From: an uncultured Eubacterium sp. | Lineage (GTDB): Bacteria > Bacillota > Clostridia > Lachnospirales > Lachnospiraceae | DNA length: 64,000 bases | Assembly (NCBI GenBank): GCA_949959185.1 | Contig: CATLIX010000006.1 | Location: forward strand, 1-64,000 | Direction of reading: 5' to 3' | Shown: positions 1 through 64,000 of the stretch, in pieces | How positions within the stretch are numbered: position 1 is the first letter of the stretch | How the letters are laid out: the number at the start of each line of letters is the position of its first letter | Translations under genes and position numbers: made by a program | Notes under the pieces: model-generated | Database searches by the model: none | What the model saw: the letters and a program-made list of their open reading frames with translations, nothing else | What the model was told of the DNA's origin: nothing

Positions 1-254
1 CGGTAACCAATCCGCCGCAGGCAATGGGGGCGGCTCTGTCAGACCGACAGTTGGGGTGCAACTCCCGTGGCGTCAGTTCGCTGCTGACCGTTTGGTGACT
101 TCCCTTTGCGTTATCACGCATCAGCATTTTCGGGGTGTCGGGGACAAATAGAAAATGCCTTTTATCATAATGCCAGATGCAGGGCGGTCTATCGGAACAG
201 GGCTTGTTTTATGTGCTTTCGACTTTAAATACTTCCTTGCGTCTGGCTGTTACA
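1..254. other. Left-edge stretch with no confident gene
   Basis: Frame 2 is open from the window edge to a TAG at 149-151 (about 49 codons), but I recognise no family in it and it has no visible start. The rest up to 254 shows no supported gene. It may be the tail of an element gene or untranslated sequence. Confidence 0.4.
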
Positions 255-275
255 TAGGCAGGGTATTCCTGCCTA
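255..275. repeat. Inverted repeat upstream of the mazF-like gene
   Basis: TAGGCAGG (255-262) and CCTGCCTA (268-275) form perfect 8-bp arms around a 5-nt gap, 27 nt before the start codon of the toxin-like gene. There is no T-tract. It could be an operator for autoregulation or a leader hairpin. Confidence 0.55.
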
Positions 276-301
276 AATCCAGATAGGAGGTTCTAAAGAA
301 T

Positions 302-751
302 ATGGAAAGAACAATTAGGCGTGGCGACATCTACTACGCAGAGCTTAATCCCGTTGTCGGTTCGGAGCAGGGCGGCATACGACCCGTACTTATCATTTCT
401 AATGATATAGGAAATAGCCATAGCCCGACAGTCATTATCGCTGCCATAACAGGTAAAACACAGACAAAGGCAAAATTACCGACACATACCGAAGTAAAGG
501 ATGTTGAGGGGCTTGACAGGGACTCTATCATCCTGCTTGAACAGATACGGACGATTGATAAGCGACGTTTGCGGGAGTATATGGGAACTCTTGACAAGCG
601 TTTTCTTCCTGCAATGGACAAAGCGTTGGCAATTAGTATTGGTTTAAACGGATATTCGCAATGCCCGATGAAGCAGGGCAGGCTCTCGGCTTCTTTACCT
701 GCTCATGAATGTTGTCCGCTGCATGATGACAGCGTTCAAAAAAAGGATTAG
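302..751 (+). CDS. MazF/PemK-family toxin-like endoribonuclease
   Basis: This is a MazF/PemK/CcdB-fold protein, a family of ribosome-independent mRNA interferases that are usually neutralised by an upstream antitoxin. The N-terminal motif [20 protein letters not shown] followed by RPVLIISND and the TxKAKLPTH segment fit the family. A normal MazF would end near residue 118; here about 30 extra residues rich in Cys, Pro and His follow, with no recognisable domain. AGGAGG ends about 10 nt before the ATG. No antitoxin gene is visible directly upstream, and the small gene downstream does not resemble a known MazE. As part of the inserted element it may serve maintenance, or it may regulate RNA. 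Confidence 0.85.
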
Positions 752-812
752 CTCCCTCGTTATATGGTACAATCATTCGCTCATACATTGAGAATGAGGG
801 AGGTGTTGCCTG

Positions 813-998
813 TTGGAGCATAGAGAATTTAGGTATGTTGGCGAGCCTGTTCCAGAATTAAATGAGCAGGAACACGCAGCATTTCTTATGAATTTTCAAA
901 GGTCAATCCTTTTATCATTAGAAAAACGGAATCTGTTGACCGCATCACAGCGGGAACGCTGTTTGCTTGAGCTTGAAAAACAATATCGTCTAAATTAG
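813..998 (+). CDS. Small conserved-looking protein of the integrated element
   Basis: A 61-residue protein starting at TTG, with GGGAGGTG at 798-806 about 7 nt before it. It is charged and mostly helical (E, R, L, Q), without a membrane segment or signal peptide. It sits between the MazF-like gene and the recombinase and ends just before a terminator. I do not recognise a family. Its position next to the recombinase would suit a small accessory or directionality protein, and position after the toxin gene would suit an antitoxin, but neither is shown by the sequence. Confidence 0.6.
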   Translation: MEHREFRYVGEPVPELNEQEHAAFLMNFQRSILLSLEKRNLLTASQRERCLLELEKQYRLN

Positions 999-1006
999 AA
1001 AAAAGC

Positions 1007-1036
1007 AACGTCAGGCATAACCGCTTGACGTTTTTA
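1007..1036 (+). terminator. Rho-independent terminator after the small element gene
   Basis: AACGTCA (1007-1013) pairs with TGACGTT (1026-1032), with a further GC/GC pair inside. The right arm runs directly into a run of five T. Confidence 0.8.
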
Positions 1037-1070
1037 CATAGTCAAGTGTGAGAATTACAAATTTGCACAT

Positions 1071-1099
1071 TCGACATACCATTTTCAATTAACTATACT
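1071..1099 (+). promoter_or_regulatory. Sigma-A-type promoter of the recombinase gene
   Basis: TCGACA (1071-1076), a 17-bp spacer, then TATACT (1094-1099), 41 nt before the recombinase ATG. It looks vegetative. CATACCAT at 1075-1082 fits a sigma-E -10 pattern, but no matching ATA lies 16 bp upstream. Confidence 0.6.
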
Positions 1100-1139
1100 G
1101 AAAATACGGCAAGGGATTGTCGGGAAAGGAGATATTCTT

Positions 1140-2828
1140 ATGTCAATAGATAAATACGAAACCCTAAATCAAGAAAGGAAGATACAGCACACAAAGAGAA
1201 AGGTTGCCGCATACTGCCGTGTGTCTACGGACAACGAAGACCAGGCAAATTCATTTGAAAGCCAGCAGCGTTATTTCAGACAATATATAGAACGTAATCC
1301 CGATTGGGAGCTTTATGAAGTGTTCGCAGATGAAGGCATCTCTGGTACGAATACAAAAAAACGGAAAGAATTTAACCGCATGATTGCGTGTGCAAAGAAC
1401 GGTGATTTTGATTTGATTGTAACAAAAGAAATCTCCCGTTTTGCGAGGAATACCCTTGATAGTATATTCTATACCCGTGACCTCAAAAAGCACGGCGTGG
1501 GTGTTATCTTTATGAATGATAACATCAACACTTTAGACGGCGATGCCGAGCTTCGCCTTGCCATTATGTCCTCGATTGCACAGGAGGAAAGCCGTAAGAC
1601 TTCCGAGCGTGTGAAATGGGGGCAGAAACGCCAGATGGAGCAGGGAGTTGTGTTTGGGCGGAGTATGCTTGGCTACGATGTGAAAGATGGCAAAATGTAT
1701 ATTAACGAGGATGGGGCAAAAGTTGTCCGTCTTATCTTCCATAAGTTTGTAAATGAGGGGAAAGGAACTCATGTGATTGCCCGTGAGCTTCGGGAGGAGG
1801 GCATTAAGCCCATGCGGGTAAAGGAATGGCAGAATACAGTTATTCTCCGTGTTATCCGCAATGAAAAATACTGCGGTGATTTGGTGCAGAAGAAAACCTA
1901 TACGCCAGACTTTTTATCCCATGAAAAGAAGTATAACCGAGGGCAAGAGGAATTTGTAATTATCAAAGACCATCATGAGCCGATTATCTCCCGTGAGCTT
2001 TTCGATAAGGCAAACCGCATTTTGGATGAAAAGTCGCTTTCACAGGAGGGCAAAGCGAAACACAGCAACCGTTATCCATTTTCTGGGAAAATCAAATGCG
2101 GATGCTGCGGTTCAAGTTATGTGGCGAGATATAAAACCCGAAAAAATGGGAGCCGCTATAAGGCGTGGCGGTGTCTTGAAGCTGCAAGACATGGAAGCCC
2201 TCATGTGGACAAAGCAGGGAATCAAGTTGGATGCAGTGGACTTAGTATACGCAACGAAGATGCAATCCACATCATGTACCTTGTCACGAGCAGCTTAAAG
2301 TATAATAAGGAGAAAATCACTAACAATTTGCTTGCTATTATCAAGTCTATTATCGCAATGGATACCGCAGGTACAGATAGTGAGAAACTAAAATCACAGA
2401 TAAAAGCCATTGAACAAAAACGCACAAATCTCATTGACCTTTATACATCTGGCGATATTACCAGAGATGAATTTTCAGCAGCAAGGGCAAAATGTGAGAA
2501 TGAGATTGCTGAACTGCAATCCGTGATAGACAGCATAGACAAACAGAGGGAGATGATTGAAAAACAGCAAGAGCTTGTCGCTGAAATTACAGAAGCGATG
2601 AATGAGCTTATAAACGGTGTGGAATATGAAGATGATTTTTACAAAGAAATTTTAGATAAAATGGTTGTGAATGATAAAGACCATATTGATGTGTATTTGA
2701 ACCTGCTCCCCCTCAAATGGAGCTACACGGTTGCAAAAAGCGTAAACTGTCCACAGGGTAGACCGCTAAAAAAAGCTGGGGCCCCTGAGATGGAACATTT
2801 CAGGGGCTTCTCTACCAATATCGGTTAA
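1140..2828 (+). CDS. Large serine recombinase (resolvase/recombinase/zinc-ribbon)
   Basis: A 562-residue site-specific recombinase of the large serine family, which integrates and excises elements by a 2-bp staggered cut. The resolvase domain spans about residues 20-160, with AYCRVSTD placing the nucleophile at Ser29, then EGISGTN and the SRFARNTLD motif. A Recombinase domain follows, then a zinc ribbon near residues 318-370 (KCGCCGSSY and later Cys), and a charged coiled coil near 420-500. AAAGGAG lies before the ATG. Its last codons (TNIG, TAA) lie in or next to the attachment core and are antisense to the remnant of cotJC, so the gene's extreme 3' end depends on the insertion state. Confidence 0.95.
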   Translation: MSIDKYETLNQERKIQHTKRKVAAYCRVSTDNEDQANSFESQQRYFRQYIERNPDWELYEVFADEGISGTNTKKRKEFNRMIACAKNGDFDLIVTKEISRFARNTLDSIFYTRDLKKHGVGVIFMNDNINTLDGDAELRLAIMSSIAQEESRKTSERVKWGQKRQMEQGVVFGRSMLGYDVKDGKMYINEDGAKVVRLIFHKFVNEGKGTHVIARELREEGIKPMRVKEWQNTVILRVIRNEKYCGDLVQKKTYTPDFLSHEKKYNRGQEEFVIIKDHHEPIISRELFDKANRILDEKSLSQEGKAKHSNRYPFSGKIKCGCCGSSYVARYKTRKNGSRYKAWRCLEAARHGSPHVDKAGNQVGCSGLSIRNEDAIHIMYLVTSSLKYNKEKITNNLLAIIKSIIAMDTAGTDSEKLKSQIKAIEQKRTNLIDLYTSGDITRDEFSAARAKCENEIAELQSVIDSIDKQREMIEKQQELVAEITEAMNELINGVEYEDDFYKEILDKMVVNDKDHIDVYLNLLPLKWSYTVAKSVNCPQGRPLKKAGAPEMEHFRGFSTNIG

Positions 2829-2999
2829 AAGCCCTGCAACCTCCCGGTAAGGCATGGTATACCGCTGGGACAGGTACCGCATGGAAGCGGACAGTTCCCC
2901 GTCAGGTCCGCCGAACTGGCTGATAATTACCTGAGCAATCTGGGGATTGGTCTGAGTAATGTTTACCGGATACTGTAATCTTTTTTCATAATTCCACAT
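2766..2999 (-). pseudogene. cotJC: cotJC, 5' part only, disrupted by the integrated element
   Basis: CotJC is a spore-coat protein of the manganese-catalase-like ferritin fold, normally about 190 residues. Here about 62 residues match the family start (MWNYEKRLQYPVNITQTNPQ through to AGLLTDIG). After this Gly the frame runs into element sequence for about 15 unrelated codons and stops at 2766-2768. From memory the family continues with TEE-x-x-H, which supplies metal ligands, so the break falls immediately before the active-site codons. The ATG follows the cotJB stop directly. The protein cannot work unless the element is excised and the two halves rejoin. Confidence 0.85.
2771..2810 (-). terminator. 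Hairpin plus T-run at the element end, minus strand
   Basis: GCCCCTGA (2781-2788) and TCAGGGGC (2800-2807) form an 8-bp stem. Read on the minus strand the hairpin is followed within about 6 nt by seven T. It would stop cotJ transcription from running antisense into the recombinase gene. It lies inside the recombinase coding sequence. Confidence 0.55.
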
Positions 3000-3266
3000 T
3001 TAGCAGTAACCTCCTTCCCAGGGCATGGGCTGCATGGCCCACAGCCATTTCTGATCTGGTTTTGCGGTGTCAATGGTAAGAGGCCCGTAACAGTCTTCAT
3101 ATTCTTTCAGAGCTTTCATGCGCACTTCACGGAAATGGTTAAAGTAAGCGATTGCCTCCTGGTCCATGGGATGGGTGTCGAGATAGAGGACAATATCGTT
3201 TACCGCGAAACTTACCATATTAATCCACTGAAATAACTTCATCTGTTCCATCTGATTTCCTTTCAT
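3000..3266 (-). CDS. cotJB: Spore coat protein CotJB
   Basis: CotJB is a small spore-coat protein made in the mother cell. The 88-residue product has the typical helical sequence beginning MKGNQMEQMKLFQWINMV, with LYLDTHP and a Trp/Pro-rich end (WLWAMQPMPWEGGYC). A longer frame exists upstream, but the start at 3266 overlaps the cotJA stop as ATGA and has GGAGG 9 nt before it. An internal ATG at 3251 is a second option. Its length matches the family. It is cotranscribed with cotJA and the broken cotJC. Confidence 0.9.
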   Translation of the reverse strand: MKGNQMEQMKLFQWINMVSFAVNDIVLYLDTHPMDQEAIAYFNHFREVRMKALKEYEDCYGPLTIDTAKPDQKWLWAMQPMPWEGGYC

Positions 3267-3727
3267 TTCGGGCAGCCTCCTTTTCCGTAAAATGGTTTGC
3301 TCAGTTCCGGGAAAATGGTTCCGCACTGCAGCGCTTTGTCAGGCTCAAAGGTCTCATGGAAAAACTGCCAGGGGACATAAGCCATGGCAATGGGCATAAC
3401 AGCCAGCGGATCGGCTTTGTGCGGACAGTGCTCCGGCATGGACGGACAGTCTGCCATGGGATTCATGGGCATATCTGCCGGACATGGTTTCGGCATTCCG
3501 GGGCGCGCAGGCATATCTGCCGGACATGGTCTCTGTATCATGGGGCGTCCGTTCATGGAAGCCGGACATGGACGTTGCATCATCTGACGTCTCTGCATAG
3601 GTTCCGGACAGGAAGCTGGCATGGCCTGCCTTCCGCTCATGGAAGCAGGACATGGTTTTTCCGGCACAGACTGCCGGGGCGGGTTCTGACTGCAGCCGCA
3701 GTCGGGTGCTGTATGATAATTCGCCAT
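3263..3727 (-). CDS. cotJA: CotJA-like spore coat protein with a repetitive N-terminal extension
   Basis: The last ~50 residues (MAYVPWQFFHETFEPDKAL, then CGTIFPELSKPF) are the CotJA core, which by itself is a protein of about 80 residues. The first ~100 residues are extra and consist of degenerate repeats of the type RPCP-A-(S/D)-M-(P/N), rich in Pro, Met, Cys, Arg and Gln. Such low-complexity, Cys-rich coat proteins can be cross-linked, but that is an inference. AAAGGA precedes the ATG. First gene of the cotJ operon, with a sigma-E-like -10 about 38 nt upstream. Confidence 0.85.
   Translation of the reverse strand: MANYHTAPDCGCSQNPPRQSVPEKPCPASMSGRQAMPASCPEPMQRRQMMQRPCPASMNGRPMIQRPCPADMPARPGMPKPCPADMPMNPMADCPSMPEHCPHKADPLAVMPIAMAYVPWQFFHETFEPDKALQCGTIFPELSKPFYGKGGCPK
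3460..3665 (-). repeat. Degenerate short tandem repeats inside cotJA
   Basis: On the plus strand the phrase GCCGGACATGG or a close variant recurs around 3477, 3520 and 3560, with related GGACAGG/GGACATGG phrases near 3605 and 3648. The units encode PCPASM/PCPADM. Similar DNA as well as similar protein suggests recent duplication. Confidence 0.7.
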
Positions 3728-3764
3728 AATGGTAATCCTTTCTTTTTTTAAGTTGCTTTTTTAT

Positions 3765-3772
3765 ACAATATG
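3765..3772 (-). promoter_or_regulatory. Candidate sigma-E -10 of the cotJ operon
   Basis: On the minus strand CATATTGT fits the CATANNNT pattern of sigma-E promoters, about 38 nt before the cotJA start. The expected ATA 16 bp further upstream is not present (the bases there are CAC), so only the -10 supports it. Confidence 0.4.
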
Positions 3773-3805
3773 AAAAAGAGGGGAAATTGTGCAGTGATTG
3801 GAATA

Positions 3806-3834
3806 TTGCTTTATGATACAGGAAATGTTATACT
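3806..3834 (+). promoter_or_regulatory. Sigma-A promoter of the histidine kinase operon
   Basis: TTGCTT (3806-3811), 17-bp spacer, TATACT (3829-3834), preceded by an extended -10 TGT. It lies 50 nt before the kinase ATG and is divergent from the cotJ operon. Confidence 0.75.
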
Positions 3835-3883
3835 GCTGTTATAGATTTGGAAGATAATGGATTAAAGGGACAAAAAGGGAGAA

Positions 3884-6800
3884 ATGAAGAATTTACGAAA
3901 AACAGCAGGAATTTCCATATTATTGATACTTTTTTTTATGGTGATAGCATTATTCCGATTTCAGAGTGATGGAGAAATCTCTGTTTTGCCATATCAGTTC
4001 GAATATTATTTTAATGATAACTGGAAAATGGCTTCTCTGAGCAGTGGGGAAGCAGAAGGTACAGACGGAAATCCGGATGTGCTCAGAACCAGGCTGGCAG
4101 AAAAACAATGGCAGAACGTGACTCTGCCATATGAAGGAAGCAGCAATGCCGGTGATATTGTTGTACTTAAAAATATACTGCCGGAGGAATATGCAGGGCT
4201 GACTCTGGGTTTTTCCTCTGCGGACGCCAGAATAGAAGTGATTCTGGATGGAAATGTGATTTACCAGTACGGAGCTGAGAACAGAGGGGAGATATCAGGA
4301 ACCAGGGAGCACTATGCAGATGTTCCCAATGTGTTTCAGGAAGGGGAACTCTGGATTGTACTGAGTTCATCTGTTCCGGATGGCAAGGCAGAGCTTGGAA
4401 CCATGAAGGTGGAAACACGGGATGCAGTGGTCATCGGAGTAGTGGAGAACAATATTGCAGATATCGGCTGCTGCCTGCTGATTATATTAATGTCCATTAT
4501 CATGTTTGTTCTGGCTATGATACGGCTTTATACCCGTCAGCCATTGAGGGGCGAACTGTTTCTGGGACTGACCGGGCTGGCAGCAGGCATTTACTGCTTT
4601 ATCGGAACCGATACGCTGAGTATTTTTTATGATGTGCAGGAAGCCTATGAGATGCAGGAATATCTGGTATTGCTCCTTCCGCTGTTCCTGACCCTGTATT
4701 TTGAGCGCAACCTGCATACATTGTATCCCCATCGCTTTTCTGTTCTGTTATGGTGTACCATTGCCAATGCGGCGGTACAGATTTCTCTGGAACTGCTGGA
4801 TATCCGAAGCCTGTCAGAGATGACAAACATATCGGCAGGAGTTATTGGAATTATCTGTGTTACAGCTATTGTGAGCCTGATACAGCTTGATTTCAGAAAT
4901 AAACGTTACCAGGCATTTTTATCGGTGCTGTCCATGCTGGTACTGCTGTCAGGGGGCATTGCAAATGTGATTATGAATACCTTTTTTCAGAATTTACATG
5001 GAAATACCTCCGGCCAGTACAGCATGGTGGTGTTCAGCGTTTTGATGGCTGTTATGCATACCCTGCAGCTTTCCAAAGAATACCGGGCAAATGTGGAAGA
5101 AAGTGCAGACCTTCTGAGCGAGAAGGTGAAGGCCGCGGAGCAGCAGAATATACAGCTTGCCCAGGCAAAACGGGATGCGGATATTGCAAGGCAGGAGGCC
5201 CTTGCGGCTAACGAAGCAAAAGGAAAGTTTCTGGCTCATATGTCCCATGAAATCCGTACGCCTATCAATGCGGTGCTGGGTATGGATGAAATGATTCTGC
5301 GGGAGTCCGGGGAACCTCAGATTCGGGATTATGCCATGGATATCTACATGGCAGGCCAGACATTATTGTCGCTGATTAATGATATTCTGGATTTTTCCAA
5401 AATTGATTCCGGTAAGATGGAAATTGTACCGGTGGAATATGATGTGAGCAGTCTGATACATGACCTGACCAATATGGCTTCTCAGCGGGCCAGGGAGAAA
5501 GGAATTCAGTTTGAAGTGGAAGTGGATGAGGGAATTCCTTCCCGGCTGCGGGGAGATGATGTTAGAATCCGGCAGGTCATTACCAATATTCTTACCAATG
5601 CGGTAAAATATACACCGGAAGGAACGGTATGGCTGCGGATTCGGAGCCTGGAATCGGACGGGCCGGCAGTACTCTGGGTTGAAGTGGAAGATACGGGGAT
5701 TGGGATCAAAGAAGAAGATTTGCCCAGACTGTCTGCGGAATTTGAACGTATTGAAGAAGACAGGAACCGGAATATTGAAGGAACCGGCCTTGGCATGAGT
5801 ATTACCATTCAGCTCCTTACTCTGATGGGCAGCAAACTGCAGATAAAAAGCGTCTATGGAGAGGGATCGAAGTTTTATTTTCAGCTGGAACAGGAGATTG
5901 TGGATGCTACGCCAATCGGAGATTTTGAATCCAGAGTACGCCAGATTGCGGAAAATTACAGCCATGGCACCGGATTTCTGGCCCCGGAGGCAGAAGTACT
6001 GGTGGTGGATGACAATGCGGTCAACCGCAAAGTATTCCGAAATCTGCTGAAAGAGACCAGGATTCTGGTGGCAGATGCACCGGGAGGGGCAGAATGCCTT
6101 TCCATGGTGCAGGAGCATCATTATGATTTGATTTTTCTGGATCACATGATGCCGGAAATGGATGGAATGGAAACTTTCCGGCGCATGAAAGAATTGTCCG
6201 ATTATCCCTGTCAGGATACGCCTGTCATTGTACTGACAGCCAATGCGGTGTCGGGAGCCAGAGAAAAATACCTGGAAGAAGGGTTTGATGAATTTCTGTC
6301 CAAACCCATTGTACCGAAGAAACTGGAAGAGATGATAAAAAGAATGCTGCCGGATGAACTGGTACAGGAAGCGCCTGACCATGGAGCGGAGCCTGCCGGA
6401 CAGCAGAACAGAGGAAATGAAGACTCCCTGGAAGAACTTCCCCAGGTGGACGGGCTGGACTGGAATTATGCATGGCTCCATCTGCCGGATATGGATTTGC
6501 TGGAATACACGGTCAGAGAGTTTTACGGACAGATTGATTCTGCTGCGGACAGTCTGGAACAGGCATATGAACAGCTCCTCAGTTCCGGCCAGTCAGATGC
6601 TTACCGGATTCAGGTACATGCCATGAAGAGCCTTGCGGCCACCATTGGAATTGTTCCTCTTGCCGGTCCTGCGAAAATACTGGAATATGCAGCGAGAGAT
6701 GGCAGAACAGATTTGCTCTACTCCATGACGAAGCCCTTTCTGGAAGAATGGCGCAGTTACCGTCAGAAATTGCAGGGCGTATTCGGACTGGAGGACGGCC

Positions 6801-7060
6801 CCGGAACGGAAGTGGCAGATTATTCCGTGATACAGGCTCTGGTGGAAATGGTGCGGGTCAGTATGCAGGAAATGGATATTGACCAGGCGGATCAGCTCAT
6901 GGGGCAGCTTCAGTCCTATGAATATCCGGAAAGCCTGAGTCAGAATATCCGGAAACTGGCAGAGGCAGTGACAAATCTGGACGCGGAAGAAACAGACCGT
7001 CTGGGAACATTGCTGATTGAGCAGATGGGAAGGCAGATTGGAGGAAAAACAAAGAGATGA
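3884..7060 (+). CDS. Membrane hybrid sensor histidine kinase with receiver and Hpt domains
   Basis: A 1058-residue phosphorelay protein. Residues 1-25 form an N-terminal membrane anchor and about 30-185 an extracellular sensing region. About 190-395 is a polytopic membrane domain of roughly seven segments, then a coiled coil (400-445). HisKA contains SHEIRTP with phospho-acceptor His455. The ATPase domain has the N box (NAVKYTP), DTGIG (603-607) and GTGLGM (633-638). The receiver domain has VVDDN (Asp709/710) and phospho-acceptor Asp753, and the Hpt domain has HAMKS with His912. All catalytic residues are present, so an internal His-Asp-His relay is expected. It overlaps the next gene as ATGA, so that response regulator is the likely partner. 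The ligand is unknown. Confidence 0.95.
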   Translation: MKNLRKTAGISILLILFFMVIALFRFQSDGEISVLPYQFEYYFNDNWKMASLSSGEAEGTDGNPDVLRTRLAEKQWQNVTLPYEGSSNAGDIVVLKNILPEEYAGLTLGFSSADARIEVILDGNVIYQYGAENRGEISGTREHYADVPNVFQEGELWIVLSSSVPDGKAELGTMKVETRDAVVIGVVENNIADIGCCLLIILMSIIMFVLAMIRLYTRQPLRGELFLGLTGLAAGIYCFIGTDTLSIFYDVQEAYEMQEYLVLLLPLFLTLYFERNLHTLYPHRFSVLLWCTIANAAVQISLELLDIRSLSEMTNISAGVIGIICVTAIVSLIQLDFRNKRYQAFLSVLSMLVLLSGGIANVIMNTFFQNLHGNTSGQYSMVVFSVLMAVMHTLQLSKEYRANVEESADLLSEKVKAAEQQNIQLAQAKRDADIARQEALAANEAKGKFLAHMSHEIRTPINAVLGMDEMILRESGEPQIRDYAMDIYMAGQTLLSLINDILDFSKIDSGKMEIVPVEYDVSSLIHDLTNMASQRAREKGIQFEVEVDEGIPSRLRGDDVRIRQVITNILTNAVKYTPEGTVWLRIRSLESDGPAVLWVEVEDTGIGIKEEDLPRLSAEFERIEEDRNRNIEGTGLGMSITIQLLTLMGSKLQIKSVYGEGSKFYFQLEQEIVDATPIGDFESRVRQIAENYSHGTGFLAPEAEVLVVDDNAVNRKVFRNLLKETRILVADAPGGAECLSMVQEHHYDLIFLDHMMPEMDGMETFRRMKELSDYPCQDTPVIVLTANAVSGAREKYLEEGFDEFLSKPIVPKKLEEMIKRMLPDELVQEAPDHGAEPAGQQNRGNEDSLEELPQVDGLDWNYAWLHLPDMDLLEYTVREFYGQIDSAADSLEQAYEQLLSSGQSDAYRIQVHAMKSLAATIGIVPLAGPAKILEYAARDGRTDLLYSMTKPFLEEWRSYRQKLQGVFGLEDGPGTEVADYSVIQALVEMVRVSMQEMDIDQADQLMGQLQSYEYPESLSQNIRKLAEAVTNLDAEETDRLGTLLIEQMGRQIGGKTKR

Positions 7061-7836
7061 GAAAAATATTACTGATTGGAAAACTGAATAACGTGATGAA
7101 AGAGACAAGTACCTTTCTGTCGCAGTATTTCCAGATACAGCTTTGCTCTGAGAATGCAGGAGTTCTGGACGGAATGATGAAAATCGTAAATCCGGATCTG
7201 GTGCTTATCAGCCTGATTGGCGCGTATGATATTGACACGTCCATGTTTTTTCTGTTAAATGACAGGTATGCTCAGATTCCGGTGCTGACCATCGGCACAA
7301 AGGAAGAATGCAGTTCATTTCTGAAATATTACGAGGAAGGCCAGTTTGAAAATCTCATCCGTCCGGTGGAAAATACGGTGATTATGAACGCAGTCTGCCG
7401 CAGGCTTGGGCTGGATAAGCTGAAAGTACAGCAGGAAGCAGCCGCAGAGAAGAAAAAAGAAATCCCCGGTAAAAAGCGGGTTCTGGTAGTGGATGACAAT
7501 GGAACTACCCTTCGGACCATGAAAGCCATGCTGGAGGATTATTACGAGGTGGCCATTGCCATTTCCGGCGCTCAGGCCATGACCTCCATCGGCAAAAAGC
7601 GCCCGGATTTAATTCTTCTGGATTATGAGATGCCGGTCTGCGACGGCAGGATGACGCTGGAAATGATACGGGCCGATGAAGAAATGAAAGATATTCCTGT
7701 GGTTTTTCTGACTGCGGTAAATGACCGGGCCAATATCGAAGCGGTGCTGAAATTAAAGCCGGCGGGATATTTTCTGAAACCGGCGGTAAAAGACAAACTG
7801 ATTGGGGAAATTGAGAAGATTCTGAATCCTGCATAG
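7057..7836 (+). CDS. Two-receiver response regulator without output domain
   Basis: A 259-residue protein. Residues 1-115 have a receiver-like fold but lack the acidic pocket; the position of the phospho-acceptor is in NPDLVLIS, with no Asp at the end of the strand. A linker of about 25 residues follows, then a complete receiver domain at about 140-257 with VVDDN, LILLDYEMP (phospho-acceptor Asp), an LTA motif and a KP near the end. No DNA-binding or enzymatic domain follows, so it probably works by protein-protein contact or as a phosphate carrier or sink. Its start overlaps the kinase stop by 4 nt. Confidence 0.9.
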   Translation: MRKILLIGKLNNVMKETSTFLSQYFQIQLCSENAGVLDGMMKIVNPDLVLISLIGAYDIDTSMFFLLNDRYAQIPVLTIGTKEECSSFLKYYEEGQFENLIRPVENTVIMNAVCRRLGLDKLKVQQEAAAEKKKEIPGKKRVLVVDDNGTTLRTMKAMLEDYYEVAIAISGAQAMTSIGKKRPDLILLDYEMPVCDGRMTLEMIRADEEMKDIPVVFLTAVNDRANIEAVLKLKPAGYFLKPAVKDKLIGEIEKILNPA

Positions 7837-7899
7837 CAGTGGATGAAAGATATGAAGCAGTGATCCGGTCATTGTTTCGGGAACAGGAGGTTACGAACC

Positions 7900-9729
7900 A
7901 TGGAAGATTTTCGTTTTAAAGTAAATCTGGGCGGCATGATTGAGATTCTGTCCGACCATCTTTACAGCAGTCCGGACGTTTATATCCGGGAACTTCTGCA
8001 GAACGGGGCGGACGCCATTACCGGAAGAAGGAAACTGCAGGGGGCAGAGGTGGAAGGGGAGATTACCCTGGAAATCACGGAAGGAAAGCAGTTAATCTTT
8101 ACCGATAACGGGCAGGGGCTGACAGAAGAAGAGATTCATCAGTTTCTGGCCATTATCGGAGAGTCTTCCAAACGGGAACTGGAACATAAGGATTTGCGTA
8201 CCGATTATATCGGGCGTTTTGGCATCGGACTCCTTTCCTGTTTTATGGTTTCCGATGAAATCTGCATGGTAACAAAATCCTGCCGGAGCGAGAACGCTCC
8301 GGTTCTGGAGTGGAAGGGAAAGCCGGACGGGACTTACACCATACGGAATCTGCAGCAGGAAGAAGACGGGCAGAGTCAGAAAGAAACGAAAACGAAACAG
8401 ATGTTATCTCACGGAACAAAAGTAATCCTGAAGGCAAAAGAGGGTATGGAGGATTATTTTACCGGAGAAACCATTGAAGAACTGCTCACATATTACGGAC
8501 TGCTGCTGCCCTTTCCTATACGGGTCCGCCGGCAGGGAGAGGAAAAGCAGATTAATCCCACCTATCTGCCCTGGGAAGGACGCACCACCAACAAACAGGA
8601 ACTTCTGCTGTTTGGTCAGCTTCTGTTCGGAGAGCAGTTCTTTGACTGCGTGACCTTCCGCTCGGAAGAAGGAAATGTGTCAGGCGTGGCCTATATTCTG
8701 AATTATACGGTACTGCCTTCTGCAAAATCTTTTCACCGTATTTATTTAAAGCACATGATGCTGACGGAAAAGGGAGATAATCTGATACCGGACTGGGCAG
8801 TGTTTACCAAATGCATTGTCCATGCCACAGATTTGCGGCCCACTGCTTCCAGAGAAGGGTTTTATGTGGATGAAACACTGGAATCTGCAAGGGAAGTGAT
8901 TGAGGACAGTCTGATTCACTATATTGATACGCTGGCAGAAGAAGAACCGGAGCGGTTTGTGCGGTTTTTTCAGATTCATCATCTTACGCTGATGTCGCTG
9001 GCTCTGGCAACTCCCAAACTGTTTGTGCGGCTGATTGATTACTTTGAATTTGAGACAACCAGAGGGACTATGACAGGATACGATTTAAGGATGTGTCCGG
9101 AACCTCTGGTGTATGCTCCCACCAGGGATAAATACAAGCAATTGTCCCAGTTGTTTTTCTCTCAGGACAGACTGCTGATTAACGTTTCCTATGTACATGC
9201 GCTGGACTTGCTCCAGCAGCTTGGGCGGGTATTTGAGAAAAAAGTCAGTGCGGTGGAGGAATGGGATATTGAAGATTTGATGGAAGACCTGTCTCCGGAG
9301 GATCAGGACGAGGGCTTTGATTTTCTGAAAAGTGCAAACCGGATTCTGAAAAACCATGACTGCCGGGCAGAGTTAAAATATTTCTCCCCCGTGCAGCAGC
9401 CCACCTTTTACCTGATAGATGAAAATACGCTGTTAAGCCGGCAGATTGCGTCTTCAAAATCTCAGGCGGACGCCATGTTTTTCCATATGCTGGACGCCTT
9501 TGCGGCGGAACTTCCCAATGACACAGCGGCTACCCTGTACTTTAATTACCGGAATCCCATTGTGAAAAAGATGATGGAAATCGAAGAAGAATCGGTGCTG
9601 AAGATATTTATCGAAATTCTCTATGTGCAGGCATTGCAGATTGGTGGATTTCCCCTTCACAACAATGAAATGGCCATGCAGAACCGCAATATTCTGGCTT
9701 TGATGGAGAGGGGGCTTTCAGATGGCTGA
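7900..9729 (+). CDS. Divergent Hsp90/HtpG-family chaperone
   Basis: A 609-residue GHKL-ATPase protein of the Hsp90 family. The N-terminal ATPase motifs are recognisable but divergent: RELLQNGADAI (Glu31 would be the catalytic acid and Asn35 the magnesium ligand), FTDNGQGLT (Asp69), RFGIGLLSCFMV (lid glycines) and HGTKVIL. A middle domain follows; ATDLRPTASREGFY resembles the catalytic-loop Arg segment (PLNVSRE in HtpG). The C-terminal dimerisation part is poorly conserved. AGGAGG precedes the ATG. The gene overlaps the next by 8 nt, which suggests tight coupling with the helical protein. It is not the standard htpG; the client is unknown. Confidence 0.85.
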   Translation: MEDFRFKVNLGGMIEILSDHLYSSPDVYIRELLQNGADAITGRRKLQGAEVEGEITLEITEGKQLIFTDNGQGLTEEEIHQFLAIIGESSKRELEHKDLRTDYIGRFGIGLLSCFMVSDEICMVTKSCRSENAPVLEWKGKPDGTYTIRNLQQEEDGQSQKETKTKQMLSHGTKVILKAKEGMEDYFTGETIEELLTYYGLLLPFPIRVRRQGEEKQINPTYLPWEGRTTNKQELLLFGQLLFGEQFFDCVTFRSEEGNVSGVAYILNYTVLPSAKSFHRIYLKHMMLTEKGDNLIPDWAVFTKCIVHATDLRPTASREGFYVDETLESAREVIEDSLIHYIDTLAEEEPERFVRFFQIHHLTLMSLALATPKLFVRLIDYFEFETTRGTMTGYDLRMCPEPLVYAPTRDKYKQLSQLFFSQDRLLINVSYVHALDLLQQLGRVFEKKVSAVEEWDIEDLMEDLSPEDQDEGFDFLKSANRILKNHDCRAELKYFSPVQQPTFYLIDENTLLSRQIASSKSQADAMFFHMLDAFAAELPNDTAATLYFNYRNPIVKKMMEIEEESVLKIFIEILYVQALQIGGFPLHNNEMAMQNRNILALMERGLSDG

Positions 9730-10852
9730 CTGGCTGGAAAGTTATGATCCGGACTGGATTATGGATGAACTTCTGGAGGAAACAGAGCATGGGAAACCGG
9801 CTATGGAGGTGCTGCGTCAGGCCATTCAGGAGGCGGATCGATATCAGGATGTGCCCTGGATGTTTCTGTTCCGCATGGAGTTCTGTCGGGAATCCACCTT
9901 TTACGGAGACGGTCTGGAGCTGCTGGTGACCTTTCCGGAACTTCTGGCTCTTTCCGATAAATATCCGAACCAGCCCGGCAATTACCGGTTTGTTTATAAG
10001 ACGGAAGCGGAACATATGATGTGGATTTACAAATGGATTCTGGATAACTGCACGGATTTTTATCAGATTTCCATGGAAGACTGTCAGAAGTTTTTTGAGG
10101 ACTACCGGAAGCGCTGCGTCAGCATGGGGCTGAGCCTCAGGAATTATTACGCCTCCATGTACGGATTTTACTGGCAGATTGACGAAGCATTTGCGGAGGA
10201 ATGCTTTCATAAATATGAAAAACAGCCCAGGGACAGCCACAGCGACTGCAGAGCCTGTGAGCGGAATATGGAAATCCGGTTTTATCTGGACCGGGACAAC
10301 CTGAAAAAGGCGGAGCAGTTGTCAGAGGATATTGAAAATTTCCGGCTGACCTGCGGCATCAATGAGAAACGGAGCGCCTGGCTGCGGATGAAAATTGCCT
10401 GGATGAATTATTATCTGGAACACGGATCTTATGAAAAGGCACAGGAATATGCCAGAATGGTGGAGCGGTATATGAACGGAGAAACAGAGTATGAATGCTG
10501 GAATGATTTTCTGGTCTGCTACGCCCATACCAATATTGGCAGAGGGCTGAAAATATACAAGGAGCACTGGAAGGAATGGCTGAATCTCCGCTGTCCCATG
10601 GATGCCTGCGATACGGAGAAAAGTATCTGCATTTTTCTGAAAGAGCTGAAAAAAGCCAGAAAAGGCGATACGGTAAAAATCAATTACGACAGTTCCTTCC
10701 CTCTGTACCAGGAGGATGGCCGGTATAAAATCATGGATTTGTATGAGTTTTATTATGAGAGGGCGCAACGTACGGCGGAAAAATTCGACCGGCGCAACGG
10801 AACGGATTATTACAGAAAGAAGTTGGAGGAAAGCCTGCATGAGGATGTATGA
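9722..10852 (+). CDS. Helical-repeat (TPR-like) protein coupled to the Hsp90-like gene
   Basis: A 376-residue soluble, mostly helical protein rich in Trp, Tyr, Glu and Lys, with paired-helix segments such as DNLKKAEQLSEDIENF and HGSYEKAQEYARMVERYM that look like tetratricopeptide units. I do not recognise a named family. A CRACERN segment near residue 180 has two Cys. It overlaps the Hsp90-like gene by 8 nt at its start and pdp by 14 nt at its end. TPR proteins are common Hsp90 co-chaperones in eukaryotes, so a partner or client-adaptor role is a reasonable guess, not shown. Confidence 0.7.
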   Translation: MADWLESYDPDWIMDELLEETEHGKPAMEVLRQAIQEADRYQDVPWMFLFRMEFCRESTFYGDGLELLVTFPELLALSDKYPNQPGNYRFVYKTEAEHMMWIYKWILDNCTDFYQISMEDCQKFFEDYRKRCVSMGLSLRNYYASMYGFYWQIDEAFAEECFHKYEKQPRDSHSDCRACERNMEIRFYLDRDNLKKAEQLSEDIENFRLTCGINEKRSAWLRMKIAWMNYYLEHGSYEKAQEYARMVERYMNGETEYECWNDFLVCYAHTNIGRGLKIYKEHWKEWLNLRCPMDACDTEKSICIFLKELKKARKGDTVKINYDSSFPLYQEDGRYKIMDLYEFYYERAQRTAEKFDRRNGTDYYRKKLEESLHEDV

Positions 10853-12143
10853 TCTCATTAATCAGAAGAAAAAAGGAAATGCTCTGTCTCCGGAAGAAAT
10901 CCGGTTTATGGTGGAAGGCTATACCGGAGGGGAAATTCCCGATTATCAGATGTCTGCCATGATGATGGCAATCTGTTTCCAGGGCATGAACGAGGAGGAA
11001 ACCCTGGCATTGACTCTGGCCATGCGGGACAGCGGCGAAGTACTGGATTTGTCTGAAATTGAAGGAATCAAGGTGGATAAGCACAGCACCGGCGGCGTGG
11101 GGGATAAAACTTCCCTGGTGCTGGCGCCCATGGCGGCGGCTCTCGGAATTCCCGTTGCCAAAATGTCAGGCCGGGGCCTGGGGCACACGGGAGGAACCAT
11201 CGACAAGCTGGAATGCTTTCCGGGATTTACCACAGGACTGACCAGAGAACAGTTTTACCAGAATGTCAGTCAGATTAATATGGCCATTATGGGGCAGACT
11301 GCGGAACTTGCCCCTGCCGATAAGAAACTGTACGCCCTCCGGGATGTGACCGCTACCGTGGATCAGCTTTCTCTGATTGCTTCCAGCATTATGAGCAAGA
11401 AACTGGCGTCGGGAGCAGACGCCATTGTACTGGATGTAAAAACAGGCAGCGGTGCTTTTATGAAAACAGAAGATGAGGCCTTTGCCCTGGCGAGGGAGAT
11501 GGTGCAGATTGGAAAAAACGCCGGGAAGAAGATTTCGGCTGTGGTGACGGATATGGACCAGCCGCTGGGCAATGCGGTGGGGAATTCCCTGGAAGTGAAA
11601 GAAGCCATTCTTTCCCTGAACGGTCTGGGCCCCGCTGATTTCATGGAAGTGGTGTATGCCCTTGGCACGGAGATGGTGCTGGCAGCGGGAAAAGCCTCCT
11701 CACCGGAAGAAGCGGAGCATATGCTGAAAGAGACCATTCGGAAGAAAACAGCGCTGGATAAATTTGCAGAATTTGTGGAAGCGCAGGGAGGGGAGCAGCG
11801 TTTCGTATACCAGCCGGAACTTCTGCCTGCCGCGGGAATCCAGCTTCAGGTGATGAATACGGAACAGGGCTATGTGGGCGGAATTCAGGCGGAGGAAGTG
11901 GGCCTTGCAAATCTGGCTCTGGGCGGAGGACGGGCAACGAAAGACAGTGAGATTGATTTGTCCGTGGGAATTCTTCTCCATAAAAAGCGCGGAGACGCAG
12001 TATTGCCCGGCGAGATTCTGGCGACGGTATACGCCAGCGATATGGAACGGGCCAGAGAGGCTTACGGGAAAATGGTGCTGGCTTACCGGATACAGACAGA
12101 TAAACCGGAGGAGGTTTCCATGATAAAAGGCATAATCCGGTAG
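10839..12143 (+). CDS. pdp: Pyrimidine-nucleoside phosphorylase
   Basis: Pdp splits uridine, thymidine and deoxyuridine with phosphate to base plus (deoxy)ribose 1-phosphate in nucleoside salvage. The 434-residue protein has the family signature: KHSTGGVGDKTSLVLAPMAA (the phosphate-binding loop), MSGRGLGHTGGTIDKLE and KLASGADAIVLDVK. The longer upstream frame is rejected: GGAGGA at 10825-10830 sits 8 nt before the ATG at 10839, and this start gives the normal length. It overlaps the helical-repeat gene by 14 nt. The salvage function has no obvious link with the upstream signalling genes. Confidence 0.95.
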   Translation: MRMYDLINQKKKGNALSPEEIRFMVEGYTGGEIPDYQMSAMMMAICFQGMNEEETLALTLAMRDSGEVLDLSEIEGIKVDKHSTGGVGDKTSLVLAPMAAALGIPVAKMSGRGLGHTGGTIDKLECFPGFTTGLTREQFYQNVSQINMAIMGQTAELAPADKKLYALRDVTATVDQLSLIASSIMSKKLASGADAIVLDVKTGSGAFMKTEDEAFALAREMVQIGKNAGKKISAVVTDMDQPLGNAVGNSLEVKEAILSLNGLGPADFMEVVYALGTEMVLAAGKASSPEEAEHMLKETIRKKTALDKFAEFVEAQGGEQRFVYQPELLPAAGIQLQVMNTEQGYVGGIQAEEVGLANLALGGGRATKDSEIDLSVGILLHKKRGDAVLPGEILATVYASDMERAREAYGKMVLAYRIQTDKPEEVSMIKGIIR

Positions 12144-12164
12144 CAGAGTCTCCTGTCCCCGGAG

Positions 12165-12209
12165 AACAGCCGCGAGGGTCAAATATCCATACAAGCATGG
12201 CTGTTTTCC
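12165..12209 (+). terminator. Terminator after pdp with an alternative pairing
   Basis: AACAGCC (12165-12171) pairs with GGCTGTT (12199-12205), followed by TTTCCTC. CCGCGAG (12170-12176) can instead pair with CTCGCGG (12216-12222). The two stems share bases, so they exclude each other. Confidence 0.6.
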
Positions 12210-12224
12210 TCATTGCTCGCGGGA

Positions 12225-12251
12225 ATAAACCGGCGGTGTTTTTCATATATT
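12225..12251 (+). promoter_or_regulatory. Sigma-E-type sporulation promoter of yqfCD
   Basis: ATA at 12225-12227, exactly 16 bp, then CATATATT at 12244-12251, a full match to the ATA-N16-CATANNNT sigma-E pattern. yqfC and yqfD are sigma-E genes in Bacillus subtilis. The expected transcription start (about 12257-12259) coincides with the yqfC ATG. Confidence 0.65.
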
Positions 12252-12256
12252 GCAGT

Positions 12257-12559
12257 ATGGGAAGAGAAAAGCGAACAAAATTAAGCCGGGTAAAGGAAAA
12301 TGTAAAATCAAATATTGTGGAATCTCTGGAACTGCCCGTGGATATTATGTACGGTGCGGTGATTCTCACCGCCATGGGCCGCAATCAGGTACTGGTGGAG
12401 AATTATAAGGGAATCATTGAATATACCCAGGAAAAAATACGTCTGCAGACCAAAACCTGCCAGGTGACCATTCAGGGAAAACGTCTGCTGGTAGAATATT
12501 ACACCAATGAGGAAATGAAAATTACCGGTTACATTCAGGGAATATTATATGACTCATAA
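12257..12559 (+). CDS. yqfC: Sporulation protein YqfC
   Basis: YqfC is a small mother-cell sporulation protein of unknown biochemical role, always next to yqfD. This 100-residue product has the family pattern: a basic start, LELPVDIMYGAVILTAMGRN, then VENYKGIIEYT and a beta-rich C-terminal half. A longer frame starts at 12197, but its first 20 residues cover the pdp terminator and sigma-E promoter and are not family-like. The ATG at 12257 has no clear Shine-Dalgarno sequence and coincides with the predicted transcription start, so translation may be leaderless or start further in. Confidence 0.85.
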   Translation: MGREKRTKLSRVKENVKSNIVESLELPVDIMYGAVILTAMGRNQVLVENYKGIIEYTQEKIRLQTKTCQVTIQGKRLLVEYYTNEEMKITGYIQGILYDS

Positions 12560-12570
12560 GGGGTAAAAAG

Positions 12571-13833
12571 TTGTTAATTGATAAATTGAAATTTTTGCAG
12601 GGGTATGTTAAAATCAGACTTTCAGGGTATGCGCCGGAACGTTTTCTGAATCTGTGCAGCAACCACAACATTTTAATCTGGAACCTGGAATACCAGGAAG
12701 ACCACTATGTATTCTGCATCAGCGTCCGGGGATTGAAAAGGCTGAAGCCCATTCTGAAAAAAACAGGGACAACGTTTGTAATCCTGGAGCGCACCGGCCT
12801 TCCTTTTCTGATGCGCCGCTACCGGAAACGGAAACTGTTTTTTGCGGGGATTTTTCTGTGTTTTGGTATTTTGTATACCATGTCCCTGTTTGTGTGGAAG
12901 ATTGAGGTACATGGAAATCTCCATGAGACAGACAGCAATATTCTGAAATTTCTGGAAGAAAATCAGGTATATCACGGGCTCTTAAAAAGCAAAATAAACT
13001 GTGAGGAAATCGAAGAAAAGCTCCGGGCAGGTTACGGGGATATCATATGGGCTTCCGCAAAGCTGGAAGGCACCATGCTGATTATTGACGTACAGGAAAA
13101 TCTGGCCACCAATCAGCAGGCGGAAAACCAGGCGGAAGAAGACGGGGAGCCCAGGGATCTGGTGGCAGAGAAAGAGGCTGTCATTTACAGCATTCTGACC
13201 CGCCAGGGAACGCCCATGGTGGAAAAAGGCTCAGAAGTTCATCCCGGCGATATTCTGGTGGAAGGGAAGAATCCTGTCATGAACGACAGTGAAGAGATTG
13301 TTTCCTATCAGTATTGTGTGTCGGATGCGGATATTCTGGGAGTTACGGAATACACCTATGAAAATCATTTTTCCATGTGGTACGAAGAAAAGCATTTTAC
13401 AGGCAGAACCAGTCAGTCGTATGGGCTGCGGCTGTTTGGCCTGCAGATGAAAATGCCCCATTTTTCCCGGAAATTTTCCGATTTTGATACGGTTACGGAT
13501 GAATATGACGTAAAGCTGGGAGAGACCTTTTACCTGCCTTTCAGTGTTACAAAAGAATTGTACCGGGAGTACCGGAAGGAGAAAAAGCAGTATACAAGGC
13601 AGGAGGCCGAACAGGCGGCAAAAGAGAAATTGAACGAATTTTGTGAAGAATTAACACAAAAAGGGGTTCAAATTATAGAAAATAATGTTATGATAGTAAC
13701 AGACGGGAAGAACTGTACAGCTTCCGGTACCATAAAAGTAATAGAACCCATTGGTACATCCAGGAAAACTGTACGCACAGACATACCGCAGGAAGGGCAG
13801 ATGGAAGATGAGTCTGAAGGAAACAGTAACTGA
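12571..13833 (+). CDS. yqfD: Sporulation membrane protein YqfD
   Basis: YqfD is a conserved sporulation protein made under sigma-E, similar to stage IV sporulation proteins. The 420-residue protein has an N-terminal basic domain (about 1-90), a membrane segment near 92-110 (FFAGIFLCFGILYTMSLFVW), and a long outside domain beginning IEVHGNLHETD. The start is TTG with AAGGGG about 7 nt upstream. It follows yqfC by 11 nt and its end overlaps phoH by 26 nt, so the three are translated as one unit. Confidence 0.9.
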   Translation: MLIDKLKFLQGYVKIRLSGYAPERFLNLCSNHNILIWNLEYQEDHYVFCISVRGLKRLKPILKKTGTTFVILERTGLPFLMRRYRKRKLFFAGIFLCFGILYTMSLFVWKIEVHGNLHETDSNILKFLEENQVYHGLLKSKINCEEIEEKLRAGYGDIIWASAKLEGTMLIIDVQENLATNQQAENQAEEDGEPRDLVAEKEAVIYSILTRQGTPMVEKGSEVHPGDILVEGKNPVMNDSEEIVSYQYCVSDADILGVTEYTYENHFSMWYEEKHFTGRTSQSYGLRLFGLQMKMPHFSRKFSDFDTVTDEYDVKLGETFYLPFSVTKELYREYRKEKKQYTRQEAEQAAKEKLNEFCEELTQKGVQIIENNVMIVTDGKNCTASGTIKVIEPIGTSRKTVRTDIPQEGQMEDESEGNSN

Positions 13834-14836
13834 TATCCCCGCAGAGCACATGACCAACGTATTCGGTCAGTTTGACGCTTACCTGAAGAAAATAGAGCGG
13901 GCGTTCGGCGTTACGGTGGTGATGCGGGATAATAAAATGAAACTGCTGGGGCGGGACAGAGATGTGGAGAAAGCCGCCAGAGTCTTTGCACAGCTTTTTG
14001 AGCTGTCCAGACGGGGCAGCCAGATTACGGAGCAGAATGTGGATTATGCCATTTCCCTGACCTTTGAGGAAAAGGAATCGGCAATCCTGGAAATGGATAA
14101 GGAGTTAATCTGCCATACCATAAACGGAAAACCGGTGAAGCCCAAAACGCTGGGGCAGAAAAAGTATGTGGATGAAATCCGCGATAAAATGATTGTGTTC
14201 GGCATCGGGCCTGCGGGTACCGGGAAAACCTATCTTGCCATGGCCATGGCAATCACAGCCTTTAAGAAAGAAGAAGTGAGCCGGATTATTCTGACCAGGC
14301 CGGCTATTGAAGCCGGAGAGAAGCTGGGCTTTCTGCCTGGAGATCTGCAGAGCAAGATAGACCCGTATCTGCGGCCCCTGTATGACGCACTGTATCAGAT
14401 TATGGGGGCGGACAGTTTTCAGCGGAATATGGAAAAAGGCCTGATTGAAGTGGCGCCGCTGGCTTACATGAGAGGAAGAACCCTGGATAATGCATTTATC
14501 ATTCTGGATGAAGCCCAGAACACCACGCCGGCCCAGATGAAAATGTTTCTGACCCGAATTGGTTTTGGCTCCAAAGTGGTGGTAACAGGAGACGCTACCC
14601 AGAAAGATCTTGCGCCGGGAATGGTATCCGGACTGGACGTGGCGCTGCGGGTACTGAAGCCGGTGGAGGATATCGGAATCTGTACACTGACCAGCGGCGA
14701 TGTGGTGCGTCATCCGCTGGTACAAAAAATAGTAAAGGCTTATGAAGAGTATGAGAAACATGAGAGAAAAGGAAGCGGAAATAACAGCAGAGAACGAAAC
14801 AGAAATCAAAAAGCTCGAAGGACCGAAAGATACTGA
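13808..14836 (+). CDS. phoH: PhoH-like ATPase/ribonuclease
   Basis: The PhoH family binds ATP and is linked to RNA processing together with YbeY, which is encoded two genes downstream. The 342-residue product has an N-terminal KH-like domain (about 20-100), Walker A GPAGTGKTYLAM, Walker B FIILDEAQN, and the RIGFGSKVVVTGD segment. The start at 13808 overlaps the end of yqfD by 26 nt. A frame beginning at 13751 adds residues that are not family-like. The C-terminal ~25 residues are basic and low in complexity and overlap the next gene. Confidence 0.93.
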   Translation: MSLKETVTDIPAEHMTNVFGQFDAYLKKIERAFGVTVVMRDNKMKLLGRDRDVEKAARVFAQLFELSRRGSQITEQNVDYAISLTFEEKESAILEMDKELICHTINGKPVKPKTLGQKKYVDEIRDKMIVFGIGPAGTGKTYLAMAMAITAFKKEEVSRIILTRPAIEAGEKLGFLPGDLQSKIDPYLRPLYDALYQIMGADSFQRNMEKGLIEVAPLAYMRGRTLDNAFIILDEAQNTTPAQMKMFLTRIGFGSKVVVTGDATQKDLAPGMVSGLDVALRVLKPVEDIGICTLTSGDVVRHPLVQKIVKAYEEYEKHERKGSGNNSRERNRNQKARRTERY

Positions 14837-16001
14837 GCGTCGCGTCAGGAATTTTATGCTTCTTGGGATGGCGGGGGCCAGTATTCTGGAATGTATTCTG
14901 TCCGGTATTCTGAGCCATCAGGAAACAGACCGGATGATAATACTGGTCTTTTTCGGGATTCTGTATTCTGTGGTTTTTTTGGCAGGAATGGAACTTTATC
15001 GCCTGCAGAAAGACTGGTTTTATGAAAAAGCGGCTGATTACAGAACCATTGCCCGGTGGTACTGGATATTCTGCGGAGCCGGAGTATTGTTCGGATTATT
15101 GCCGGAATATGCAAGGCCGGTACTTCTTCTGTCACTGGGTATGACGGTGGTTACCGGTAGTTTTTTCGGACTGGCTGCAGGAATTTTTCATGCGGCGGTG
15201 TTCTGCCTGTGCGGACAGACAAATGCCTGTGTGCTGCTGTGCGATATTTTTCTGTTGATTGGCGGCTGTATGGCGGCTTCTGTTTTGCAGGAAATCAAAG
15301 AGCAGCGCCATGAGATTTTGTTCCTGTTTCTCTATACCTTTGGCAGTATTTTAATCTTTTCCTTTGTACGGACTGGTCAACTGGAATGGGATGTGTTAAT
15401 CTATGGAGTATGCAATGGTATTTTTTCCTCCATTGGCGCCGGGATTTTATACCGGAAGGTATATTCATATCCTGAAAATTCCAGAAAACAGGAACTGGAA
15501 CGAATTGTGAGAGACGACTTTGGGCTGGTGCAGGAAGTACGGAAATTTTCCAAAATGGATTATAATCATGCCATGAAAGTATCCGTTATTTCAGAGAACT
15601 GCGCCAAAATTGCCGGAGCCGACCCGGATTTGGCGGCGGCGGCCGGGTTTTATTACCGTTTGGGCAGAATGGCCGGAGAGCCTTATGTGGAAAACGGAGT
15701 GGCTCTTGCCAGGAGCAACCGTCTGCCCTCGGAAGTCATTGCAATACTGCGGGAATATAACGGAGAGCAGGCATTGCCTTCCACACTGGAATCGGCCATT
15801 GTGCATATTGTGGACAGTGTGGTGACCAAATTTGACGTGCTGGATAAAGCCACCCTTTCCAGCTCCTGGAATCAGGATATTCTGGTGTATCAGACTCTGA
15901 ATGAGAATTCAGCTTCCGGACTTTATGACAAATCCGGATTCAGCATGAATATGTTTTTGAAAATCAGGGATTATCTTATAAAGGAGGCCAGTCTGTTTTG
16001 A
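14742..16001 (+). CDS. PgpH/YqfF-like membrane protein with degenerate HD domain
   Basis: In this gene order (phoH-x-ybeY) the slot normally holds pgpH, a 7TM-HD phosphodiesterase that degrades c-di-AMP. This 419-residue protein keeps the membrane part (about 50-235, six or seven segments) and a C-terminal HD-like domain (about 265-400), but lacks the large extracellular domain. The catalytic motif normally read as YHDIGK is YYRLGR here, and the downstream His-His pair (HHG) is replaced by EYNG. The metal site is therefore lost and phosphodiesterase activity is not expected. The start is uncertain: ATG at 14742, 14751 and 14760 are all possible, all overlapping phoH. Confidence 0.8.
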   Translation: MKSMRNMREKEAEITAENETEIKKLEGPKDTERRVRNFMLLGMAGASILECILSGILSHQETDRMIILVFFGILYSVVFLAGMELYRLQKDWFYEKAADYRTIARWYWIFCGAGVLFGLLPEYARPVLLLSLGMTVVTGSFFGLAAGIFHAAVFCLCGQTNACVLLCDIFLLIGGCMAASVLQEIKEQRHEILFLFLYTFGSILIFSFVRTGQLEWDVLIYGVCNGIFSSIGAGILYRKVYSYPENSRKQELERIVRDDFGLVQEVRKFSKMDYNHAMKVSVISENCAKIAGADPDLAAAAGFYYRLGRMAGEPYVENGVALARSNRLPSEVIAILREYNGEQALPSTLESAIVHIVDSVVTKFDVLDKATLSSSWNQDILVYQTLNENSASGLYDKSGFSMNMFLKIRDYLIKEASLF

Positions 16002-16492
16002 CAGTAAGTATAGAGGAAGAAGTGGAAGTGAATTTTCCTTTTGATTATAAGGAACTGGCGGAAGCGGTAATACGGAACGCGGCAGAGGCGGAAAAGTTTC
16101 CCTTTGAATCGGAAGTAAACCTGCTTCTTGTTTCTGCGGAAGAAATACGGAAGGTGAACCTGGAATTCCGCCAGATTGACGCGCCCACGGACGTACTTTC
16201 CTTTCCCATGATACAGTATGAGAAACCGGGAGATTTTACCGGAATTGAGCAGGATGAAGATAATTTCAATCCTGATACGGGAGAGGCGCTGCTGGGTGAT
16301 ATTGTGCTGTGCGTGGACCGGGTCAGGGAACAGGCCCTTGAATTCGGCCACAGTGAAGAACGGGAATATGCGTTCCTGATTCTGCACAGTATGCTGCATT
16401 TGTTTGGATATGACCATATGACCAGGGAGGAGGCTGCGGTAATGGAAGAGAAGCAGAGAAAACTCCTGAATCAGATGGATATTTTAAGATAA
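15998..16492 (+). CDS. ybeY: Endoribonuclease YbeY, rRNA maturation factor
   Basis: YbeY is a zinc metalloprotein needed for 16S rRNA 3'-end processing and 70S ribosome quality control. The 164-residue protein carries TDVLSFPM and the zinc motif HSMLHLFGYDH (H-x3-H-x5-H). The residue after the first His is Ser rather than the usual Gly, but the three ligands are intact. TTG start at 15998 with AAAGGAGG about 10 nt upstream; it overlaps the stop of the preceding gene as TTGA. Confidence 0.95.
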   Translation: MTVSIEEEVEVNFPFDYKELAEAVIRNAAEAEKFPFESEVNLLLVSAEEIRKVNLEFRQIDAPTDVLSFPMIQYEKPGDFTGIEQDEDNFNPDTGEALLGDIVLCVDRVREQALEFGHSEEREYAFLILHSMLHLFGYDHMTREEAAVMEEKQRKLLNQMDILR

Positions 16493-16549
16493 ATTTATTT
16501 CAGTAGTCCAAAAGGGCTGCATATCACAGAGAACCTGGAGGAATGAATC

Positions 16550-17686
16550 ATGAAGAAACGTATGGTATGGCTGTTGCTGGCTGCAATGATATTGAGTATA
16601 TCTGCCGGCTGCGGCAAGAAAGAAGAAGAACCTGTGGAAGAAGAGCCCGTGGTGGAAGAACCGGTGGAAAAGGGACCGGAAGAGGAGCCGGAGGAAGTGC
16701 CGGAAGCGCCTGCCACGCCGGAAGGGATGGCAAGGAGTTATCTGACCGGTGAATGGATTGACCAGGAACTGGCCGGGAAGCGTCCCCTCGCAGTGATGAT
16801 TGGGAATACGTCCGATGCGTTGCCTCAGTACGGCATTTCATCTGCCGATGTCATCTATGAAGTTCCGGTGGAAGGCTCCTACACACGTCTGATGGCGATT
16901 TTCCAGGACTATTCCGGTCTGGAAAAAATCGGTTCCGTGCGGAGCTGCCGCCATTACTTTATCTATTTTGCAAGGGAATTTGACGCTATTTATACCCATT
17001 ATGGACAGGCAGTCTATGCGGAGCCGGTTCTGGACAGAGAGGACGTACACAATTTAAGCGGTATGGATTCTTCCATTGAGACAATAATGTTCTACCGTGA
17101 TACCAATCGGAAAGCGCCCCACAATGCATTTATCAGTGAGGAGGGAATCAATGCGGGTATTGAGAAAAAGGGATACCGCACCGAGCTTTCCGAATCCTAC
17201 AGCGGACATTATCAGTTTGCGGAAGATGATGCGCCGGTTATGCTTACCGGAGAGGACGCCCTGGTAGTAAGTCCCGGATATTTTGTAAATAAGCCCTGGT
17301 TTGTATACAACAGCGAGGATGGCCTTTACTACCGTTATGAATTTAAAGACAAACAGATTGACGGTGCCACAGACAGCCAGCTTGCGGTAAAGAATATTCT
17401 GATTCAGTACTGTGACTGGTCCAAACTGGATGAGAACGGATACATGGATATCAATACTACATCCGGCGGAGAGGGAATCTACATCACCAACGGAAAAATG
17501 GAAAAGGTAACCTGGAGCAAAGACAACGAAGATTCTCCGGCCCGTTATTATAACGAATCAGGGGCTGAAATCACCCTGAATCAGGGAAAAACATGGGTTT
17601 GCATTGCCAGAAAAGACTATATGGACCGTTTCGGTGTCTATGCAACACAGGAGGAACTGTCAGCGGCAAGAGCCACAGAGCAGTAG
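16550..17686 (+). CDS. DUF3048 lipoprotein (YerB family)
   Basis: A 378-residue exported lipoprotein. The signal peptide ends in a lipobox (SISAGC, Cys21 becoming the lipidated residue). An acidic Glu/Pro/Val spacer (about 24-60) leads from the membrane to the globular DUF3048 domain, with RPLAVMIGN, GISSADVIYE, RSCRHYFIYFA and the conserved DTNRKAPHN region. The function of the family is unknown; B. subtilis YerB is the best known member. GGAGG lies 7 nt before the ATG. Confidence 0.9.
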   Translation: MKKRMVWLLLAAMILSISAGCGKKEEEPVEEEPVVEEPVEKGPEEEPEEVPEAPATPEGMARSYLTGEWIDQELAGKRPLAVMIGNTSDALPQYGISSADVIYEVPVEGSYTRLMAIFQDYSGLEKIGSVRSCRHYFIYFAREFDAIYTHYGQAVYAEPVLDREDVHNLSGMDSSIETIMFYRDTNRKAPHNAFISEEGINAGIEKKGYRTELSESYSGHYQFAEDDAPVMLTGEDALVVSPGYFVNKPWFVYNSEDGLYYRYEFKDKQIDGATDSQLAVKNILIQYCDWSKLDENGYMDINTTSGGEGIYITNGKMEKVTWSKDNEDSPARYYNESGAEITLNQGKTWVCIARKDYMDRFGVYATQEELSAARATEQ

Positions 17687-17757
17687 GCAACCGCCACAGG
17701 GATGCAATCGCACTGAAATGATACGCTGTAATGGAAGGGAAGTATTGAGGAAAGCAT

Positions 17758-19416
17758 ATGAGTAAAAAAAAGAAAAAAGAATCTAATTTTCTGGTACAGG
17801 GCTCTATTCTGGCAGTCGCTTCCATTATCAGCCGTATCATAGGACTGATTTACCGGATTCCGTTAAAATCCATTATCGGTGATATTGGAAATGACTACTA
17901 TGGAACGGCTATGGAGATTTACAGTATTTTACTGCTGATATCTTCCTACAGCCTTCCCCTGGCCGTTTCCAAACTGGTTTCTACCAGAATGGCGAAGGGA
18001 CAGCGGAAGAATGCGTACCGGATTTTCCGGGGTGCGCTGATTTTTGCTTTCGTGTCCGGGGCCGCTGCCGGCCTGATTGTCTATTTTGGGGCAGATTTCA
18101 TTACGACTTATATTGTGCGGACGCCTTTGAGTATTTTTGCACTGAAAGTGCTGGCGCCCACCCTTTTTGTAGTGGCGGTGCTGGGGGTAGTCCGGGGATT
18201 TTTCCAGGGGATGGGTACCATGATGCCCAGTGCGGTTTCCCAGCTGATTGAACAGGTCATCAATGCGGTCGTCAGTGTCTGGAGCGCTTATATGCTGTTT
18301 CAGTACGGGACGAAAATCGGTGCGGTGCTGGGAAATCCCGCCACTTATGCGGAGGCATACGGAGCTGCCGGCGGAACCATAGGAACCGGAGCCGGAGCTC
18401 TTGCGGCTCTGCTGTTCACCATATTCGTATTTATGATTTACCGTCCGGTATTCCGGAAAATGACGGAACGGGACCGGAGCAAAAATGTGGAGAGCTACGG
18501 CACCATATTTTATGTGCTGATTATGACCATCATACCGGTACTGCTGAGCACCACCATTTACAATATTACTTCTTTTATGGATTTGGGCGTGTTCAAGCAG
18601 ATTGCGGCCCTTCAGGGATATAAGGCCAAAGATTACAGTACCATGTGGGGCGTCTATGTGGGAGAGTACAAGGTGTTAATCAATGTTCCCATTGCCATTG
18701 CCTCCTCGGTGTCCGCCTCCAGCGTTCCCAGCCTGTCCACAGCTTTTGCAGCAAAAGATATCCCCCAGGTAAAGCGGAAAGTAGCATACTCCATCCGCTT
18801 TATTATGGTAATCGCCATTCCCTGTGCAGTGGGGATGGGAGTACTGGCTTCCCCGATTCTGCAGCTTCTGTTCCATGACAGCCGGGAACTGCCTGCCAGA
18901 ATGATGCAGATTGGCGCTGTTTCCATTGTATTTTATTCCCTGTCAACTCTGAGTAACGGTATTTTGCAGGGCATAAACCGAATGAATGTGCCGGTGAAAA
19001 ATGCGCTGCTGGCGTTGTTTCTACATATTGGAATCCTGGCGGCTCTGATGTACGGGCTGGATTTGAATATTTATGCAGTGGTGTGGGCCAATACGTTTTT
19101 CTCTCTGATGATGTGTATTCTGAATGGAATGGCAATCCGCAAATATCTGCGGTATCGACAGGAGATTGCGAGGACTTTCATCATTCCCGGGATTTCTGCG
19201 GCAGTGATGGGAGCTGCAGTTTACGGAAGCTATTATTTTATGATGAAAACCATAAAAATCAACGCTGTTTCAACGATTCTTTCTATTGTTGTGGGCGTAT
19301 GCGTATATGGTACATTGCTGCTTCTTCTGCGGGGACTCCGTGAAAATGAGCTGCGCAGTTTCCCCATGGGAAATCTGATTATCCGGATTGCAAAAAAACT
19401 TCGTTTAATGTCATAA
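17758..19416 (+). CDS. MurJ/SpoVB-family flippase (polysaccharide biosynthesis protein)
   Basis: A 552-residue polytopic membrane protein of the MOP/MATE superfamily, expected to flip lipid-linked sugar precursors such as lipid II. It starts with a lysine-rich segment, then about 14 membrane helices; GSILAVASIISRIIGLIYRI and RGFFQGMGTMMPSAVSQLIE are characteristic of the SpoVB/YtgP branch. Whether it is the general MurJ-type flippase or the sporulation-specific SpoVB type cannot be settled here; the nearby sporulation genes do not decide it. GAGG lies before the ATG. Confidence 0.88.
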   Translation: MSKKKKKESNFLVQGSILAVASIISRIIGLIYRIPLKSIIGDIGNDYYGTAMEIYSILLLISSYSLPLAVSKLVSTRMAKGQRKNAYRIFRGALIFAFVSGAAAGLIVYFGADFITTYIVRTPLSIFALKVLAPTLFVVAVLGVVRGFFQGMGTMMPSAVSQLIEQVINAVVSVWSAYMLFQYGTKIGAVLGNPATYAEAYGAAGGTIGTGAGALAALLFTIFVFMIYRPVFRKMTERDRSKNVESYGTIFYVLIMTIIPVLLSTTIYNITSFMDLGVFKQIAALQGYKAKDYSTMWGVYVGEYKVLINVPIAIASSVSASSVPSLSTAFAAKDIPQVKRKVAYSIRFIMVIAIPCAVGMGVLASPILQLLFHDSRELPARMMQIGAVSIVFYSLSTLSNGILQGINRMNVPVKNALLALFLHIGILAALMYGLDLNIYAVVWANTFFSLMMCILNGMAIRKYLRYRQEIARTFIIPGISAAVMGAAVYGSYYFMMKTIKINAVSTILSIVVGVCVYGTLLLLLRGLRENELRSFPMGNLIIRIAKKLRLMS

Positions 19417-19455
19417 AGGAAAATGTCTTATTTTTCAATCAGGGAGCGTTGCAAA

Positions 19456-21027
19456 ATGAAAACAACAAAAGATAATCCTTCCGTAACATCCCAATCCGGG
19501 AAGCGTCACCCTGTCCGGCAAAAACTTCTGTCATCGTTGCTCTGCGTCTGTCTGCTGCTGGTATCGCTGCCCATGGAATTTTACGGTTTTGAAGTACAGG
19601 CGGAAGAACCATGCAGGCAAATCCTGTCCTTTTCGGATTTGCCCCAGGAAATCATGCACCAGACCCCGGAACCGGGGACGCCCCTGGAAAACCTGAACCT
19701 GCCGGAAATGCTGGAAGCAGTCTGCATTCTCCTGGAGAATGAGCCTGCCGTTTGGCCGGAAACTGGTTTTGAAATGCAGAAGACAGTCCGGGAACAGGAA
19801 ATATCTGAGCCCCCGGAGCAGGCAACGGACGCCAGTACCAACCTGGAAGAAACTGTTATGATTGAAAATATCACCTGGACCAGCGCTCCGTCTTATGAGC
19901 CGGAGACAGAAGGCGTGTATATTTTTACTCCGGTTCTTCCGGAACAGTATGTGCCGGCGGAAGGACTGCCATTGCCTGAAATTCAGGTGACCGTAAAAAA
20001 TGCGGAAGATTCCGAAGAAAAGGAAGAAAGCCGGGAACCGGCGGCTCAGGGAAAAAAAGCCAAATCGAAAACGCCGGAAGAACCGGAATATTCAGAAGAA
20101 ATGGAGGATTATAACAGAGAATCCGGTGACCTGGAATCTCTGATTTCTCCTGCTTCTGATGAGATTGTCATTTCTCAGGATACTCCCTGGGTTTCCGACA
20201 CTCTGAACAAAAATCTTGTGATTGAGAAAGGAGCCACCCTGACCCTCAATGGTACTCTGACTGTAAGCGGAAACGTCACAATTCGGGGGCAGGGTACCAT
20301 TGCAAGAGGAAACACAGGCGCAGGGATTGTGGTAAACCGCAGCGCGTCCCTGACCATGCAGGAAATCACGCTGAACGGAAAAGGACTGGAAGCTCCCCTT
20401 GCCATGATAAGGGTCAGCGGGGCTCTTAAAATGGAAAAGGGCTGTACCATTCAGGACTGCCATACCAGAGGCCCTTCTGAGCCAGGTTCTATAAAAGGAT
20501 ATGGAGGGGCAGTTTACCTGTTCTGGACCTCCGGCGCAAAGGCAGAGCTTTTGGACTGTACCATTTCGGACTGTACGGCAAGCGAGGGAGGAGCGGCTTA
20601 TTGCAGTAAAGACTGTACGCTGACCCTGGACAAAGGCTGCAGGATTGAAAACTGCCGGGCCGTAAAAGGCGAGGGGACAGAAACGTATCTGTTCGGGGGA
20701 ACCTTCCAGGGGAATTCCTGCACCTCGGAGAAATATGGGGGAAGCGGCGGAGCTTTCCTCTCTTCAGAAGGCGTACCGGCGTATGAAACCCATTTTGAAA
20801 TATCCGGCAATGTAACGTTCTGTGGGGATGAGACAAAACCAGGCATTGACAATATTTATCTGGATTCCAGAAATGAAATACCCCGGAAGATTATCGTCAG
20901 CAAACCTCTGAGTGAGCCGGTTACCGTTTACCTGGAAGGAGAGGAGCATTGTGTCATTGCAAAAGGCACGGAAAGCTGTTCCCTGACGGGGGCGTTCAGA
21001 TTTCCGGCTACAAAGCACCCTTTTTGA
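19456..21027 (+). CDS. Secreted beta-helix repeat protein, function unknown
   Basis: A 523-residue exported protein. The first ~50 residues form a long signal peptide (basic stretch, then LLSSLLCVCLLLVSLPM) with likely cleavage near VQA-EE. A Glu/Pro-rich spacer to about residue 240 is followed by a right-handed beta-helix of the kind seen in polymorphic surface proteins (TLTLNGTLTVSGNVTIRGQG, SLTMQEITLNG, CTIQDC, CTISDCTAS). No LPxTG, S-layer or other anchor is seen at the end. ATG 19456 has GGGAG about 9 nt upstream and is preferred over 19423, whose AAAGGA is too close. It could be a fragment of a larger adhesin. Confidence 0.75.
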   Translation: MKTTKDNPSVTSQSGKRHPVRQKLLSSLLCVCLLLVSLPMEFYGFEVQAEEPCRQILSFSDLPQEIMHQTPEPGTPLENLNLPEMLEAVCILLENEPAVWPETGFEMQKTVREQEISEPPEQATDASTNLEETVMIENITWTSAPSYEPETEGVYIFTPVLPEQYVPAEGLPLPEIQVTVKNAEDSEEKEESREPAAQGKKAKSKTPEEPEYSEEMEDYNRESGDLESLISPASDEIVISQDTPWVSDTLNKNLVIEKGATLTLNGTLTVSGNVTIRGQGTIARGNTGAGIVVNRSASLTMQEITLNGKGLEAPLAMIRVSGALKMEKGCTIQDCHTRGPSEPGSIKGYGGAVYLFWTSGAKAELLDCTISDCTASEGGAAYCSKDCTLTLDKGCRIENCRAVKGEGTETYLFGGTFQGNSCTSEKYGGSGGAFLSSEGVPAYETHFEISGNVTFCGDETKPGIDNIYLDSRNEIPRKIIVSKPLSEPVTVYLEGEEHCVIAKGTESCSLTGAFRFPATKHPF

Positions 21028-21099
21028 AGAAAATATGTATTTTTCCGAAATGTATAAAATTCCAGAAACAGCAGATACTACCAGAAAAAGGAGATTGAA

Positions 21100-21507
21100 A
21101 TGGAAAAGAAATGTAGTATCCGCCTGTTACTGTTTGGAATTATCCTGAGCGCTGCCTTAAGCCTCAGCGCCGGATTTTTTGCCGGAACACAAAAAAGCTG
21201 GAAAACCTATGAAGAACGCATTGTACTTTTGCAACGGCAGAATGAAACTCTGCTGGCACAGCAGAGCGCAGACAGGGAGGCACAGCATCTTGCGGAAAGC
21301 CTGAAAATGGTGGAACCCTGGGCTTATATTCTGCTGGAAGAAGACGGTTATGTGGCAGTATACCGGGGAGACCGGGAAACCTTATTTTCCGCTACTGATA
21401 TCCGTATGACAGATTTGCCGGAAGATTTGCAGCAGGAAATCCGGGAGGGAAAAGGGATTGAAACCGAGGCTCAGCTCTATAATTTTCTGGAAAGTTACTC
21501 CAGTTAG
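21100..21507 (+). CDS. Membrane-anchored BofC C-terminal-like protein
   Basis: A 135-residue protein with one N-terminal membrane anchor (LLLFGIILSAALSLSAGFFA), a short coiled coil (40-70), and a C-terminal domain beginning YILLEEDGYVAVYRGD and ending GIETEAQLYNFLESYSS. This pattern resembles the C-terminal domain of BofC, an inhibitor in the sigma-K checkpoint of B. subtilis, and of related small Clostridia proteins. Function here is not shown. AAAGGAG precedes the ATG. Confidence 0.7.
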   Translation: MEKKCSIRLLLFGIILSAALSLSAGFFAGTQKSWKTYEERIVLLQRQNETLLAQQSADREAQHLAESLKMVEPWAYILLEEDGYVAVYRGDRETLFSATDIRMTDLPEDLQQEIREGKGIETEAQLYNFLESYSS

Positions 21508-21511
21508 AGCC

Positions 21512-21540
21512 TTGAAACCTGTGATTCCCCGTGGTATAAT
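21512..21540 (+). promoter_or_regulatory. Strong sigma-A promoter of the first leader cassette
   Basis: TTGAAA (21512-21517), 17-bp spacer, TATAAT (21535-21540). The predicted start falls within the conserved TGCCTTGAGGAGGG phrase that follows. Confidence 0.75.
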
Positions 21541-21541
21541 T

Positions 21542-21625
21542 TGCCTTGAGGAGGGGCCCGGCAAGCCGGGAGGAGACCTGAAGGCTTGCCTTGAGGACCC
21601 GGCAGCCGGGAGGAGACTATCGGAG
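21542..21625 (+). promoter_or_regulatory. Leader motif, copy 1: hairpin cassette before the flavoprotein genes
   Basis: Sequence TGCCTTGAGGAGGG is followed by CCCGGC (21557-21562) and GCCGGG (21565-21570), then AGGAGACCTGAAGGC. A shorter second unit follows: TGCCTTGAGGA, CCCGGC (21598-21603), GCCGGG (21605-21610), AGGAGAC. The outer GCCTT and AAGGC can also pair. A related cassette lies at 49683-49820. The function is unknown; the position suggests an untranslated regulatory leader. Confidence 0.6.
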
Positions 21626-21641
21626 GTGACTATCCACATTC

Positions 21642-22931
21642 ATGAACAGACAATTTGACATCATTATTGTGGGCGCCGGCGCGTCGGGGCTTGCCGCAGG
21701 AATCCACGGGGCAGAACATGGCGCGCAGGTTCTGATTCTGGAGCATATGGACAAGGCCGGGAAAAAACTTCTGGCCACGGGAAACGGAAAATGTAATTTT
21801 ACCAATGAAAAGCAGGGGATTGCATATTACAGAGGCAAGGACCCTGCCTTTGTATTGCCTGTGCTGGAACAGTTCGGCCTGAAAGAAACTCTGGAATTTT
21901 TCCGGAAGCTGGGTATTTTGCCCAGAAACAAACGGGACGGTTATTACTATCCGGCCAGCGGGCAGGCCGCTTCCGTCCGGGAAGTGCTGCTGATAGAATG
22001 CCGGAGACGGAAGGTTGCCATTGCCTGCAATGTGGGAATCCGCTCCATTCAAAAGCAGGGGGGATTTTTTCTGTTCCGGACGAAACAGGGGGAATATCGA
22101 AGCAGAGCCTGTATCATTGCCACCGGAGGAAAAGCTGGCAGAAAAACGGGAAGCGACGGAAGCGGATTTCCATATATTATTGGATTTGGCCATAAATTGA
22201 CAGATATTGTTCCTGCTCTTGTTCAATTGCAGGGAAAACAGTCATTTTTGAAAGAAATTGCAGGAATTCGTGCAGAATGTCTGACAGAACTTTACATAAA
22301 TCATAAGAAAGCTGCGGAAGACCTGGGAGAACTGCAGTTTACGGAAACAGGGGTATCAGGAATCCCTGTATTTCAGATTAGCCGGTATGCTGCCTACGCT
22401 CTTCAGCAGGAAAAACAGGTAATGGTCAATCTGAATTTCCTGCCGGATTATTCGGAAAAACAGACAAAAGAACTGCTGCGGGAGCGTTTTTTTATCTATG
22501 GAGAGGGGAAAACGGCACAGGAAGCCCTGACAGGCCTGTTTCCTGCAAAACTCAACAGGGTGTTGCTGAAAGAAAGCGGTATCGGGCCGGATGAAAAAGC
22601 CTCCGGATGCGGGAAACAGAAGCTGGACCGCCTGGCCTTTTCCATCCGGCATCTCAGAGTAGATATTACCGGAACAAAAGGTTTTGACCAGGCTCAGGTG
22701 ACAGCAGGCGGAGTGGATACCGGGGAAATTCATCCGGAAACCATGGAATCCAGACTGGTTCCCGGACTTTTTTTTGCGGGAGAAGTGATGGACGTGGACG
22801 GTATGTGCGGCGGTTACAATCTTCAGTGGGCATGGTCCAGCGGATATGCGGCGGGAAAATCCGCGGCAGAATACTGTAAAAGGAATACCCGGAACATAAA
22901 TCGCAGGAAGCAGAACAGGGAGAAAGCATGA
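21642..22931 (+). CDS. HI0933-family NAD(P)/FAD-dependent flavoprotein (YhiN/BaiN-like)
   Basis: A 429-residue flavoprotein. FAD-binding motifs: IIIVGAGASGLAAGIHGAEH at the N-terminus, GNGKCNFTN near residue 48, ATGGKAG near 163, and a C-terminal FAGEVMDVDG-x-CGGYNLQWAWSSG signature. Homologues include E. coli YhiN and proteins called BaiN in bile-acid-transforming clostridia; the physiological substrate of most members is unknown, so no pathway is assigned. Shine-Dalgarno spacing to the ATG is long (about 12-15 nt). It ends in an ATGA overlap with the next flavoprotein. Confidence 0.88.
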   Translation: MNRQFDIIIVGAGASGLAAGIHGAEHGAQVLILEHMDKAGKKLLATGNGKCNFTNEKQGIAYYRGKDPAFVLPVLEQFGLKETLEFFRKLGILPRNKRDGYYYPASGQAASVREVLLIECRRRKVAIACNVGIRSIQKQGGFFLFRTKQGEYRSRACIIATGGKAGRKTGSDGSGFPYIIGFGHKLTDIVPALVQLQGKQSFLKEIAGIRAECLTELYINHKKAAEDLGELQFTETGVSGIPVFQISRYAAYALQQEKQVMVNLNFLPDYSEKQTKELLRERFFIYGEGKTAQEALTGLFPAKLNRVLLKESGIGPDEKASGCGKQKLDRLAFSIRHLRVDITGTKGFDQAQVTAGGVDTGEIHPETMESRLVPGLFFAGEVMDVDGMCGGYNLQWAWSSGYAAGKSAAEYCKRNTRNINRRKQNREKA

Positions 22932-24538
22932 TAAGAATTAAACAGTTAAAACTTCCCGTTTCCCATACGGAGGAAGAACTGATACGGAAAATCGCAAAAC
23001 TGCTGAAAATCAGACCGGAGGCTGTGCAGGAATACCAAATCCGGAAACAGTCTGTGGACGCCCGCAGGAAACATCAGGTATCTTACGTCTATACTCTGGA
23101 TGTGGCGGTGCGGAAAGAATCTGCTGTTCTGCGCAGGGAAAAAAGCAGTCAGATTTCTCAGGCAGGAGATATTTCCTATGAATTTCCCATCAGCGGAACA
23201 GAGCCGCTGGCTCATCCTCCGGTGATTATCGGCAGCGGCCCGGCGGGGCTGTTCTGCGGCTGGCTGCTGGCCGGACATGGGTACGAGCCCATTATCCTGG
23301 AACGGGGCAGAAAGATGGAAGAACGGACCAGAGATGTGGAGCTGTTCTGGCAGGAAAACCGTCTGCAGCCGGAATCCAACGTACAGTTTGGTGAAGGCGG
23401 GGCCGGAACTTTTTCAGATGGCAAACTGAACACGCTGGTAAAAGATGTAAAGGGAAGAAATCAGGCGGTGCTGGATATTTTCATCCAAAACGGAGCGCCG
23501 GAATCCATTGGGTACCAGAATAAACCTCATATTGGCACAGATATTCTCAGGAAGGTAATTGTATCCATGCGCAGGCAGATAGAAGACTGGGGCGGCAGAT
23601 TTCTCTTTGAAACATGCGTGACGGATTTTCAGTTTCACCGGGACAGGCTTACTTCTCTGGAGTGTATGAGAGAAGGAGAGAAATTTTTTCTGGAGACAGA
23701 ACTTGCGGTACTGGCCATTGGCCACAGCGCCAGAGATACCTTTGAAGTGCTGCAGCGCCGGGGATTTCAGATGGAAGCCAAATCTTTTGCCGTAGGGCTT
23801 CGGGCAGAGCATCCCCAGTCCGCAATCAATGAAATCCAGTATGGGGCCGAAGCAGCAAAGATTTTGCCTGCCGCTTCCTACAAACTTACGGCCAGTCTGG
23901 AAAACGGCAGAGGAGTGTATTCTTTCTGCATGTGCCCCGGCGGTTATGTGGTAAATGCTTCTTCCGAGTCAGGGAGGATTGCAGTCAACGGTATGAGCTA
24001 CAGCGGCCGGAGCGGAGAAAATGCCAACAGCGCCGTCATTGTGACGGTAACGCCGGAGGATTTCCCGAACCAGGGGCCTCTGAGCGGAGTGGAATTCCAG
24101 CGCAGGCTGGAGGAAACAGCATACCATCTGGGCAGCGGTGCGGTGCCTCAGCAGTTATTCGGTGATTTTGAGAAGGGGAACATATCTGCCTCTTACGGAG
24201 AATTTCCTTCGGCCATAAAAGGACATCATGATTTCGGCCCCCTTCATCAGCTTTTCCCGGAAGCACTGAAGGATTCTTTCTGTGCAGGATTTCATCAGTT
24301 TGCATCATATATTCCGGGATTTGACCGGAAAGACGCCATTTTGTCCGGAGTGGAAAGCAGAACTTCTTCTCCGGTAAGAATTACGAGAAATGAAGGATTT
24401 GAGAGCAATAAACAGGGGGTATATCCCTGCGGAGAAGGGGCAGGATATGCAGGAGGCATTATGTCCGCCGCCATGGATGGGATGAAGGTTGCGGAGGCCA
24501 TCGCCCGCAAATACAGAAGAAAAGCAGGAGGGAAGTAG
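22928..24538 (+). CDS. FAD-dependent dehydrogenase of the COG2509 type
   Basis: A 536-residue flavoprotein. Residues 1-75 form a small N-terminal domain (LPVSHTEEELIRKIAKLLKI), then a Rossmann FAD site (PVIIGSGPAGLFCGWLLAGH), the QFGEGGAGTFSDGKLNTL segment, and a C-terminal GVYPCGEGAGYAGGIMSAA. This architecture belongs to the uncharacterised FAD-dependent protein family widespread in Firmicutes. It overlaps the preceding flavoprotein by 4 nt, so the two are coexpressed from the leader-cassette promoter and may act on related substrates. Confidence 0.9.
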   Translation: MIRIKQLKLPVSHTEEELIRKIAKLLKIRPEAVQEYQIRKQSVDARRKHQVSYVYTLDVAVRKESAVLRREKSSQISQAGDISYEFPISGTEPLAHPPVIIGSGPAGLFCGWLLAGHGYEPIILERGRKMEERTRDVELFWQENRLQPESNVQFGEGGAGTFSDGKLNTLVKDVKGRNQAVLDIFIQNGAPESIGYQNKPHIGTDILRKVIVSMRRQIEDWGGRFLFETCVTDFQFHRDRLTSLECMREGEKFFLETELAVLAIGHSARDTFEVLQRRGFQMEAKSFAVGLRAEHPQSAINEIQYGAEAAKILPAASYKLTASLENGRGVYSFCMCPGGYVVNASSESGRIAVNGMSYSGRSGENANSAVIVTVTPEDFPNQGPLSGVEFQRRLEETAYHLGSGAVPQQLFGDFEKGNISASYGEFPSAIKGHHDFGPLHQLFPEALKDSFCAGFHQFASYIPGFDRKDAILSGVESRTSSPVRITRNEGFESNKQGVYPCGEGAGYAGGIMSAAMDGMKVAEAIARKYRRKAGGK

Positions 24539-24542
24539 TAAC

Positions 24543-27188
24543 GTGTCAGAATTTACACCAATGATGCAGCAATATATGGAAACAAAAAAGGATTATCCGG
24601 ACTGTATCCTGTTCTACCGGCTGGGTGATTTCTATGAGATGTTCTTTGAGGACGCCAAAACCGCCTCGAAGGAGCTGGAAATTACACTGACCGGGAAAAA
24701 CTGCGGACAGGAGGAGAAGGCGCCCATGTGCGGCGTGCCCTACCATTCCGTGGAAAGCTATCTGAACAAGCTGGTATCCAAAGGGTACAAGGTGGCCATC
24801 TGTGAACAGGTGGAAGACCCGAAAATGTCCAGAGGTCTGGTGCGCCGGGAAGTGGTGCGGATTGTCACACCGGGAACCAATCTGGATACCCAGGCACTGG
24901 ATGAGACCAAAAATAATTATATTATGTGTATTGTATACATGGAAGACCGCTACGGTGTCTCCATTGCGGATGTTACCACCGGAGATTATTATGTAACGGA
25001 GGTGGACCAGGAGCAGAAACTGCTGGATGAAATACATAAATTTGTGCCCTCGGAAATTATCTGCAACGAAGCATTTTACATGACGGGGATGGATTTTGAG
25101 GACTTAAAACAGAGGCTGGGCATTGCAGTTTATGATCTGGATTCCTGGTATTTCAGCGATGAAACTGCCAGAACCACGCTGCTGGAACATTTTAAAATGT
25201 CGGATATTCAGGGACTGGGTATTAAGGATTATGAGTGCGGAACCATTGCTGCGGGAGCTCTGCTTAAATATTTGTACGAAACCCAGAAAAATAATCTGGC
25301 CAATATGACTTCCCTGCAGTTATACATTACCGGAAAATATATGATTATTGACAGTTCTACCAGAAGGAATCTGGAGCTGGTGGAGACGCTGCGGGAAAAG
25401 CAGAAACGCGGTTCTCTGCTGTGGGTGCTGGATAAGACAAAAACGGCCATGGGGGCCAGAATGCTCCGCAAATACGTGGAACAGCCTCTGATTGACAGAA
25501 AGGAAATGGAACGCCGGCTGGATGCAGTGGAAGATTTTAACCGAAATGCCATGGTGCGGGAAGAAATCCGGGAATATCTGAATCCCATTTATGATCTGGA
25601 GCGGTTAATCAGCCGGGTCACCTATCAGACTGCTAATCCGCGGGATTTAACAGCCTTTAAGACTTCGCTGGAAATGCTGCCCCATATCCAGGTGCTGCTC
25701 CGGGAATTTCAGGCGCCTCTGCTTCAGGAAATCTGCTCAGAACTGGATAATCTGGAGGATATTTACCAGCTTATTGAATCTTCCATTCTGGACGACCCGC
25801 CCATTTCCATCCGGGACGGAGGTATTATCAAAGAGAAATATGATGAAGAAATTGATAAGCTGCGCCAGGCCAAGACGGAAGGCAAGACCTGGCTCATGGA
25901 GCTGGAAACCAGGGAGCGTGAGAAGACAGGCATCCGGAATCTCCGGATTAAATACAATAAGATTTTTGGCTATTATCTGGAAGTTACCAATTCCTATCAG
26001 AATCTGGTGCCCGATTATTATACCAGAAAACAGACTCTGGCCAATGCGGAGCGCTATATTACTGCAGAACTGAAAGAACTGGAAGACATTATTTTAGGGG
26101 CGGAAGACAAGCTGGTGACCCTGGAATATGAAATGTTCCGAACCATCCGTGACAAAATTGCCGGGGCGGTGCTGCGGATTCAGCAGACGGCCAGGGCGGT
26201 GGCGAAAACAGACGTGCTGGCTTCTCTTTCTCTGGTGGCGGAGCGAAATCATTACTGCCGTCCATCCATCAATGAAAATGGTGTAATAGATATTAAAAAC
26301 GGCCGCCATCCGGTGGTGGAACAGATGATAAACAACGATATGTTTATCGCAAATGATACTTATCTGGATAACAGCAAAAAGCGCATTTCCATTATTACCG
26401 GCCCAAATATGGCGGGTAAATCCACGTATATGCGTCAGACAGCGCTGATTGTGCTGATGGCTCAGATTGGCAGCTTTGTTCCGGCGGAACATGCCAGAAT
26501 CGGAATTGTGGACCGAATCTTCACCAGAGTGGGCGCTTCCGACGATCTGGCCAGCGGTCAGAGCACCTTTATGGTGGAAATGACAGAGGTGGCCAATATC
26601 CTGAGAAATGCCACCAGTAAAAGCCTTCTGGTACTGGATGAAATCGGCAGAGGAACCAGTACCTTTGACGGGCTGAGCATTGCATGGGCGGTGGTGGAGC
26701 ATATCAGCAATCCGAAACTGCTGGGAGCCAGAACGCTCTTTGCCACCCATTACCATGAGCTGACAGAGCTGGAAGGGAAACTGAACAATGTCAATAACTA
26801 CTGTATTGCAGTAAAGGAACAGGGAGACGACGTGGTGTTCCTGCGGAAAATTGTTCCCGGCGGAGCCGATAAAAGTTACGGAATCCAGGTGGCAAAACTG
26901 GCCGGTGTACCGGAAAGCGTCATTGAGCGGGCGAGAGCCATTTCCGAGGAATTAAGCGCCCATGACATTGCGGAACTCACCGGTTCCATTATTACGGAAC
27001 GGAGCGTACACCGGAAAAAGCCGGAAAAACTGGATGAAGTGGATTTGACACAGATGTCTCTCTTTGATACAGTAAAAGACGATGATATTATACATGAGCT
27101 GACAGAACTGGATTTGGGGAATCTGACCCCTATTGACGCCCTGAACAAGCTGTATCAGCTTCAGAATAAAATCAAAAACCGCTGGTAG
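24543..27188 (+). CDS. mutS: DNA mismatch repair protein MutS
   Basis: MutS recognises mismatches and recruits MutL. The 881-residue protein has the N-terminal mismatch-binding domain with GDFYEMF (Phe and Glu contact the mismatch), connector, lever and clamp domains, and the ABC ATPase with Walker A GPNMAGKSTYMR, DEIGRGTSTFDG and the ATHYHEL switch. The GTG at 24543 is chosen: VSEFTPMMQQY is the family start and AGGAGG lies about 11 nt upstream. The longer frame from 24489 lies inside the previous gene. The C-terminus has the usual helix-turn-helix dimer tail. Confidence 0.97.
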   Translation: MSEFTPMMQQYMETKKDYPDCILFYRLGDFYEMFFEDAKTASKELEITLTGKNCGQEEKAPMCGVPYHSVESYLNKLVSKGYKVAICEQVEDPKMSRGLVRREVVRIVTPGTNLDTQALDETKNNYIMCIVYMEDRYGVSIADVTTGDYYVTEVDQEQKLLDEIHKFVPSEIICNEAFYMTGMDFEDLKQRLGIAVYDLDSWYFSDETARTTLLEHFKMSDIQGLGIKDYECGTIAAGALLKYLYETQKNNLANMTSLQLYITGKYMIIDSSTRRNLELVETLREKQKRGSLLWVLDKTKTAMGARMLRKYVEQPLIDRKEMERRLDAVEDFNRNAMVREEIREYLNPIYDLERLISRVTYQTANPRDLTAFKTSLEMLPHIQVLLREFQAPLLQEICSELDNLEDIYQLIESSILDDPPISIRDGGIIKEKYDEEIDKLRQAKTEGKTWLMELETREREKTGIRNLRIKYNKIFGYYLEVTNSYQNLVPDYYTRKQTLANAERYITAELKELEDIILGAEDKLVTLEYEMFRTIRDKIAGAVLRIQQTARAVAKTDVLASLSLVAERNHYCRPSINENGVIDIKNGRHPVVEQMINNDMFIANDTYLDNSKKRISIITGPNMAGKSTYMRQTALIVLMAQIGSFVPAEHARIGIVDRIFTRVGASDDLASGQSTFMVEMTEVANILRNATSKSLLVLDEIGRGTSTFDGLSIAWAVVEHISNPKLLGARTLFATHYHELTELEGKLNNVNNYCIAVKEQGDDVVFLRKIVPGGADKSYGIQVAKLAGVPESVIERARAISEELSAHDIAELTGSIITERSVHRKKPEKLDEVDLTQMSLFDTVKDDDIIHELTELDLGNLTPIDALNKLYQLQNKIKNRW

Positions 27189-27213
27189 TTTACATAATAT
27201 ACTTATGTAAACT
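27187..27213. repeat. Perfect inverted repeat directly after mutS
   Basis: AGTTTACATAA (27187-27197) and TTATGTAAACT (27203-27213) are perfect 11-bp arms around a 5-nt centre, beginning at the mutS stop codon. The AT-rich arms and lack of a T-tract fit an operator better than a terminator. Confidence 0.65.
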
Positions 27214-27245
27214 AAAGAAAAATAGAGATAAAAGGAGGAAGCACT

Positions 27246-27818
27246 ATGGCATTGCCTGCAGAAAAAAACTGCTGCACACTTGCAGATTATCTCGCCTGGC
27301 CGGGGACAGAACGGGTGGAACTGTTAGAAGGAGAAGCTGTTCTGATGGCTCCGCCTGCCCGTGTTCATCAGGAAATCAGCGGCGAACTGTTTCGGCAGCT
27401 CGCGAACTTTCTGGAAGGAAAAAAGTGCAGGGTCTACACGGCTCCTTTTGCTGTCCGTCTGTTTGAAGGAAAGGATGACAGACCGGAGGATGTAAAAACC
27501 GTAGTGGAGCCGGATATCACTGTGGTGTGTGACAGGAACCGGCTGGATAAATACGGCTGTAAAGGGGCGCCGGATCTGGTGATGGAAATCCTGTCTCCCT
27601 CTACCCGAAGGCAGGATCGGCTGGTAAAACTGAATCTGTACCAGCAGGCCGGCGTACCGGAATACTGGATTGTAAATCCGGAGGACAAAACCGTTCAGGT
27701 AATGCTTTCAGACAACGGAATACTGAGGCTTCATGAAGATTACGGACAGAATGATGTGGCCAAAGTCAATGTTCTGGACGGTTGCTTTATAGAACTCCAT
27801 AAAGTATTTGCAGAATGA
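27246..27818 (+). CDS. Uma2-family (DUF820) putative nuclease
   Basis: A 190-residue protein of the Uma2 family, which has a PD-(D/E)xK nuclease fold and is abundant in cyanobacteria and scattered elsewhere; its function is poorly known. Conserved points: YLAWPGTERVELLEGEAVLM, PARVHQEISGEL, EPDITVVCD (catalytic Asp) and DLVMEILSPSTRRQD (catalytic Glu), then KLNLYQQAGVPEYWIVNPED. GGAGG precedes the ATG. Its place between mutS and mutL is unusual and suggests an insertion into the mismatch repair operon. Confidence 0.92.
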   Translation: MALPAEKNCCTLADYLAWPGTERVELLEGEAVLMAPPARVHQEISGELFRQLANFLEGKKCRVYTAPFAVRLFEGKDDRPEDVKTVVEPDITVVCDRNRLDKYGCKGAPDLVMEILSPSTRRQDRLVKLNLYQQAGVPEYWIVNPEDKTVQVMLSDNGILRLHEDYGQNDVAKVNVLDGCFIELHKVFAE

Positions 27819-27835
27819 TAAACAAAGGAGCAATC

Positions 27836-29875
27836 ATGCCCAAAATAGAAGTTTTAGACCAGCAGACTATTGATAAAATTGCAGCCGGAGAAGTGGTGGA
27901 ACGCCCTTCTTCCGTGGTAAAAGAACTGGTGGAAAACGCCATTGACGCCGGAGCCAGCGCTGTTACTGTGGAAATCAAAGAAGGAGGCATTTCCTTTATC
28001 CGCATTACAGACAATGGATGCGGTATTGAAAAAGACCAGGTGAGCCTTGCATTTATGCGCCATTCCACCAGTAAAATCCGGGATGTGGAGGATTTGCTCA
28101 CCGTATCTTCCCTGGGATTTCGGGGCGAGGCCCTATCCAGCATCGCAGCGGTGTCTCAGGTGGAACTGATTACTAAAACCTTTTCCAGTCTGAGCGGTGT
28201 GCGCTATGTGACAGAAGGGGGAAAAGAGAAGTCTCTGGAAGAAATCGGAGCGCCGGAAGGCACCACGTTTCTGGTACGCAATCTCTTTTATAATACCCCT
28301 GCCCGCAGAAAGTTTCTGAAAACGCCCCACACAGAAGCAGGCTATATCGGAGATCTGATGGAGCGGCTGGCCTTGTCCCATCCGGAAATTTCTTTCAAGC
28401 TGATAGTGAATAACCAGCCGAAGCTCCATACCTCCGGCAATTCCAGTCTGAAAGAAATTATTTACCATATCTATGGCCGGGAGATTGCCTCCAATCTCAT
28501 TGAGATACACGGGGAAAATGAGATGATTTCCGTGAACGGATATATCGGAAAACCCCTGATATCCAGAGGAAACCGGAATTTTGAAAATTATTTTATCAAC
28601 GGAAGATATATCAGAAGCAGCCTGATTGCCCGAAGTATTGAGGAAGCCTATCAGTCCTTTGTAATGCAGCATAAATATCCCTTTACGGTTCTTCAGATTT
28701 CCGTAAAAGGAAATCTTCTGGATGTAAATGTCCATCCTTCCAAAATGGAACTGCGGTTCCGGGAAGGGGAGGCTATTTACCGGTTTCTGACTGACTTGCT
28801 CCGGGATACCATCAATCAGAGCGAGCTGGTGTATCAGGTGAGCCTTGAACAGGAGCGGGAGGAAAAAGCCCGCCGGGAACAGGAGAAACAGAAATATCTT
28901 CAGTCCGGCCGGAAAGGGCCGGAGCCTTTTGAGACGAAACGCCTGGAGGCTGTGAAACGCGCCATCCAAAAAGACAGCCCCTATGAGGCGAAATACCAGA
29001 ACCGGGACACAGGAGATTCAAGGCCGGAACAGGTGCAGGAACCGGTGATTTTTCCACAGACGCAGACGCAGGAAACGGCGGCTGCAAAACCACCGGAGCA
29101 GGTACGGAAAGCAGCTTCCCCCTTTATACAGAAGGAAGAACAGGAAGAAACAACAGCAGTTTTGCCAGAACAGACAGAAGAGCCGGTTGCAGTACCTTCC
29201 GGACAGGAGCAGACAGAAGAACCGGCTGCGGTACCTTCCGGACAGGAGCAGACAGAAGAACCGGTCAGGGCGCGTAAGCTGCTGGACTTTTCCTCCGAAA
29301 AAGAACACAGAATCATCGGACAGCTCTTTGATACTTACTGGCTGGTGGAGTTTGACAGCCAGCTCTATATTATCGACCAGCACGCCGCTCACGAAAAGGT
29401 GCTGTATGAGCGTATGCTGGCTTCACTGGAAACCAGGGATTTTACCTCTCAGGCCATGTATCCGCCGGTGCTCCTCACATTGAATATGCAGGAGGAGTCC
29501 CTTCTGAAAAAATATATGGGCTATTTTCAGAAGCTGGGCTATGAAATCGAACATTTCGGCGGGAAGGAATATGCTGTGACAGCCCTTCCGGCCAATCTGT
29601 TCAATCTGAACGGGAAAGAACTGATGATAGAGATTCTGGACAGTCTGGCCGGATTTCAGGGAAAGGAAACGCCCCGGATGATTACGGAAAAGATTGCTTC
29701 CATGTCCTGCAAAGGAGCTGTAAAAGGCAATCAGAAGCTGTCAGAGGAAGAAATGAGGGCGCTGATTGGAGAACTGCTGACACTGGAAAATCCCTATCAC
29801 TGTCCTCACGGAAGACCTACCATTATCTCCATGTCAAAGCATGAACTGGAAAAGAAATTTAAACGGGTGTTGTAA
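27836..29875 (+). CDS. mutL: DNA mismatch repair protein MutL
   Basis: MutL couples MutS to strand incision. The 679-residue protein has the GHKL ATPase domain (IAAGEVVERPSSVVKELVEN, then DAGA, DNGCGI, GFRGEALSSI), a long low-complexity linker (about 330-480) with 13-residue repeats, and a C-terminal domain with DQHAAHEKVLYE. The latter matches the DQHA-x2-E-x4-E metal-endonuclease motif of nicking-type MutL, with CPHGRPT near the end. Start 27836: AAAGGAG lies 5 nt before the ATG, and the alternative at 27815 overlaps the Uma2 stop. It overlaps miaA by 1 nt. Confidence 0.97.
   Translation: MPKIEVLDQQTIDKIAAGEVVERPSSVVKELVENAIDAGASAVTVEIKEGGISFIRITDNGCGIEKDQVSLAFMRHSTSKIRDVEDLLTVSSLGFRGEALSSIAAVSQVELITKTFSSLSGVRYVTEGGKEKSLEEIGAPEGTTFLVRNLFYNTPARRKFLKTPHTEAGYIGDLMERLALSHPEISFKLIVNNQPKLHTSGNSSLKEIIYHIYGREIASNLIEIHGENEMISVNGYIGKPLISRGNRNFENYFINGRYIRSSLIARSIEEAYQSFVMQHKYPFTVLQISVKGNLLDVNVHPSKMELRFREGEAIYRFLTDLLRDTINQSELVYQVSLEQEREEKARREQEKQKYLQSGRKGPEPFETKRLEAVKRAIQKDSPYEAKYQNRDTGDSRPEQVQEPVIFPQTQTQETAAAKPPEQVRKAASPFIQKEEQEETTAVLPEQTEEPVAVPSGQEQTEEPAAVPSGQEQTEEPVRARKLLDFSSEKEHRIIGQLFDTYWLVEFDSQLYIIDQHAAHEKVLYERMLASLETRDFTSQAMYPPVLLTLNMQEESLLKKYMGYFQKLGYEIEHFGGKEYAVTALPANLFNLNGKELMIEILDSLAGFQGKETPRMITEKIASMSCKGAVKGNQKLSEEEMRALIGELLTLENPYHCPHGRPTIISMSKHELEKKFKRVL
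29171..29263 (+). repeat. 39-bp tandem repeat in the mutL linker
   Basis: Two full units (29171-29209, 29210-29248) and a partial third, encoding QTEEP(V/A)AVPSGQE. The copies differ at a few bases. Confidence 0.85.
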
Positions 29876-30819
29876 TGAAAAATCCATTGATTATATTAAC
29901 GGGCCCTACTGCAGTGGGAAAAACAGATTTGTCCATTGCCCTGGCTCATCAGATCGGCGGTTCTGTGATTTCCGCCGATTCCATGCAGGTATACCGCCAT
30001 ATGGACATTGGTTCCGCCAAAATCAGGAAAGAAGAAATGCAGGGAATTCCCCACTATCTGGTGGATATTCTGGAGCCGGACGAGGAATTTCATGTGGTGC
30101 GGTTTCAGGAATATGCCAGGCAGTGTATGGAGGAAATTCAGGCAGAAGGAAGACTGCCCATTGTGGTGGGAGGCACGGGATTTTATATTCAGGCACTGCT
30201 GTATGACATTGATTTCAGCCAGGAGCCGGAGGACAGAAATTACCGCAGCAGGCTGGAGCAGACAGCCAGGGAACAGGGTGGCCATGTGCTTCATGAAATG
30301 CTGGCCCAGGTGGATGCAGAATCCGCCCAGGCCATTCATGAAAACAACGTGAAACGCGTCATTCGGGCGCTGGAATTTTATCATCTGTCCGGAAAAAAGA
30401 TATCAGAGCACAACGAAGAGGAACGCCGGCGCAAATCCCCGTATCAGTTTTGCTATTTCGTCTTAAATGATGAGAGGGAAAGACTTTACCGGCGGATAGA
30501 ACAGCGGGTGGACCTTATGCTGGAAGAAGGGCTGGTGGAAGAAGTACAAAATCTGCAAAAGATGGGATACAATAAACATATGGTATCCATGCAGGGCCTG
30601 GGCTATAAAGAAATCCTGGATTATCTGGAAGAGGACTGCACGCTGGAAGAAGCCGTATACCGCATCAAACGGGATACAAGGCATTTTGCCAAACGCCAGC
30701 TCACCTGGTTTCGGCGGGAGCGTCAGGTTACCTGGATTCAGAAACAGGAGTTTGACTATGATAATGATAAAATTTTAACATTTATGACACAAGAACTGAA
30801 AAAGAAACAGATTATTTAA
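29875..30819 (+). CDS. miaA: tRNA dimethylallyltransferase MiaA
   Basis: MiaA adds a dimethylallyl group to N6 of A37 in tRNAs that read codons starting with U. The 314-residue protein has the P-loop GPTAVGKTDLSIAL, SADSMQVYRHMDIGSAK (substrate-binding DSxQ), VGGTGFYIQ, and the C-terminal tRNA-binding zone with TRHFAKRQLTWFRRE. It starts in the TAATG overlap with mutL, in the order mutS-mutL-miaA that is common in Firmicutes. Confidence 0.97.
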   Translation: MKNPLIILTGPTAVGKTDLSIALAHQIGGSVISADSMQVYRHMDIGSAKIRKEEMQGIPHYLVDILEPDEEFHVVRFQEYARQCMEEIQAEGRLPIVVGGTGFYIQALLYDIDFSQEPEDRNYRSRLEQTAREQGGHVLHEMLAQVDAESAQAIHENNVKRVIRALEFYHLSGKKISEHNEEERRRKSPYQFCYFVLNDERERLYRRIEQRVDLMLEEGLVEEVQNLQKMGYNKHMVSMQGLGYKEILDYLEEDCTLEEAVYRIKRDTRHFAKRQLTWFRRERQVTWIQKQEFDYDNDKILTFMTQELKKKQII

Positions 30820-30846
30820 GTGTTCCGGCAGAAAGAGAGGGAAGTT

Positions 30847-32121
30847 ATGGAAGCCATCTATCAGAAACTGGGGATTGACGAAAAAGTTTTTCTCTATGGC
30901 CAGAAGTTTGAACGGGAATTAAAAGAACGGTTTGAAGAAATTGACAGGGCGGCCGAATATAACCAGTTAAAGGTGATTCATGCCATGCAAAGCCACAGAG
31001 TAAGCGCAGAATGCTTTATGGGAAGCAGCGGTTACGGGTATAATGATATGGGAAGGGATACTCTGGAAGAAGTCTATGCCACATGTTTTCACGGAGAGGC
31101 CGCACTGGTGCGTCCCCAGATTACCTGCGGCACCCATGCGCTGGCCCTTGCGCTGATGTCCAATCTGCGTCCCGGAGATGAAATCCTCTCCCCGGTGGGG
31201 AAACCCTACGATACCCTGGAGGAAGTCATCGGAATCCGCCCTTCCGCAGGCTCGCTGGCGGAGTACGGAATCACTTACCGGCAGGTGGATTTACTTCCGG
31301 ACGGAGCCTTTGACCTGGATGGAATCCGGGAAGCCCTGAATGAAAAGACCAGACTGGTTACCATTCAGCGTTCCAAAGGTTATCAGACCAGACCCACCTT
31401 GTCGGTGGAACGAATCGGGGAACTGATTTCTTTTGTAAAAAAAATCAGACCGGACGTTCTGTGCATGGTGGATAACTGTTACGGGGAATTTGTGGAGCGA
31501 AGAGAACCTCTGGAAGTGGGAGCGGATATGATCGTGGGCTCTCTGATTAAAAATCCCGGCGGCGGTCTGGCGCCCATCGGCGGCTATATTGTTGGGAAAA
31601 AAGCGTGTGTGGACAATGCCGCTTACCGGCTGACCTCTCCGGGCCTTGGCAAAGAAGTAGGCGCTTCCCTGGGCGTGATTCAGTCTTTTTATCAGGGTCT
31701 GTTTCTGGCGCCCACGGTGACAGCCTCAGCCTTAAAAAGCGCCGTTTTTGCCGCTAATATATACGAAAGTCTGGGATTTCCGGTGATTCCCGACAGCAGG
31801 GAAAGCCGCCATGATATTATTCAGGCAGTTACCTTAAAATCTCCGGAAGGGCTGATTGCATTCTGCAAAGGCATCCAGGCGGCGGCTCCGGTGGACAGCC
31901 ATGTGACGCCAGAACCCTGGGCCATGCCGGGGTATGACGACGAGGTGATTATGGCGGCAGGAGCATTCGTGCAGGGTTCCTCCATTGAGCTCAGCGCAGA
32001 CGGGCCTCTGCGGGAGCCTTATACGGCCTATTTTCAGGGAGGTCTTACCTGGTATCACGGAAAACTGGGTATTTTAATGTCCCTGCAGAAACTCTGTGAG
32101 GCAGGACTGGTAAAATTATGA
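30847..32121 (+). CDS. PLP-dependent methionine gamma-lyase-like protein (YnbB family)
   Basis: A 424-residue fold-type I PLP enzyme of the family annotated as aluminium-resistance or methionine gamma-lyase family protein (B. subtilis YnbB). MGSSGYGYNDMGRD, the TCGTHALALAL cofactor loop, MVDNCYGEFVE (Asp for the PLP ring nitrogen) and GSLIKNPGGGLAP (Schiff-base Lys) are present. The reaction is not established for the family. The ATG at 30847 with GAGAGG about 6 nt upstream is chosen over GTG 30820, which follows the miaA stop directly. Confidence 0.88.
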   Translation: MEAIYQKLGIDEKVFLYGQKFERELKERFEEIDRAAEYNQLKVIHAMQSHRVSAECFMGSSGYGYNDMGRDTLEEVYATCFHGEAALVRPQITCGTHALALALMSNLRPGDEILSPVGKPYDTLEEVIGIRPSAGSLAEYGITYRQVDLLPDGAFDLDGIREALNEKTRLVTIQRSKGYQTRPTLSVERIGELISFVKKIRPDVLCMVDNCYGEFVERREPLEVGADMIVGSLIKNPGGGLAPIGGYIVGKKACVDNAAYRLTSPGLGKEVGASLGVIQSFYQGLFLAPTVTASALKSAVFAANIYESLGFPVIPDSRESRHDIIQAVTLKSPEGLIAFCKGIQAAAPVDSHVTPEPWAMPGYDDEVIMAAGAFVQGSSIELSADGPLREPYTAYFQGGLTWYHGKLGILMSLQKLCEAGLVKL

Positions 32122-32152
32122 TTTATTTTATGAAGTTTTAACAATATATTAG

Positions 32153-32181
32153 TATACATGGGTGCCCTTTTGTGCTAAAAT
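32153..32181 (+). promoter_or_regulatory. Candidate promoter of the radC-mre-min operon
   Basis: TATACA (32153-32158), 17-bp spacer, TAAAAT (32176-32181), 48 nt before the radC ATG, in the only gap of over 100 bp before this long gene run. Confidence 0.5.
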
Positions 32182-32228
32182 AAAATGTAAAACTTTTTCC
32201 CCCTGTCTGAGAGAGGGAAAGGAAGAAT

Positions 32229-32921
32229 ATGAATACACATATTACCATGAAAGAAATGCCGGAATCCGAGCGGCCGCTGGAGAAATGTTTCCGTTATGGA
32301 GCGCAGGCGCTGTCTGATGCAGAATTACTGGCAGTGATTTTGAAAAGCGGTACGAAAAATATGACCGCATTGCAGCTTGCCCAGTTGTTTCTGGCCCGTA
32401 AAGAAAGAAATCTCCTGAATCTGAACAGTATGCAGATAGAGGAAATGCAGGAAATTCCGGGAATCGGACAGGTGAAGGCGGCTCAGTTAAAATGTGTGGC
32501 CGAGCTTGCCGGGCGCATTGCCAGAACCAGCAGGCTGAAAAGTGTGAGGCTGAGCGAACCGGCCAGCATTGCGGCCTATTATATGGAGTCCCTCCGGCAT
32601 GAAACAAAGGAAAAACTGTTATTGGCCATGTTTGACGCCAGAAGCAATCTTCTGGGGGATGAGATTATTTCGGTAGGTACCGTGACCTGTTCACTGGTAT
32701 CTCCGAGGGAGATCTTTCTGAAAGCGCTGGAATACCGGGCGGTGCACATTGTTCTGCTCCACAACCATCCCAGCGGGGACCCGGAACCGGGCGATGCGGA
32801 CATCAGTGTAACCCGGCGGGTACAGGAGAGCGGAAGCCTTCTGGGGATTGCCCTTGCGGATCATATCATCATTGGTGATAACAGATATATAAGCCTGAGA
32901 GAAAATGGCCTGTTAGGCTGA
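32229..32921 (+). CDS. radC: RadC family protein (JAMM domain)
   Basis: A 230-residue RadC/DUF2466 protein. The N-terminal UPF0758 helix-hairpin-helix part (EIPGIGQVKAAQLK) is followed by the JAMM metalloprotease-like domain with the signature HNHPSGDPEPGDAD. Despite the name, a direct DNA repair role is doubtful in most bacteria. It stands upstream of mreB, as in many Firmicutes. AAAGGAAG precedes the ATG. Confidence 0.95.
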   Translation: MNTHITMKEMPESERPLEKCFRYGAQALSDAELLAVILKSGTKNMTALQLAQLFLARKERNLLNLNSMQIEEMQEIPGIGQVKAAQLKCVAELAGRIARTSRLKSVRLSEPASIAAYYMESLRHETKEKLLLAMFDARSNLLGDEIISVGTVTCSLVSPREIFLKALEYRAVHIVLLHNHPSGDPEPGDADISVTRRVQESGSLLGIALADHIIIGDNRYISLRENGLLG

Positions 32922-32937
32922 GGAAAGGAACGTAATT

Positions 32938-33957
32938 ATGTCAGCAAATGTTTATGGAATTGATCTGGGTACCTACAATCTGAAAATATTCTGTAAGGGA
33001 ACCGGTAAGGTGATCAATGAGAAAAATACCATTGCCATAGTGAACAAGAACCAGTTATATGCATTCGGCGACGATGCATACGCCATGTATGAGAAAGCAC
33101 CGGATTCCATTCAGGTATCATTTCCGGTGGTGAACGGCGTGATTGCAGATTATAACAATATGCAGACCATGATTGGCGAGGTACTGGACAAGCATGTGAA
33201 GAACCATATCAAAGGAGCGGAATTTATCGTGGCTGTGCCCACGGATATTACGGAAGTGGAGAAGAAGGCCTTTTTTGACCTGTTTTACAAGAGCAGATTC
33301 AAGCCCAAAAGCGTGCTTCTCTGTGAAAAACCCATTGCGGATGCAGTGGGCCTGGAACTGGATGTAAGTTCCCCCACCGGATTTATGATTGTAAATATCG
33401 GTGCGGATACCACGGAGATTTCCGTAATTTCTCTGGGCGGCCTGGTGCTGAGCGATCTCCTTTTATTTGGCGGAAAACGTATTGACGAATCCATTATTAA
33501 CCATCTGAAACGGAATTTCAGCCTGGTGATTGGACAGAAGACAGCCATGTATTTAAAAGAGACTCTGGGCTGTGCCCTGCCGGAGGAAGAAGAACAGAGC
33601 GCGGTGATTGTGGGACGGGACGTGGTGAGCGGACTGCCCATAGAGATGGAGGTATCCTCCTCTGTCATTTATGAGGCCATTAAGGACAACCTGAATTCCA
33701 TCTGCAACTCCATTAAGATGATTCTGGAGAAAACGCCGCCGGAGCTTGCGCGGGATATTATTCATTCCGGTATTTATATTACCGGAGGATCTTCCAAAAT
33801 CAAACGTCTGGACGAGCTGTTTACCCAGATTACCAATATTCAGGTAAATACCTGCGAACTGCCGGAAGAAAGCGCCGTACGGGGGCTGAATAAGATTGTT
33901 TCCGAAGAAAAGCTGCGGAAACTGGCCTTTAGCATGAAGACCAGAATTTATAAATAA
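32938..33957 (+). CDS. mreB: Rod-shape actin homologue MreB
   Basis: MreB forms membrane-associated filaments that guide lateral wall synthesis. The 339-residue protein has the actin-type phosphate-1 (GIDLGTYNLKIF) and phosphate-2 (NIGADTTEISVISLGG) loops, an ADAVGLEL segment, and ITGGSSKI near the adenosine site. It is somewhat divergent from B. subtilis MreB but standard in length. It begins the mreB-mreC-mreD-pbp2 unit with small gaps. Confidence 0.95.
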   Translation: MSANVYGIDLGTYNLKIFCKGTGKVINEKNTIAIVNKNQLYAFGDDAYAMYEKAPDSIQVSFPVVNGVIADYNNMQTMIGEVLDKHVKNHIKGAEFIVAVPTDITEVEKKAFFDLFYKSRFKPKSVLLCEKPIADAVGLELDVSSPTGFMIVNIGADTTEISVISLGGLVLSDLLLFGGKRIDESIINHLKRNFSLVIGQKTAMYLKETLGCALPEEEEQSAVIVGRDVVSGLPIEMEVSSSVIYEAIKDNLNSICNSIKMILEKTPPELARDIIHSGIYITGGSSKIKRLDELFTQITNIQVNTCELPEESAVRGLNKIVSEEKLRKLAFSMKTRIYK

Positions 33958-33971
33958 AGGTGTAATTATTT

Positions 33972-34844
33972 ATGAGACGTAAATTAACAAAACATTCGAT
34001 TCCAACCAAATATACACTGCTGATACTCACATGCGTCTGTGTGATTGTCATGTTTGTGAGTTTTACCCTGAATCTGTCCGGGGGCCCTCTGAACACGGTA
34101 GCGGGGTATGTATTTGTACCCATGCAGAAAGGAATCAACTCCATCGGCACCTGGTTTGTGTCCAGAGCGGATGATTTGAAATCCCTGCGTGATGTGATGC
34201 AGGAAAACAGAGAGCTGCAGGAACAGGTGGACCAGCTTACCCAGGAACTGAATACCATAAAGCTGGAGCAGTATGAGCTGGACAACCTCCGGGAACTGAT
34301 GGATCTGGACCAGAAATACCCCAGCTACGAAAAGGTAGCGGCCAGAGTCATCGGTGTTGACGGGGGGAACTGGTTTAATATTTTTCTGATTGACAAGGGC
34401 ACCAGGGACGGCATTGAAAAGGACATGAACGTGATTGCCGGAAGCGGGCTGGTTGGAATTGTCATTGACACAGGGCCCAACTATGCCAAGGTTCGTTCTA
34501 TTATCGACGACGCCAGCAATGTGAGCGGTATGGCCCTGTCAACGGCAGACCGGTGTATCATCAACGGAAACCTGGCCTCCATGAATGAAAATCAGGTCAT
34601 TGAGTTTTCGGATTTGAAATGCGATGACGATACGGTGGCGACAGGAGAACAGATTGTAACCTCCCACATCAGCGACAAATATCTGGAAGGGATTCTGATA
34701 GGTTATGTCAGCACCATTGAGCGGGATTCCAACAATCTGACTTATTCCGGCACCATTACGCCGGCCGTGGATTTTCAGCATTTACAGGAAGTGCTGGTGA
34801 TTCTGGATAAGAAAAATATCCAAAAGGACCAGGAGGAGTCGTGA
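33972..34844 (+). CDS. mreC: Rod-shape protein MreC
   Basis: MreC is a bitopic membrane protein that activates PBP2 in the elongasome. The 290-residue product has a single membrane segment (about 15-37), a coiled coil (about 65-105, MQENRELQEQVDQLTQEL), and the beta-barrel core outside the membrane. It lies between mreB and mreD with 1-14 nt gaps. Confidence 0.95.
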   Translation: MRRKLTKHSIPTKYTLLILTCVCVIVMFVSFTLNLSGGPLNTVAGYVFVPMQKGINSIGTWFVSRADDLKSLRDVMQENRELQEQVDQLTQELNTIKLEQYELDNLRELMDLDQKYPSYEKVAARVIGVDGGNWFNIFLIDKGTRDGIEKDMNVIAGSGLVGIVIDTGPNYAKVRSIIDDASNVSGMALSTADRCIINGNLASMNENQVIEFSDLKCDDDTVATGEQIVTSHISDKYLEGILIGYVSTIERDSNNLTYSGTITPAVDFQHLQEVLVILDKKNIQKDQEES

Positions 34845-34845
34845 C

Positions 34846-35376
34846 ATGAAGCTGAGACTGAGACGCAAGCTGGTGGTATTTCTAATCATCGGCATCTGTT
34901 TCCTGCTGCAGTGCACCCTGTTTCAGGCGCTGGCCTTTGCCTCCATTTCGCCCAATCTTCTGATTGTGGTCACTTCCTCCTTCGGCTTTATGCGGGGCCG
35001 GAAAGAAGGCATGTGGATTGGCCTGCTCTGCGGCCTGCTGCTGGATATATTTTTTGGGAGCGTGATTGGGTTTTATGCTCTGATTTATGCATATCTGGGC
35101 TACATTAACGGATTTTTCCGCAAAATGTTTTTCCCGGATGATATTAAGCTGCCGCTGATTTTGATTGCAATGAGCGATTTTTCCTATAACATACTGGTGT
35201 ATCTGTTTTTGTTTTTCTTAAGAGGAAAGTTGCGGTTTCCCTATTATCTGATTCATATTATGCTGCCGGAACTGGTATATACCATTCTGGTAACCATTAT
35301 TCTCTATTTTGTGATTCTGAAAATAAATCAGAAACTGGAAGTCAGTGAAAGAAGGAGTGCAGGTAAGTTTGTTTGA
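34846..35376 (+). CDS. mreD: Rod-shape membrane protein MreD
   Basis: A 176-residue polytopic protein with about five or six membrane helices and a short basic N-terminus (MKLRLRRKLVV). Family phrases include FGFMRGRKEGMWIGLLCGLL. It works with MreC in the elongation machinery. One nucleotide separates it from the mreC stop, and its own end overlaps the pbp2 start region. Confidence 0.92.
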   Translation: MKLRLRRKLVVFLIIGICFLLQCTLFQALAFASISPNLLIVVTSSFGFMRGRKEGMWIGLLCGLLLDIFFGSVIGFYALIYAYLGYINGFFRKMFFPDDIKLPLILIAMSDFSYNILVYLFLFFLRGKLRFPYYLIHIMLPELVYTILVTIILYFVILKINQKLEVSERRSAGKFV

Positions 35377-38257
35377 GTTTTTAAAGAAGTTCAGTAAAAA
35401 ATTGATAAGTTCCAGATTATTTGTGCTCAGCGTGGTCATGATTGGGCTCTTTGCCGTACTGTTTCAGCGGATTTTTGTACTGCAGATTATCAACGGAGAA
35501 GAATATCTGGACAATTATACCCTGCGCATTCAGAAAGAGCGTATTACTTCCGGAACCAGAGGAAGCATTTATGACCGCAACGGCAAACTGCTGGCTTACA
35601 ATGAACTTTCTTATTCCGTTACCATAGAGGACAACGGTATTTACAGCAGCAATGATGAAAAGAACAGAAAGATGAACGAGGAACTGCATACTGTTATCCA
35701 TATGATAGAAGATAAGGGAGATACCATTACCAATACGTTCAGCATTGTGAAAAAAGACCGGGGAGCATATGAATTCAACCTGTCCGGAAAGGCATTGAAG
35801 CGTTTTCTTGCGGATGTCTACGGACATACCAAAACAGACGATTTAAAATACAATAAAAGGTTAGGCTATAATGAAGGTTCTGCAACGCCGGAACAGGTCA
35901 TGGAATACCTGCAGAAAGGGTTCGGCATTTATGTGGAAGGCAGGGAATACGAGGATAAAGTGCCGGAAGATACGGTGTATTATGAGGAAGAAGATGCATA
36001 CAAGATTACTCTGCTGCGCTATGCCATTTCCCAGAACAGCTACCAGCGGTATGTCCAGACCACCATTGCGCAGAATGTCAGTGATGAGACCGTGGCCGTT
36101 ATCAAAGAGAATTCTGAGATTCTTCAGGGGATTGACGTGATGGAAGACAGTATCCGCAAATATGAGGACAGCGTTTATTTTTCCCATATTATCGGTTATA
36201 CAGGCAAAATATCCCAGGCGGAGTATGATGAACTTTCCAAAAAAGACGATTCCTATACCCTGAATGACGTGATTGGGAAATCCGGCATTGAACAGGTCAT
36301 GGACCAGGAACTGCAGGGAACGAAAGGAACGGAGAAGTTCTATGCGGACAGTGTGGGGCGGATTACGGAAATCATTGAGAAAATAGACGCTTCCTCCGGA
36401 AATGATATTTACCTGTCCATAGACTGGGAATTGCAGAAAGCAGTTTACGGTATGCTGGAGCAGGAACTGGCCGGCATTATTTATGCCAATATTGAAAATA
36501 TCAAGGAATATGATACCAGCACCGGTACAGCTTCCGATATTAAAATTCCTGTGGACGATGTGTATTTTGCATTGATTAACAACAATATTATCAATATAGA
36601 CCGCTTAAGCAGGAAAGACGCAAAAGAAACAGAACAGCAGGTGTACAGTGCATTTCTGAGCAAACAGAACGCTGTCCTGGAGGGACTGCGCCAGCAGTTT
36701 GCTTCCGCTTCCCCCACGCCGTTTGAAGAACTGGACCGGGAACAGCAGAATTACATGAGTTATATCCTCTCCATGCTGGAGGAAAAAGACATTTTTCTGT
36801 CAGAGGAAGTGGATACGGAAGATGAGGTCTACAAGGACTGGAAGAACGATACGGTCAGCCTGTGTGAATATCTGCGGCGCGCCATTTCCATGAACTGGAT
36901 TGATATTACAAAATTTGACACGGAATCCAGATATTCGGATTCTACGGAAATCTACAACGCCCTTGTAAATTATATTACGGAATCTCTGAAAGAAGACCGG
37001 GAATTCAGCAAAAAGATTTATAAATTTATGATAAATCAGGATTTGATTTCGGGCACGCAGATTTGTCTGTTATTATTTGAACAGGGCGTACTGCAGGAAA
37101 ACGAAGGGGATTTGAGCGCTCTGCAAAACGGCAGCCTCAGCGCCTACAACTTTATACGGGATAAGATTAAGAATCTGCAGCTTACCCCGGCGCAGCTTGC
37201 TCTGGACCCCTGTACGGCAAGCTGTGTTCTGATAAATCCGAAGACAGGAGAACTTCTGGCCTGCGTTACTTATCCGGGCTATGATACCAACCGCCTTGCC
37301 AATACGGTGGATTCGGAATATTTTTCCAGCCTTCAGAGTGATTTGTCCATTCCTCAGTACAATAACGCCACCCAGCAGCAGACGGCTCCGGGTTCCACCT
37401 TCAAGCCGATTACTGCGGCGGCAGCTCTGACGGAAGGGGCAGTCAGCACAGGGGAACAGATTGTCACAAAAGGAGAATATACGGAAATCAATCCGTCGCC
37501 GAAATGCTGGATTTATCCGGGAAATACCCATGGTTCCATCAATATTTCCGAAGCAATCCGGGATTCCTGCAACTACTTTTTCTATGAGCTGGGTTATCGA
37601 ATGAGCTCTGCGGGAGGAACCTATAATGAAAACCGGGGTATTTCCACGATAGAAAAATATGCGGCATTGTTCGGCCTGGATGAAAATACCGGCATTGAGA
37701 TACCGGAGAATAAACCCCATATTGCGGACGAATACCCCATTACCGCATCCATCGGCCAGAGTAATCATAACTTTACCACCACTCAGATTGCCAGATATCT
37801 GGCCGCAGTGGCCAGCAGCGGAAATATTTATAAGCTGACTCTTCTGGATAAGGAGACCACTTCTGACGGAACACTGGTGAGAGAATTTAAACCGGAAATT
37901 ATAAGGAATATTACGGAAGTATCCGCATCTTCCTGGAATGCGATTCAGAACGGTATGCGGATGGTAGCGGAGAATAACGACGTTTTCAAAGATTTTCCCA
38001 TTGCAGTGGCCGGAAAAACGGGTACTGCACAGCAGATTCCAACGAGGCCCAATCACGCGCTGTTTATTGGATATGCGCCCTTTGGAAATCCTGAAATCGC
38101 CATTACCACAAGGATAGCCTATGGATATTCTTCTGCCAATGCAGTGGAAGTGTCCAGCAATATCCTGAAATATTATTTTAAACTTGCGGATAAAGACACA
38201 TTGCTGAACGGACAGGCGGAAGATATCGAAAGTACAGCAAATGGATTTGCGGATTAG
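35369..38257 (+). CDS. mrdA: Penicillin-binding protein 2, elongation transpeptidase
   Basis: PBP2 is the class B transpeptidase paired with RodA. One N-terminal membrane segment (about residues 12-35) is followed by the dimerisation domain (GTRGSIYDRNGKLLA), and the transpeptidase domain with PGSTFKP (nucleophile Ser near residue 676), SCNYFF and AGKTGTAQQ. At about 960 residues it is 250-300 longer than usual; the extra length is between about residues 370 and 610. The TTG at 35369 is chosen because GAAGGAG lies 11 nt upstream; GTG at 35345 would also be in frame but its ribosome site is poor. Confidence 0.93.
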   Translation: MFEFLKKFSKKLISSRLFVLSVVMIGLFAVLFQRIFVLQIINGEEYLDNYTLRIQKERITSGTRGSIYDRNGKLLAYNELSYSVTIEDNGIYSSNDEKNRKMNEELHTVIHMIEDKGDTITNTFSIVKKDRGAYEFNLSGKALKRFLADVYGHTKTDDLKYNKRLGYNEGSATPEQVMEYLQKGFGIYVEGREYEDKVPEDTVYYEEEDAYKITLLRYAISQNSYQRYVQTTIAQNVSDETVAVIKENSEILQGIDVMEDSIRKYEDSVYFSHIIGYTGKISQAEYDELSKKDDSYTLNDVIGKSGIEQVMDQELQGTKGTEKFYADSVGRITEIIEKIDASSGNDIYLSIDWELQKAVYGMLEQELAGIIYANIENIKEYDTSTGTASDIKIPVDDVYFALINNNIINIDRLSRKDAKETEQQVYSAFLSKQNAVLEGLRQQFASASPTPFEELDREQQNYMSYILSMLEEKDIFLSEEVDTEDEVYKDWKNDTVSLCEYLRRAISMNWIDITKFDTESRYSDSTEIYNALVNYITESLKEDREFSKKIYKFMINQDLISGTQICLLLFEQGVLQENEGDLSALQNGSLSAYNFIRDKIKNLQLTPAQLALDPCTASCVLINPKTGELLACVTYPGYDTNRLANTVDSEYFSSLQSDLSIPQYNNATQQQTAPGSTFKPITAAAALTEGAVSTGEQIVTKGEYTEINPSPKCWIYPGNTHGSINISEAIRDSCNYFFYELGYRMSSAGGTYNENRGISTIEKYAALFGLDENTGIEIPENKPHIADEYPITASIGQSNHNFTTTQIARYLAAVASSGNIYKLTLLDKETTSDGTLVREFKPEIIRNITEVSASSWNAIQNGMRMVAENNDVFKDFPIAVAGKTGTAQQIPTRPNHALFIGYAPFGNPEIAITTRIAYGYSSANAVEVSSNILKYYFKLADKDTLLNGQAEDIESTANGFAD

Positions 38258-38274
38258 AGTTTGGAGGGATGAAT

Positions 38275-38955
38275 TTGTCAAAGCCAGTGGTACTGAAGAG
38301 TAACAGGTACGGAATCAATCTGATTCTGGATGACAGCATGGAATTTGAATCGCTGCTGGACTGTATTCGGGAACGGTTTAAAGATTCCGAAGGATTTTTT
38401 AAGAATGCCAAAATGGCCATTTCCTTTGAAGGGAGAAAACTGACACAGGAGGAAGAATTCCGCATTGTGGAGACCATTACGGATCATACATCCATCAATA
38501 TTATCTGTATTCTGGACAACGATGCGCTGAGAGAGGAACTGATTCGCCAGAAAATTGAGCGATTTGAGGATGAGCAGGCCGGAAAAACCGGAGAATTTTA
38601 CAAAGGAACCCTTCGCTCCGGGCAGGTTCTGGACTGTGAAACCAGTATCGTTATCCTTGGAGACATCAATCCGGGGGCAAAAGTAATTTCCAAAGGAAAT
38701 ATTGTGGTACTGGGAGCACTGAAAGGCAATGCCTATGCGGGGGCAAACGGCAATGAACAGGCTTTCGTGGCCGCTCTGGATATGGATCCCATTCAGATTA
38801 AAATCGGGGACGTGATGGGAAGGAGCGCCGACAAGGTAACCGGAAAAAAGCGTCTGAAGAAACAGAAAGTTGTATCGGAACCACAGGTAGCCATCGTAAA
38901 AGACGGCAATATCTACATTGAACCGATTACAAAGGGTCTTTTGAATAATATATAA
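38275..38955 (+). CDS. minC: Septum site-determining protein MinC
   Basis: MinC blocks FtsZ assembly away from midcell. The 226-residue protein has an N-terminal inhibitor domain (1-100) and a C-terminal beta-helix domain with GTLRSGQVLDCETSIVILGD, then GNIVVLGALKGNAYAGANGN and MGRSADK. The start is decided by GGAGG at 38263-38267: it would touch an ATG at 38269 but lies 7 nt before the TTG at 38275. It precedes minD and minE in one operon. Confidence 0.93.
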   Translation: MSKPVVLKSNRYGINLILDDSMEFESLLDCIRERFKDSEGFFKNAKMAISFEGRKLTQEEEFRIVETITDHTSINIICILDNDALREELIRQKIERFEDEQAGKTGEFYKGTLRSGQVLDCETSIVILGDINPGAKVISKGNIVVLGALKGNAYAGANGNEQAFVAALDMDPIQIKIGDVMGRSADKVTGKKRLKKQKVVSEPQVAIVKDGNIYIEPITKGLLNNI

Positions 38956-38976
38956 AAAGCAGGAGGATATAGTAGG

Positions 38977-39768
38977 ATGAGTGAAGTAATTGTTATAACA
39001 TCAGGCAAGGGCGGAGTTGGAAAAACCACCACTACGGCAAATGTGGGAACGGGTCTGGCGCAGCTTGACAAAAAAGTTGTGCTGATTGATACCGATATCG
39101 GACTTCGGAATCTGGATGTGGTTATGGGGCTGGAAAACCGCATTGTTTACAATCTGGTGGATGTGGTGGAAGGAAACTGTCGTATGAAGCAGGCTCTGAT
39201 TAAGGATAAGCGTTATCCCAATCTTTCCCTGCTGCCTTCTGCCCAGACCAGAGACAAATCTGCCGTGTCGCCGGAACAGATGATTAAGCTGATAGAAGAG
39301 CTGAGAGAAGAATTTGACTATATTCTGCTGGACTGCCCGGCAGGAATTGAACAGGGATTTAAAAATGCCATTGCCGGAGCAGACCGGGCGCTGGTGGTTA
39401 CCACGCCGGAGGTTTCCGCTATCCGGGATGCGGACCGGATTATCGGGCTTCTGGGAGCAAATGAAGTAAAGAGAACGGAGCTGATTGTGAACCGTCTCCG
39501 TATGGATATGGTAAAACGTGGGGATATGATGAACATCAATGATGTGACGGATATCCTTGCCATAGATCTGATTGGTGCGGTGCCGGACGACGAGCAGATT
39601 GTAATTTCCACCAATCAGGGAGAACCGCTGGTTGGCTCGGACTGTCTGGCGGGGAAAGCATTTGCCAATATCTGTCACAGAATTCTGGGAGAGGAAGTGC
39701 CCTTCCTGGATTTGGAGATTAAATCCAGCGTATGGGGGAAACTGAAAGAAATTTTTAAGAAAAATTAG
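38977..39768 (+). CDS. minD: Septum site-determining ATPase MinD
   Basis: MinD is a membrane-associated ATPase that carries MinC and is released by MinE. The 263-residue protein has the deviant Walker A KGGVGKTTTTANVG, a Walker B region (YILLDCPAG) and a C-terminal amphipathic helix (SVWGKLKEIFKKN) for membrane binding. GGAGG lies before the ATG. Confidence 0.97.
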   Translation: MSEVIVITSGKGGVGKTTTTANVGTGLAQLDKKVVLIDTDIGLRNLDVVMGLENRIVYNLVDVVEGNCRMKQALIKDKRYPNLSLLPSAQTRDKSAVSPEQMIKLIEELREEFDYILLDCPAGIEQGFKNAIAGADRALVVTTPEVSAIRDADRIIGLLGANEVKRTELIVNRLRMDMVKRGDMMNINDVTDILAIDLIGAVPDDEQIVISTNQGEPLVGSDCLAGKAFANICHRILGEEVPFLDLEIKSSVWGKLKEIFKKN

Positions 39769-39780
39769 GAGGAAGCCAGT

Positions 39781-40059
39781 ATGGGTTTAATGGATTTATT
39801 TAAAAAGAAAACCTCCGGGGATATTGCCAAAGACCGATTAAAATTACTGTTGGTTTCCGACCGTGCAAACTGTTCTCCGGATGTGATGGAAATGATAAAA
39901 AATGACATTATTCAGGTGATTTCAAAATATATGGAGATTGATGCGGACGGACTGGACATTCAGATTACCCAGACGGAATCAGAGGGAAATAACGGGAATG
40001 TACCCGCATTGTATGCCAATATTCCCATTAAGGATATGAAGCACCCAAGTGCTTCCTGA
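39781..40059 (+). CDS. minE: Cell division topological factor MinE
   Basis: MinE stimulates MinD ATPase and sets up the pole-to-pole oscillation. The 92-residue protein has the N-terminal membrane and MinD-binding part (MGLMDLFKKKTSGDIAKDRL), the basic/hydrophobic LLLVSDRANCSPDVMEMIK, and a C-terminal dimerisation domain. A MinE in a spore former implies the oscillating Min system, in contrast to the MinJ/DivIVA system of B. subtilis. Confidence 0.95.
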   Translation: MGLMDLFKKKTSGDIAKDRLKLLLVSDRANCSPDVMEMIKNDIIQVISKYMEIDADGLDIQITQTESEGNNGNVPALYANIPIKDMKHPSAS

Positions 40060-40095
40060 TAAAAAATGCAGAGATTTGGATAAGGGACTGGAATT

Positions 40096-41220
40096 ATGTT
40101 AAAACAATATCAGATTAAAAACTACAATTTTCGTTTGGTAATCTATGTGGTAGCGCTTACCATGCTTGGAATCAGTGTGATTGGCAGCGCTCAGAAAGCC
40201 GTGCAGTCGAAACAGGTGTTCGGGCTTCTGCTGGGGCTGTTCGTGATGGTGATTGTCTCCATGATTGATTATTCCTTTATTCTGCGTTTTAACTGGCTGA
40301 TTTATATATTCAATATCGGTCTCCTTTCGCTGATTACGTTTCATGTATTTGGACATCAGGCCGGGGGAGCTGGACGCTGGATTGAGATTGCCGGATTTCG
40401 GTTCCAGCCTTCAGAGCTATCAAAAATACTGCTGATTCTGTTTTTTTCCTGGTTTTTTTCCAAATATCAGGAGAAAATCAATACGCTGCCCATGATTCTG
40501 CTTTCCGGAGGGCTGATATTTGTCCCCTGGTTCATGATTGAGCAGCAGCCGGATTTGTCTACCAGTATTGTTGTAGCAATAATTTTTATTGCACTCTTGT
40601 TTTTGGCCGGATTAAGTTATAAAATAATAGCAGGCGTGCTGGCGGTACTGATTCCGGCCGGAACCCTGTTTATCTATCTGATTCTGCAGCCGAATCAGAA
40701 GATTCTTGACTATTACCAGTGGTTGCGTATTATGGCCTGGCTGCAGCCGGAAAAATATGCAAAAGATGCATATCAGCAGCAGAATTCCATTATGGCCATC
40801 GGCTCCGGACAATTGTGGGGTAAGGGACTGAACAACGATACGGCCTTTTCGGTGAAAAATGGAAATTATATTCCGGAGCCTCAGACAGATTTTATTTTCG
40901 CAGTTGCAGGAGAAGAACTGGGATTTGTGGGAGGAGCCGTGATACTGTTGCTGTTGCTGTTAATCGTAATCGAATGTATTTTAATTGGGAGAAAGGCAAA
41001 AGATTTGTCGGGACGGCTGATTTGCGGCGGAGTTGCTGCCTGGGTTGGATTCCAGACATTCGTTAATATCTGTGTGGTGACCGGATTAATGCCGAATACC
41101 GGTCTGCCATTGCCCTTTGTCAGCTACGGGCTTACCTCGCTGGTAAGTCTGTTTATTGGGATTGGACTTGTATTGAATGTAGGGCTTCAGCCTCTTAAGT
41201 ACAGAATGGAGGGTTTTTAA
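40096..41220 (+). CDS. rodA: RodA, SEDS peptidoglycan polymerase
   Basis: RodA is the elongasome glycan polymerase and partner of PBP2. The 374-residue polytopic protein (about 10 helices) has the SEDS features GRWIEIAGFRFQPSELSKI, EQQPDLSTS (containing the conserved catalytic Asp region), and AVAGEELGFVGG plus GLPLPFVSYGLTSL. It belongs to the RodA rather than the FtsW branch by context. Confidence 0.93.
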   Translation: MLKQYQIKNYNFRLVIYVVALTMLGISVIGSAQKAVQSKQVFGLLLGLFVMVIVSMIDYSFILRFNWLIYIFNIGLLSLITFHVFGHQAGGAGRWIEIAGFRFQPSELSKILLILFFSWFFSKYQEKINTLPMILLSGGLIFVPWFMIEQQPDLSTSIVVAIIFIALLFLAGLSYKIIAGVLAVLIPAGTLFIYLILQPNQKILDYYQWLRIMAWLQPEKYAKDAYQQQNSIMAIGSGQLWGKGLNNDTAFSVKNGNYIPEPQTDFIFAVAGEELGFVGGAVILLLLLLIVIECILIGRKAKDLSGRLICGGVAAWVGFQTFVNICVVTGLMPNTGLPLPFVSYGLTSLVSLFIGIGLVLNVGLQPLKYRMEGF

Positions 41221-41221
41221 A

Positions 41222-41617
41222 ATGAATATTGGATTGATTGCACATGATTCGAAGAAAAAATTAATGCAGAATTTTTGCATTGCATATCGGGGGATACTCT
41301 GCAAAAATGAGCTGTTTGCAACGGGAACCACCGGAAGACTTATTGAGGAAGTGACAAATCTGTCAATTCACAAATATCTGGCCGGACATCTGGGAGGCGC
41401 CCAGCAGCTTGGCGCTCAGATTGAGCACAATCAGATTGACCTTGTAATCTTTCTGCGGGATCCTCTGACGCCGAAATCCCATGAACCGGACGTCAACAAT
41501 GTGGTTCATCTGTGTGATACTCATAATATTCCACTGGCAACCAACCTTGCCACAGCAGAACTGTTAATCAAATCACTGGACAGAGGAGACTTAGAGTGGC
41601 GTGAAATGTATAAATAG
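41222..41617 (+). CDS. mgsA: Methylglyoxal synthase homologue lacking the catalytic Asp
   Basis: MgsA converts dihydroxyacetone phosphate to methylglyoxal. The 131-residue product is a clear family member: IGLIAHDSKKK, FATGTTGRLI, LRDPL with Asp80, HEPD with Asp90, and IPLATNLATAELLI. In E. coli the general base is Asp71 in GGDQQ; here the sequence is GGAQQ, so residue 60 is Ala (codon GCC). The other acidic residues and the phosphate-binding residues are kept. Activity is therefore doubtful. It follows rodA by 1 nt and overlaps the next gene by 17 nt. Confidence 0.9.
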   Translation: MNIGLIAHDSKKKLMQNFCIAYRGILCKNELFATGTTGRLIEEVTNLSIHKYLAGHLGGAQQLGAQIEHNQIDLVIFLRDPLTPKSHEPDVNNVVHLCDTHNIPLATNLATAELLIKSLDRGDLEWREMYK

Positions 41618-42593
41618 AAATCAGACAATCAGAATAGCAGGGTTTATTCTCTCTCTTGTACTGCTCTGCGGCTGCGGAGAGAAAGTGACCGTGGAACATG
41701 CCTATGACATTGCAGAAAGTCCCGGAATGTACGGACTTACTGTGGAGAGCAGCAACAGCGGTACATCCGCATCAAGTTCCTTTTTTGCGGAAGAACTCTG
41801 TGTGGCAGGTAACGAGAATATCTTAAGTGAAAACGTGACAGATTCTCTTTCTCAGGCTGCCGGACTGTTTAACTTAAAAGAACATACCATGGTATTTGGA
41901 AAAAATGTGCATGAACGGCTGTATCCGGCAAGCACTACCAAGATTCTGACTGCCTATGTGGCCTTAAAGTATGGAAAACTGACAGATACTGCCACCGTAA
42001 CGGAAGCGGAGCTTCAGCTTGAGCCGGGGTCATCTGTCTGCGGGCTGAAAGCAGGAGAAACCACCACACTGGAGCATCTGCTCTATGGGCTGATTCTCTG
42101 CAGCGGAAATGATGCCGCTAATGTTATAGCGGATCTGGTCTCCGGAAGCACGGAAGAATTTGCAAAGAAGATGAATGAGGAGGCAAAAGCCCTGGGCGCC
42201 ACCAATTCCCATTTTGTAAATGCCCATGGCCTGCAGAATGAAGAACACTATACCACCGTATATGATATGTATCTGATTTTTCAGGCGGCCATGGAAAATG
42301 AAGAATTCGTTAAAATTATCAGCGCTTCTTCCCATACCGGAGAACTGACCGATGCTTCCGGGCAGGCTGTTACGAAAGAATGGAAAAGTACCAATAAGTA
42401 TCTGAACGGAGAAAAAGAGGTGCCGGAAGGGCTCCAGGTTATCGGAGGGAAAACAGGAACCACCAGTGATGCGGGCTCCTGTCTGGTGCTCTACAGTAAG
42501 AAAGGGGAACTTCCCATTATATCCATTGTTTTTAAGGCGGACAACGCTGACGGGCTTTACGAGGAAATGACACAATTACTAAAAGAAATTTGA
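41601..42593 (+). CDS. D-alanyl-D-alanine carboxypeptidase, lipoprotein type
   Basis: A class of low-molecular-weight PBP that trims the terminal D-Ala from peptidoglycan stem peptides. The 330-residue protein has the motifs YPASTTK (SxxK, nucleophile Ser), CSGNDAA (SxN) and GGKTGTT (KTG). The N-terminus ends in LLCGC, a lipobox, so the enzyme is probably held by a lipid at Cys rather than a C-terminal amphipathic helix. GTG start at 41601 with GGAG 12 nt upstream, inside the end of mgsA. Last gene of the shape and division run. Confidence 0.9.
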   Translation: MKCINRNQTIRIAGFILSLVLLCGCGEKVTVEHAYDIAESPGMYGLTVESSNSGTSASSSFFAEELCVAGNENILSENVTDSLSQAAGLFNLKEHTMVFGKNVHERLYPASTTKILTAYVALKYGKLTDTATVTEAELQLEPGSSVCGLKAGETTTLEHLLYGLILCSGNDAANVIADLVSGSTEEFAKKMNEEAKALGATNSHFVNAHGLQNEEHYTTVYDMYLIFQAAMENEEFVKIISASSHTGELTDASGQAVTKEWKSTNKYLNGEKEVPEGLQVIGGKTGTTSDAGSCLVLYSKKGELPIISIVFKADNADGLYEEMTQLLKEI

Positions 42594-42601
42594 AATAGCG
42601 G

Positions 42602-42630
42602 TTGAATTTCCCGTAAATATATACTATAAT
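42602..42630 (+). promoter_or_regulatory. Sigma-A promoter of the small P-loop gene
   Basis: TTGAAT (42602-42607), 17-bp spacer, TATAAT (42625-42630), 110 nt before the ATG. Confidence 0.75.
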
Positions 42631-42654
42631 TACCATATTAAAAGCATTATTGTC

Positions 42655-42710
42655 ATGCAAAATTGAGAATGGACTTCTGAATTGTGAGAAGAAAATTATC
42701 TATTTTGCAT
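42655..42710 (+). promoter_or_regulatory. Leader stem-loop upstream of the P-loop gene
   Basis: ATGCAAAAT (42655-42663) pairs with ATTTTGCAT (42702-42710), with an inner CTTCT/AGAAG pairing. It lies wholly within the predicted 5' untranslated region. No T-tract follows. Confidence 0.5.
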
Positions 42711-42740
42711 AAATTCGGTTGAGACTAGGAGGAGATTGTC

Positions 42741-43160
42741 ATGGTACAAATTATAGCTGGCGAAAAGGGAAAAGGTAAGACAAAACATTTATTGGAGAGG
42801 GTAAACGAATCGGTAAAATCTGCTACCGGCAATATTGTGTATCTGGATAAAAGCCAGAAGCACATGTATGAGCTCAGCAATAAAGTTCGTCTGATTAATG
42901 TTTCGGATTATATGATTTCAAATTGTGATGAATTTCTGGGATTCCTCTGCGGGGTTATTTCTCAGGATCACGATCTGGAAGAGATGTATTTAGACAGTTT
43001 CCTTACCATTGCAATGTTAGAGGGCGGCGATATCAGCCATGCTATCACCAAGCTGGACTCTATCAGCGATAAATTCCATGTTAATTTTATTTTAAGCATT
43101 TCCATGAATGAAAGAGATTTGCCTGACTGTACCAGGGGGAAGGTAATCGTATCTCTGTAG
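42741..43160 (+). CDS. Small P-loop protein of unknown function
   Basis: A 139-residue soluble protein with a Walker A motif at the N-terminus (GEKGKGKTKHLLE) and the rest alpha/beta, including IVYLDKSQKHMYEL and FILSISMNERDLPDC. It has no recognisable second NTPase domain. Similar short ATP-binding proteins occur in Lachnospiraceae, to my memory, without a known role. It is transcribed alone from its own promoter with a 110-nt structured leader and ends before a strong terminator. GGAGG precedes the ATG. Confidence 0.75.
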   Translation: MVQIIAGEKGKGKTKHLLERVNESVKSATGNIVYLDKSQKHMYELSNKVRLINVSDYMISNCDEFLGFLCGVISQDHDLEEMYLDSFLTIAMLEGGDISHAITKLDSISDKFHVNFILSISMNERDLPDCTRGKVIVSL

Positions 43161-43172
43161 ACCATCAGAAAA

Positions 43173-43186
43173 GCGGACAGGTCCGC
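43173..43186 (-). terminator. Short GC palindrome, second minus-strand stop
   Basis: GCGGAC-AG-GTCCGC. On the minus strand it is followed by TTTTCTG. The same palindrome with its A/T flank occurs at 53529-53542. It probably backs up the terminator at 43206-43240 for the small membrane protein gene. Confidence 0.5.
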
Positions 43187-43205
43187 ATCAACATGAGAAC
43201 ATACA

Positions 43206-43240
43206 AAAGGGGTTATCGAGTAAGCAGCGATAACCCCTTT
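43206..43240. terminator. Bidirectional terminator between convergent genes
   Basis: AAAGGGGTTATCG (43206-43218) and CGATAACCCCTTT (43228-43240) form a perfect 13-bp stem with a 9-nt loop. Plus strand tail TTTGATTG, minus strand tail TTTTGTAT. Confidence 0.85.
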
Positions 43241-43282
43241 GATTGAAAATATATTCGTTTTCTGCAGATGAGATGCTGAATG

Positions 43283-43495
43283 TCAGGCTTCGTTGATGGA
43301 GCGGATGCGCCCAAAAACGCTGCAGAGATACAGACCGCCGATTCCTACGATTCCATAGATAATCCGGGTGAGCCAGCTCATATCGCCGAATAAAAATGAT
43401 ACCAGGTCAAAACGGAATAAACCGATCAGTCCCCAATTGACAGCACCTACAATCACCAGTGCCAGCAGTGTGTAATCCAAACCTTTGGTATTCAT
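43283..43495 (-). CDS. DUF378 small membrane protein (YuzA-like)
   Basis: A 70-residue protein with two membrane helices (YTLLALVIVGAVNWGLIGLF and IIYGIVGIGGLYLCSVFG) of the DUF378 family; the function is unknown. The ATG at 43495 is chosen since GGAGG lies 7 nt upstream, while the ATG at 43501 is too close to it. It is a single gene, convergent with the P-loop gene and divergent from the HlyD-like gene. Confidence 0.85.
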   Translation of the reverse strand: MNTKGLDYTLLALVIVGAVNWGLIGLFRFDLVSFLFGDMSWLTRIIYGIVGIGGLYLCSVFGRIRSINEA

Positions 43496-43565
43496 ATGCA
43501 TTCCTCCTTTTACATGAATTTAGTATTTCCAGACGAAAAAAAATCATGTTGGAAATTCATGGTAC

Positions 43566-43594
43566 TTGAGTTTGTACTTTTAAAATGATAGAAT
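43566..43594 (+). promoter_or_regulatory. Sigma-A promoter of the HlyD-like/yggS/sepF run
   Basis: TTGAGT (43566-43571), 17-bp spacer, TAGAAT (43589-43594), about 50 nt before the coding start. Confidence 0.7.
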
Positions 43595-43643
43595 ATCTGT
43601 AACATTTCATTGTGTGCAGCCACAGAAACAGGACTTAATATTT

Positions 43644-45029
43644 ATGGCAAAAAAAAATAATAAAAAAGTTGTAAAATTCCACAGAACGTCTCATTTTAAT
43701 ATAGGCGTTGTTGTTTTTCTTATTATATTTGTATATATGGTTTACAATATTTTCCAGTATTTTACTGCAGGACAGGTGGCAGTTTATGAGGTAACTCAGG
43801 GAACCATTACCCAGAATCACACGTATACCGGCGTCATTCTGCGGGAAGAAAAAGTGTTTCAGGCGGAAAATTCCGGTTATATCAATTATTATAACAGAGA
43901 TGCTGCGAAAGTCAGTGTAAATTCCTATGTGTATTCTGTGGATGAAACCGGAGATTTCTACAAAGAGATTACCAGTCAGAACGACGGACAGCTTTTTGCT
44001 GAAAAAGGCTCCTACGACGAACTGGAAAAAACAGCGTCCAACTATGTGCTGGATTATTCCAATGAAGATTTTTATAAGGTATATACCTTTCAGTATGATA
44101 TGGAAGCAGAACTGATGGAAGCCATCAGTGCCAATGCGTTATCCAGTCTGGATCATTACCAGGAAGGGGCCCTGGGATTCCACATCCATCAGGCTGCGGA
44201 GCCCGGAATTGTGGTATACAATACGGATGGTCTGGAACATGTGACAACGGAAAATTTCACGAAAGATATTTTTGATGCTTCTGCCCATCAGAAAGAAAAT
44301 CTGATTTCCAGAGAGCAGGTAACTGCCGGAGAGCCAGCTTATAAGATGATTACCAGCGAAATCTGGAACCTGGTGGTTCCGATAGAGAAGGAACTGGCCG
44401 ATGATCTGGCAAAGGAGTCCAATATACAGGTGGAGTTTAAGAAGGACAATTCCACTGCCTGGGGGGCTTCCCGGATTTTAAATCAGGGCGATGACTGGTA
44501 TCTGATACTGACCTTCCAGAATTCTGCCATTCGCTTTGCTGCGGACCGCTATCTGGATGTGAAGCTGCTGCTGTCAGATACCAATGGACTGAAAATACCA
44601 AACACAGCTCTGACGAAAAAAGATTTCTTTCTCATTCCCAAAGATTTTCTCACCAAAGGCGGAGATGACGGGAACAGCGGCGTTACGCGTCAGTATCAGG
44701 ATGATAATGGCAAGATCATTATGGAATTTACAGAAGTTGCGATTGCAGAAGAAACAGAAAACAGATACTATATTGCAGCTTCCGCCCTGGAAAAGGGGGA
44801 TATTCTGATAAAATCAGATTCCAGTGAGAAATTTACCCTGTCAGAAACAGAGTCTCTGCCAGGAGTCTTTAATATTAACAGAGGTTATGCGGTATTTCGT
44901 AAAGTGGAAATCCTGTTTCAGAATCAGGAATATACCATTGTAGATACAGGAACCAGTTATGGAATTTCCCTTTACGATCACATAGCGCTGGAAGCCTCAG
45001 CCATCAGAGAAAATGAGATTATACGGTAA
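43644..45029 (+). CDS. HlyD-family membrane-fusion-like protein
   Basis: A 461-residue protein with a basic N-terminus, one membrane helix (about 20-42), and a long extracellular part. TYTGVILREEKVFQAENSGY and YSVDETG resemble the biotinyl-lipoyl hairpin of HlyD/efflux adaptor proteins, and the C-terminal half has beta-barrel character. It has no neighbouring ABC or RND transporter; instead yggS-sepF-ylmH follow, so a cell-envelope or division-linked role is possible. ATG at 43644 (MAKKNNKK) is preferred to an upstream GTG; the Shine-Dalgarno sequence is weak (AGGA). Confidence 0.7.
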   Translation: MAKKNNKKVVKFHRTSHFNIGVVVFLIIFVYMVYNIFQYFTAGQVAVYEVTQGTITQNHTYTGVILREEKVFQAENSGYINYYNRDAAKVSVNSYVYSVDETGDFYKEITSQNDGQLFAEKGSYDELEKTASNYVLDYSNEDFYKVYTFQYDMEAELMEAISANALSSLDHYQEGALGFHIHQAAEPGIVVYNTDGLEHVTTENFTKDIFDASAHQKENLISREQVTAGEPAYKMITSEIWNLVVPIEKELADDLAKESNIQVEFKKDNSTAWGASRILNQGDDWYLILTFQNSAIRFAADRYLDVKLLLSDTNGLKIPNTALTKKDFFLIPKDFLTKGGDDGNSGVTRQYQDDNGKIIMEFTEVAIAEETENRYYIAASALEKGDILIKSDSSEKFTLSETESLPGVFNINRGYAVFRKVEILFQNQEYTIVDTGTSYGISLYDHIALEASAIRENEIIR

Positions 45030-45052
45030 GCTGCCGCAGGAGGATATATGGT

Positions 45053-45760
45053 ATGGTAAAAGAGAATTTATTACAGGTACAGGAAAATATCAGAAAAGCA
45101 TGTGAGAAGTCCGGCAGAAGTCCGGAGGAAGTTACCCTGATTGCAGTCAGCAAGACAAAGCCTGTTCCCATGCTGGAGGAAGCCTATGAAGCCGGAAGCC
45201 GGGAATTCGGAGAAAATAAAGTGCAGGAGATTATGGACAAATATCCGGTTCTGCCTTCTGACATTCACTGGCATATGATTGGACACCTCCAGAGAAACAA
45301 GGTAAAATATATTGTGGACAAGGTATGTCTGATTCATTCTGTGGATTCCCTGCGTCTGGCAGAGGAAATCAGCGCACAGGCAGAAAAGAAGCAGGTGGAA
45401 GTGGATATTCTGGTGGAAGTTAATATTGCCCAGGAGGAAAGCAAGTTTGGAATTTCCAGAGAAGAAGCCTTCCGGCTTGTGGAAGAAATTGCCAGACTTC
45501 CTCATATCCACATCAAAGGCCTTATGACAATTGCTCCCTTTGTGGAGAATCCGGAAGACAATCGGGAATATTTTCATCAAATCCGGCAATTATCTGTTGA
45601 CATAATGCGGAAAAACATTGATAATGTAAGTATGTCTGTGCTTTCTATGGGCATGACAGGTGACTACATGGTAGCCATAGAAGAAGGGGCCACCATGGTT
45701 CGTGTTGGAACAGGTATTTTTGGCGAGCGGAATTATCCGAAAACCTGTGAAACTGATTAA
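45053..45760 (+). CDS. yggS: PLP homeostasis protein (YggS/PLPBP)
   Basis: A 235-residue PLP-binding protein with an alanine-racemase-like TIM barrel, without catalysis of its own, that controls free PLP. LIAVSKTKPVP holds the PLP-binding Lys, FGENKVQE, HWHMIGHLQRNKVKYI and a C-terminal MGMTGDYMVAIEEGATMVRVG phosphate site are typical (quoted in part only). AGGAGG precedes the ATG. It sits directly upstream of sepF, as in many Firmicutes (ylmE-ylmF). Confidence 0.95.
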   Translation: MVKENLLQVQENIRKACEKSGRSPEEVTLIAVSKTKPVPMLEEAYEAGSREFGENKVQEIMDKYPVLPSDIHWHMIGHLQRNKVKYIVDKVCLIHSVDSLRLAEEISAQAEKKQVEVDILVEVNIAQEESKFGISREEAFRLVEEIARLPHIHIKGLMTIAPFVENPEDNREYFHQIRQLSVDIMRKNIDNVSMSVLSMGMTGDYMVAIEEGATMVRVGTGIFGERNYPKTCETD

Positions 45761-45772
45761 AGGGAGACTATT

Positions 45773-46291
45773 ATGGGAATGCTGGATAAATTTTTAGATG
45801 TTATGAGATTGAATTCAGACGACGATGATTTTTACGATGACGATTACTATGATGACGATTATGAAGAAGAAAAGCCTAAACGGAAGAGCTTTCTGAAGGA
45901 AAAAGATACTGAAGATGAGGAAGATGATTTTGAAGAAAAACGTCCGCGTCCGGTAAAAACGCCGAAGGTAACGCCTATGCGCCCTTCCAAAAGGCAGGCA
46001 AACGGCATGGAAGTATGCGTCATCAAGCCCACCACAGTAGAAGATGCACGGGAAATTACAGAGACCTTGCTGCTGAACAGAACCGTTGTATTGAATGTGG
46101 AAGGGCTGGATGTGGATATTGCCCAGCGTATTATTGATTTCACTTCCGGTTCCTGTTTTGCCATCAGCGGAAATCTCCAGAAAATTTCCAATTACATATT
46201 TATCATTACGCCGCCCAATGTGGATATTTCCGGTGATTTTGCCAATATTATGGATGCCTTTGACGTACCTGCCATCCAGAGGGATTTTTAG
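45773..46291 (+). CDS. sepF: Cell division protein SepF
   Basis: SepF binds membrane and FtsZ and supports septum assembly. The 172-residue protein has an N-terminal amphipathic membrane helix (MGMLDKFLDVMRL), a very acidic spacer (DDDDFYDDDYYDDDYEEE), a basic stretch, and the SepF domain from about residue 78 (VCVIKPTTVEDAREI to DVDIAQRIIDFTSGSCFAI). It is somewhat longer than usual because of the spacer. Confidence 0.95.
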   Translation: MGMLDKFLDVMRLNSDDDDFYDDDYYDDDYEEEKPKRKSFLKEKDTEDEEDDFEEKRPRPVKTPKVTPMRPSKRQANGMEVCVIKPTTVEDAREITETLLLNRTVVLNVEGLDVDIAQRIIDFTSGSCFAISGNLQKISNYIFIITPPNVDISGDFANIMDAFDVPAIQRDF

Positions 46292-46294
46292 AAA

Positions 46295-47056
46295 ATGGCA
46301 GAGATGACAAGGGACGAAAAATTACTGGCGAAACGTTTTATTGATTTATCCAGACAGGCACAGCAGAAAAACATCGTTGTATTCAGTGAATTTTTAAACT
46401 TAAACGAATTGAATATTTTCCGCCGCCAGGGTCCTGAACTCTGCTGCGACTTTGCATTGTCCGGCGGATATGAATTAAGTGAGCGTCAGATGATTGCATT
46501 TATACCTGATGCTCTTTGTTATACCTGGAATTTTCCCATATCCTGTTTGAAAATCACACCGGTAAATAAAAAATTTGCTGAAGAATTAAGTCATCGGGAT
46601 GTACTTGGAAGTCTGATGAATCTTGGACTTGAGCGTTCCAGACTGGGGGACATTCTGGTGGATGAGCAGGAGATTTACGTGTTCTGCCATGAAAAGAATG
46701 CAGCGTATATTATGGAAGAACTTACCCGGATACGCCATACCACGGTCTGTACGGAACGGACGGAACCTGGGGAAATTTCTCCGGAGCCGAAAAAAGAAGC
46801 CGGAGAGGGAATCATAACTTCCAATCGTCTGGACAGCGTAATTGCCTGTCTCTGCAGAATATCCCGTTCTCAGGCAAGCCAGTGGATTCGCAGCGGCCGG
46901 GTGTTTATCAATAACAGGGAAATCCTTCAGATTACTTATGAATGCAGGGAACAGGATTTGATTTCCGTGCGTTCTATGGGGAGATTCCGATTTCTGGGCT
47001 GCCGGGGAGAGACACGAAAAGGACGCATGAAAATACAGTATGAAAAATATATTTAG
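46295..47056 (+). CDS. ylmH: YlmH-like S4-domain RNA-binding protein
   Basis: YlmH binds rRNA and helps rescue stalled 50S subunits. The 253-residue protein has the N-terminal YlmH domain (LLAKRFIDLSRQAQQKNIVV), a middle alpha/beta region, and a C-terminal S4 domain (about 175-240) with SNRLDSVIACLCRISRSQAS. It follows sepF by 3 nt, the conserved ylmF-ylmH order of division clusters. Confidence 0.9.
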   Translation: MAEMTRDEKLLAKRFIDLSRQAQQKNIVVFSEFLNLNELNIFRRQGPELCCDFALSGGYELSERQMIAFIPDALCYTWNFPISCLKITPVNKKFAEELSHRDVLGSLMNLGLERSRLGDILVDEQEIYVFCHEKNAAYIMEELTRIRHTTVCTERTEPGEISPEPKKEAGEGIITSNRLDSVIACLCRISRSQASQWIRSGRVFINNREILQITYECREQDLISVRSMGRFRFLGCRGETRKGRMKIQYEKYI

Positions 47057-47070
47057 ATTGAGGAATGATT

Positions 47071-48162
47071 ATGGGAAAAACAATAACAGTCTCTTATGAA
47101 GGAAAACCATGTTACAATATTGAAATTCAGCCGAATTTCCGTCTGCTTCCGGAACAGTTAAAAGGACTTGGATACGGCAGGAACCGGGCATGTATTATTA
47201 CCGAATCCAATGTGGCAGGCTGGTACCTGGAGGAAGTGAAATCACTTCTGGAGCCGGTTTTTTCCTGCTGTACTTCCTTTGTATTTGAAGCGGGAGAGGC
47301 CAGTAAAAACACAGATACGGTAGGAGCGATTTATCACCATCTGATTCAGAATGCCTTTGACCGGAAAGACGTTTTAATTGCCCTGGGCGGGGGAGTGGTG
47401 GGGGATATGGCCGGATTTGCGGCAGCCACTTATCTGCGAGGTATTGATTTTGTGCAGGTTCCCACTTCTCTGCTGGCCCAGACGGACAGCAGCATTGGCG
47501 GAAAAACGGGCGTGGATTTTCAGCAGTATAAAAATATGGTAGGGGCTTTTTACATGCCCCGGCTGGTCTATATGAACATCTCCACTCTGAAAACACTGCC
47601 CGAACGTCAGTTTATTGCCGGAATGGCTGAAATAATCAAACACGGATTTATCAAAGACAGCAATTATACGGAGTTTATCCGCAGCCGCAGCCAGGAAATC
47701 CGAATGCAGGATTATCCTGTTATGGAGGAAATGATTTACAGGAGCTGCCGGATTAAAGGGGATGTGGTGGAGCGGGATCCAAAAGAACAGGGAGAACGCG
47801 CACTTTTAAATTTCGGTCACACCATTGGCCATGCCATCGAAAAATTGTCTGACTTTTCCTTATGCCATGGAGAATGCGTGGCCCTTGGCATGGTAAGCGC
47901 CGGTTATATTTCCTGTCGGAAAGGCACAGTTTCACCGGGGCAGTTTGAGGAATTAAAAGCCATTCTGCAAAGTTACGGACTTCCCGTATCCCTTTCCGAT
48001 TTTTCTCACAGTCCGGAAGAGATTCTTGCAGCCACAAAACTGGATAAAAAAATGGAATCCGGAAAAATAAAATTTATTCTGCTGAAAACACTGGGAGAAT
48101 CTTATATTACAAAGGATTTGACGGATTCTGAGATTTTAGAAGGGATAAGATGTATTTTATGA
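47071..48162 (+). CDS. aroB: 3-dehydroquinate synthase
   Basis: AroB converts DAHP to 3-dehydroquinate, second step of the shikimate pathway. The 363-residue enzyme has ALGGGVVGDMAGFAAATYLR (NAD binding), PTSLLAQTDSSIGGKTGVDF, MAEIIKHGFI and NFGHTIGHAIEKL (zinc His). GAGG lies 8 nt before the ATG at 47071 and only 1-2 nt before one at 47065, so 47071 is chosen. It overlaps lspA by 13 nt and stands apart from other aro genes. Confidence 0.95.
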   Translation: MGKTITVSYEGKPCYNIEIQPNFRLLPEQLKGLGYGRNRACIITESNVAGWYLEEVKSLLEPVFSCCTSFVFEAGEASKNTDTVGAIYHHLIQNAFDRKDVLIALGGGVVGDMAGFAAATYLRGIDFVQVPTSLLAQTDSSIGGKTGVDFQQYKNMVGAFYMPRLVYMNISTLKTLPERQFIAGMAEIIKHGFIKDSNYTEFIRSRSQEIRMQDYPVMEEMIYRSCRIKGDVVERDPKEQGERALLNFGHTIGHAIEKLSDFSLCHGECVALGMVSAGYISCRKGTVSPGQFEELKAILQSYGLPVSLSDFSHSPEEILAATKLDKKMESGKIKFILLKTLGESYITKDLTDSEILEGIRCIL

Positions 48163-48698
48163 ATGCGAAAAAGCGAAAAAGCTGTATCCTCTATGCAGTC
48201 AGCACTGTGTTGCTGCTGATGCTGGACCAGGTAACCAAATATCTGGCGGTCATCCATTTAAAGGACGACAGTTCCTTTGTCCTGATTCCGGACGTATTTC
48301 AGCTTCACTACCTGGAGAACCGGGGTGCGGCATTTGGCCTGATGCAGGGTCAGAAGCCGTGGTTTGTAATCAGTACGCTGCTTATGCTTATGCTGATGGT
48401 TCTGGTATATTTCCGGATTCCCATGGATAAAAAGTATCGCTGGCTCCGGTTTATTCTGGTTCTTCTGACAGCGGGGGCTCTGGGAAACCTGGTGGATCGG
48501 CTGCGTCTGAATTATGTGATAGATTTCTTTTATTTTGAGCTGATAAACTTTCCTATTTTCAATGTGGCTGACATTTATGTTACGGTGGGAATGGGACTTT
48601 TGCTGATACTGGTTCTTTTCTATTATAAAGAAGAAGAACTGGAAATGCTCTGGCCTTTCCGCAGGAAGAAAGATAAGTCAGAAGAAGGGCAGCAGTAA
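48150..48698 (+). CDS. lspA: Lipoprotein signal peptidase
   Basis: LspA cleaves signal peptides of prolipoproteins such as the DUF3048 protein and the carboxypeptidase in this window. The 182-residue protein has four membrane helices, an LENRGAAFGL loop, GALGNLVDRL (with the first catalytic Asp region) and FNVADIYVTVG (second catalytic Asp). The basic C-terminal tail extends a little beyond the usual end. Confidence 0.96.
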   Translation: MYFMNAKKRKSCILYAVSTVLLLMLDQVTKYLAVIHLKDDSSFVLIPDVFQLHYLENRGAAFGLMQGQKPWFVISTLLMLMLMVLVYFRIPMDKKYRWLRFILVLLTAGALGNLVDRLRLNYVIDFFYFELINFPIFNVADIYVTVGMGLLLILVLFYYKEEELEMLWPFRRKKDKSEEGQQ

Positions 48699-48712
48699 CA
48701 GGAGGCAAAATA

Positions 48713-49645
48713 ATGGAGGATTTTTTTCCTGAAAACGCGGAGAAATTTGAGGTGAATCCGGAACAGACCGGAGAACGTCTGGATAAATTTCTGTCCGAAG
48801 TCTGCAAAGATTCCTCACGCTCTTTTCTTCAGAAACTGATAAAAGAAGGTCAGGTGCTTGTAAACAGGGAACCCCAGAAAGCCAGTTACCGGGTAACGGA
48901 GCAGGATGTGGTTCACCTTACCATTCCTCCGGCCCAGGAACCGGAACTTCTTCCGGAGCCCATTCCCCTGGACGTCCTCTATGAGGATGATGACCTTCTG
49001 GTGGTAAATAAACCAAAAGGGATGGTAGTACATCCTTCAGCAGGCCATGATTCCGGCACTCTGGTGAACGCAGTGATGTATCACTGCAGAGACAGCCTTT
49101 CTGGTATCAATGGCCATATCCGGCCCGGTATTGTACATCGGATTGATATGGATACCACTGGAGCTCTGATTGTCTGTAAAAATGACAATGCCCATATCAG
49201 AATTGCAGAACAGATTAAGGAGCATTCCGTGACAAGGCGTTACCTTGGAATTGTGAAGGGGATTGTGAAACAGGATACAGGAACCATTGAAACTACGGTT
49301 GGACGCCATCCGATTGAGCGTAAAAAGATGGCAGTGAACGTGGCGAATGGCAGGAGAGCAGTGACTCATTACAGAGTTCTCCAGCGGTTTTCCAGACACA
49401 CGTATATGGAATTTGAACTGGAAACAGGGCGTACCCATCAGATTCGTGTCCATATGGCCAGCATGGGCCATCCCCTTCTGGGAGACAGTCTCTATGGAAA
49501 TGGGAAGAATCCCTGGCATCTGCAGGGGCAGACATTACATGCGGCAGTCACAGGATTTATTCACCCCACTACCGGGGCATATCTTGAAATAGCAGCTCCG
49601 CTGCCGGAATATTTCAGGCAGCTCCTTCAGAAGAACCAGCTCTGA
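48713..49645 (+). CDS. rluD: RluA/RluD-family pseudouridine synthase
   Basis: Makes pseudouridine in 23S rRNA (RluD type). The 310-residue protein has an N-terminal S4 domain (about 12-75; GERLDKFLSEV), and the catalytic domain with VVNKPKGMVVHPSAG, VHRIDMDTTGALIV (catalytic Asp) and GRTHQIRVHMASMGHPLLGD. lspA-rluD is a common pair. GGAGG lies before the ATG. Exact target uridines are not predicted. Confidence 0.94.
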   Translation: MEDFFPENAEKFEVNPEQTGERLDKFLSEVCKDSSRSFLQKLIKEGQVLVNREPQKASYRVTEQDVVHLTIPPAQEPELLPEPIPLDVLYEDDDLLVVNKPKGMVVHPSAGHDSGTLVNAVMYHCRDSLSGINGHIRPGIVHRIDMDTTGALIVCKNDNAHIRIAEQIKEHSVTRRYLGIVKGIVKQDTGTIETTVGRHPIERKKMAVNVANGRRAVTHYRVLQRFSRHTYMEFELETGRTHQIRVHMASMGHPLLGDSLYGNGKNPWHLQGQTLHAAVTGFIHPTTGAYLEIAAPLPEYFRQLLQKNQL

Positions 49646-49652
49646 AACCGTA

Positions 49653-49681
49653 TATACATTTTGCCGGGATTGTGATATAAT
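49653..49681 (+). promoter_or_regulatory. Promoter of the second leader cassette
   Basis: TATACA (49653-49658), 17-bp spacer with extended TGA, TATAAT (49676-49681), just before the conserved TGCCTTGA phrase, as at 21512-21540. Confidence 0.65.
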
Positions 49682-49682
49682 A

Positions 49683-49820
49683 TGCCTTGAAGAGGGACCC
49701 ATCGTTTGCCTTGAGGAGGGACCCATCGGAGATGGGAGGAGACCTGAAGGCAGATGGGAGGAGACCTGAAGGCAGATGGGAGGAGACCTGAAGGCTGAAC
49801 AGGAAGGAATCCTGAAGGCT
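49683..49820 (+). promoter_or_regulatory. Leader motif, copy 2, with 22-bp tandem repeats
   Basis: TGCCTTGAAGAGGGACCCATC, then TGCCTTGAGGAGGG, CCCATC (49722-49727), GATGGG (49731-49736), and three 22-bp units starting GATGGGAGGAGACCTGAAGG at 49731, 49753 and 49775, plus a degenerate fourth ending near 49820. Two CCCATC and three GATGGG arms allow several pairings. Same framework as 21542-21625, but with CCCATC/GATGGG in place of CCCGGC/GCCGGG. Confidence 0.65.
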
Positions 49821-49875
49821 TCGAAAAAATGACATATTGGACTGATGACAGAACAAATGGAAAGGTGGTATATGT

Positions 49876-50520
49876 ATGGAACAATTTGTAATTACAATTG
49901 GACGGGAGTTTGGCAGCGGCGGTCTGGATGTGGGACGGATGCTCTCGGATAAATTAAATGTAAAATGCTATGACAAGGAATTACTTTCCATGGCTGCAAA
50001 AGAAAGCGGATTATGTCAGGAAATTTTTGAAAATCACGATGAAAAGCCCACCAGCAGTTTCCTCTATTCACTGGTTATGGATACTTATTCTGTCAGCGGG
50101 TACACATCTGCGCCTTTTCTGGATATGCCCCTGAATCATAAAGTTTTTCTGGCGCAGTTTGATGCGATTAAGAATCTTGCCAGAAAGGAGTCCTGCATTA
50201 TTGTAGGCCGCTGTGCAGATTATGCACTGGCAGAACATCCCAATTGTATCAATGTCTTTATCCATGCGGATATGGAATTCCGTATTGACCATATTATGAA
50301 GACTTTCGACCTTTCAAGAGAAAAGGCTACGGACATGATACATAAAACAGATAAGAAACGCGCAAGCTATTATAACTATTATTCCAGCAAAAAATGGGGA
50401 GATTCCAGAAGCTATCATCTGACTCTGGACAGCAGCCAGCTTGGACTTCAGGGCTGCGGAGAGATGATTCTGAACTATATGGATATACGGAAAAAATATA
50501 AAATTCAATCATCTTCCTGA
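49876..50520 (+). CDS. Cytidylate kinase-like family protein
   Basis: A 214-residue P-loop kinase of the cytidylate kinase-like family (distinct from Cmk). ITIGREFGSGGLDVGRMLSD carries the modified P-loop; IIVGRCADY and the LSREKATDMIHKTDKKRASYY region correspond to the lid. These proteins are common in Clostridia and Bacteroides with unknown substrate. The leader cassette lies upstream. The gene is convergent with the tyrosine recombinase and the two coding ends overlap by 16 bp. Confidence 0.88.
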   Translation: MEQFVITIGREFGSGGLDVGRMLSDKLNVKCYDKELLSMAAKESGLCQEIFENHDEKPTSSFLYSLVMDTYSVSGYTSAPFLDMPLNHKVFLAQFDAIKNLARKESCIIVGRCADYALAEHPNCINVFIHADMEFRIDHIMKTFDLSREKATDMIHKTDKKRASYYNYYSSKKWGDSRSYHLTLDSSQLGLQGCGEMILNYMDIRKKYKIQSSS

Positions 50521-51569
50521 AAGATACTTCCGGAGAATTTCCCTGCAAGTTTGCGGCGTTCATCGTCAATGGCCGCGTAGTGCTGGCGTGTGGTTTCAAC
50601 ACTTTTATGGCCCAGTGCATCGGCTACCAGATAAATGTCGCCTGTTTCTTTATAAAGATTCGTCCCATAGGTGCTGCGCAGCTTGTGGGGCGTAATTTTT
50701 TTGCTGATTTTAGCTGCGTCCGTATATTTCTTTACCAGTTTTTCTACGGCACGGGTAGTCAGCCTGCTGTATTTCAGGGAGAGAAACAGTGCGTTTTCAT
50801 GTTCCGGCAATGCTTTTTCCGCCAGAATGGGGCGTTCCAGCTCCAGATAATCCAACAATGCATTGCTTACTTCTTCGCCGAAGTAAACCATGGATTCATT
50901 CCCTCCTTTTCGTACCACCCGCATACCATAATGTTTAAAACTTACATCATTGACGTCCAGTCCCACACATTCCGATACACGAATACCTGTTCCGAGCAGC
51001 AGAGTCAGAATAGCAATATCCCGGTATTTTGTTTTCTGATGGGAGGCGAGCTGCCTGGCAGTAAGAGAACTTCCGTGTTCCACTGCGGAAATCAGTTCCG
51101 CAACTTCGTCTTTATCGAGACGGATAATATTTTCTTTATGCTTTTTCGGTGTTTCTATCATGGAAGGTGCGTTTGTCTTAATAAATTCCTTTTTAAAATA
51201 ATAGTTATACATGGTACGGATAGCGGAGAGCTTACGGGATTTTCCTTTTTCTCCGTTGGTAACAGCCTGCCCGTCTCTTTTTTCATAATAAGACAGGTAT
51301 GCCAGGTATTCCTCAATATCCACCGGGGTCATTTCATCCAGTACGGATATGGGGATATCGTGCATGGGCATTCTGGCATATACGGGATTATTTTCCTGTA
51401 TAAATTCAAAAAAAATACGAATATCATATCCATAGGATAATCTGGTTCTGGATGCTGTATTTCTGGTATCCAGATATCGGAAAAAATCTCCGCAGAATTT
51501 TGGAAGTTCTTTTAATAATCCCTGAAGTTTGCGCTTATTTTCCAGATTAATTTTTTCCACGTAATCCAT
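50505..51569 (-). CDS. Xer-type tyrosine recombinase (XerS-like length)
   Basis: A 354-residue tyrosine recombinase. The N-terminal SAM-like core-binding domain is about residues 20-150, the catalytic domain about 165-345. Catalytic set: Arg in TGIRVSECVGL, Lys in RKGGNESMVYF, HKLRSTYGT (His and Arg), LGHKSVETTRQHY (His and nucleophile Tyr). The length and the N-terminal extension fit XerS, the single chromosome-dimer resolvase of streptococci, better than 300-residue XerC/D; being placed among core genes rather than in an element suggests a housekeeping role. AAAGGA precedes the ATG. Confidence 0.85.
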   Translation of the reverse strand: MDYVEKINLENKRKLQGLLKELPKFCGDFFRYLDTRNTASRTRLSYGYDIRIFFEFIQENNPVYARMPMHDIPISVLDEMTPVDIEEYLAYLSYYEKRDGQAVTNGEKGKSRKLSAIRTMYNYYFKKEFIKTNAPSMIETPKKHKENIIRLDKDEVAELISAVEHGSSLTARQLASHQKTKYRDIAILTLLLGTGIRVSECVGLDVNDVSFKHYGMRVVRKGGNESMVYFGEEVSNALLDYLELERPILAEKALPEHENALFLSLKYSRLTTRAVEKLVKKYTDAAKISKKITPHKLRSTYGTNLYKETGDIYLVADALGHKSVETTRQHYAAIDDERRKLAGKFSGSIFQEDD

Positions 51570-51682
51570 GAAAAATCCTTTCTTTTATATTATTAACAGT
51601 TTACAGAATTCGGTCCCGGCAAATGTTCTATCTGTAAAAAATCAGGAGCCGCTGCAAACAGGGAACGATGTATTGGTTGTCT

Positions 51683-51734
51683 GAAATGTTCCATATATCA
51701 GTTCGTAAAATCAACATTTCGCGAACTGATATAT
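51683..51734. repeat. Interleaved inverted repeats between recombinase and dtd
   Basis: ATATATCAGTTCG (51693-51705) and CGAACTGATATAT (51722-51734) are perfect 13-bp arms. GAAATGTT (51683-51690) and AACATTTC (51713-51720) are a second, interleaved pair. The right end coincides with the dtd stop codon. No T-tract is present. Confidence 0.65.
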
Positions 51735-52195
51735 CAGGAAGCGCTGTGTACTATTTCTTCTGAATCCAGCAGAATGGTAAAGGGTCCGTCGTTCAATAAA
51801 GAAATTTTCATGTCAGCTCCGAAAACTCCGGTTTCCACTACCGGAATCTGTTTTCTGCATTCAGATATAATGTATTCATATAATTCTCTGGCCAGTTCCG
51901 GATGACCGGCTTTGGTAAAGGAAGGCCGATTGCCTTTTTTGCAGTCAGCATATAATGTAAATTGCGAAATCAGCAATAATTCACCGGATATATCCTGAAG
52001 AGACAGATTTGTCTTTCCCTGTTCATCGCTGAAAATCCGCATACCAGTCAGTTTACGAATCATTTTATCTGCAATTTCACGGGTATCCTGATGGCTGATT
52101 CCGATAAACACCAGAAAACCGTTTCCAATTTTCCCGATGGTTTCCTGTTCAACTGTTACCTGAGCTTCTGTGACGCGTTGAATGATAAATCGCAT
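51734..52195 (-). CDS. dtd: D-aminoacyl-tRNA deacylase
   Basis: Dtd removes D-amino acids wrongly attached to tRNA. The 153-residue protein starts [16 protein letters not shown], has [18 protein letters not shown] (the SQFTL motif) and [11 protein letters not shown] near the end, where the usual Val of the GPVT motif is Phe. The ATG at 52195 has GGAGG 8 nt upstream and gives the normal length; the longer frame to 52330 is not family-like. Confidence 0.95.
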
Positions 52196-52271
52196 ATTAA
52201 TTGCCTCCATTACAGCTTTGTGTACGCTATTCACTATTATAGCTCTGTGAAAAGGAAAATACAAGAAATAG

Positions 52272-52637
52272 TTACTGGATATAATATGGTACAAGCAGAA
52301 ATTTTCCCGCATGAATCTCATCGCTGCCAAGGCCGTTTAGAGATTTAATATCTCTTACATATTCCTGAATACTGTCATAGTCATCTGTCATATATTCCGA
52401 GGCAATGCTCCAGAGACTGTCGCCGGACTTTATTTCAATGCTTGTGTAGGACTTGAAGCCTGTGTCTGTTTCTGCTGCTTTCGGGCTTTTCCCCTGGAAC
52501 AGAAGAATTCCTGCAAAAATACAGCAGACAAGAGAAATCCCTGCAGTAAGCAGAATCTTCGTATTTCTGTGCTGCCGGATTTTTATATACTGAAAAACCC
52601 TTTCTGATAAGGCCATACCTGTTCTGCTGTATTTCAT
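52272..52637 (-). CDS. YneA-like SOS cell-division inhibitor (LysM membrane protein)
   Basis: A 121-residue protein with a single membrane helix ([20 protein letters not shown]) and a C-terminal extracellular LysM domain (about 70-120: [17 protein letters not shown]). This is the design of B. subtilis YneA, which delays division during the SOS response and is divergent from lexA, exactly as here. A consensus promoter and LexA boxes lie upstream. ATG at 52637 with GGAGG 9 nt upstream is chosen over 52664. Sequence similarity to YneA itself is loose; context carries much of the call. Confidence 0.8.
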
Positions 52638-52655
52638 AATTTCTTCCCTCCAATC

Positions 52656-52682
52656 CGAACACATATTCCGAACATTTGTTTA
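52656..52682. promoter_or_regulatory. Two abutting LexA boxes at the yneA-like promoter
   Basis: CGAACACATATTCC (52656-52669, one mismatch to CGAACRNRYGTTYC) and CGAACATTTGTTTA (52669-52682, two mismatches). They cover the predicted transcription start of the minus-strand gene. A weaker site, AGAACATATATTTG, lies at 52700-52713 inside the promoter spacer. Confidence 0.75.
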
Positions 52683-52687
52683 TACAG

Positions 52688-52716
52688 ATTATAAATGAAG
52701 AACATATATTTGTCAA
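52688..52716 (-). promoter_or_regulatory. Consensus sigma-A promoter of the yneA-like gene
   Basis: On the minus strand TTGACA (52716-52711), 17-bp spacer, TATAAT (52693-52688): a perfect consensus promoter, of the kind that needs repression by LexA. Confidence 0.85.
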
Positions 52717-52738
52717 GAAAATTCAAGAACAAATTTTC

Positions 52739-52752
52739 GGAATATGTGTTTG
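52739..52752. promoter_or_regulatory. LexA box overlapping the lexA -35
   Basis: GGAATATGTGTTTG is, on the other strand, CAAACACATATTCC: nearly the same as the box at 52656-52669. It overlaps the lexA -35 by 3 bp, consistent with autorepression. Confidence 0.65.
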
Positions 52753-52778
52753 CATTTCGGAGAAATCTGTGTTAAGAT
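52750..52778 (+). promoter_or_regulatory. Sigma-A promoter of lexA
   Basis: TTGCAT (52750-52755), 17-bp spacer, TAAGAT (52773-52778), 31 nt before the lexA ATG. Confidence 0.7.
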
Positions 52779-52808
52779 AAAAACAGTTAAAGTTTGGGAG
52801 GTACGATT

Positions 52809-53426
52809 ATGGCATATGGAAAAATAAGTGAAAAACAGAAGGAAATTCTGGAATACATTAAGAGCGAAATTCTGAACAGGGGCTATCCCCCTGCAGTGCG
52901 TGACATTTGCGAAGCTGTTCATCTGAAGTCCACGTCTTCTGTTCATTCTCATCTGGAAACACTGGAGAAGAATGGTTATATCCGGAGAGATCCCACCAAG
53001 CCAAGAGCAATTGAAATTATAGACGACACCTTTAATCTGGTGCGGCGTGAAGTGGTAAATGTTCCCCTTCTGGGACGTGTTGCTGCCGGACAGCCGCTGC
53101 TGGCGGTGGAGAATATTGAAGCCTATTTTCCCGTACCTTCGGAATATATGCCCAATGAAGAGAGTTTTATGCTGCGTGTAAAGGGAGAAAGCATGATAAA
53201 TGCAGGAATTTTTGACGGGGATAATATTCTGGTGCGGCGTCAGTCCACTGCCTCCAATGGCGATATGGTAGTTGCACTGGTGGATGATTCTGCCACAGTG
53301 AAGACATTTTATAAAGAAGATGGCTATTACCGCCTTCAGCCGGAGAACGACTCCATGGAGCCTATTATTGTAGAAGAATGTTCTATCCTTGGGAAAGTGT
53401 TTGGGGTATTTCGTTTTTTTGAATAG
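52809..53426 (+). CDS. lexA: LexA repressor
   Basis: LexA represses SOS genes and cleaves itself when RecA is activated. The 205-residue protein has an N-terminal winged helix (about 1-68, YPPAVRDICEAVHLKSTSSV) and the S24 protease domain. The cleavage bond is Ala93-Gly94 in GRVAAGQPL, the catalytic dyad is Ser128 (GESMI) and Lys165 (TVKTF). The ATG at 52809 with GGGAGG about 8 nt upstream is chosen over 52794. Confidence 0.97.
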   Translation: MAYGKISEKQKEILEYIKSEILNRGYPPAVRDICEAVHLKSTSSVHSHLETLEKNGYIRRDPTKPRAIEIIDDTFNLVRREVVNVPLLGRVAAGQPLLAVENIEAYFPVPSEYMPNEESFMLRVKGESMINAGIFDGDNILVRRQSTASNGDMVVALVDDSATVKTFYKEDGYYRLQPENDSMEPIIVEECSILGKVFGVFRFFE

Positions 53427-53467
53427 TAGTGACATCTTCCATTCGCACGAGTGTGTATAATGGTTTT

Positions 53468-53522
53468 ATCTTATAAGAAGATACTTTCACGCTTTAGTGT
53501 GACACGGTATTTCCTATAAGAT
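53468..53522. repeat. Stem-loop element, copy 1
   Basis: ATCTTATAAGAAGAT on the left pairs imperfectly with ATTTCCTATAAGAT on the right; the loop contains TCAC-GTGA. The right arm CGGTATTTCCTATAAGA followed by A-run and GC recurs in copy 2. Confidence 0.6.
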
Positions 53523-53545
53523 AAAAAAGCGGACAGGTCCGCTTC
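53523..53545 (-). terminator. Minus-strand terminator
   Basis: AGCGGAC-AG-GTCCGCT (53528-53543). On the minus strand the stem is followed directly by TTTTTT. Same palindrome as at 43173-43186. Confidence 0.6.
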
Positions 53546-53658
53546 AACTCCCTGAATCCCTCATTCTTGAGGGACCTGGGCGCTTTGTCGCGCACGAGCG
53601 GATTGCCTGGCAATAAATTTCCTCTCCGCGAGCTGCGCATCCTGCCCGGAGGGCTTTT

Positions 53659-53718
53659 CTCTTATAGGAAATCTATATACTTTAGCACTTTACAGTGATA
53701 CGGTATTTCCTATAAGAG
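53659..53718. repeat. Stem-loop element, copy 2
   Basis: CTCTTATAGGAAAT (53659-53672) and ATTTCCTATAAGAG (53705-53718) are perfect 14-bp arms; the loop contains CAC-TTTACA-GTG. Related to copy 1 in both arms and loop. Confidence 0.7.
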
Positions 53719-53805
53719 AAAAAAGCCGCTGTAAAATGCTGCTGTATACGGATTATGGTATCCGGGTTTTTCCATATCCTGTATATAAACTGCATTTTAC
53801 AACGA
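53719..53805 (-). terminator. Long hairpin terminator of the rsfS operon
   Basis: TGTAAAATGC (53730-53739) pairs with GCATTTTACA (53792-53801); GU pairs extend the stem to 15 bp and an inner stem pairs GGAT-ATGG with CCAT-ATCC. On the minus strand the stem runs into six T. It lies 20 nt after the rsfS stop. Confidence 0.65.
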
Positions 53806-53822
53806 CCCCTGAATCTGTTGTT

Positions 53823-54173
53823 TTATAAATCTTCCACTGCTATTTTTTTACCGTCTGTCCAGATTCGTTCCAGATCATAAAACAGACGGTCTTCTTTGGA
53901 AAATATGTGGACAATAATATCGCGGTAATCCATGAGAACCCAGCTTGAGCTGCGGTTGCCTTCAATCTGTTTCGGCGTATGTCCGGCTTTGCCCAGTTCT
54001 TCTTCTACTGCATCCACCATTGCCTGAATCTGGTTGACATTTCCTCCGGTTGCGATTACAAAGTAATCAGCCAGCGGAGAAATTTCACTGATATCAATTA
54101 CACGTACTTCTTCTGCCTTTTTTTCACTTAATGCATGGCAGGCAGCTCTTGCCATTTCACGGGAAATATCCAT
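53823..54173 (-). CDS. rsfS: Ribosome silencing factor RsfS
   Basis: RsfS binds L14 on the 50S subunit and blocks subunit joining in starvation. The 116-residue protein has the family pattern DISEISPLADYFVIATGGNV (in part), QIQAMVDAVEEEL and SSWVLMDYRDIIVHIF. It is the last gene of the minus-strand obgE-yhbY-nadD-yqeK-rsfS run and its start overlaps the yqeK stop. Confidence 0.96.
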   Translation of the reverse strand: MDISREMARAACHALSEKKAEEVRVIDISEISPLADYFVIATGGNVNQIQAMVDAVEEELGKAGHTPKQIEGNRSSSWVLMDYRDIIVHIFSKEDRLFYDLERIWTDGKKIAVEDL

Positions 54174-54754
54174 TATATGTCCTCCTGTTTTGCCTGATTT
54201 TTAAAATACTGGTAAGATTCCATGGTCATGGGATCAAGTTCACCGCCTTTTCTCTTCAGATAATCCAGTGTATCTGAAAGGATTTTCAGCATGGTACGGT
54301 CCAGATCTTCAAAGGCCATCTTCCGTACCTCTTCCAGGTCAGGTGCTTTATCCCGGTTCGGTTCAATATAATCTGCAATATAGATAATTTTATCCAGCGT
54401 GTTCATATTCGGTGCTCCTGTCGTATGCACCTGAATGGCATGAAGAATGTCCTCATCGTCTGTTTCATAATATTTCTGTGCGAAAAGTGCTCCCAGTTTT
54501 GCATGAAGCAGAAAGGGGCTTCGTTCCTCTGAAGGGGAAATGGGAATATCATATTTTTTGCACAGTTTAAATTTATCCCGGCTGGAAACGCATTTCGCAC
54601 AGTCATGCAACAGCCCTGCATACATGGCCTGTTCCAGATTTGCATGGTGTGCCATTGCCAGTGCCGCGGCCGTGTACATGACACCAAGGGTGTGGGTATA
54701 TCGTTCCTTATCCAGTTCCTTTTTCAGTTTCTTCTCTATCTCCGTTCGTTTCAA
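54173..54754 (-). CDS. yqeK: YqeK-type HD hydrolase (diadenosine tetraphosphatase)
   Basis: YqeK is a symmetrical Ap4A hydrolase of the HD superfamily in Firmicutes. The 193-residue product has the start KRTEIEKKLKKELDKERYTH, metal-binding LLHDCAKC (HD), HAKLGA and HTTGAPNM. TTG at 54754 is chosen: GGGGAGG lies about 9 nt upstream and this matches the family start; the ATG at 54775 would lie upstream of this site. The start overlaps nadD by 47 nt. Confidence 0.92.
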   Translation of the reverse strand: MKRTEIEKKLKKELDKERYTHTLGVMYTAAALAMAHHANLEQAMYAGLLHDCAKCVSSRDKFKLCKKYDIPISPSEERSPFLLHAKLGALFAQKYYETDDEDILHAIQVHTTGAPNMNTLDKIIYIADYIEPNRDKAPDLEEVRKMAFEDLDRTMLKILSDTLDYLKRKGGELDPMTMESYQYFKNQAKQEDI

Positions 54755-55385
54755 TCTCTGCTTCCTCCCCTTCATATAAATGATGTTCTCTGATATAAGA
54801 TTCTACTGTTCCGGGAACAAGATACCGTATGGTCCGTCCATACCGCAGCCTGTTACGAATATCCTGAGAAGATACTTCCAGACTGGGGGTATCCAGCGGA
54901 AAAAATCTGTCCTGGTATTTTTCATTCAGGTAAGCAATCTGCTGGAAAAATCGTTCTTCCTGTCTGTGTTTGCGGCAGGCAGCCAGAATACGGCAGCTTT
55001 TCAGAATTTCTTCCGGTTTCCGCCAAAGTTCAAAATCAAAGAGTGAATCTGCGCCCAGAATAAAAAACAATTCTGCATTTGTATAATTTTCTTTTAATTT
55101 CTGCATGGTAATATAAGTGTAACTGGTTTTCCGGGACTCCACTTCCATCTTATTCAGGGAAAATACGGGGTTGTCGGCAATGGCCAGAGCAACCATACGA
55201 CAGCGGTGGATGGAATCGGTCACATACTGCTCCTGCTTGTGGGGAGAATGACCTGTGGGCAGAAATAATACTTTGTCAAGCCGGAACTGTTCTCTGGCAT
55301 TTTCTGCAATCATCAGGTGCCCGTAATGAATGGGATCAAAGGTTCCTCCCATAATCCCTATTCTTTGTACTTTGTTTTTTTTCAT
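54708..55385 (-). CDS. nadD: Nicotinate-nucleotide adenylyltransferase
   Basis: NadD makes nicotinate adenine dinucleotide from NaMN and ATP in NAD synthesis. The 225-residue protein has GIMGGTFDPIHYGHLMIAE (nucleotidyltransferase HxGH), LGADSLFDFELW, and SSQDIRNRL, the ISSTxIR-type motif. It is linked with yqeK and rsfS as in B. subtilis. The C-terminus is about 15 residues longer than usual and highly charged. Confidence 0.96.
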   Translation of the reverse strand: MKKNKVQRIGIMGGTFDPIHYGHLMIAENAREQFRLDKVLFLPTGHSPHKQEQYVTDSIHRCRMVALAIADNPVFSLNKMEVESRKTSYTYITMQKLKENYTNAELFFILGADSLFDFELWRKPEEILKSCRILAACRKHRQEERFFQQIAYLNEKYQDRFFPLDTPSLEVSSQDIRNRLRYGRTIRYLVPGTVESYIREHHLYEGEEAEIETNGDREETEKGTG

Positions 55386-55397
55386 ATTGCACCCCTG

Positions 55398-55694
55398 CTA
55401 TTTCGGCAGTTGAATTTTTGGCTCCTTTTTTGCCGGACGGTATAATATTATTTTTTTTCCAATCACCTGGACCACCAGGGAGTGTGTACGCTCTGCCACT
55501 GTATCGGCTATTTCATTTGGGTCGTCGAAACAGTTTTTTAATACGGAGAGTTTTATCAGTTCTCTTTTTTCCAGCGCTTCGTCCACTGCAGCTACAAGTT
55601 CCGGCGTCAGGCTTGATTTTCCAACCTGGAAAATGGCGTCCTGGCTGCTGGCCAGACTTTTTAAATATGCGCGCTGCTTACTTGTTATATTCAT
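55398..55694 (-). CDS. yhbY: CRM-domain RNA-binding protein YhbY
   Basis: YhbY binds pre-50S particles. The 98-residue protein is one CRM domain: ITSKQRAYLKSLASSQDAIF, the GKSSLTPELVAAVDEAL segment and a C-terminal strand pair (SLVVQVIGKKIILYR). It sits between obgE and nadD in a ribosome assembly cluster. Confidence 0.95.
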   Translation of the reverse strand: MNITSKQRAYLKSLASSQDAIFQVGKSSLTPELVAAVDEALEKRELIKLSVLKNCFDDPNEIADTVAERTHSLVVQVIGKKIILYRPAKKEPKIQLPK

Positions 55695-55714
55695 GGCATA
55701 TCCTTTCTGAAGCC

Positions 55715-57001
55715 TTATTTATAGTAATCAAATTCCAGACCGTACATCCGTACGGTATCTCCTTCGGAAATTCCGGCGTTTTCCAGGTCTTCCAGGATTC
55801 CCTGTTCCCGCAGAAATTTCTGAAAAAACAGAAATCCCTTTTCTGAATCAATATTGGTATATCCAAGCATTTTTTCAATTTTCGGGCCTTCTACCACATA
55901 GACATTATTTTCCTCGTCATATTCCACAGTGCAGGCTTCTTCCTGGAATATGGCGGTTTCCGGAAAGAACTCCTGTTCATAGACAATGGGAGTATCATCC
56001 ATGCCGGAAAGAAGGTCATTGACATAATACAGTAATTCCTTTAATCCCTGTCCGCTGACGGCAGATATGGGAAAAACGCGGATTCCCTGAGATTCAAATT
56101 CTGCTTTTAACAGAGGGATGGCACTTTCTGATTCATCATAAATGGCGTCCGTTTTATTTGCGGCAATAACCTGAGGCTTTTTCAAGAGCTGGGGATTGTA
56201 ATTTTCCAGTTCCCGATTGATGGCATAAATATCTGCCACAGGATCTCTTCCCTCTACGGAAGCGGCGTCCACCATATGAATCATAACGCGGGTCCGCTCG
56301 ATATGCTTCAGGAAAGCATGGCCCAGTCCTACTCCTTCGGAAGCTCCCTCAATTAAACCGGGAATGTCTGCAATCACAAATCCTCCGGCGTCTTCCAGAT
56401 CAACTACACCCAGATTGGGATTTAAAGTGGTAAAATGGTAATTTGCAATTTTAGGCCGGGCATTGGTCACACGGGCTAACAGTGTGGATTTTCCCACATT
56501 GGGAAATCCAACCAGTCCCACGTCCGCAATCACTTTCAGCTCCAGACGGACTTCCAGTTCCATACCGGGCTGTCCAGGCTGGGCATATTTCGGCGCCTGC
56601 ATGGTGGCGGTGGCATAATGCTGATTTCCCAGTCCGCCTCTGCCGCCTTTCAGAATAATCTGGCGTTTGTTTTCTCCGGACATATCGGCGATGACTTTGT
56701 CACTTTCTGCGTCGCGGATGATGGTTCCGGCAGGTACTTTGACAATCAGATCTTCCCCGTTTTTGCCGTGGCAGTTGCGTTTCCTGCCGTCCTCACCGTT
56801 CTCTGCTGCGTATTTCCGCCGGTGTCTGAAATCGGTGAGGGTATTCAGCCCTTCGTCTACCTGAAAAATCAGGTTACCTCCATGGCCTCCGTCACCGCCG
56901 TCCGGCCCGCCGTTAGGAACATATTTTTCTCGTCGGAAAGAGACATGCCCATTGCCGCCTTTCCCTGATTTTATTATAATTTTTGCACTGTCTGCAAACA
57001 T
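55715..57001 (-). CDS. obgE: GTPase ObgE/CgtA
   Basis: Obg is an essential GTPase in 50S assembly and stress control. The 428-residue protein has the glycine-rich Obg fold (1-158, GGDGGHGGNLIF), the G domain with LVGFPNVGKSTLLARV (G1), DIPGLIEGA (G3) and NKTD (G4), and a C-terminal OCT domain (about 350-428). It follows rpmA as in most bacteria. Confidence 0.97.
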   Translation of the reverse strand: MFADSAKIIIKSGKGGNGHVSFRREKYVPNGGPDGGDGGHGGNLIFQVDEGLNTLTDFRHRRKYAAENGEDGRKRNCHGKNGEDLIVKVPAGTIIRDAESDKVIADMSGENKRQIILKGGRGGLGNQHYATATMQAPKYAQPGQPGMELEVRLELKVIADVGLVGFPNVGKSTLLARVTNARPKIANYHFTTLNPNLGVVDLEDAGGFVIADIPGLIEGASEGVGLGHAFLKHIERTRVMIHMVDAASVEGRDPVADIYAINRELENYNPQLLKKPQVIAANKTDAIYDESESAIPLLKAEFESQGIRVFPISAVSGQGLKELLYYVNDLLSGMDDTPIVYEQEFFPETAIFQEEACTVEYDEENNVYVVEGPKIEKMLGYTNIDSEKGFLFFQKFLREQGILEDLENAGISEGDTVRMYGLEFDYYK

Positions 57002-57038
57002 GGTTTATACCTCATAATTGTGATAAAAACAGCCGTAT

Positions 57039-57073
57039 GAAAAGAATAGACCCGGCTATTCAGTCGAGTCTAT
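57039..57073 (-). terminator. Hairpin after rpmA
   Basis: ATAGACCCG (57046-57054) and CGAGTCTAT (57065-57073) pair with one mismatch. On the minus strand the hairpin is followed by TCTTTTC. A partial terminator between rpmA and obgE is likely. Confidence 0.45.
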
Positions 57074-57090
57074 CAGTGGTATCATGCAGT

Positions 57091-57384
57091 CTACTGTTCG
57101 TTGCCTGCTACTGGATATACGGAAGCCTGTTTTTTATCTCTTCCTTTTCTTTCAAATCTCAGAACGCCGTCAACCTTGGCGAATAATGTATCATCTCCGC
57201 CCTTTCCAACATTCACCCCAGGATGAATTCTGGTTCCGCGCTGTCTGTATAAAATATTTCCAGCCTTGACAAACTGTCCGTCAGCTCTTTTTGCACCCAA
57301 CCGTTTAGATTCGGAATCTCTGCCGTTCTTGGTAGAACCAACTCCCTTTTTATGAGCGAAAAACTGAAGATTCATATTCAACAT
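57091..57384 (-). CDS. rpmA: 50S ribosomal protein L27, with cleavable N-terminal extension
   Basis: L27 reaches the peptidyl transferase centre. The 97-residue precursor begins MLNMNLQFF before [20 protein letters not shown]. In Firmicutes these nine residues are cut off after the second Phe by Prp, encoded by the adjacent gene. GGAGG lies 8 nt before the ATG. Order rplU-prp-rpmA is standard. Confidence 0.97.
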
Positions 57385-57387
57385 GTT

Positions 57388-57717
57388 CTACACCTCCTCG
57401 AATGTAAGCGAAACATACTTTTTGCCGTAATTTTTCTGTATTCCCTGTAAACCCAGAACCAGTGAACGGAGCAACAGCAGGGAGCTTTCAGAGTATCCCT
57501 CTTTCAGGGAAAAATCAATCCGTCCCGTATCAGAATCCGTCGTCAGATCAAACCTGTCTGATACAAGCTGTTCCACAGAATTAATGGCATTTATCACCAG
57601 AACTGAAACTGCGGCACAGACAATATCTTCTCCGGAAACAGCGTATCCTGCGTGTCCCTTACAGCGAAATGCTGTGTATTCCTGTTCTCTGTTTTTATAA
57701 ACTGTGATACAGATCAT
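57388..57717 (-). CDS. prp: Ribosomal-processing cysteine protease Prp
   Basis: Prp (YsxB family) trims the N-terminus of L27 and is essential in Staphylococcus aureus. The 109-residue protein has the catalytic pair at His22 (KGHAGYA) and Cys34 (GEDIVCAAVS), the same numbers as in S. aureus as I recall them. It lies 3 nt before rpmA, between rplU and its substrate. Confidence 0.95.
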   Translation of the reverse strand: MICITVYKNREQEYTAFRCKGHAGYAVSGEDIVCAAVSVLVINAINSVEQLVSDRFDLTTDSDTGRIDFSLKEGYSESSLLLLRSLVLGLQGIQKNYGKKYVSLTFEEV

Positions 57718-57731
57718 AATATTCCTGTCAC

Positions 57732-58037
57732 TTAACCATTAATCTTTTCAATCTTTACTTTGGTGAAGGACTGTCTGTGACCGTTCTTCTTGTGATAGCC
57801 GGTTTTTCTCTTATACTTGTAAACGATGACTTTCTTTCCTCTTCCGTTTTCCACTACGGAAGCCTCAACAGTTGCGTTTGCTGCATCTGTTCCAACTTTC
57901 AGAGAACCGTCGTTTACTGCCAGTACATCGTCAAAAGTAACTTTTTCACCAGCTTCCAGACCAAGTTTTTCAATGGTAATGATATCGCCTTCAGATACTT
58001 TGTACTGTTTACCACCTGTTGCTATAATTGCGTACAT
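57732..58037 (-). CDS. rplU: 50S ribosomal protein L21
   Basis: A 101-residue L21 with the standard start [18 protein letters not shown] and the [16 protein letters not shown] segment that contacts rRNA. First gene of the rplU-prp-rpmA unit, with a probable leader RNA upstream and its own promoter. Confidence 0.97.
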
Positions 58038-58114
58038 ATGGCACCTCCTATTATCATTACTCGCCAGTTATGGTGCTGCAACTGCAGTCTTTCAAACCTC
58101 ACTGTGCGGCATAC
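58038..58114 (-). promoter_or_regulatory. Probable L21 leader RNA
   Basis: About 77 nt between predicted start and the rplU ATG. On the minus strand GCACC near 58074 can pair with GGTGC just before the ATG, which would hide part of the AGGAGGTG ribosome site. An L21 leader family is known in Firmicutes; whether this is a member I cannot check. Confidence 0.5.
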
Positions 58115-58120
58115 TCATAG

Positions 58121-58149
58121 AGAATAGCACAAAAGTGCTGACAAGTCAA
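58121..58149 (-). promoter_or_regulatory. Sigma-A promoter of rplU-prp-rpmA
   Basis: On the minus strand TTGACT (58149-58144), 17-bp spacer, TATTCT (58126-58121). The -35 overlaps the rng stop codon. Confidence 0.8.
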
Positions 58150-59357
58150 TGGTTTTTTACCTGTTCTGCCAGAGATTTTCTGACTTTTTTCCGTGTCACT
58201 TCCACAAGGTTCAGTTTTGTCCGGTCCACTACCTGAACCGGGACAGAATCTGTGCGGACTGCGCTGCGTAATGTCTGCATCAGAAGTTCCTGGGCCTCTG
58301 CGGACTTCATGTCAATAAAATCTATAATAATGATACCGGAAAGATTGCGGAGCCTGAGCTGACGCGCCAGCTCCCAGGCAGCCTCCAGATTAATCTTAAG
58401 GTAATGTTCCTGCGCCTGTTTTCCGGAAATGCTTTTGCCTGAATTTACATCCACTACCGTTAAAGCCTCCGTGGGCTGTATAATTAAATAGCCTCCGGAT
58501 TTCAGCCATACCTTTTCCTGAAGGGCTTCCTGCAGCCGGATGTCCAGATGGTAAAGTTTGTTCAGGCTTAACAGGCTGTCTTCATAAAAAGTAAGTTTCT
58601 GTTTTTCTTCCGGTTGGGCATGTTCAAAATAAGAGCTGATTTTTTCTGAAAGTTCCCGGTCGTCGGTAATTACTGTTTCCAGCTGTGAGCGGTTCAGGCC
58701 CTGAAGGACATGGAGATATTCCGGCGTACTCTCTTTCAGGCAGGAAAAAACGGTGCGGCAGGGAGCGGTCTTCTTAAGATATATAAACTCTTCCTTTAAT
58801 TTCTCATACTCATTTAAAATCTCCTGTCTGGAAGCAAATGTTGCATTTGTGCGGACAATTATTCCAAAATCACTGTTTTTCTCAAAAGTTAAATCCTGCC
58901 TTAATTCTTCCCGCTTTTCTTCGTCCAGTTTTCTGGAAATACCCAGAGTGATATTCTCACTGGTCAGAACAAGATAATTTCCTGTGAGGTTCAGGTTGGT
59001 GGTGACTCTGGGAGGTTTGGATTTGCTGCTTTCCTGAGATACCTGTACCACAAGTTCGTCTCCCTGTACCAGCCTGGGGCTGTTAATCTTTTTCACATAC
59101 AGAGGATGTTTCAGTTCTTCCAGAGGATAGTAACAGGATGTGCCCGGAGCAATCTCAATAAAGGCGGCGTTCAGGTTTTTTACGATATTTTTTACCCGGC
59201 CCACATAAATATTTCCCAGAATGCTCTGCTGCCCGTCAGGTTCCAGATGAAGTTCCAGTATTTTTTTTCCCTGATAAAGTGCAGTTGCAATATAAGTTCT
59301 GTTATTCCACTTAAGCCTGGTCACCAGCAATGTCGTTCCCATAAATAATGTCCTCAC
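58146..59357 (-). CDS. rng: Ribonuclease G/E family protein
   Basis: A 403-residue endoribonuclease of the RNase E/G family, acting in rRNA and mRNA processing. It has the S1-like N-terminal part (GNIYVGRVKNIVKNLNAAFI), the RNase H-like segments, and the catalytic magnesium site with LTVVDVNSGKSISG and IIIIDFIDMKSAEAQELL (both Asp present). The zinc-link Cys pair of E. coli RNase E is not seen. It overlaps the DUF2344 gene by 47 nt. Confidence 0.94.
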   Translation of the reverse strand: MRTLFMGTTLLVTRLKWNNRTYIATALYQGKKILELHLEPDGQQSILGNIYVGRVKNIVKNLNAAFIEIAPGTSCYYPLEELKHPLYVKKINSPRLVQGDELVVQVSQESSKSKPPRVTTNLNLTGNYLVLTSENITLGISRKLDEEKREELRQDLTFEKNSDFGIIVRTNATFASRQEILNEYEKLKEEFIYLKKTAPCRTVFSCLKESTPEYLHVLQGLNRSQLETVITDDRELSEKISSYFEHAQPEEKQKLTFYEDSLLSLNKLYHLDIRLQEALQEKVWLKSGGYLIIQPTEALTVVDVNSGKSISGKQAQEHYLKINLEAAWELARQLRLRNLSGIIIIDFIDMKSAEAQELLMQTLRSAVRTDSVPVQVVDRTKLNLVEVTRKKVRKSLAEQVKNH

Positions 59358-60186
59358 CTAATTCTCCCAGTGCGAAAAATTCCGGAAATGTTTTCTTTTT
59401 TTCTGTCCAGGATTGCTTTAACTGTTTCAGGTATTTTTCGTATAATTTCCGCTCCTGCTCTCCTTTTACAGGAATTTCTTCCGATTTTGCATAAACTTCA
59501 AGACGATGTATCTGAATGTCCCAGGGCTCATAATCCTGATTGCAGAATCTGCTGAAGGCTTCCAGTACAAGTTCCGGCTTAATATTGTCGCTGCTTCCGG
59601 TACATACCCTTAAGAAGATTCCATGATTTCCGGCAGGAGTCTCTTTCAGATTCGGGTATTCTTCCTGGAGGTTTACCATCTTCATCTCATAGATTAAGGG
59701 CTTTAAGTTTAACTCCATCCGGCTTTTTTTGGTCTGTTTGGTAATCAGAATTTCCTGCTGGCCCTCATAAAAATCATGAATCTGCTGCCTGAGACGTTCC
59801 GGTGAGGAAAAAAGTCCTTTCTGTTCCTCTCCGGCATACAGGAGATAATCGGCGGCTGCCACCAGAGACATGGCGGTCTTGGCTGTATCCGGCAGCTTTT
59901 TGTATTCCAGAACAGAGATTCCTTCCACCATAACACGGTTTAAGTCTTCCAGGGATTCCTGGCTGGATTTGGAAGATTTTACTTCGATATCAAAGTATTC
60001 TCCGTCGCTGGTGACGCCCACGCCCAGGGGCGCTGCAAAGGACATAATCTGATGGGGGCTGTAGCCTTCGGAATAGGAAATGTCAATCCCCGCCCGCCGG
60101 ATGGCTTTCTGGAAATAGCGCATCATATCCAGATGTCCCACAAATTTCATTACCCCGTATTTCTGAAATTTAATTCTGATGTTCAA
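59311..60186 (-). CDS. Radical-SAM-associated DUF2344 protein (TIGR03936 family)
   Basis: A 291-residue protein of the DUF2344 family, always next to or fused with the radical SAM gene upstream. The start MNIRIKFQKYGVMKFVGHLD and GYSPHQIMSFAAPLGVGVTS are diagnostic. The biochemical role is unknown. TTG at 60186 is chosen since GGAGG lies 8 nt upstream; the longer frame to 60225 lies inside the radical SAM gene. The overlap with that gene is 17 nt. Confidence 0.92.
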   Translation of the reverse strand: MNIRIKFQKYGVMKFVGHLDMMRYFQKAIRRAGIDISYSEGYSPHQIMSFAAPLGVGVTSDGEYFDIEVKSSKSSQESLEDLNRVMVEGISVLEYKKLPDTAKTAMSLVAAADYLLYAGEEQKGLFSSPERLRQQIHDFYEGQQEILITKQTKKSRMELNLKPLIYEMKMVNLQEEYPNLKETPAGNHGIFLRVCTGSSDNIKPELVLEAFSRFCNQDYEPWDIQIHRLEVYAKSEEIPVKGEQERKLYEKYLKQLKQSWTEKKKTFPEFFALGELGEDIIYGNDIAGDQA

Positions 60187-62041
60187 TGCAGACACCTCCT
60201 TTCCACACAGCGGCGCCGCAGCCATTGCACTGCTGTCTGCAGTTTGGCGTCACTTCTCCCTTTTGCGCCCGTTCCCATTCTCTTTTCAAAAATTCTTTTG
60301 AAACGCCGCAATCAATAAAATCCCAGGGCAGGATTTCGCCGGTGCTTCTGGTACGCAGATTGTAAAAATCAATGGAAATCCCGCATTCCTCAAAAGCCTC
60401 CATCCATTTTTGGTTATCAAAAAATTCGCTCCAGGCGTCGAATATGCAGCCTTTTTCATATGCCCTGACCAGAACCTGTCCCACTCTCCGGTCCCCTCTG
60501 GCAAAAACGCCTTCCAGAACCGTAACGTCAGCTTCATGCCAGTTGTACTTTAAACTCTTCCGGTTTAACTGTTCTTTCACTTCTTCATTGACTGTTCCGG
60601 CACAGGCCAGATAATCTTCCTGTTTCAGCATGGGCGCCCACTGAAATGGCGTAAAGGGTTTAGGCACGAAAAAGGAAGTGCTGATGGTAATCTGGCATTT
60701 TCCGTTGCGCCGGTCTTTGGGAATTTCATAATATCTGCGGGCAATTTTGTCTGCAAGCCGGGGGATTTCCTTTCGGTCTTCCTCTGTTTCCGTGGGCAGC
60801 CCCAGCATAAAATACAGCTTGACTTTCTGCCAGCCCCCTGCAAAGGCAAGGCCTGCGCCTTCCAGAATCACTTCTTCGGTGAGGCCTTTGTTTATTACAT
60901 TTCTCAGTCTTTGAGAGCCTGCTTCCGGTGCAAAGGTCAGGCTGCTTTTCCGGATATCCTGAACTTTACTCATAACATCCAGAGAAAATGCGTCAATGCG
61001 CAGGGAAGGAAGGGAAATGTTGACGCCCTGTTCTTTGGCGTCCATCAGGTAATTTATCAGTTCAGGGAGATGGCTGTAATCACTGGAACTTAACGAACTT
61101 AAAGAGATTTCTTCATGTCCGGTGTTTCCCAGCATTTCACGGGCCCATTCCTTTAACATGTTCACGTCACGTTCTCTGGTGGGCCGGTAAATCATGCCTG
61201 CCTGGCAGAACCGGCAGCCCCGGATACATCCCCGCTGAATTTCCAGCACCACCCGGTCCTGGGTTGCTTTTATAAAAGGAACCAGGGGGTTACGGGGATA
61301 ATGGGTATGGCTGATATCCATCTGGATTTCTTTTTTTACCGTGGCCGGCACATCTTCATATTTTGGATGAAAAGCCGCAATGGTTCCGTCCTCCCCATAT
61401 TCCACCTGGTAAAGGGAAGGAACATAGATGCCCGGCAGATGGCTGGCGGCACGTAAAAATTCCCTGCGGTCTGCGCCCTGGGATTTCATGGATTTGTATA
61501 AATCAAACAAATCGTCGTATCGTGTTTCTCCCTCTCCGATGTAAAACAGGTCAAAGAACTCGGCCAGGGGTTCCGGATTGTACGTGCAGGGGCCGCCGCC
61601 GATGACAATGGGATGTTCCCCCGTGCGGCTTTCGGCCGAAAAAGGGATATTGCTTAAGTCCAGAATTTGAAGAATATTAGTATAACACATTTCGTACTGT
61701 ATGGTGATACCAAGGAAATCCATATCTTTCACCGGAGACTGGGTTTCCAGTGTAAACAGGGGAATCTGCTGCTCTTTCATAATGCTGTGCAGGTCGCTCC
61801 AGGGGGAATAGACCCGTTCGCAGTATACATCCTCCCGTTTGTTGAACATATCATATAAAATCTGGATGCCCAGATGGGACATGCCGATTTCGTATACATC
61901 CGGAAAACACATGGCAAACCGGATGGCCACGGTTTCCGGATTTTTTCTGACCATATTGACTTCGTTGCCGATGTATCGGGCAGGTTTGTCAATATTCAGG
62001 AGTATTTCATCGCTCAGTGCTAATTGTTTCATATTTTTCAT
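60170..62041 (-). CDS. B12-binding-type radical SAM protein (TIGR03960 family)
   Basis: A 623-residue protein with an N-terminal B12-binding-like domain (about 20-200) and a radical SAM domain whose cluster motif is RGCIRGCRFCQAGMIYRP, i.e. C-x3-C-x2-C. The C-terminal end has a Cys-rich group (CRQQCNGCG) typical of the family. The substrate is unknown; the constant link with DUF2344 and rng, next to L21/L27, points to RNA or ribosome modification, which is inference. AAAGGA precedes the ATG. Confidence 0.94.
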   Translation of the reverse strand: MKNMKQLALSDEILLNIDKPARYIGNEVNMVRKNPETVAIRFAMCFPDVYEIGMSHLGIQILYDMFNKREDVYCERVYSPWSDLHSIMKEQQIPLFTLETQSPVKDMDFLGITIQYEMCYTNILQILDLSNIPFSAESRTGEHPIVIGGGPCTYNPEPLAEFFDLFYIGEGETRYDDLFDLYKSMKSQGADRREFLRAASHLPGIYVPSLYQVEYGEDGTIAAFHPKYEDVPATVKKEIQMDISHTHYPRNPLVPFIKATQDRVVLEIQRGCIRGCRFCQAGMIYRPTRERDVNMLKEWAREMLGNTGHEEISLSSLSSSDYSHLPELINYLMDAKEQGVNISLPSLRIDAFSLDVMSKVQDIRKSSLTFAPEAGSQRLRNVINKGLTEEVILEGAGLAFAGGWQKVKLYFMLGLPTETEEDRKEIPRLADKIARRYYEIPKDRRNGKCQITISTSFFVPKPFTPFQWAPMLKQEDYLACAGTVNEEVKEQLNRKSLKYNWHEADVTVLEGVFARGDRRVGQVLVRAYEKGCIFDAWSEFFDNQKWMEAFEECGISIDFYNLRTRSTGEILPWDFIDCGVSKEFLKREWERAQKGEVTPNCRQQCNGCGAAVWKGGVCIEHQN

Positions 62042-62068
62042 TCCTTTTCAGAGTATGTTGCTCAGACC

Positions 62069-62074
62069 ATTATA
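62069..62074 (-). promoter_or_regulatory. Extended -10 of the radical SAM operon
   Basis: Minus strand TGTTATAAT (extended -10, TATAAT at 62074-62069), about 28 nt before the ATG. The -35 is weak. Confidence 0.5.
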
Positions 62075-62087
62075 ACAATCCTAATCA

Positions 62088-62227
62088 TTATGTAATATAT
62101 TTCCTCAATTTCTGATACAGCTTCTCACTGATCCGTATTCCATTTTCCTTCAGCCCTTCAATACATTTTCTTCTTCAAATTCTTCTGGTACATCAATTTC
62201 TGCCTTTATCATTGTCCTAGCAATCAT
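62088..62227 (-). pseudogene. Candidate small gene broken by a frameshift
   Basis: On the minus strand a frame from ATG 62227 (or 62212) reads MIKAEIDVPEEFEEE and then stops early. The other frame continues KCIEGLKENGIRISEKLYQK and ends at TAA 62088-62090. Joined, they give a sensible small acidic/basic protein of about 45-50 residues, so a one-base deletion or insertion near 62165 is suspected. GGAG lies just upstream. I recognise no family; the size and composition would suit an antitoxin-like or small regulatory protein. Confidence 0.35.
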
Positions 62228-62284
62228 CTCCTTATTTTTACAAGTATGTTTTTATTCATATTATATACTTTTTACCTTATCCTT

Positions 62285-62318
62285 ACAACAAAAAAGTCAA
62301 TACAACAAAAAAGTCAAT
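62285..62318. repeat. 17-bp tandem duplication
   Basis: ACAACAAAAAAGTCAAT occurs twice in direct contact (62285-62301, 62302-62318) in AT-rich, gene-free sequence. Confidence 0.9.
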
Positions 62319-62344
62319 AATTGAAACCCTTAAGAAATTCCCAA

Positions 62345-62375
62345 AAACCGAGAGAGATTATTTCCCTCCCGGTTT
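62345..62375 (-). terminator. Terminator after the minus-strand gene at 62.5 kb
   Basis: AAACCG (62345-62350) and CGGTTT (62370-62375) with an inner GAG/CTC pairing. On the minus strand the stem runs into TTTTT. The gap 62376-62506 shows nothing else I can support. Confidence 0.6.
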
Positions 62376-62506
62376 AATTATAAGCAATGTAATCCAATGC
62401 CATATCCATGTTATGCAGTTCATTCTCCACCTCGATTTGTGTAACAGTATGGTAAAAAACTTTCTTTATATACATCTGTTTCCACATAAACTGTGCATAT
62501 TATCTG

Positions 62507-62839
62507 TTACTTCTGTTTACTGCCTGCCTCCATACTGATATGAAACACTTCTTCCAGTTCTTCCACTGGCAGGGGATTCCATTCCAGCTGTTCCCAGACG
62601 TCCTGGGTCTTATACTGCTGAAAAGTAATCTGCTTCTGGTCGCAGTACACAAAGGCGGCAAAAATCAGAACGGCTATCATGGTCCGCAGGCCAAGGCTGG
62701 AAAAATGGATTTCCTCCTGCGGGTTTTCTCTCGCTGCACCGCCCTTTCTCCGGTCCGGTACTTCCCGATAAAAAGATTCCCGAATCCGGTCTACATAATC
62801 TCTCCGCTCTGTAACAGTTTCTTCCATTGATTTTATCAT
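62507..62839 (-). CDS. Single-pass membrane protein, function unknown
   Basis: A 110-residue protein: a charged cytoplasmic N-terminus (about 1-50, many Arg and Glu), one membrane helix (LRTMIAVLIFAAFVYCDQ), and a short acidic outside tail. I do not recognise a family. GGAG lies about 6 nt before the ATG at 62839. It is followed by a terminator and preceded by an unrecognised gene on the same strand, with a 64-nt gap. Confidence 0.65.
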   Translation of the reverse strand: MIKSMEETVTERRDYVDRIRESFYREVPDRRKGGAARENPQEEIHFSSLGLRTMIAVLIFAAFVYCDQKQITFQQYKTQDVWEQLEWNPLPVEELEEVFHISMEAGSKQK

Positions 62840-62903
62840 GGCTTCTCCTGAAAAATTCTTTGTTACAGTTTAGTAGAAAAGCATTGGAAAAATACATGTT
62901 TTT

Positions 62904-63719
62904 TCAGAATTGTCCGTTTTTTATCCGCACTGCTACGTCTTTCACATGGCTTTTCAGATATGCCGTAATATCTGAATCCCTCTGCCAGTATGTCTCTGCA
63001 AATTTTACCGTAAGTTCTGCCAGATGTATTTCCAGTTCATCGTAAGTCAGAGGCTCGCACCATTTTATAATCTGCTGTCGCTCTGATTCCGTAAAGCCTG
63101 CGGTTTCCAGAGGTTTTTTCAGCATAATATGAACCATCAGGTTTAAAAAGACAGCGTTTCCCAGATTTTCCACACTGTTTTCGTAATCGCCCAGGGAATG
63201 TTCCAGCACCTGCCTGATATAGGACGCATCCATTGTCTGCAAAAAGCGCTGTTCCTGATAAATGATTTTTATGTATTCATATACCGTGTCAACACCGGAA
63301 TATGCACTGAGATCCGCGGGAACGGGATAATCCAGGGTAATGATGGTGTCCATGGGAGCAAATTTCATATCATACCACTTGAAAAATTCCGGGATTCCTT
63401 TTAAAATGGTATCTTTAAGGCAGATATTTCCGTACGTCCTGAAAAATGGCGTGAGAGAATTGCAGAGTTTCCGGAGCTCCTGCGCTTTTTCCTGTACAAG
63501 ATGGAAACCCTGCCTGTAAGCCTCTTCGGCCAAAATGTTTTCCGGCAGGAGGGTTTCTGTTCCGGTGTTTTCGTATTCCCGGATACAGTACAGCACAGCT
63601 TCCATGAGCTGTTCGGCTCTTTCATAAGTGACAGATGTACTCTCAAATCCGGTGTACTGCCCCGCCAGTTTTGCCACAACCGGAATCAGTTCTTCCATTT
63701 CAAAATTTAATCTGCACAT
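62904..63719 (-). CDS. Helical protein of unknown function (possibly DUF6179)
   Basis: A 271-residue soluble, mostly alpha-helical protein with no signal peptide or membrane segment. It starts MCRLNFEMEELIPVVAKLAG, contains FFRTYGNICLKDTILKGIPEFFKWYDMKF (in part) and ends in a charged helix. It reminds me of DUF6179 proteins of Lachnospiraceae, which I cannot verify here. GGAGG lies before the ATG. The gene at the right edge is 57 nt upstream on the same strand, so the two are probably in one operon. Confidence 0.6.
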   Translation of the reverse strand: MCRLNFEMEELIPVVAKLAGQYTGFESTSVTYERAEQLMEAVLYCIREYENTGTETLLPENILAEEAYRQGFHLVQEKAQELRKLCNSLTPFFRTYGNICLKDTILKGIPEFFKWYDMKFAPMDTIITLDYPVPADLSAYSGVDTVYEYIKIIYQEQRFLQTMDASYIRQVLEHSLGDYENSVENLGNAVFLNLMVHIMLKKPLETAGFTESERQQIIKWCEPLTYDELEIHLAELTVKFAETYWQRDSDITAYLKSHVKDVAVRIKNGQF

Positions 63720-63776
63720 AATGCTCCTCCATTCTTTGTTAAAATAGATAAATTTAAAACAGGATTTTATAAAATG

Positions 63777-64000
63777 TCAGGAAAGAAGTTCATATAGAGT
63801 ATACAGATACACTTCTCTGTCCCATCGCTGTACTTCATCAAACTGTTCATATTCTGCATATCCGTCACTTCCCTCATATCCGCGGTAACCCGCCCGGATG
63901 GCCTGGGCAAAGATATTCAGACAGGTGCCTTCCAGGTATTCCGGATCTCCGGAACAGACAGTCTCAAACTGTTCTTTCATAAAATGGAGCAACTCCGTGT
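63777..64000 (-). CDS. C-terminal part of a gene running off the right edge
   Basis: At least 74 codons, open to the window edge; a TTG at 63992 is in frame but the two codons before it (T, E) are also open, so the true start is probably outside. The visible part has ETVCSGDPEYLEGTCLNIFA and a helical acidic end (VYLYTLYELLS). No family is recognised. It may be the operon partner of the helical protein that follows. Confidence 0.6.
   Translation of the reverse strand, partial: TELLHFMKEQFETVCSGDPEYLEGTCLNIFAQAIRAGYRGYEGSDGYAEYEQFDEVQRWDREVYLYTLYELLS

Follow-up and report, generated by a model that had tools for sequence, protein, structure and literature searches.

The locus examined here raises the question of why the reading frame of cotJC follows its relatives as far as the codons for TDIG and then turns into element DNA, at the very place where the gene of a large serine recombinase ends. 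The window, by which we mean the whole stretch of 64,000 nucleotides analysed, carries on its minus strand an ORF (2766-2999) that is the 5' part of cotJC and matches profile positions 1-69 of PF05067 with an E value of 4.3e-18 (Table 1). A sequence-only reading of the window had described cotJC as normal up to TDIG and then as element sequence, with the change where the recombinase gene stops, and both points hold at base level. Likeness to relatives runs up to TDIG (codons 59-62), 2813 is the last base in common with the intact gene, and from 2812 downward the DNA is that of the element. The recombinase ORF is directed at cotJC and has its stop codon (2826-2828) within cotJC in antisense, 10-15 bases past the core. 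The insertion therefore lies inside the coding frame of cotJC and within the cotJ operon, a mother-cell operon. Its promoter is sigma-K-like by what we take to be the sigma consensus, and the ORFs that precede cotJC are, presumably, cotJB and cotJA, given their position. Because the window starts at the end of its contig (C6:1), the middle of the element falls outside it.

Table 1. Coordinates of the cotJC break, the recombinase end of the element and the neighbouring genes in the window.
Feature	Position	Strand	Basis
PemK/MazF-family toxin gene, cargo	302..751	+	domain match
Conserved promoter-like motif ATANNGTACAANC-N7-CATA before the small ORF (sigma-E-like -10)	762..785	+	conservation
61-aa small ORF, candidate recombination directionality factor	813..998	+	conservation, linkage
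Sigma-A-like recombinase promoter TCGACA-N17-TATACT	1071..1099	+	conservation
Large serine recombinase (Resolvase, Recombinase and zinc ribbon domains), directed at attL	1140..2828	+	domain matches; orthologues
Element arm of attL	2790..2812	-	read from junction sequences
attL core GGTA	2813..2816	-	common to attR at C33:3938-3941
cotJC 5' exon (codons 1-62 and core)	2813..2999	-	PF05067 match; junction comparison
cotJB (presumed)	3000..3326	-	ORF; name from position
cotJA (presumed)	3263..3727	-	ORF; name from position
cotJ operon promoter, sigma-K-like (GCAC..CATATTGTA)	3764..3792	-	similar in the 12 genus loci printed

The missing 3' half, for which the sequence-only reading had proposed a search, is present on contig C33 of the same genome, where it is open throughout from the core at 3938 to a stop at 4354, is preceded by element DNA and has a normal end. 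Joined in silico at the core, the two halves give a protein of 199 aa that is 99% identical to an intact congeneric CotJC. A profile search of the genome returned only these two halves as matches to the family at E <= 0.001, so that a second intact cotJC, which would have spoken against the earlier proposal, was not found there. A same-species genome made up of five contigs has both halves on a single contig and the same strand, 79,787 bp apart, and it also shows the expected common core at both junctions. Four further complete elements in the genus measure 71,981, 32,964, 18,120 and 39,560 bp. All five contain an orthologous recombinase, which adjoins attL in three of them and is displaced by other DNA in two. 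Together, the arm of attL and the arm on C33 flank the core as an imperfect inverted repeat (GGAACATT..GCTTCTC / GAGAAGC..AATGTTCC), which is probably attP, as would be expected of such a site. A circular junction with the window-type attP pattern was found neither in the 29 genus assemblies nor in IMG/VR, and vegetative DNA need not hold any. A different arrangement was noticed in genome G014 (L062; C4:76000-95000), where an intact cotJC is followed 16 kb downstream by an attR-like junction with about 30 codons of 3' exon and with no recombinase match in between; this junction appears to be the remnant of a former element.

Separation of the halves by faulty assembly or binning might be suspected from the state of the window's own genome, which consists of 114 contigs and has the halves on two of them. 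Both halves are nevertheless on one contig in the five-contig same-species genome, together in two scaffolds of 3.2 and 2.2 Mb, and present in the one-contig genomes G346, G309 and G418, so that an artefact is refuted in these assemblies and has next to no probability overall. With the 3' half, the common core, colinearity in the same-species genome and no second intact copy, the proposal of an intervening element in cotJC is supported, and the identification of the insert as a sporulation gene-intervening element appears well supported. From this arrangement we infer that the element is excised, and that excision is confined to the sporulating mother cell.

Split cotJC genes are common. Both halves were found in 15 of 29 genomes of the genus, with no further match in any of the 15; the rest comprise three with halves of one kind, nine with an intact gene, one with a weak C-terminal match only and one with none. 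Across the family, 244 of 397 genomes have a cotJC match. Of these, 64 whose match patterns looked suspicious were re-listed, and 57 proved to have complementary parts (the other seven being G065, G406, G039, G044, G333, G375 and G365). At least 57 of the 397 family genomes thus carry complementary parts of cotJC, a lower bound since the remaining 180 family genomes, G000 and G014 among them, were not re-listed. The break is at site A only in 14 of the 57, at site B only in 27 and at site D only in 11, and five have two breaks; G194 is a diverged gene, and G088 has two tandem 3' parts. In the latter genome (L148, contig C68), the two copies of the 3' exon are near-identical and lie 3.1 kb apart. 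A stop was flagged within the matched stretch of G110 (in the 5' match), G187, G134 and G064, all of them without fetched DNA. The element within cotJC, the intact other half of the gene and the inserts in the cotJC of so many relatives together suggest that spore formation is accompanied by removal of the element.

To place the breaks within the gene, both junctions were compared in gene register, using DNA from 55 split genomes (15 of the genus and 40 of the 57 of the family). The breaks lie in three regions of the gene, each at a codon for a presumed manganese ligand or immediately ahead of one; we take these ligands from the family to be Glu35, Glu65, His68, Glu136 and His169. Site A (codons 28-32, core around TATGGTGGACC) lies directly before Glu35, and site D (codons 134-136, GCAGCAGA) at Glu136. 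Site B (codons 60-68) is used in at least three registers: B1, the register of the window (GGTACAGAAG), B2 (GAACTNGCACA or neighbouring bases) and B3 (GATATAGG). The runs common to both junctions are mostly 4-14 bases long; for G183, G221, G166, G250, G150, G309, G040 and G364, automatic core detection returned a run of 2-3 bases or one at another position. Double breaks with all three exons in hand occur in G087 (A and D), G139 and G286 (both A and B), and double breaks without the middle exon in G221 and G398. Among named loci, exon ends of the double-break pattern were seen in L186, L224, L225, L226, L241, L260 and L265 (A and B) and in L205 (B and D).

The recombinases follow these sites closely. 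Recombinases of 350 aa or more lie within 9 kb of an end at 49 of the 56 junctions inspected; 43 of the 49 point at the exon and six away from the nearest exon, and 39 lie no more than 100 bp from the exon match or overlap it by at most 100 bp. In a tree of 51 recombinases (G088 and G398 were left out of the pairing), A, B2 and D each occupy one side of a branch (SH-aLRT 99-100), B3 does so with a support of 68, and B1 is off by one row (G150). The five site labels require 4 changes on this tree, the minimum possible, compared with 29.6 in shuffles, where labels A, B and D come straight from the break and B1, B2 and B3 were assigned by hand from the core register. Since recombinase clades match break sites, at least four lineages of large serine recombinase use cotJC. 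The window recombinase is homologous to YokA, which we take to be SprA of SPbeta. Among the best 80 of its 186 relatives in named genomes, 70 have cotJC exons in the fetched stretch. No cotJC was seen in the fetched stretch of L195, L198, L200, L204, L229, L232, L234, L244, L248 and L249, and these window-type recombinases would represent nested inserts or other integration sites.

Retention of the recombinase is the rule, with at least 450 aa kept in 33 of 38 elements that have both ends in hand (1.6-79.8 kb) and a shorter protein in the other five (G183, G337, G377, G150 and G346); in G027 the recombinase has decayed. The element of G283 (2.4 kb) and the B element of G286 (2.5 kb) consist of little beyond it. 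In the window, the sigma-A-like recombinase promoter overlaps an inverted repeat (~1046-1076) that is present in many relatives, and weight is placed on its conservation because shuffles of the region average 1.4 such promoter matches. We also considered a C-terminal switch, by which the recombinase would gain a 73-aa tail in the circle through read-through of attL, and dropped it because the stop position varies between elements, either before the core or up to 134 bases past it. Another sporulation gene is split in a congener (L340; G010:C56:14000-20800), where spoIVA is in pieces at 14902-16104 and 19566-19844 around a 3.5-kb insert that has, at its far end, an open frame of ~550 aa matching a serine recombinase profile, and a core, CCATACATATG, common to both junctions. 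It is likely a spoIVA-intervening element.

Among 61 window-type recombinase loci that extend far enough upstream, 57 have the small ORF ahead of the recombinase. The small ORF was tried as a MazF antitoxin and rejected in this role for occurring without MazF in 30 of the 57 loci, 27 having both; MazF never occurs without it among the 61. Neither NCBIfam nor PHROGs has a family matching the small ORF, Pfam has none for the window protein, and one relative alone gave a Pfam match (E 0.06). AlphaFold models the protein as a confident two-helix fold (pLDDT 92), for which a Foldseek search of the PDB returned no informative match (best E 0.39). Its linkage to the recombinase and its conservation make it a candidate recombination directionality factor. 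In front of it, the core T[TA]ATAYnG[TG][AG]CAA is found in 60 of 73 small-ORF upstreams and is absent in 13, and in all 43 distinct upstreams that have the core, nATAYnnT follows exactly 9 bases on. This second motif element resembles CATATACT, which stands before most of the same-genus spoIVA genes printed, and GAATATT-N14-CATATATA before some spoIIIAA genes of the genus. Both spoIVA and spoIIIAA are sigma-E-dependent, and full-length matches for sigK, spoIVA and spoIIIAA are all present in the host; sigma-E would be the factor suggested by these likenesses.

The motif ATANNGTACAANC-N7-CATA was defined on B1 elements and then tested out-of-sample on site-D elements. Nine of the ten site-D elements have an unrelated small ORF of ~50 aa, and seven of the ten have the B1-defined motif before it (0-2 mismatches), never equalled in 200 shuffles each. 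At the same tolerance it is lacking in classes A (0/10), B2 (0/9 with enough upstream DNA) and B3 (0/4). Across the 29 genus genomes there are 13 strict matches, nine of which are small-ORF promoters, against eight for the reversed control, and as a general host promoter the motif was not clearly found before host genes of these genomes. The box GTACAANC is a poor match to the SpoIIID consensus of B. subtilis. It is likewise a poor match to the C. difficile consensus KRTAACARK, as given in the accessible part of PMC5025042. The small-ORF promoter is surrounded by an inverted repeat that suggested a hairpin sequestering the Shine-Dalgarno sequence as a guard against read-through transcription. 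We do not claim such a hairpin, because no conserved structure emerged from RNAalifold with 21 sequences and the left arm varies in several of them. Another inverted repeat, CCTCCTG..CAGGAGG, surrounds a -10-like site ~40 bases before most of the spoIVA genes printed (L266-L290) and could hide the ribosome site in read-through transcripts.

Our reading of the locus, to which we assign a probability of about 0.8 as a whole, is that mother-cell excision triggered by the small protein restores cotJC. A mobile large-serine-recombinase element sits in cotJC, with the TDIG codons on one side and the TEELAH codons on the other, and separates the codons of presumed manganese ligands. In growing cells, cotJC would be off and the split harmless. 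During sporulation, a mother-cell promoter would drive the 61-aa protein, and this protein would switch the recombinase, itself expressed constitutively, away from integration and towards excision. The GGTA cores in attL and attR would then recombine and release the element as a circle, so that cotJC would be restored in time for coat assembly and the forespore would retain the element. The sigma-K-like promoter of cotJ would act after this sigma-E-timed excision.

On the other hand, the insert might be an ordinary ICE/IME or a defence island that uses conserved cotJC codons as attB, inactivates a dispensable coat gene and excises only for transfer. The cargo gives this some weight. In the window species, defence genes occupy the right end of the element, namely Lamassu LmuA/LmuB and AbiEi/AbiEii (L003:3-1945 and 1964-3489), the LmuB of the Lamassu pair being cut by the contig end on the C33 side. 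The same-species element (G026) has neighbours that differ from those of the window species and include a TetM/W/O/S-family tetracycline resistance gene (L034:12759-14678), a CD1115-type VirD4 and a second recombinase; the VirD4-like gene is possibly within a nested element with its own recombinase, and the window's element is incomplete. Those genes of the window element that were scanned against Pfam and NCBIfam include no phage structural family, and the genus element of G004 seems, by eye only, to contain a prophage. Loss of cotJC could also be tolerated, given that CotJC homologues of C. difficile are described, in the part of PMC11222575 available, as having no significant effect on coat formation. 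In addition, the elements move between species: recombinase dS is far below exon dS in several species pairs (e.g., 0.02 against saturation for G003-G012), which indicates spread between species and some young insertions.

Several observations nevertheless make transfer alone an unlikely account. The exons compared are stop-free, with no stop in 44 3' exons (codons 66-178) or in 42 5' exons (codons 1-62), and they evolve like intact genes. Within the genus, median dN/dS is 0.027 for split 3' exons (34 pairs) against 0.039 for intact genes (23 pairs), and within the family 0.142 (36 pairs, one at 1.26) against 0.140 (18 pairs). Three doubly interrupted genes retain all their exons, small elements with little beyond the recombinase persist (G283 and G286), and the small ORF has a sporulation-like promoter. 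Mobility and developmental excision are, moreover, compatible, and SPbeta is described in PMC6957869, as far as that text was available, as doing both.

Sites under constraint give a more detailed picture. Of 54 split genes scored at 66 sites that are invariant in 34 intact genes, 28 show no change, 20 one or two and six more than two (G194, G346, G250 (register shifts), G398 (exon end mapped over), G300 and G309); G088 had no resolved positions. When intact genes were left out one by one, 26 of 34 showed no change and eight showed one to three, so that constraint at these sites is slightly looser in split genes. Leaving aside the shifted or mapped-over rows, every presumed ligand that could be resolved is unchanged. 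The only change at an invariant site in the genus is A134D in G027, the genome with the decayed recombinase, and one case proves nothing.

As insertions can be recent, exon conservation alone proves little, and recent insertion could be extended to all carriers, with the gene dead in each, too young to decay, and the carriers replaced in time. Low recombinase divergence in several genus pairs is in keeping with such turnover. Other pairs, however, have alike recombinase and exon dS (1.87/1.73 for G000-G010, 1.06/1.32 for G006-G015 and 1.46/1.17 for G004-G010) at an exon dN of at most 0.034, which fits long co-residence, and the presence of both halves in about half of the genus also runs against universal youth, which we hold to be very improbable. 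The stronger argument is the joint one, that cotJC is constrained and yet half of the genus carries the insertion, with no stops in the exons. Simple loss of the gene is disfavoured for similar reasons, since it predicts neither stop-free, constrained exons nor a conserved recombinase and small ORF, nor recurrent insertion by separate recombinase lineages, nor doubly interrupted genes with all their exons.

Excision as the means of restoring cotJC has precedents in other spore formers. In the skin element of C. difficile, a mother-cell gene (sigK) is split by a large-serine-recombinase element with CD1231 as recombinase and CD1234 as directionality factor. According to the sections of PMC5025042 at hand, the skin recombinase is made from a sigma-A promoter and the directionality factor from sigma-E plus SpoIIID, and the cotJC elements resemble it in that a sigma-A-like promoter precedes the recombinase gene and a sigma-E-like one the gene of a small protein that lacks database matches. 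They differ in target gene, in the many elements with diverse cargo, in a SpoIIID box that is not clearly matched and in that their excision is putative. SPbeta in spsM of Bacillus subtilis (SprA/SprB) is likewise a mobile element that splits a spore-envelope gene, in the portion of PMC4191935 seen, whereas no phage gene was seen in the parts of the window element in hand. The gin element in gerE of Bacillus cereus, a non-phage island, and the prophage-like yin in yabG of C. botulinum also join a serine recombinase to a sporulation gene, and an overlap sequence common to both ends is described for gin (PMC5595907 and PMC10747680, each in part). In contrast to gin and yin, the cotJC elements represent no fewer than four recombinase lineages, break a single gene at three places and sometimes interrupt it twice; yin is reported, in the text available, as unique to one strain, whereas cotJC elements span a whole family of hosts. 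The attachment site of phi027 in C. difficile R20291 lies beside a manganese-catalase-like coat gene, a cotJC homologue, described in the available part of PMC11222575 as downstream of attR.

The split genes listed in the accessible part of PMC6957869 are sigK, spoIVFB, spoVR, spsM and gerE, and that of PMC10747680 adds spoVFB and yabG. In our literature search, which had preprints and most subscription papers outside its scope, no paper on an interrupted cotJC was found. Sporulation gene-intervening elements have been described a few at a time in the papers cited, and in our reading the cotJC series forms a new group of them, one that is unusually large and has evolved repeatedly. We further think it fairly probable, with less assurance than for the excision reading itself, that cotJC in Lachnospiraceae is a hub for inserts removable at the DNA level. 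At least four recombinase lineages would each use another conserved stretch beside a metal-ligand codon, some genes would carry two inserts that both need removal, and the unrelated excision factors of B1 and D elements would stand under one common sporulation promoter motif. The germ line would in effect hold the gene as fragments, to be joined only in the mother cell as it dies, which would make cotJC a safe and reused harbour for defence and resistance cargo.

Such split genes can be misread as broken, which is a warning for the annotation of cotJC. The series yields many sets of recombinases, att sites and candidate directionality factors. It is also a natural test of why mother-cell genes are safe harbours, of how directionality factors evolve, and of how phage-defence elements spread among gut bacteria without harm to the host.
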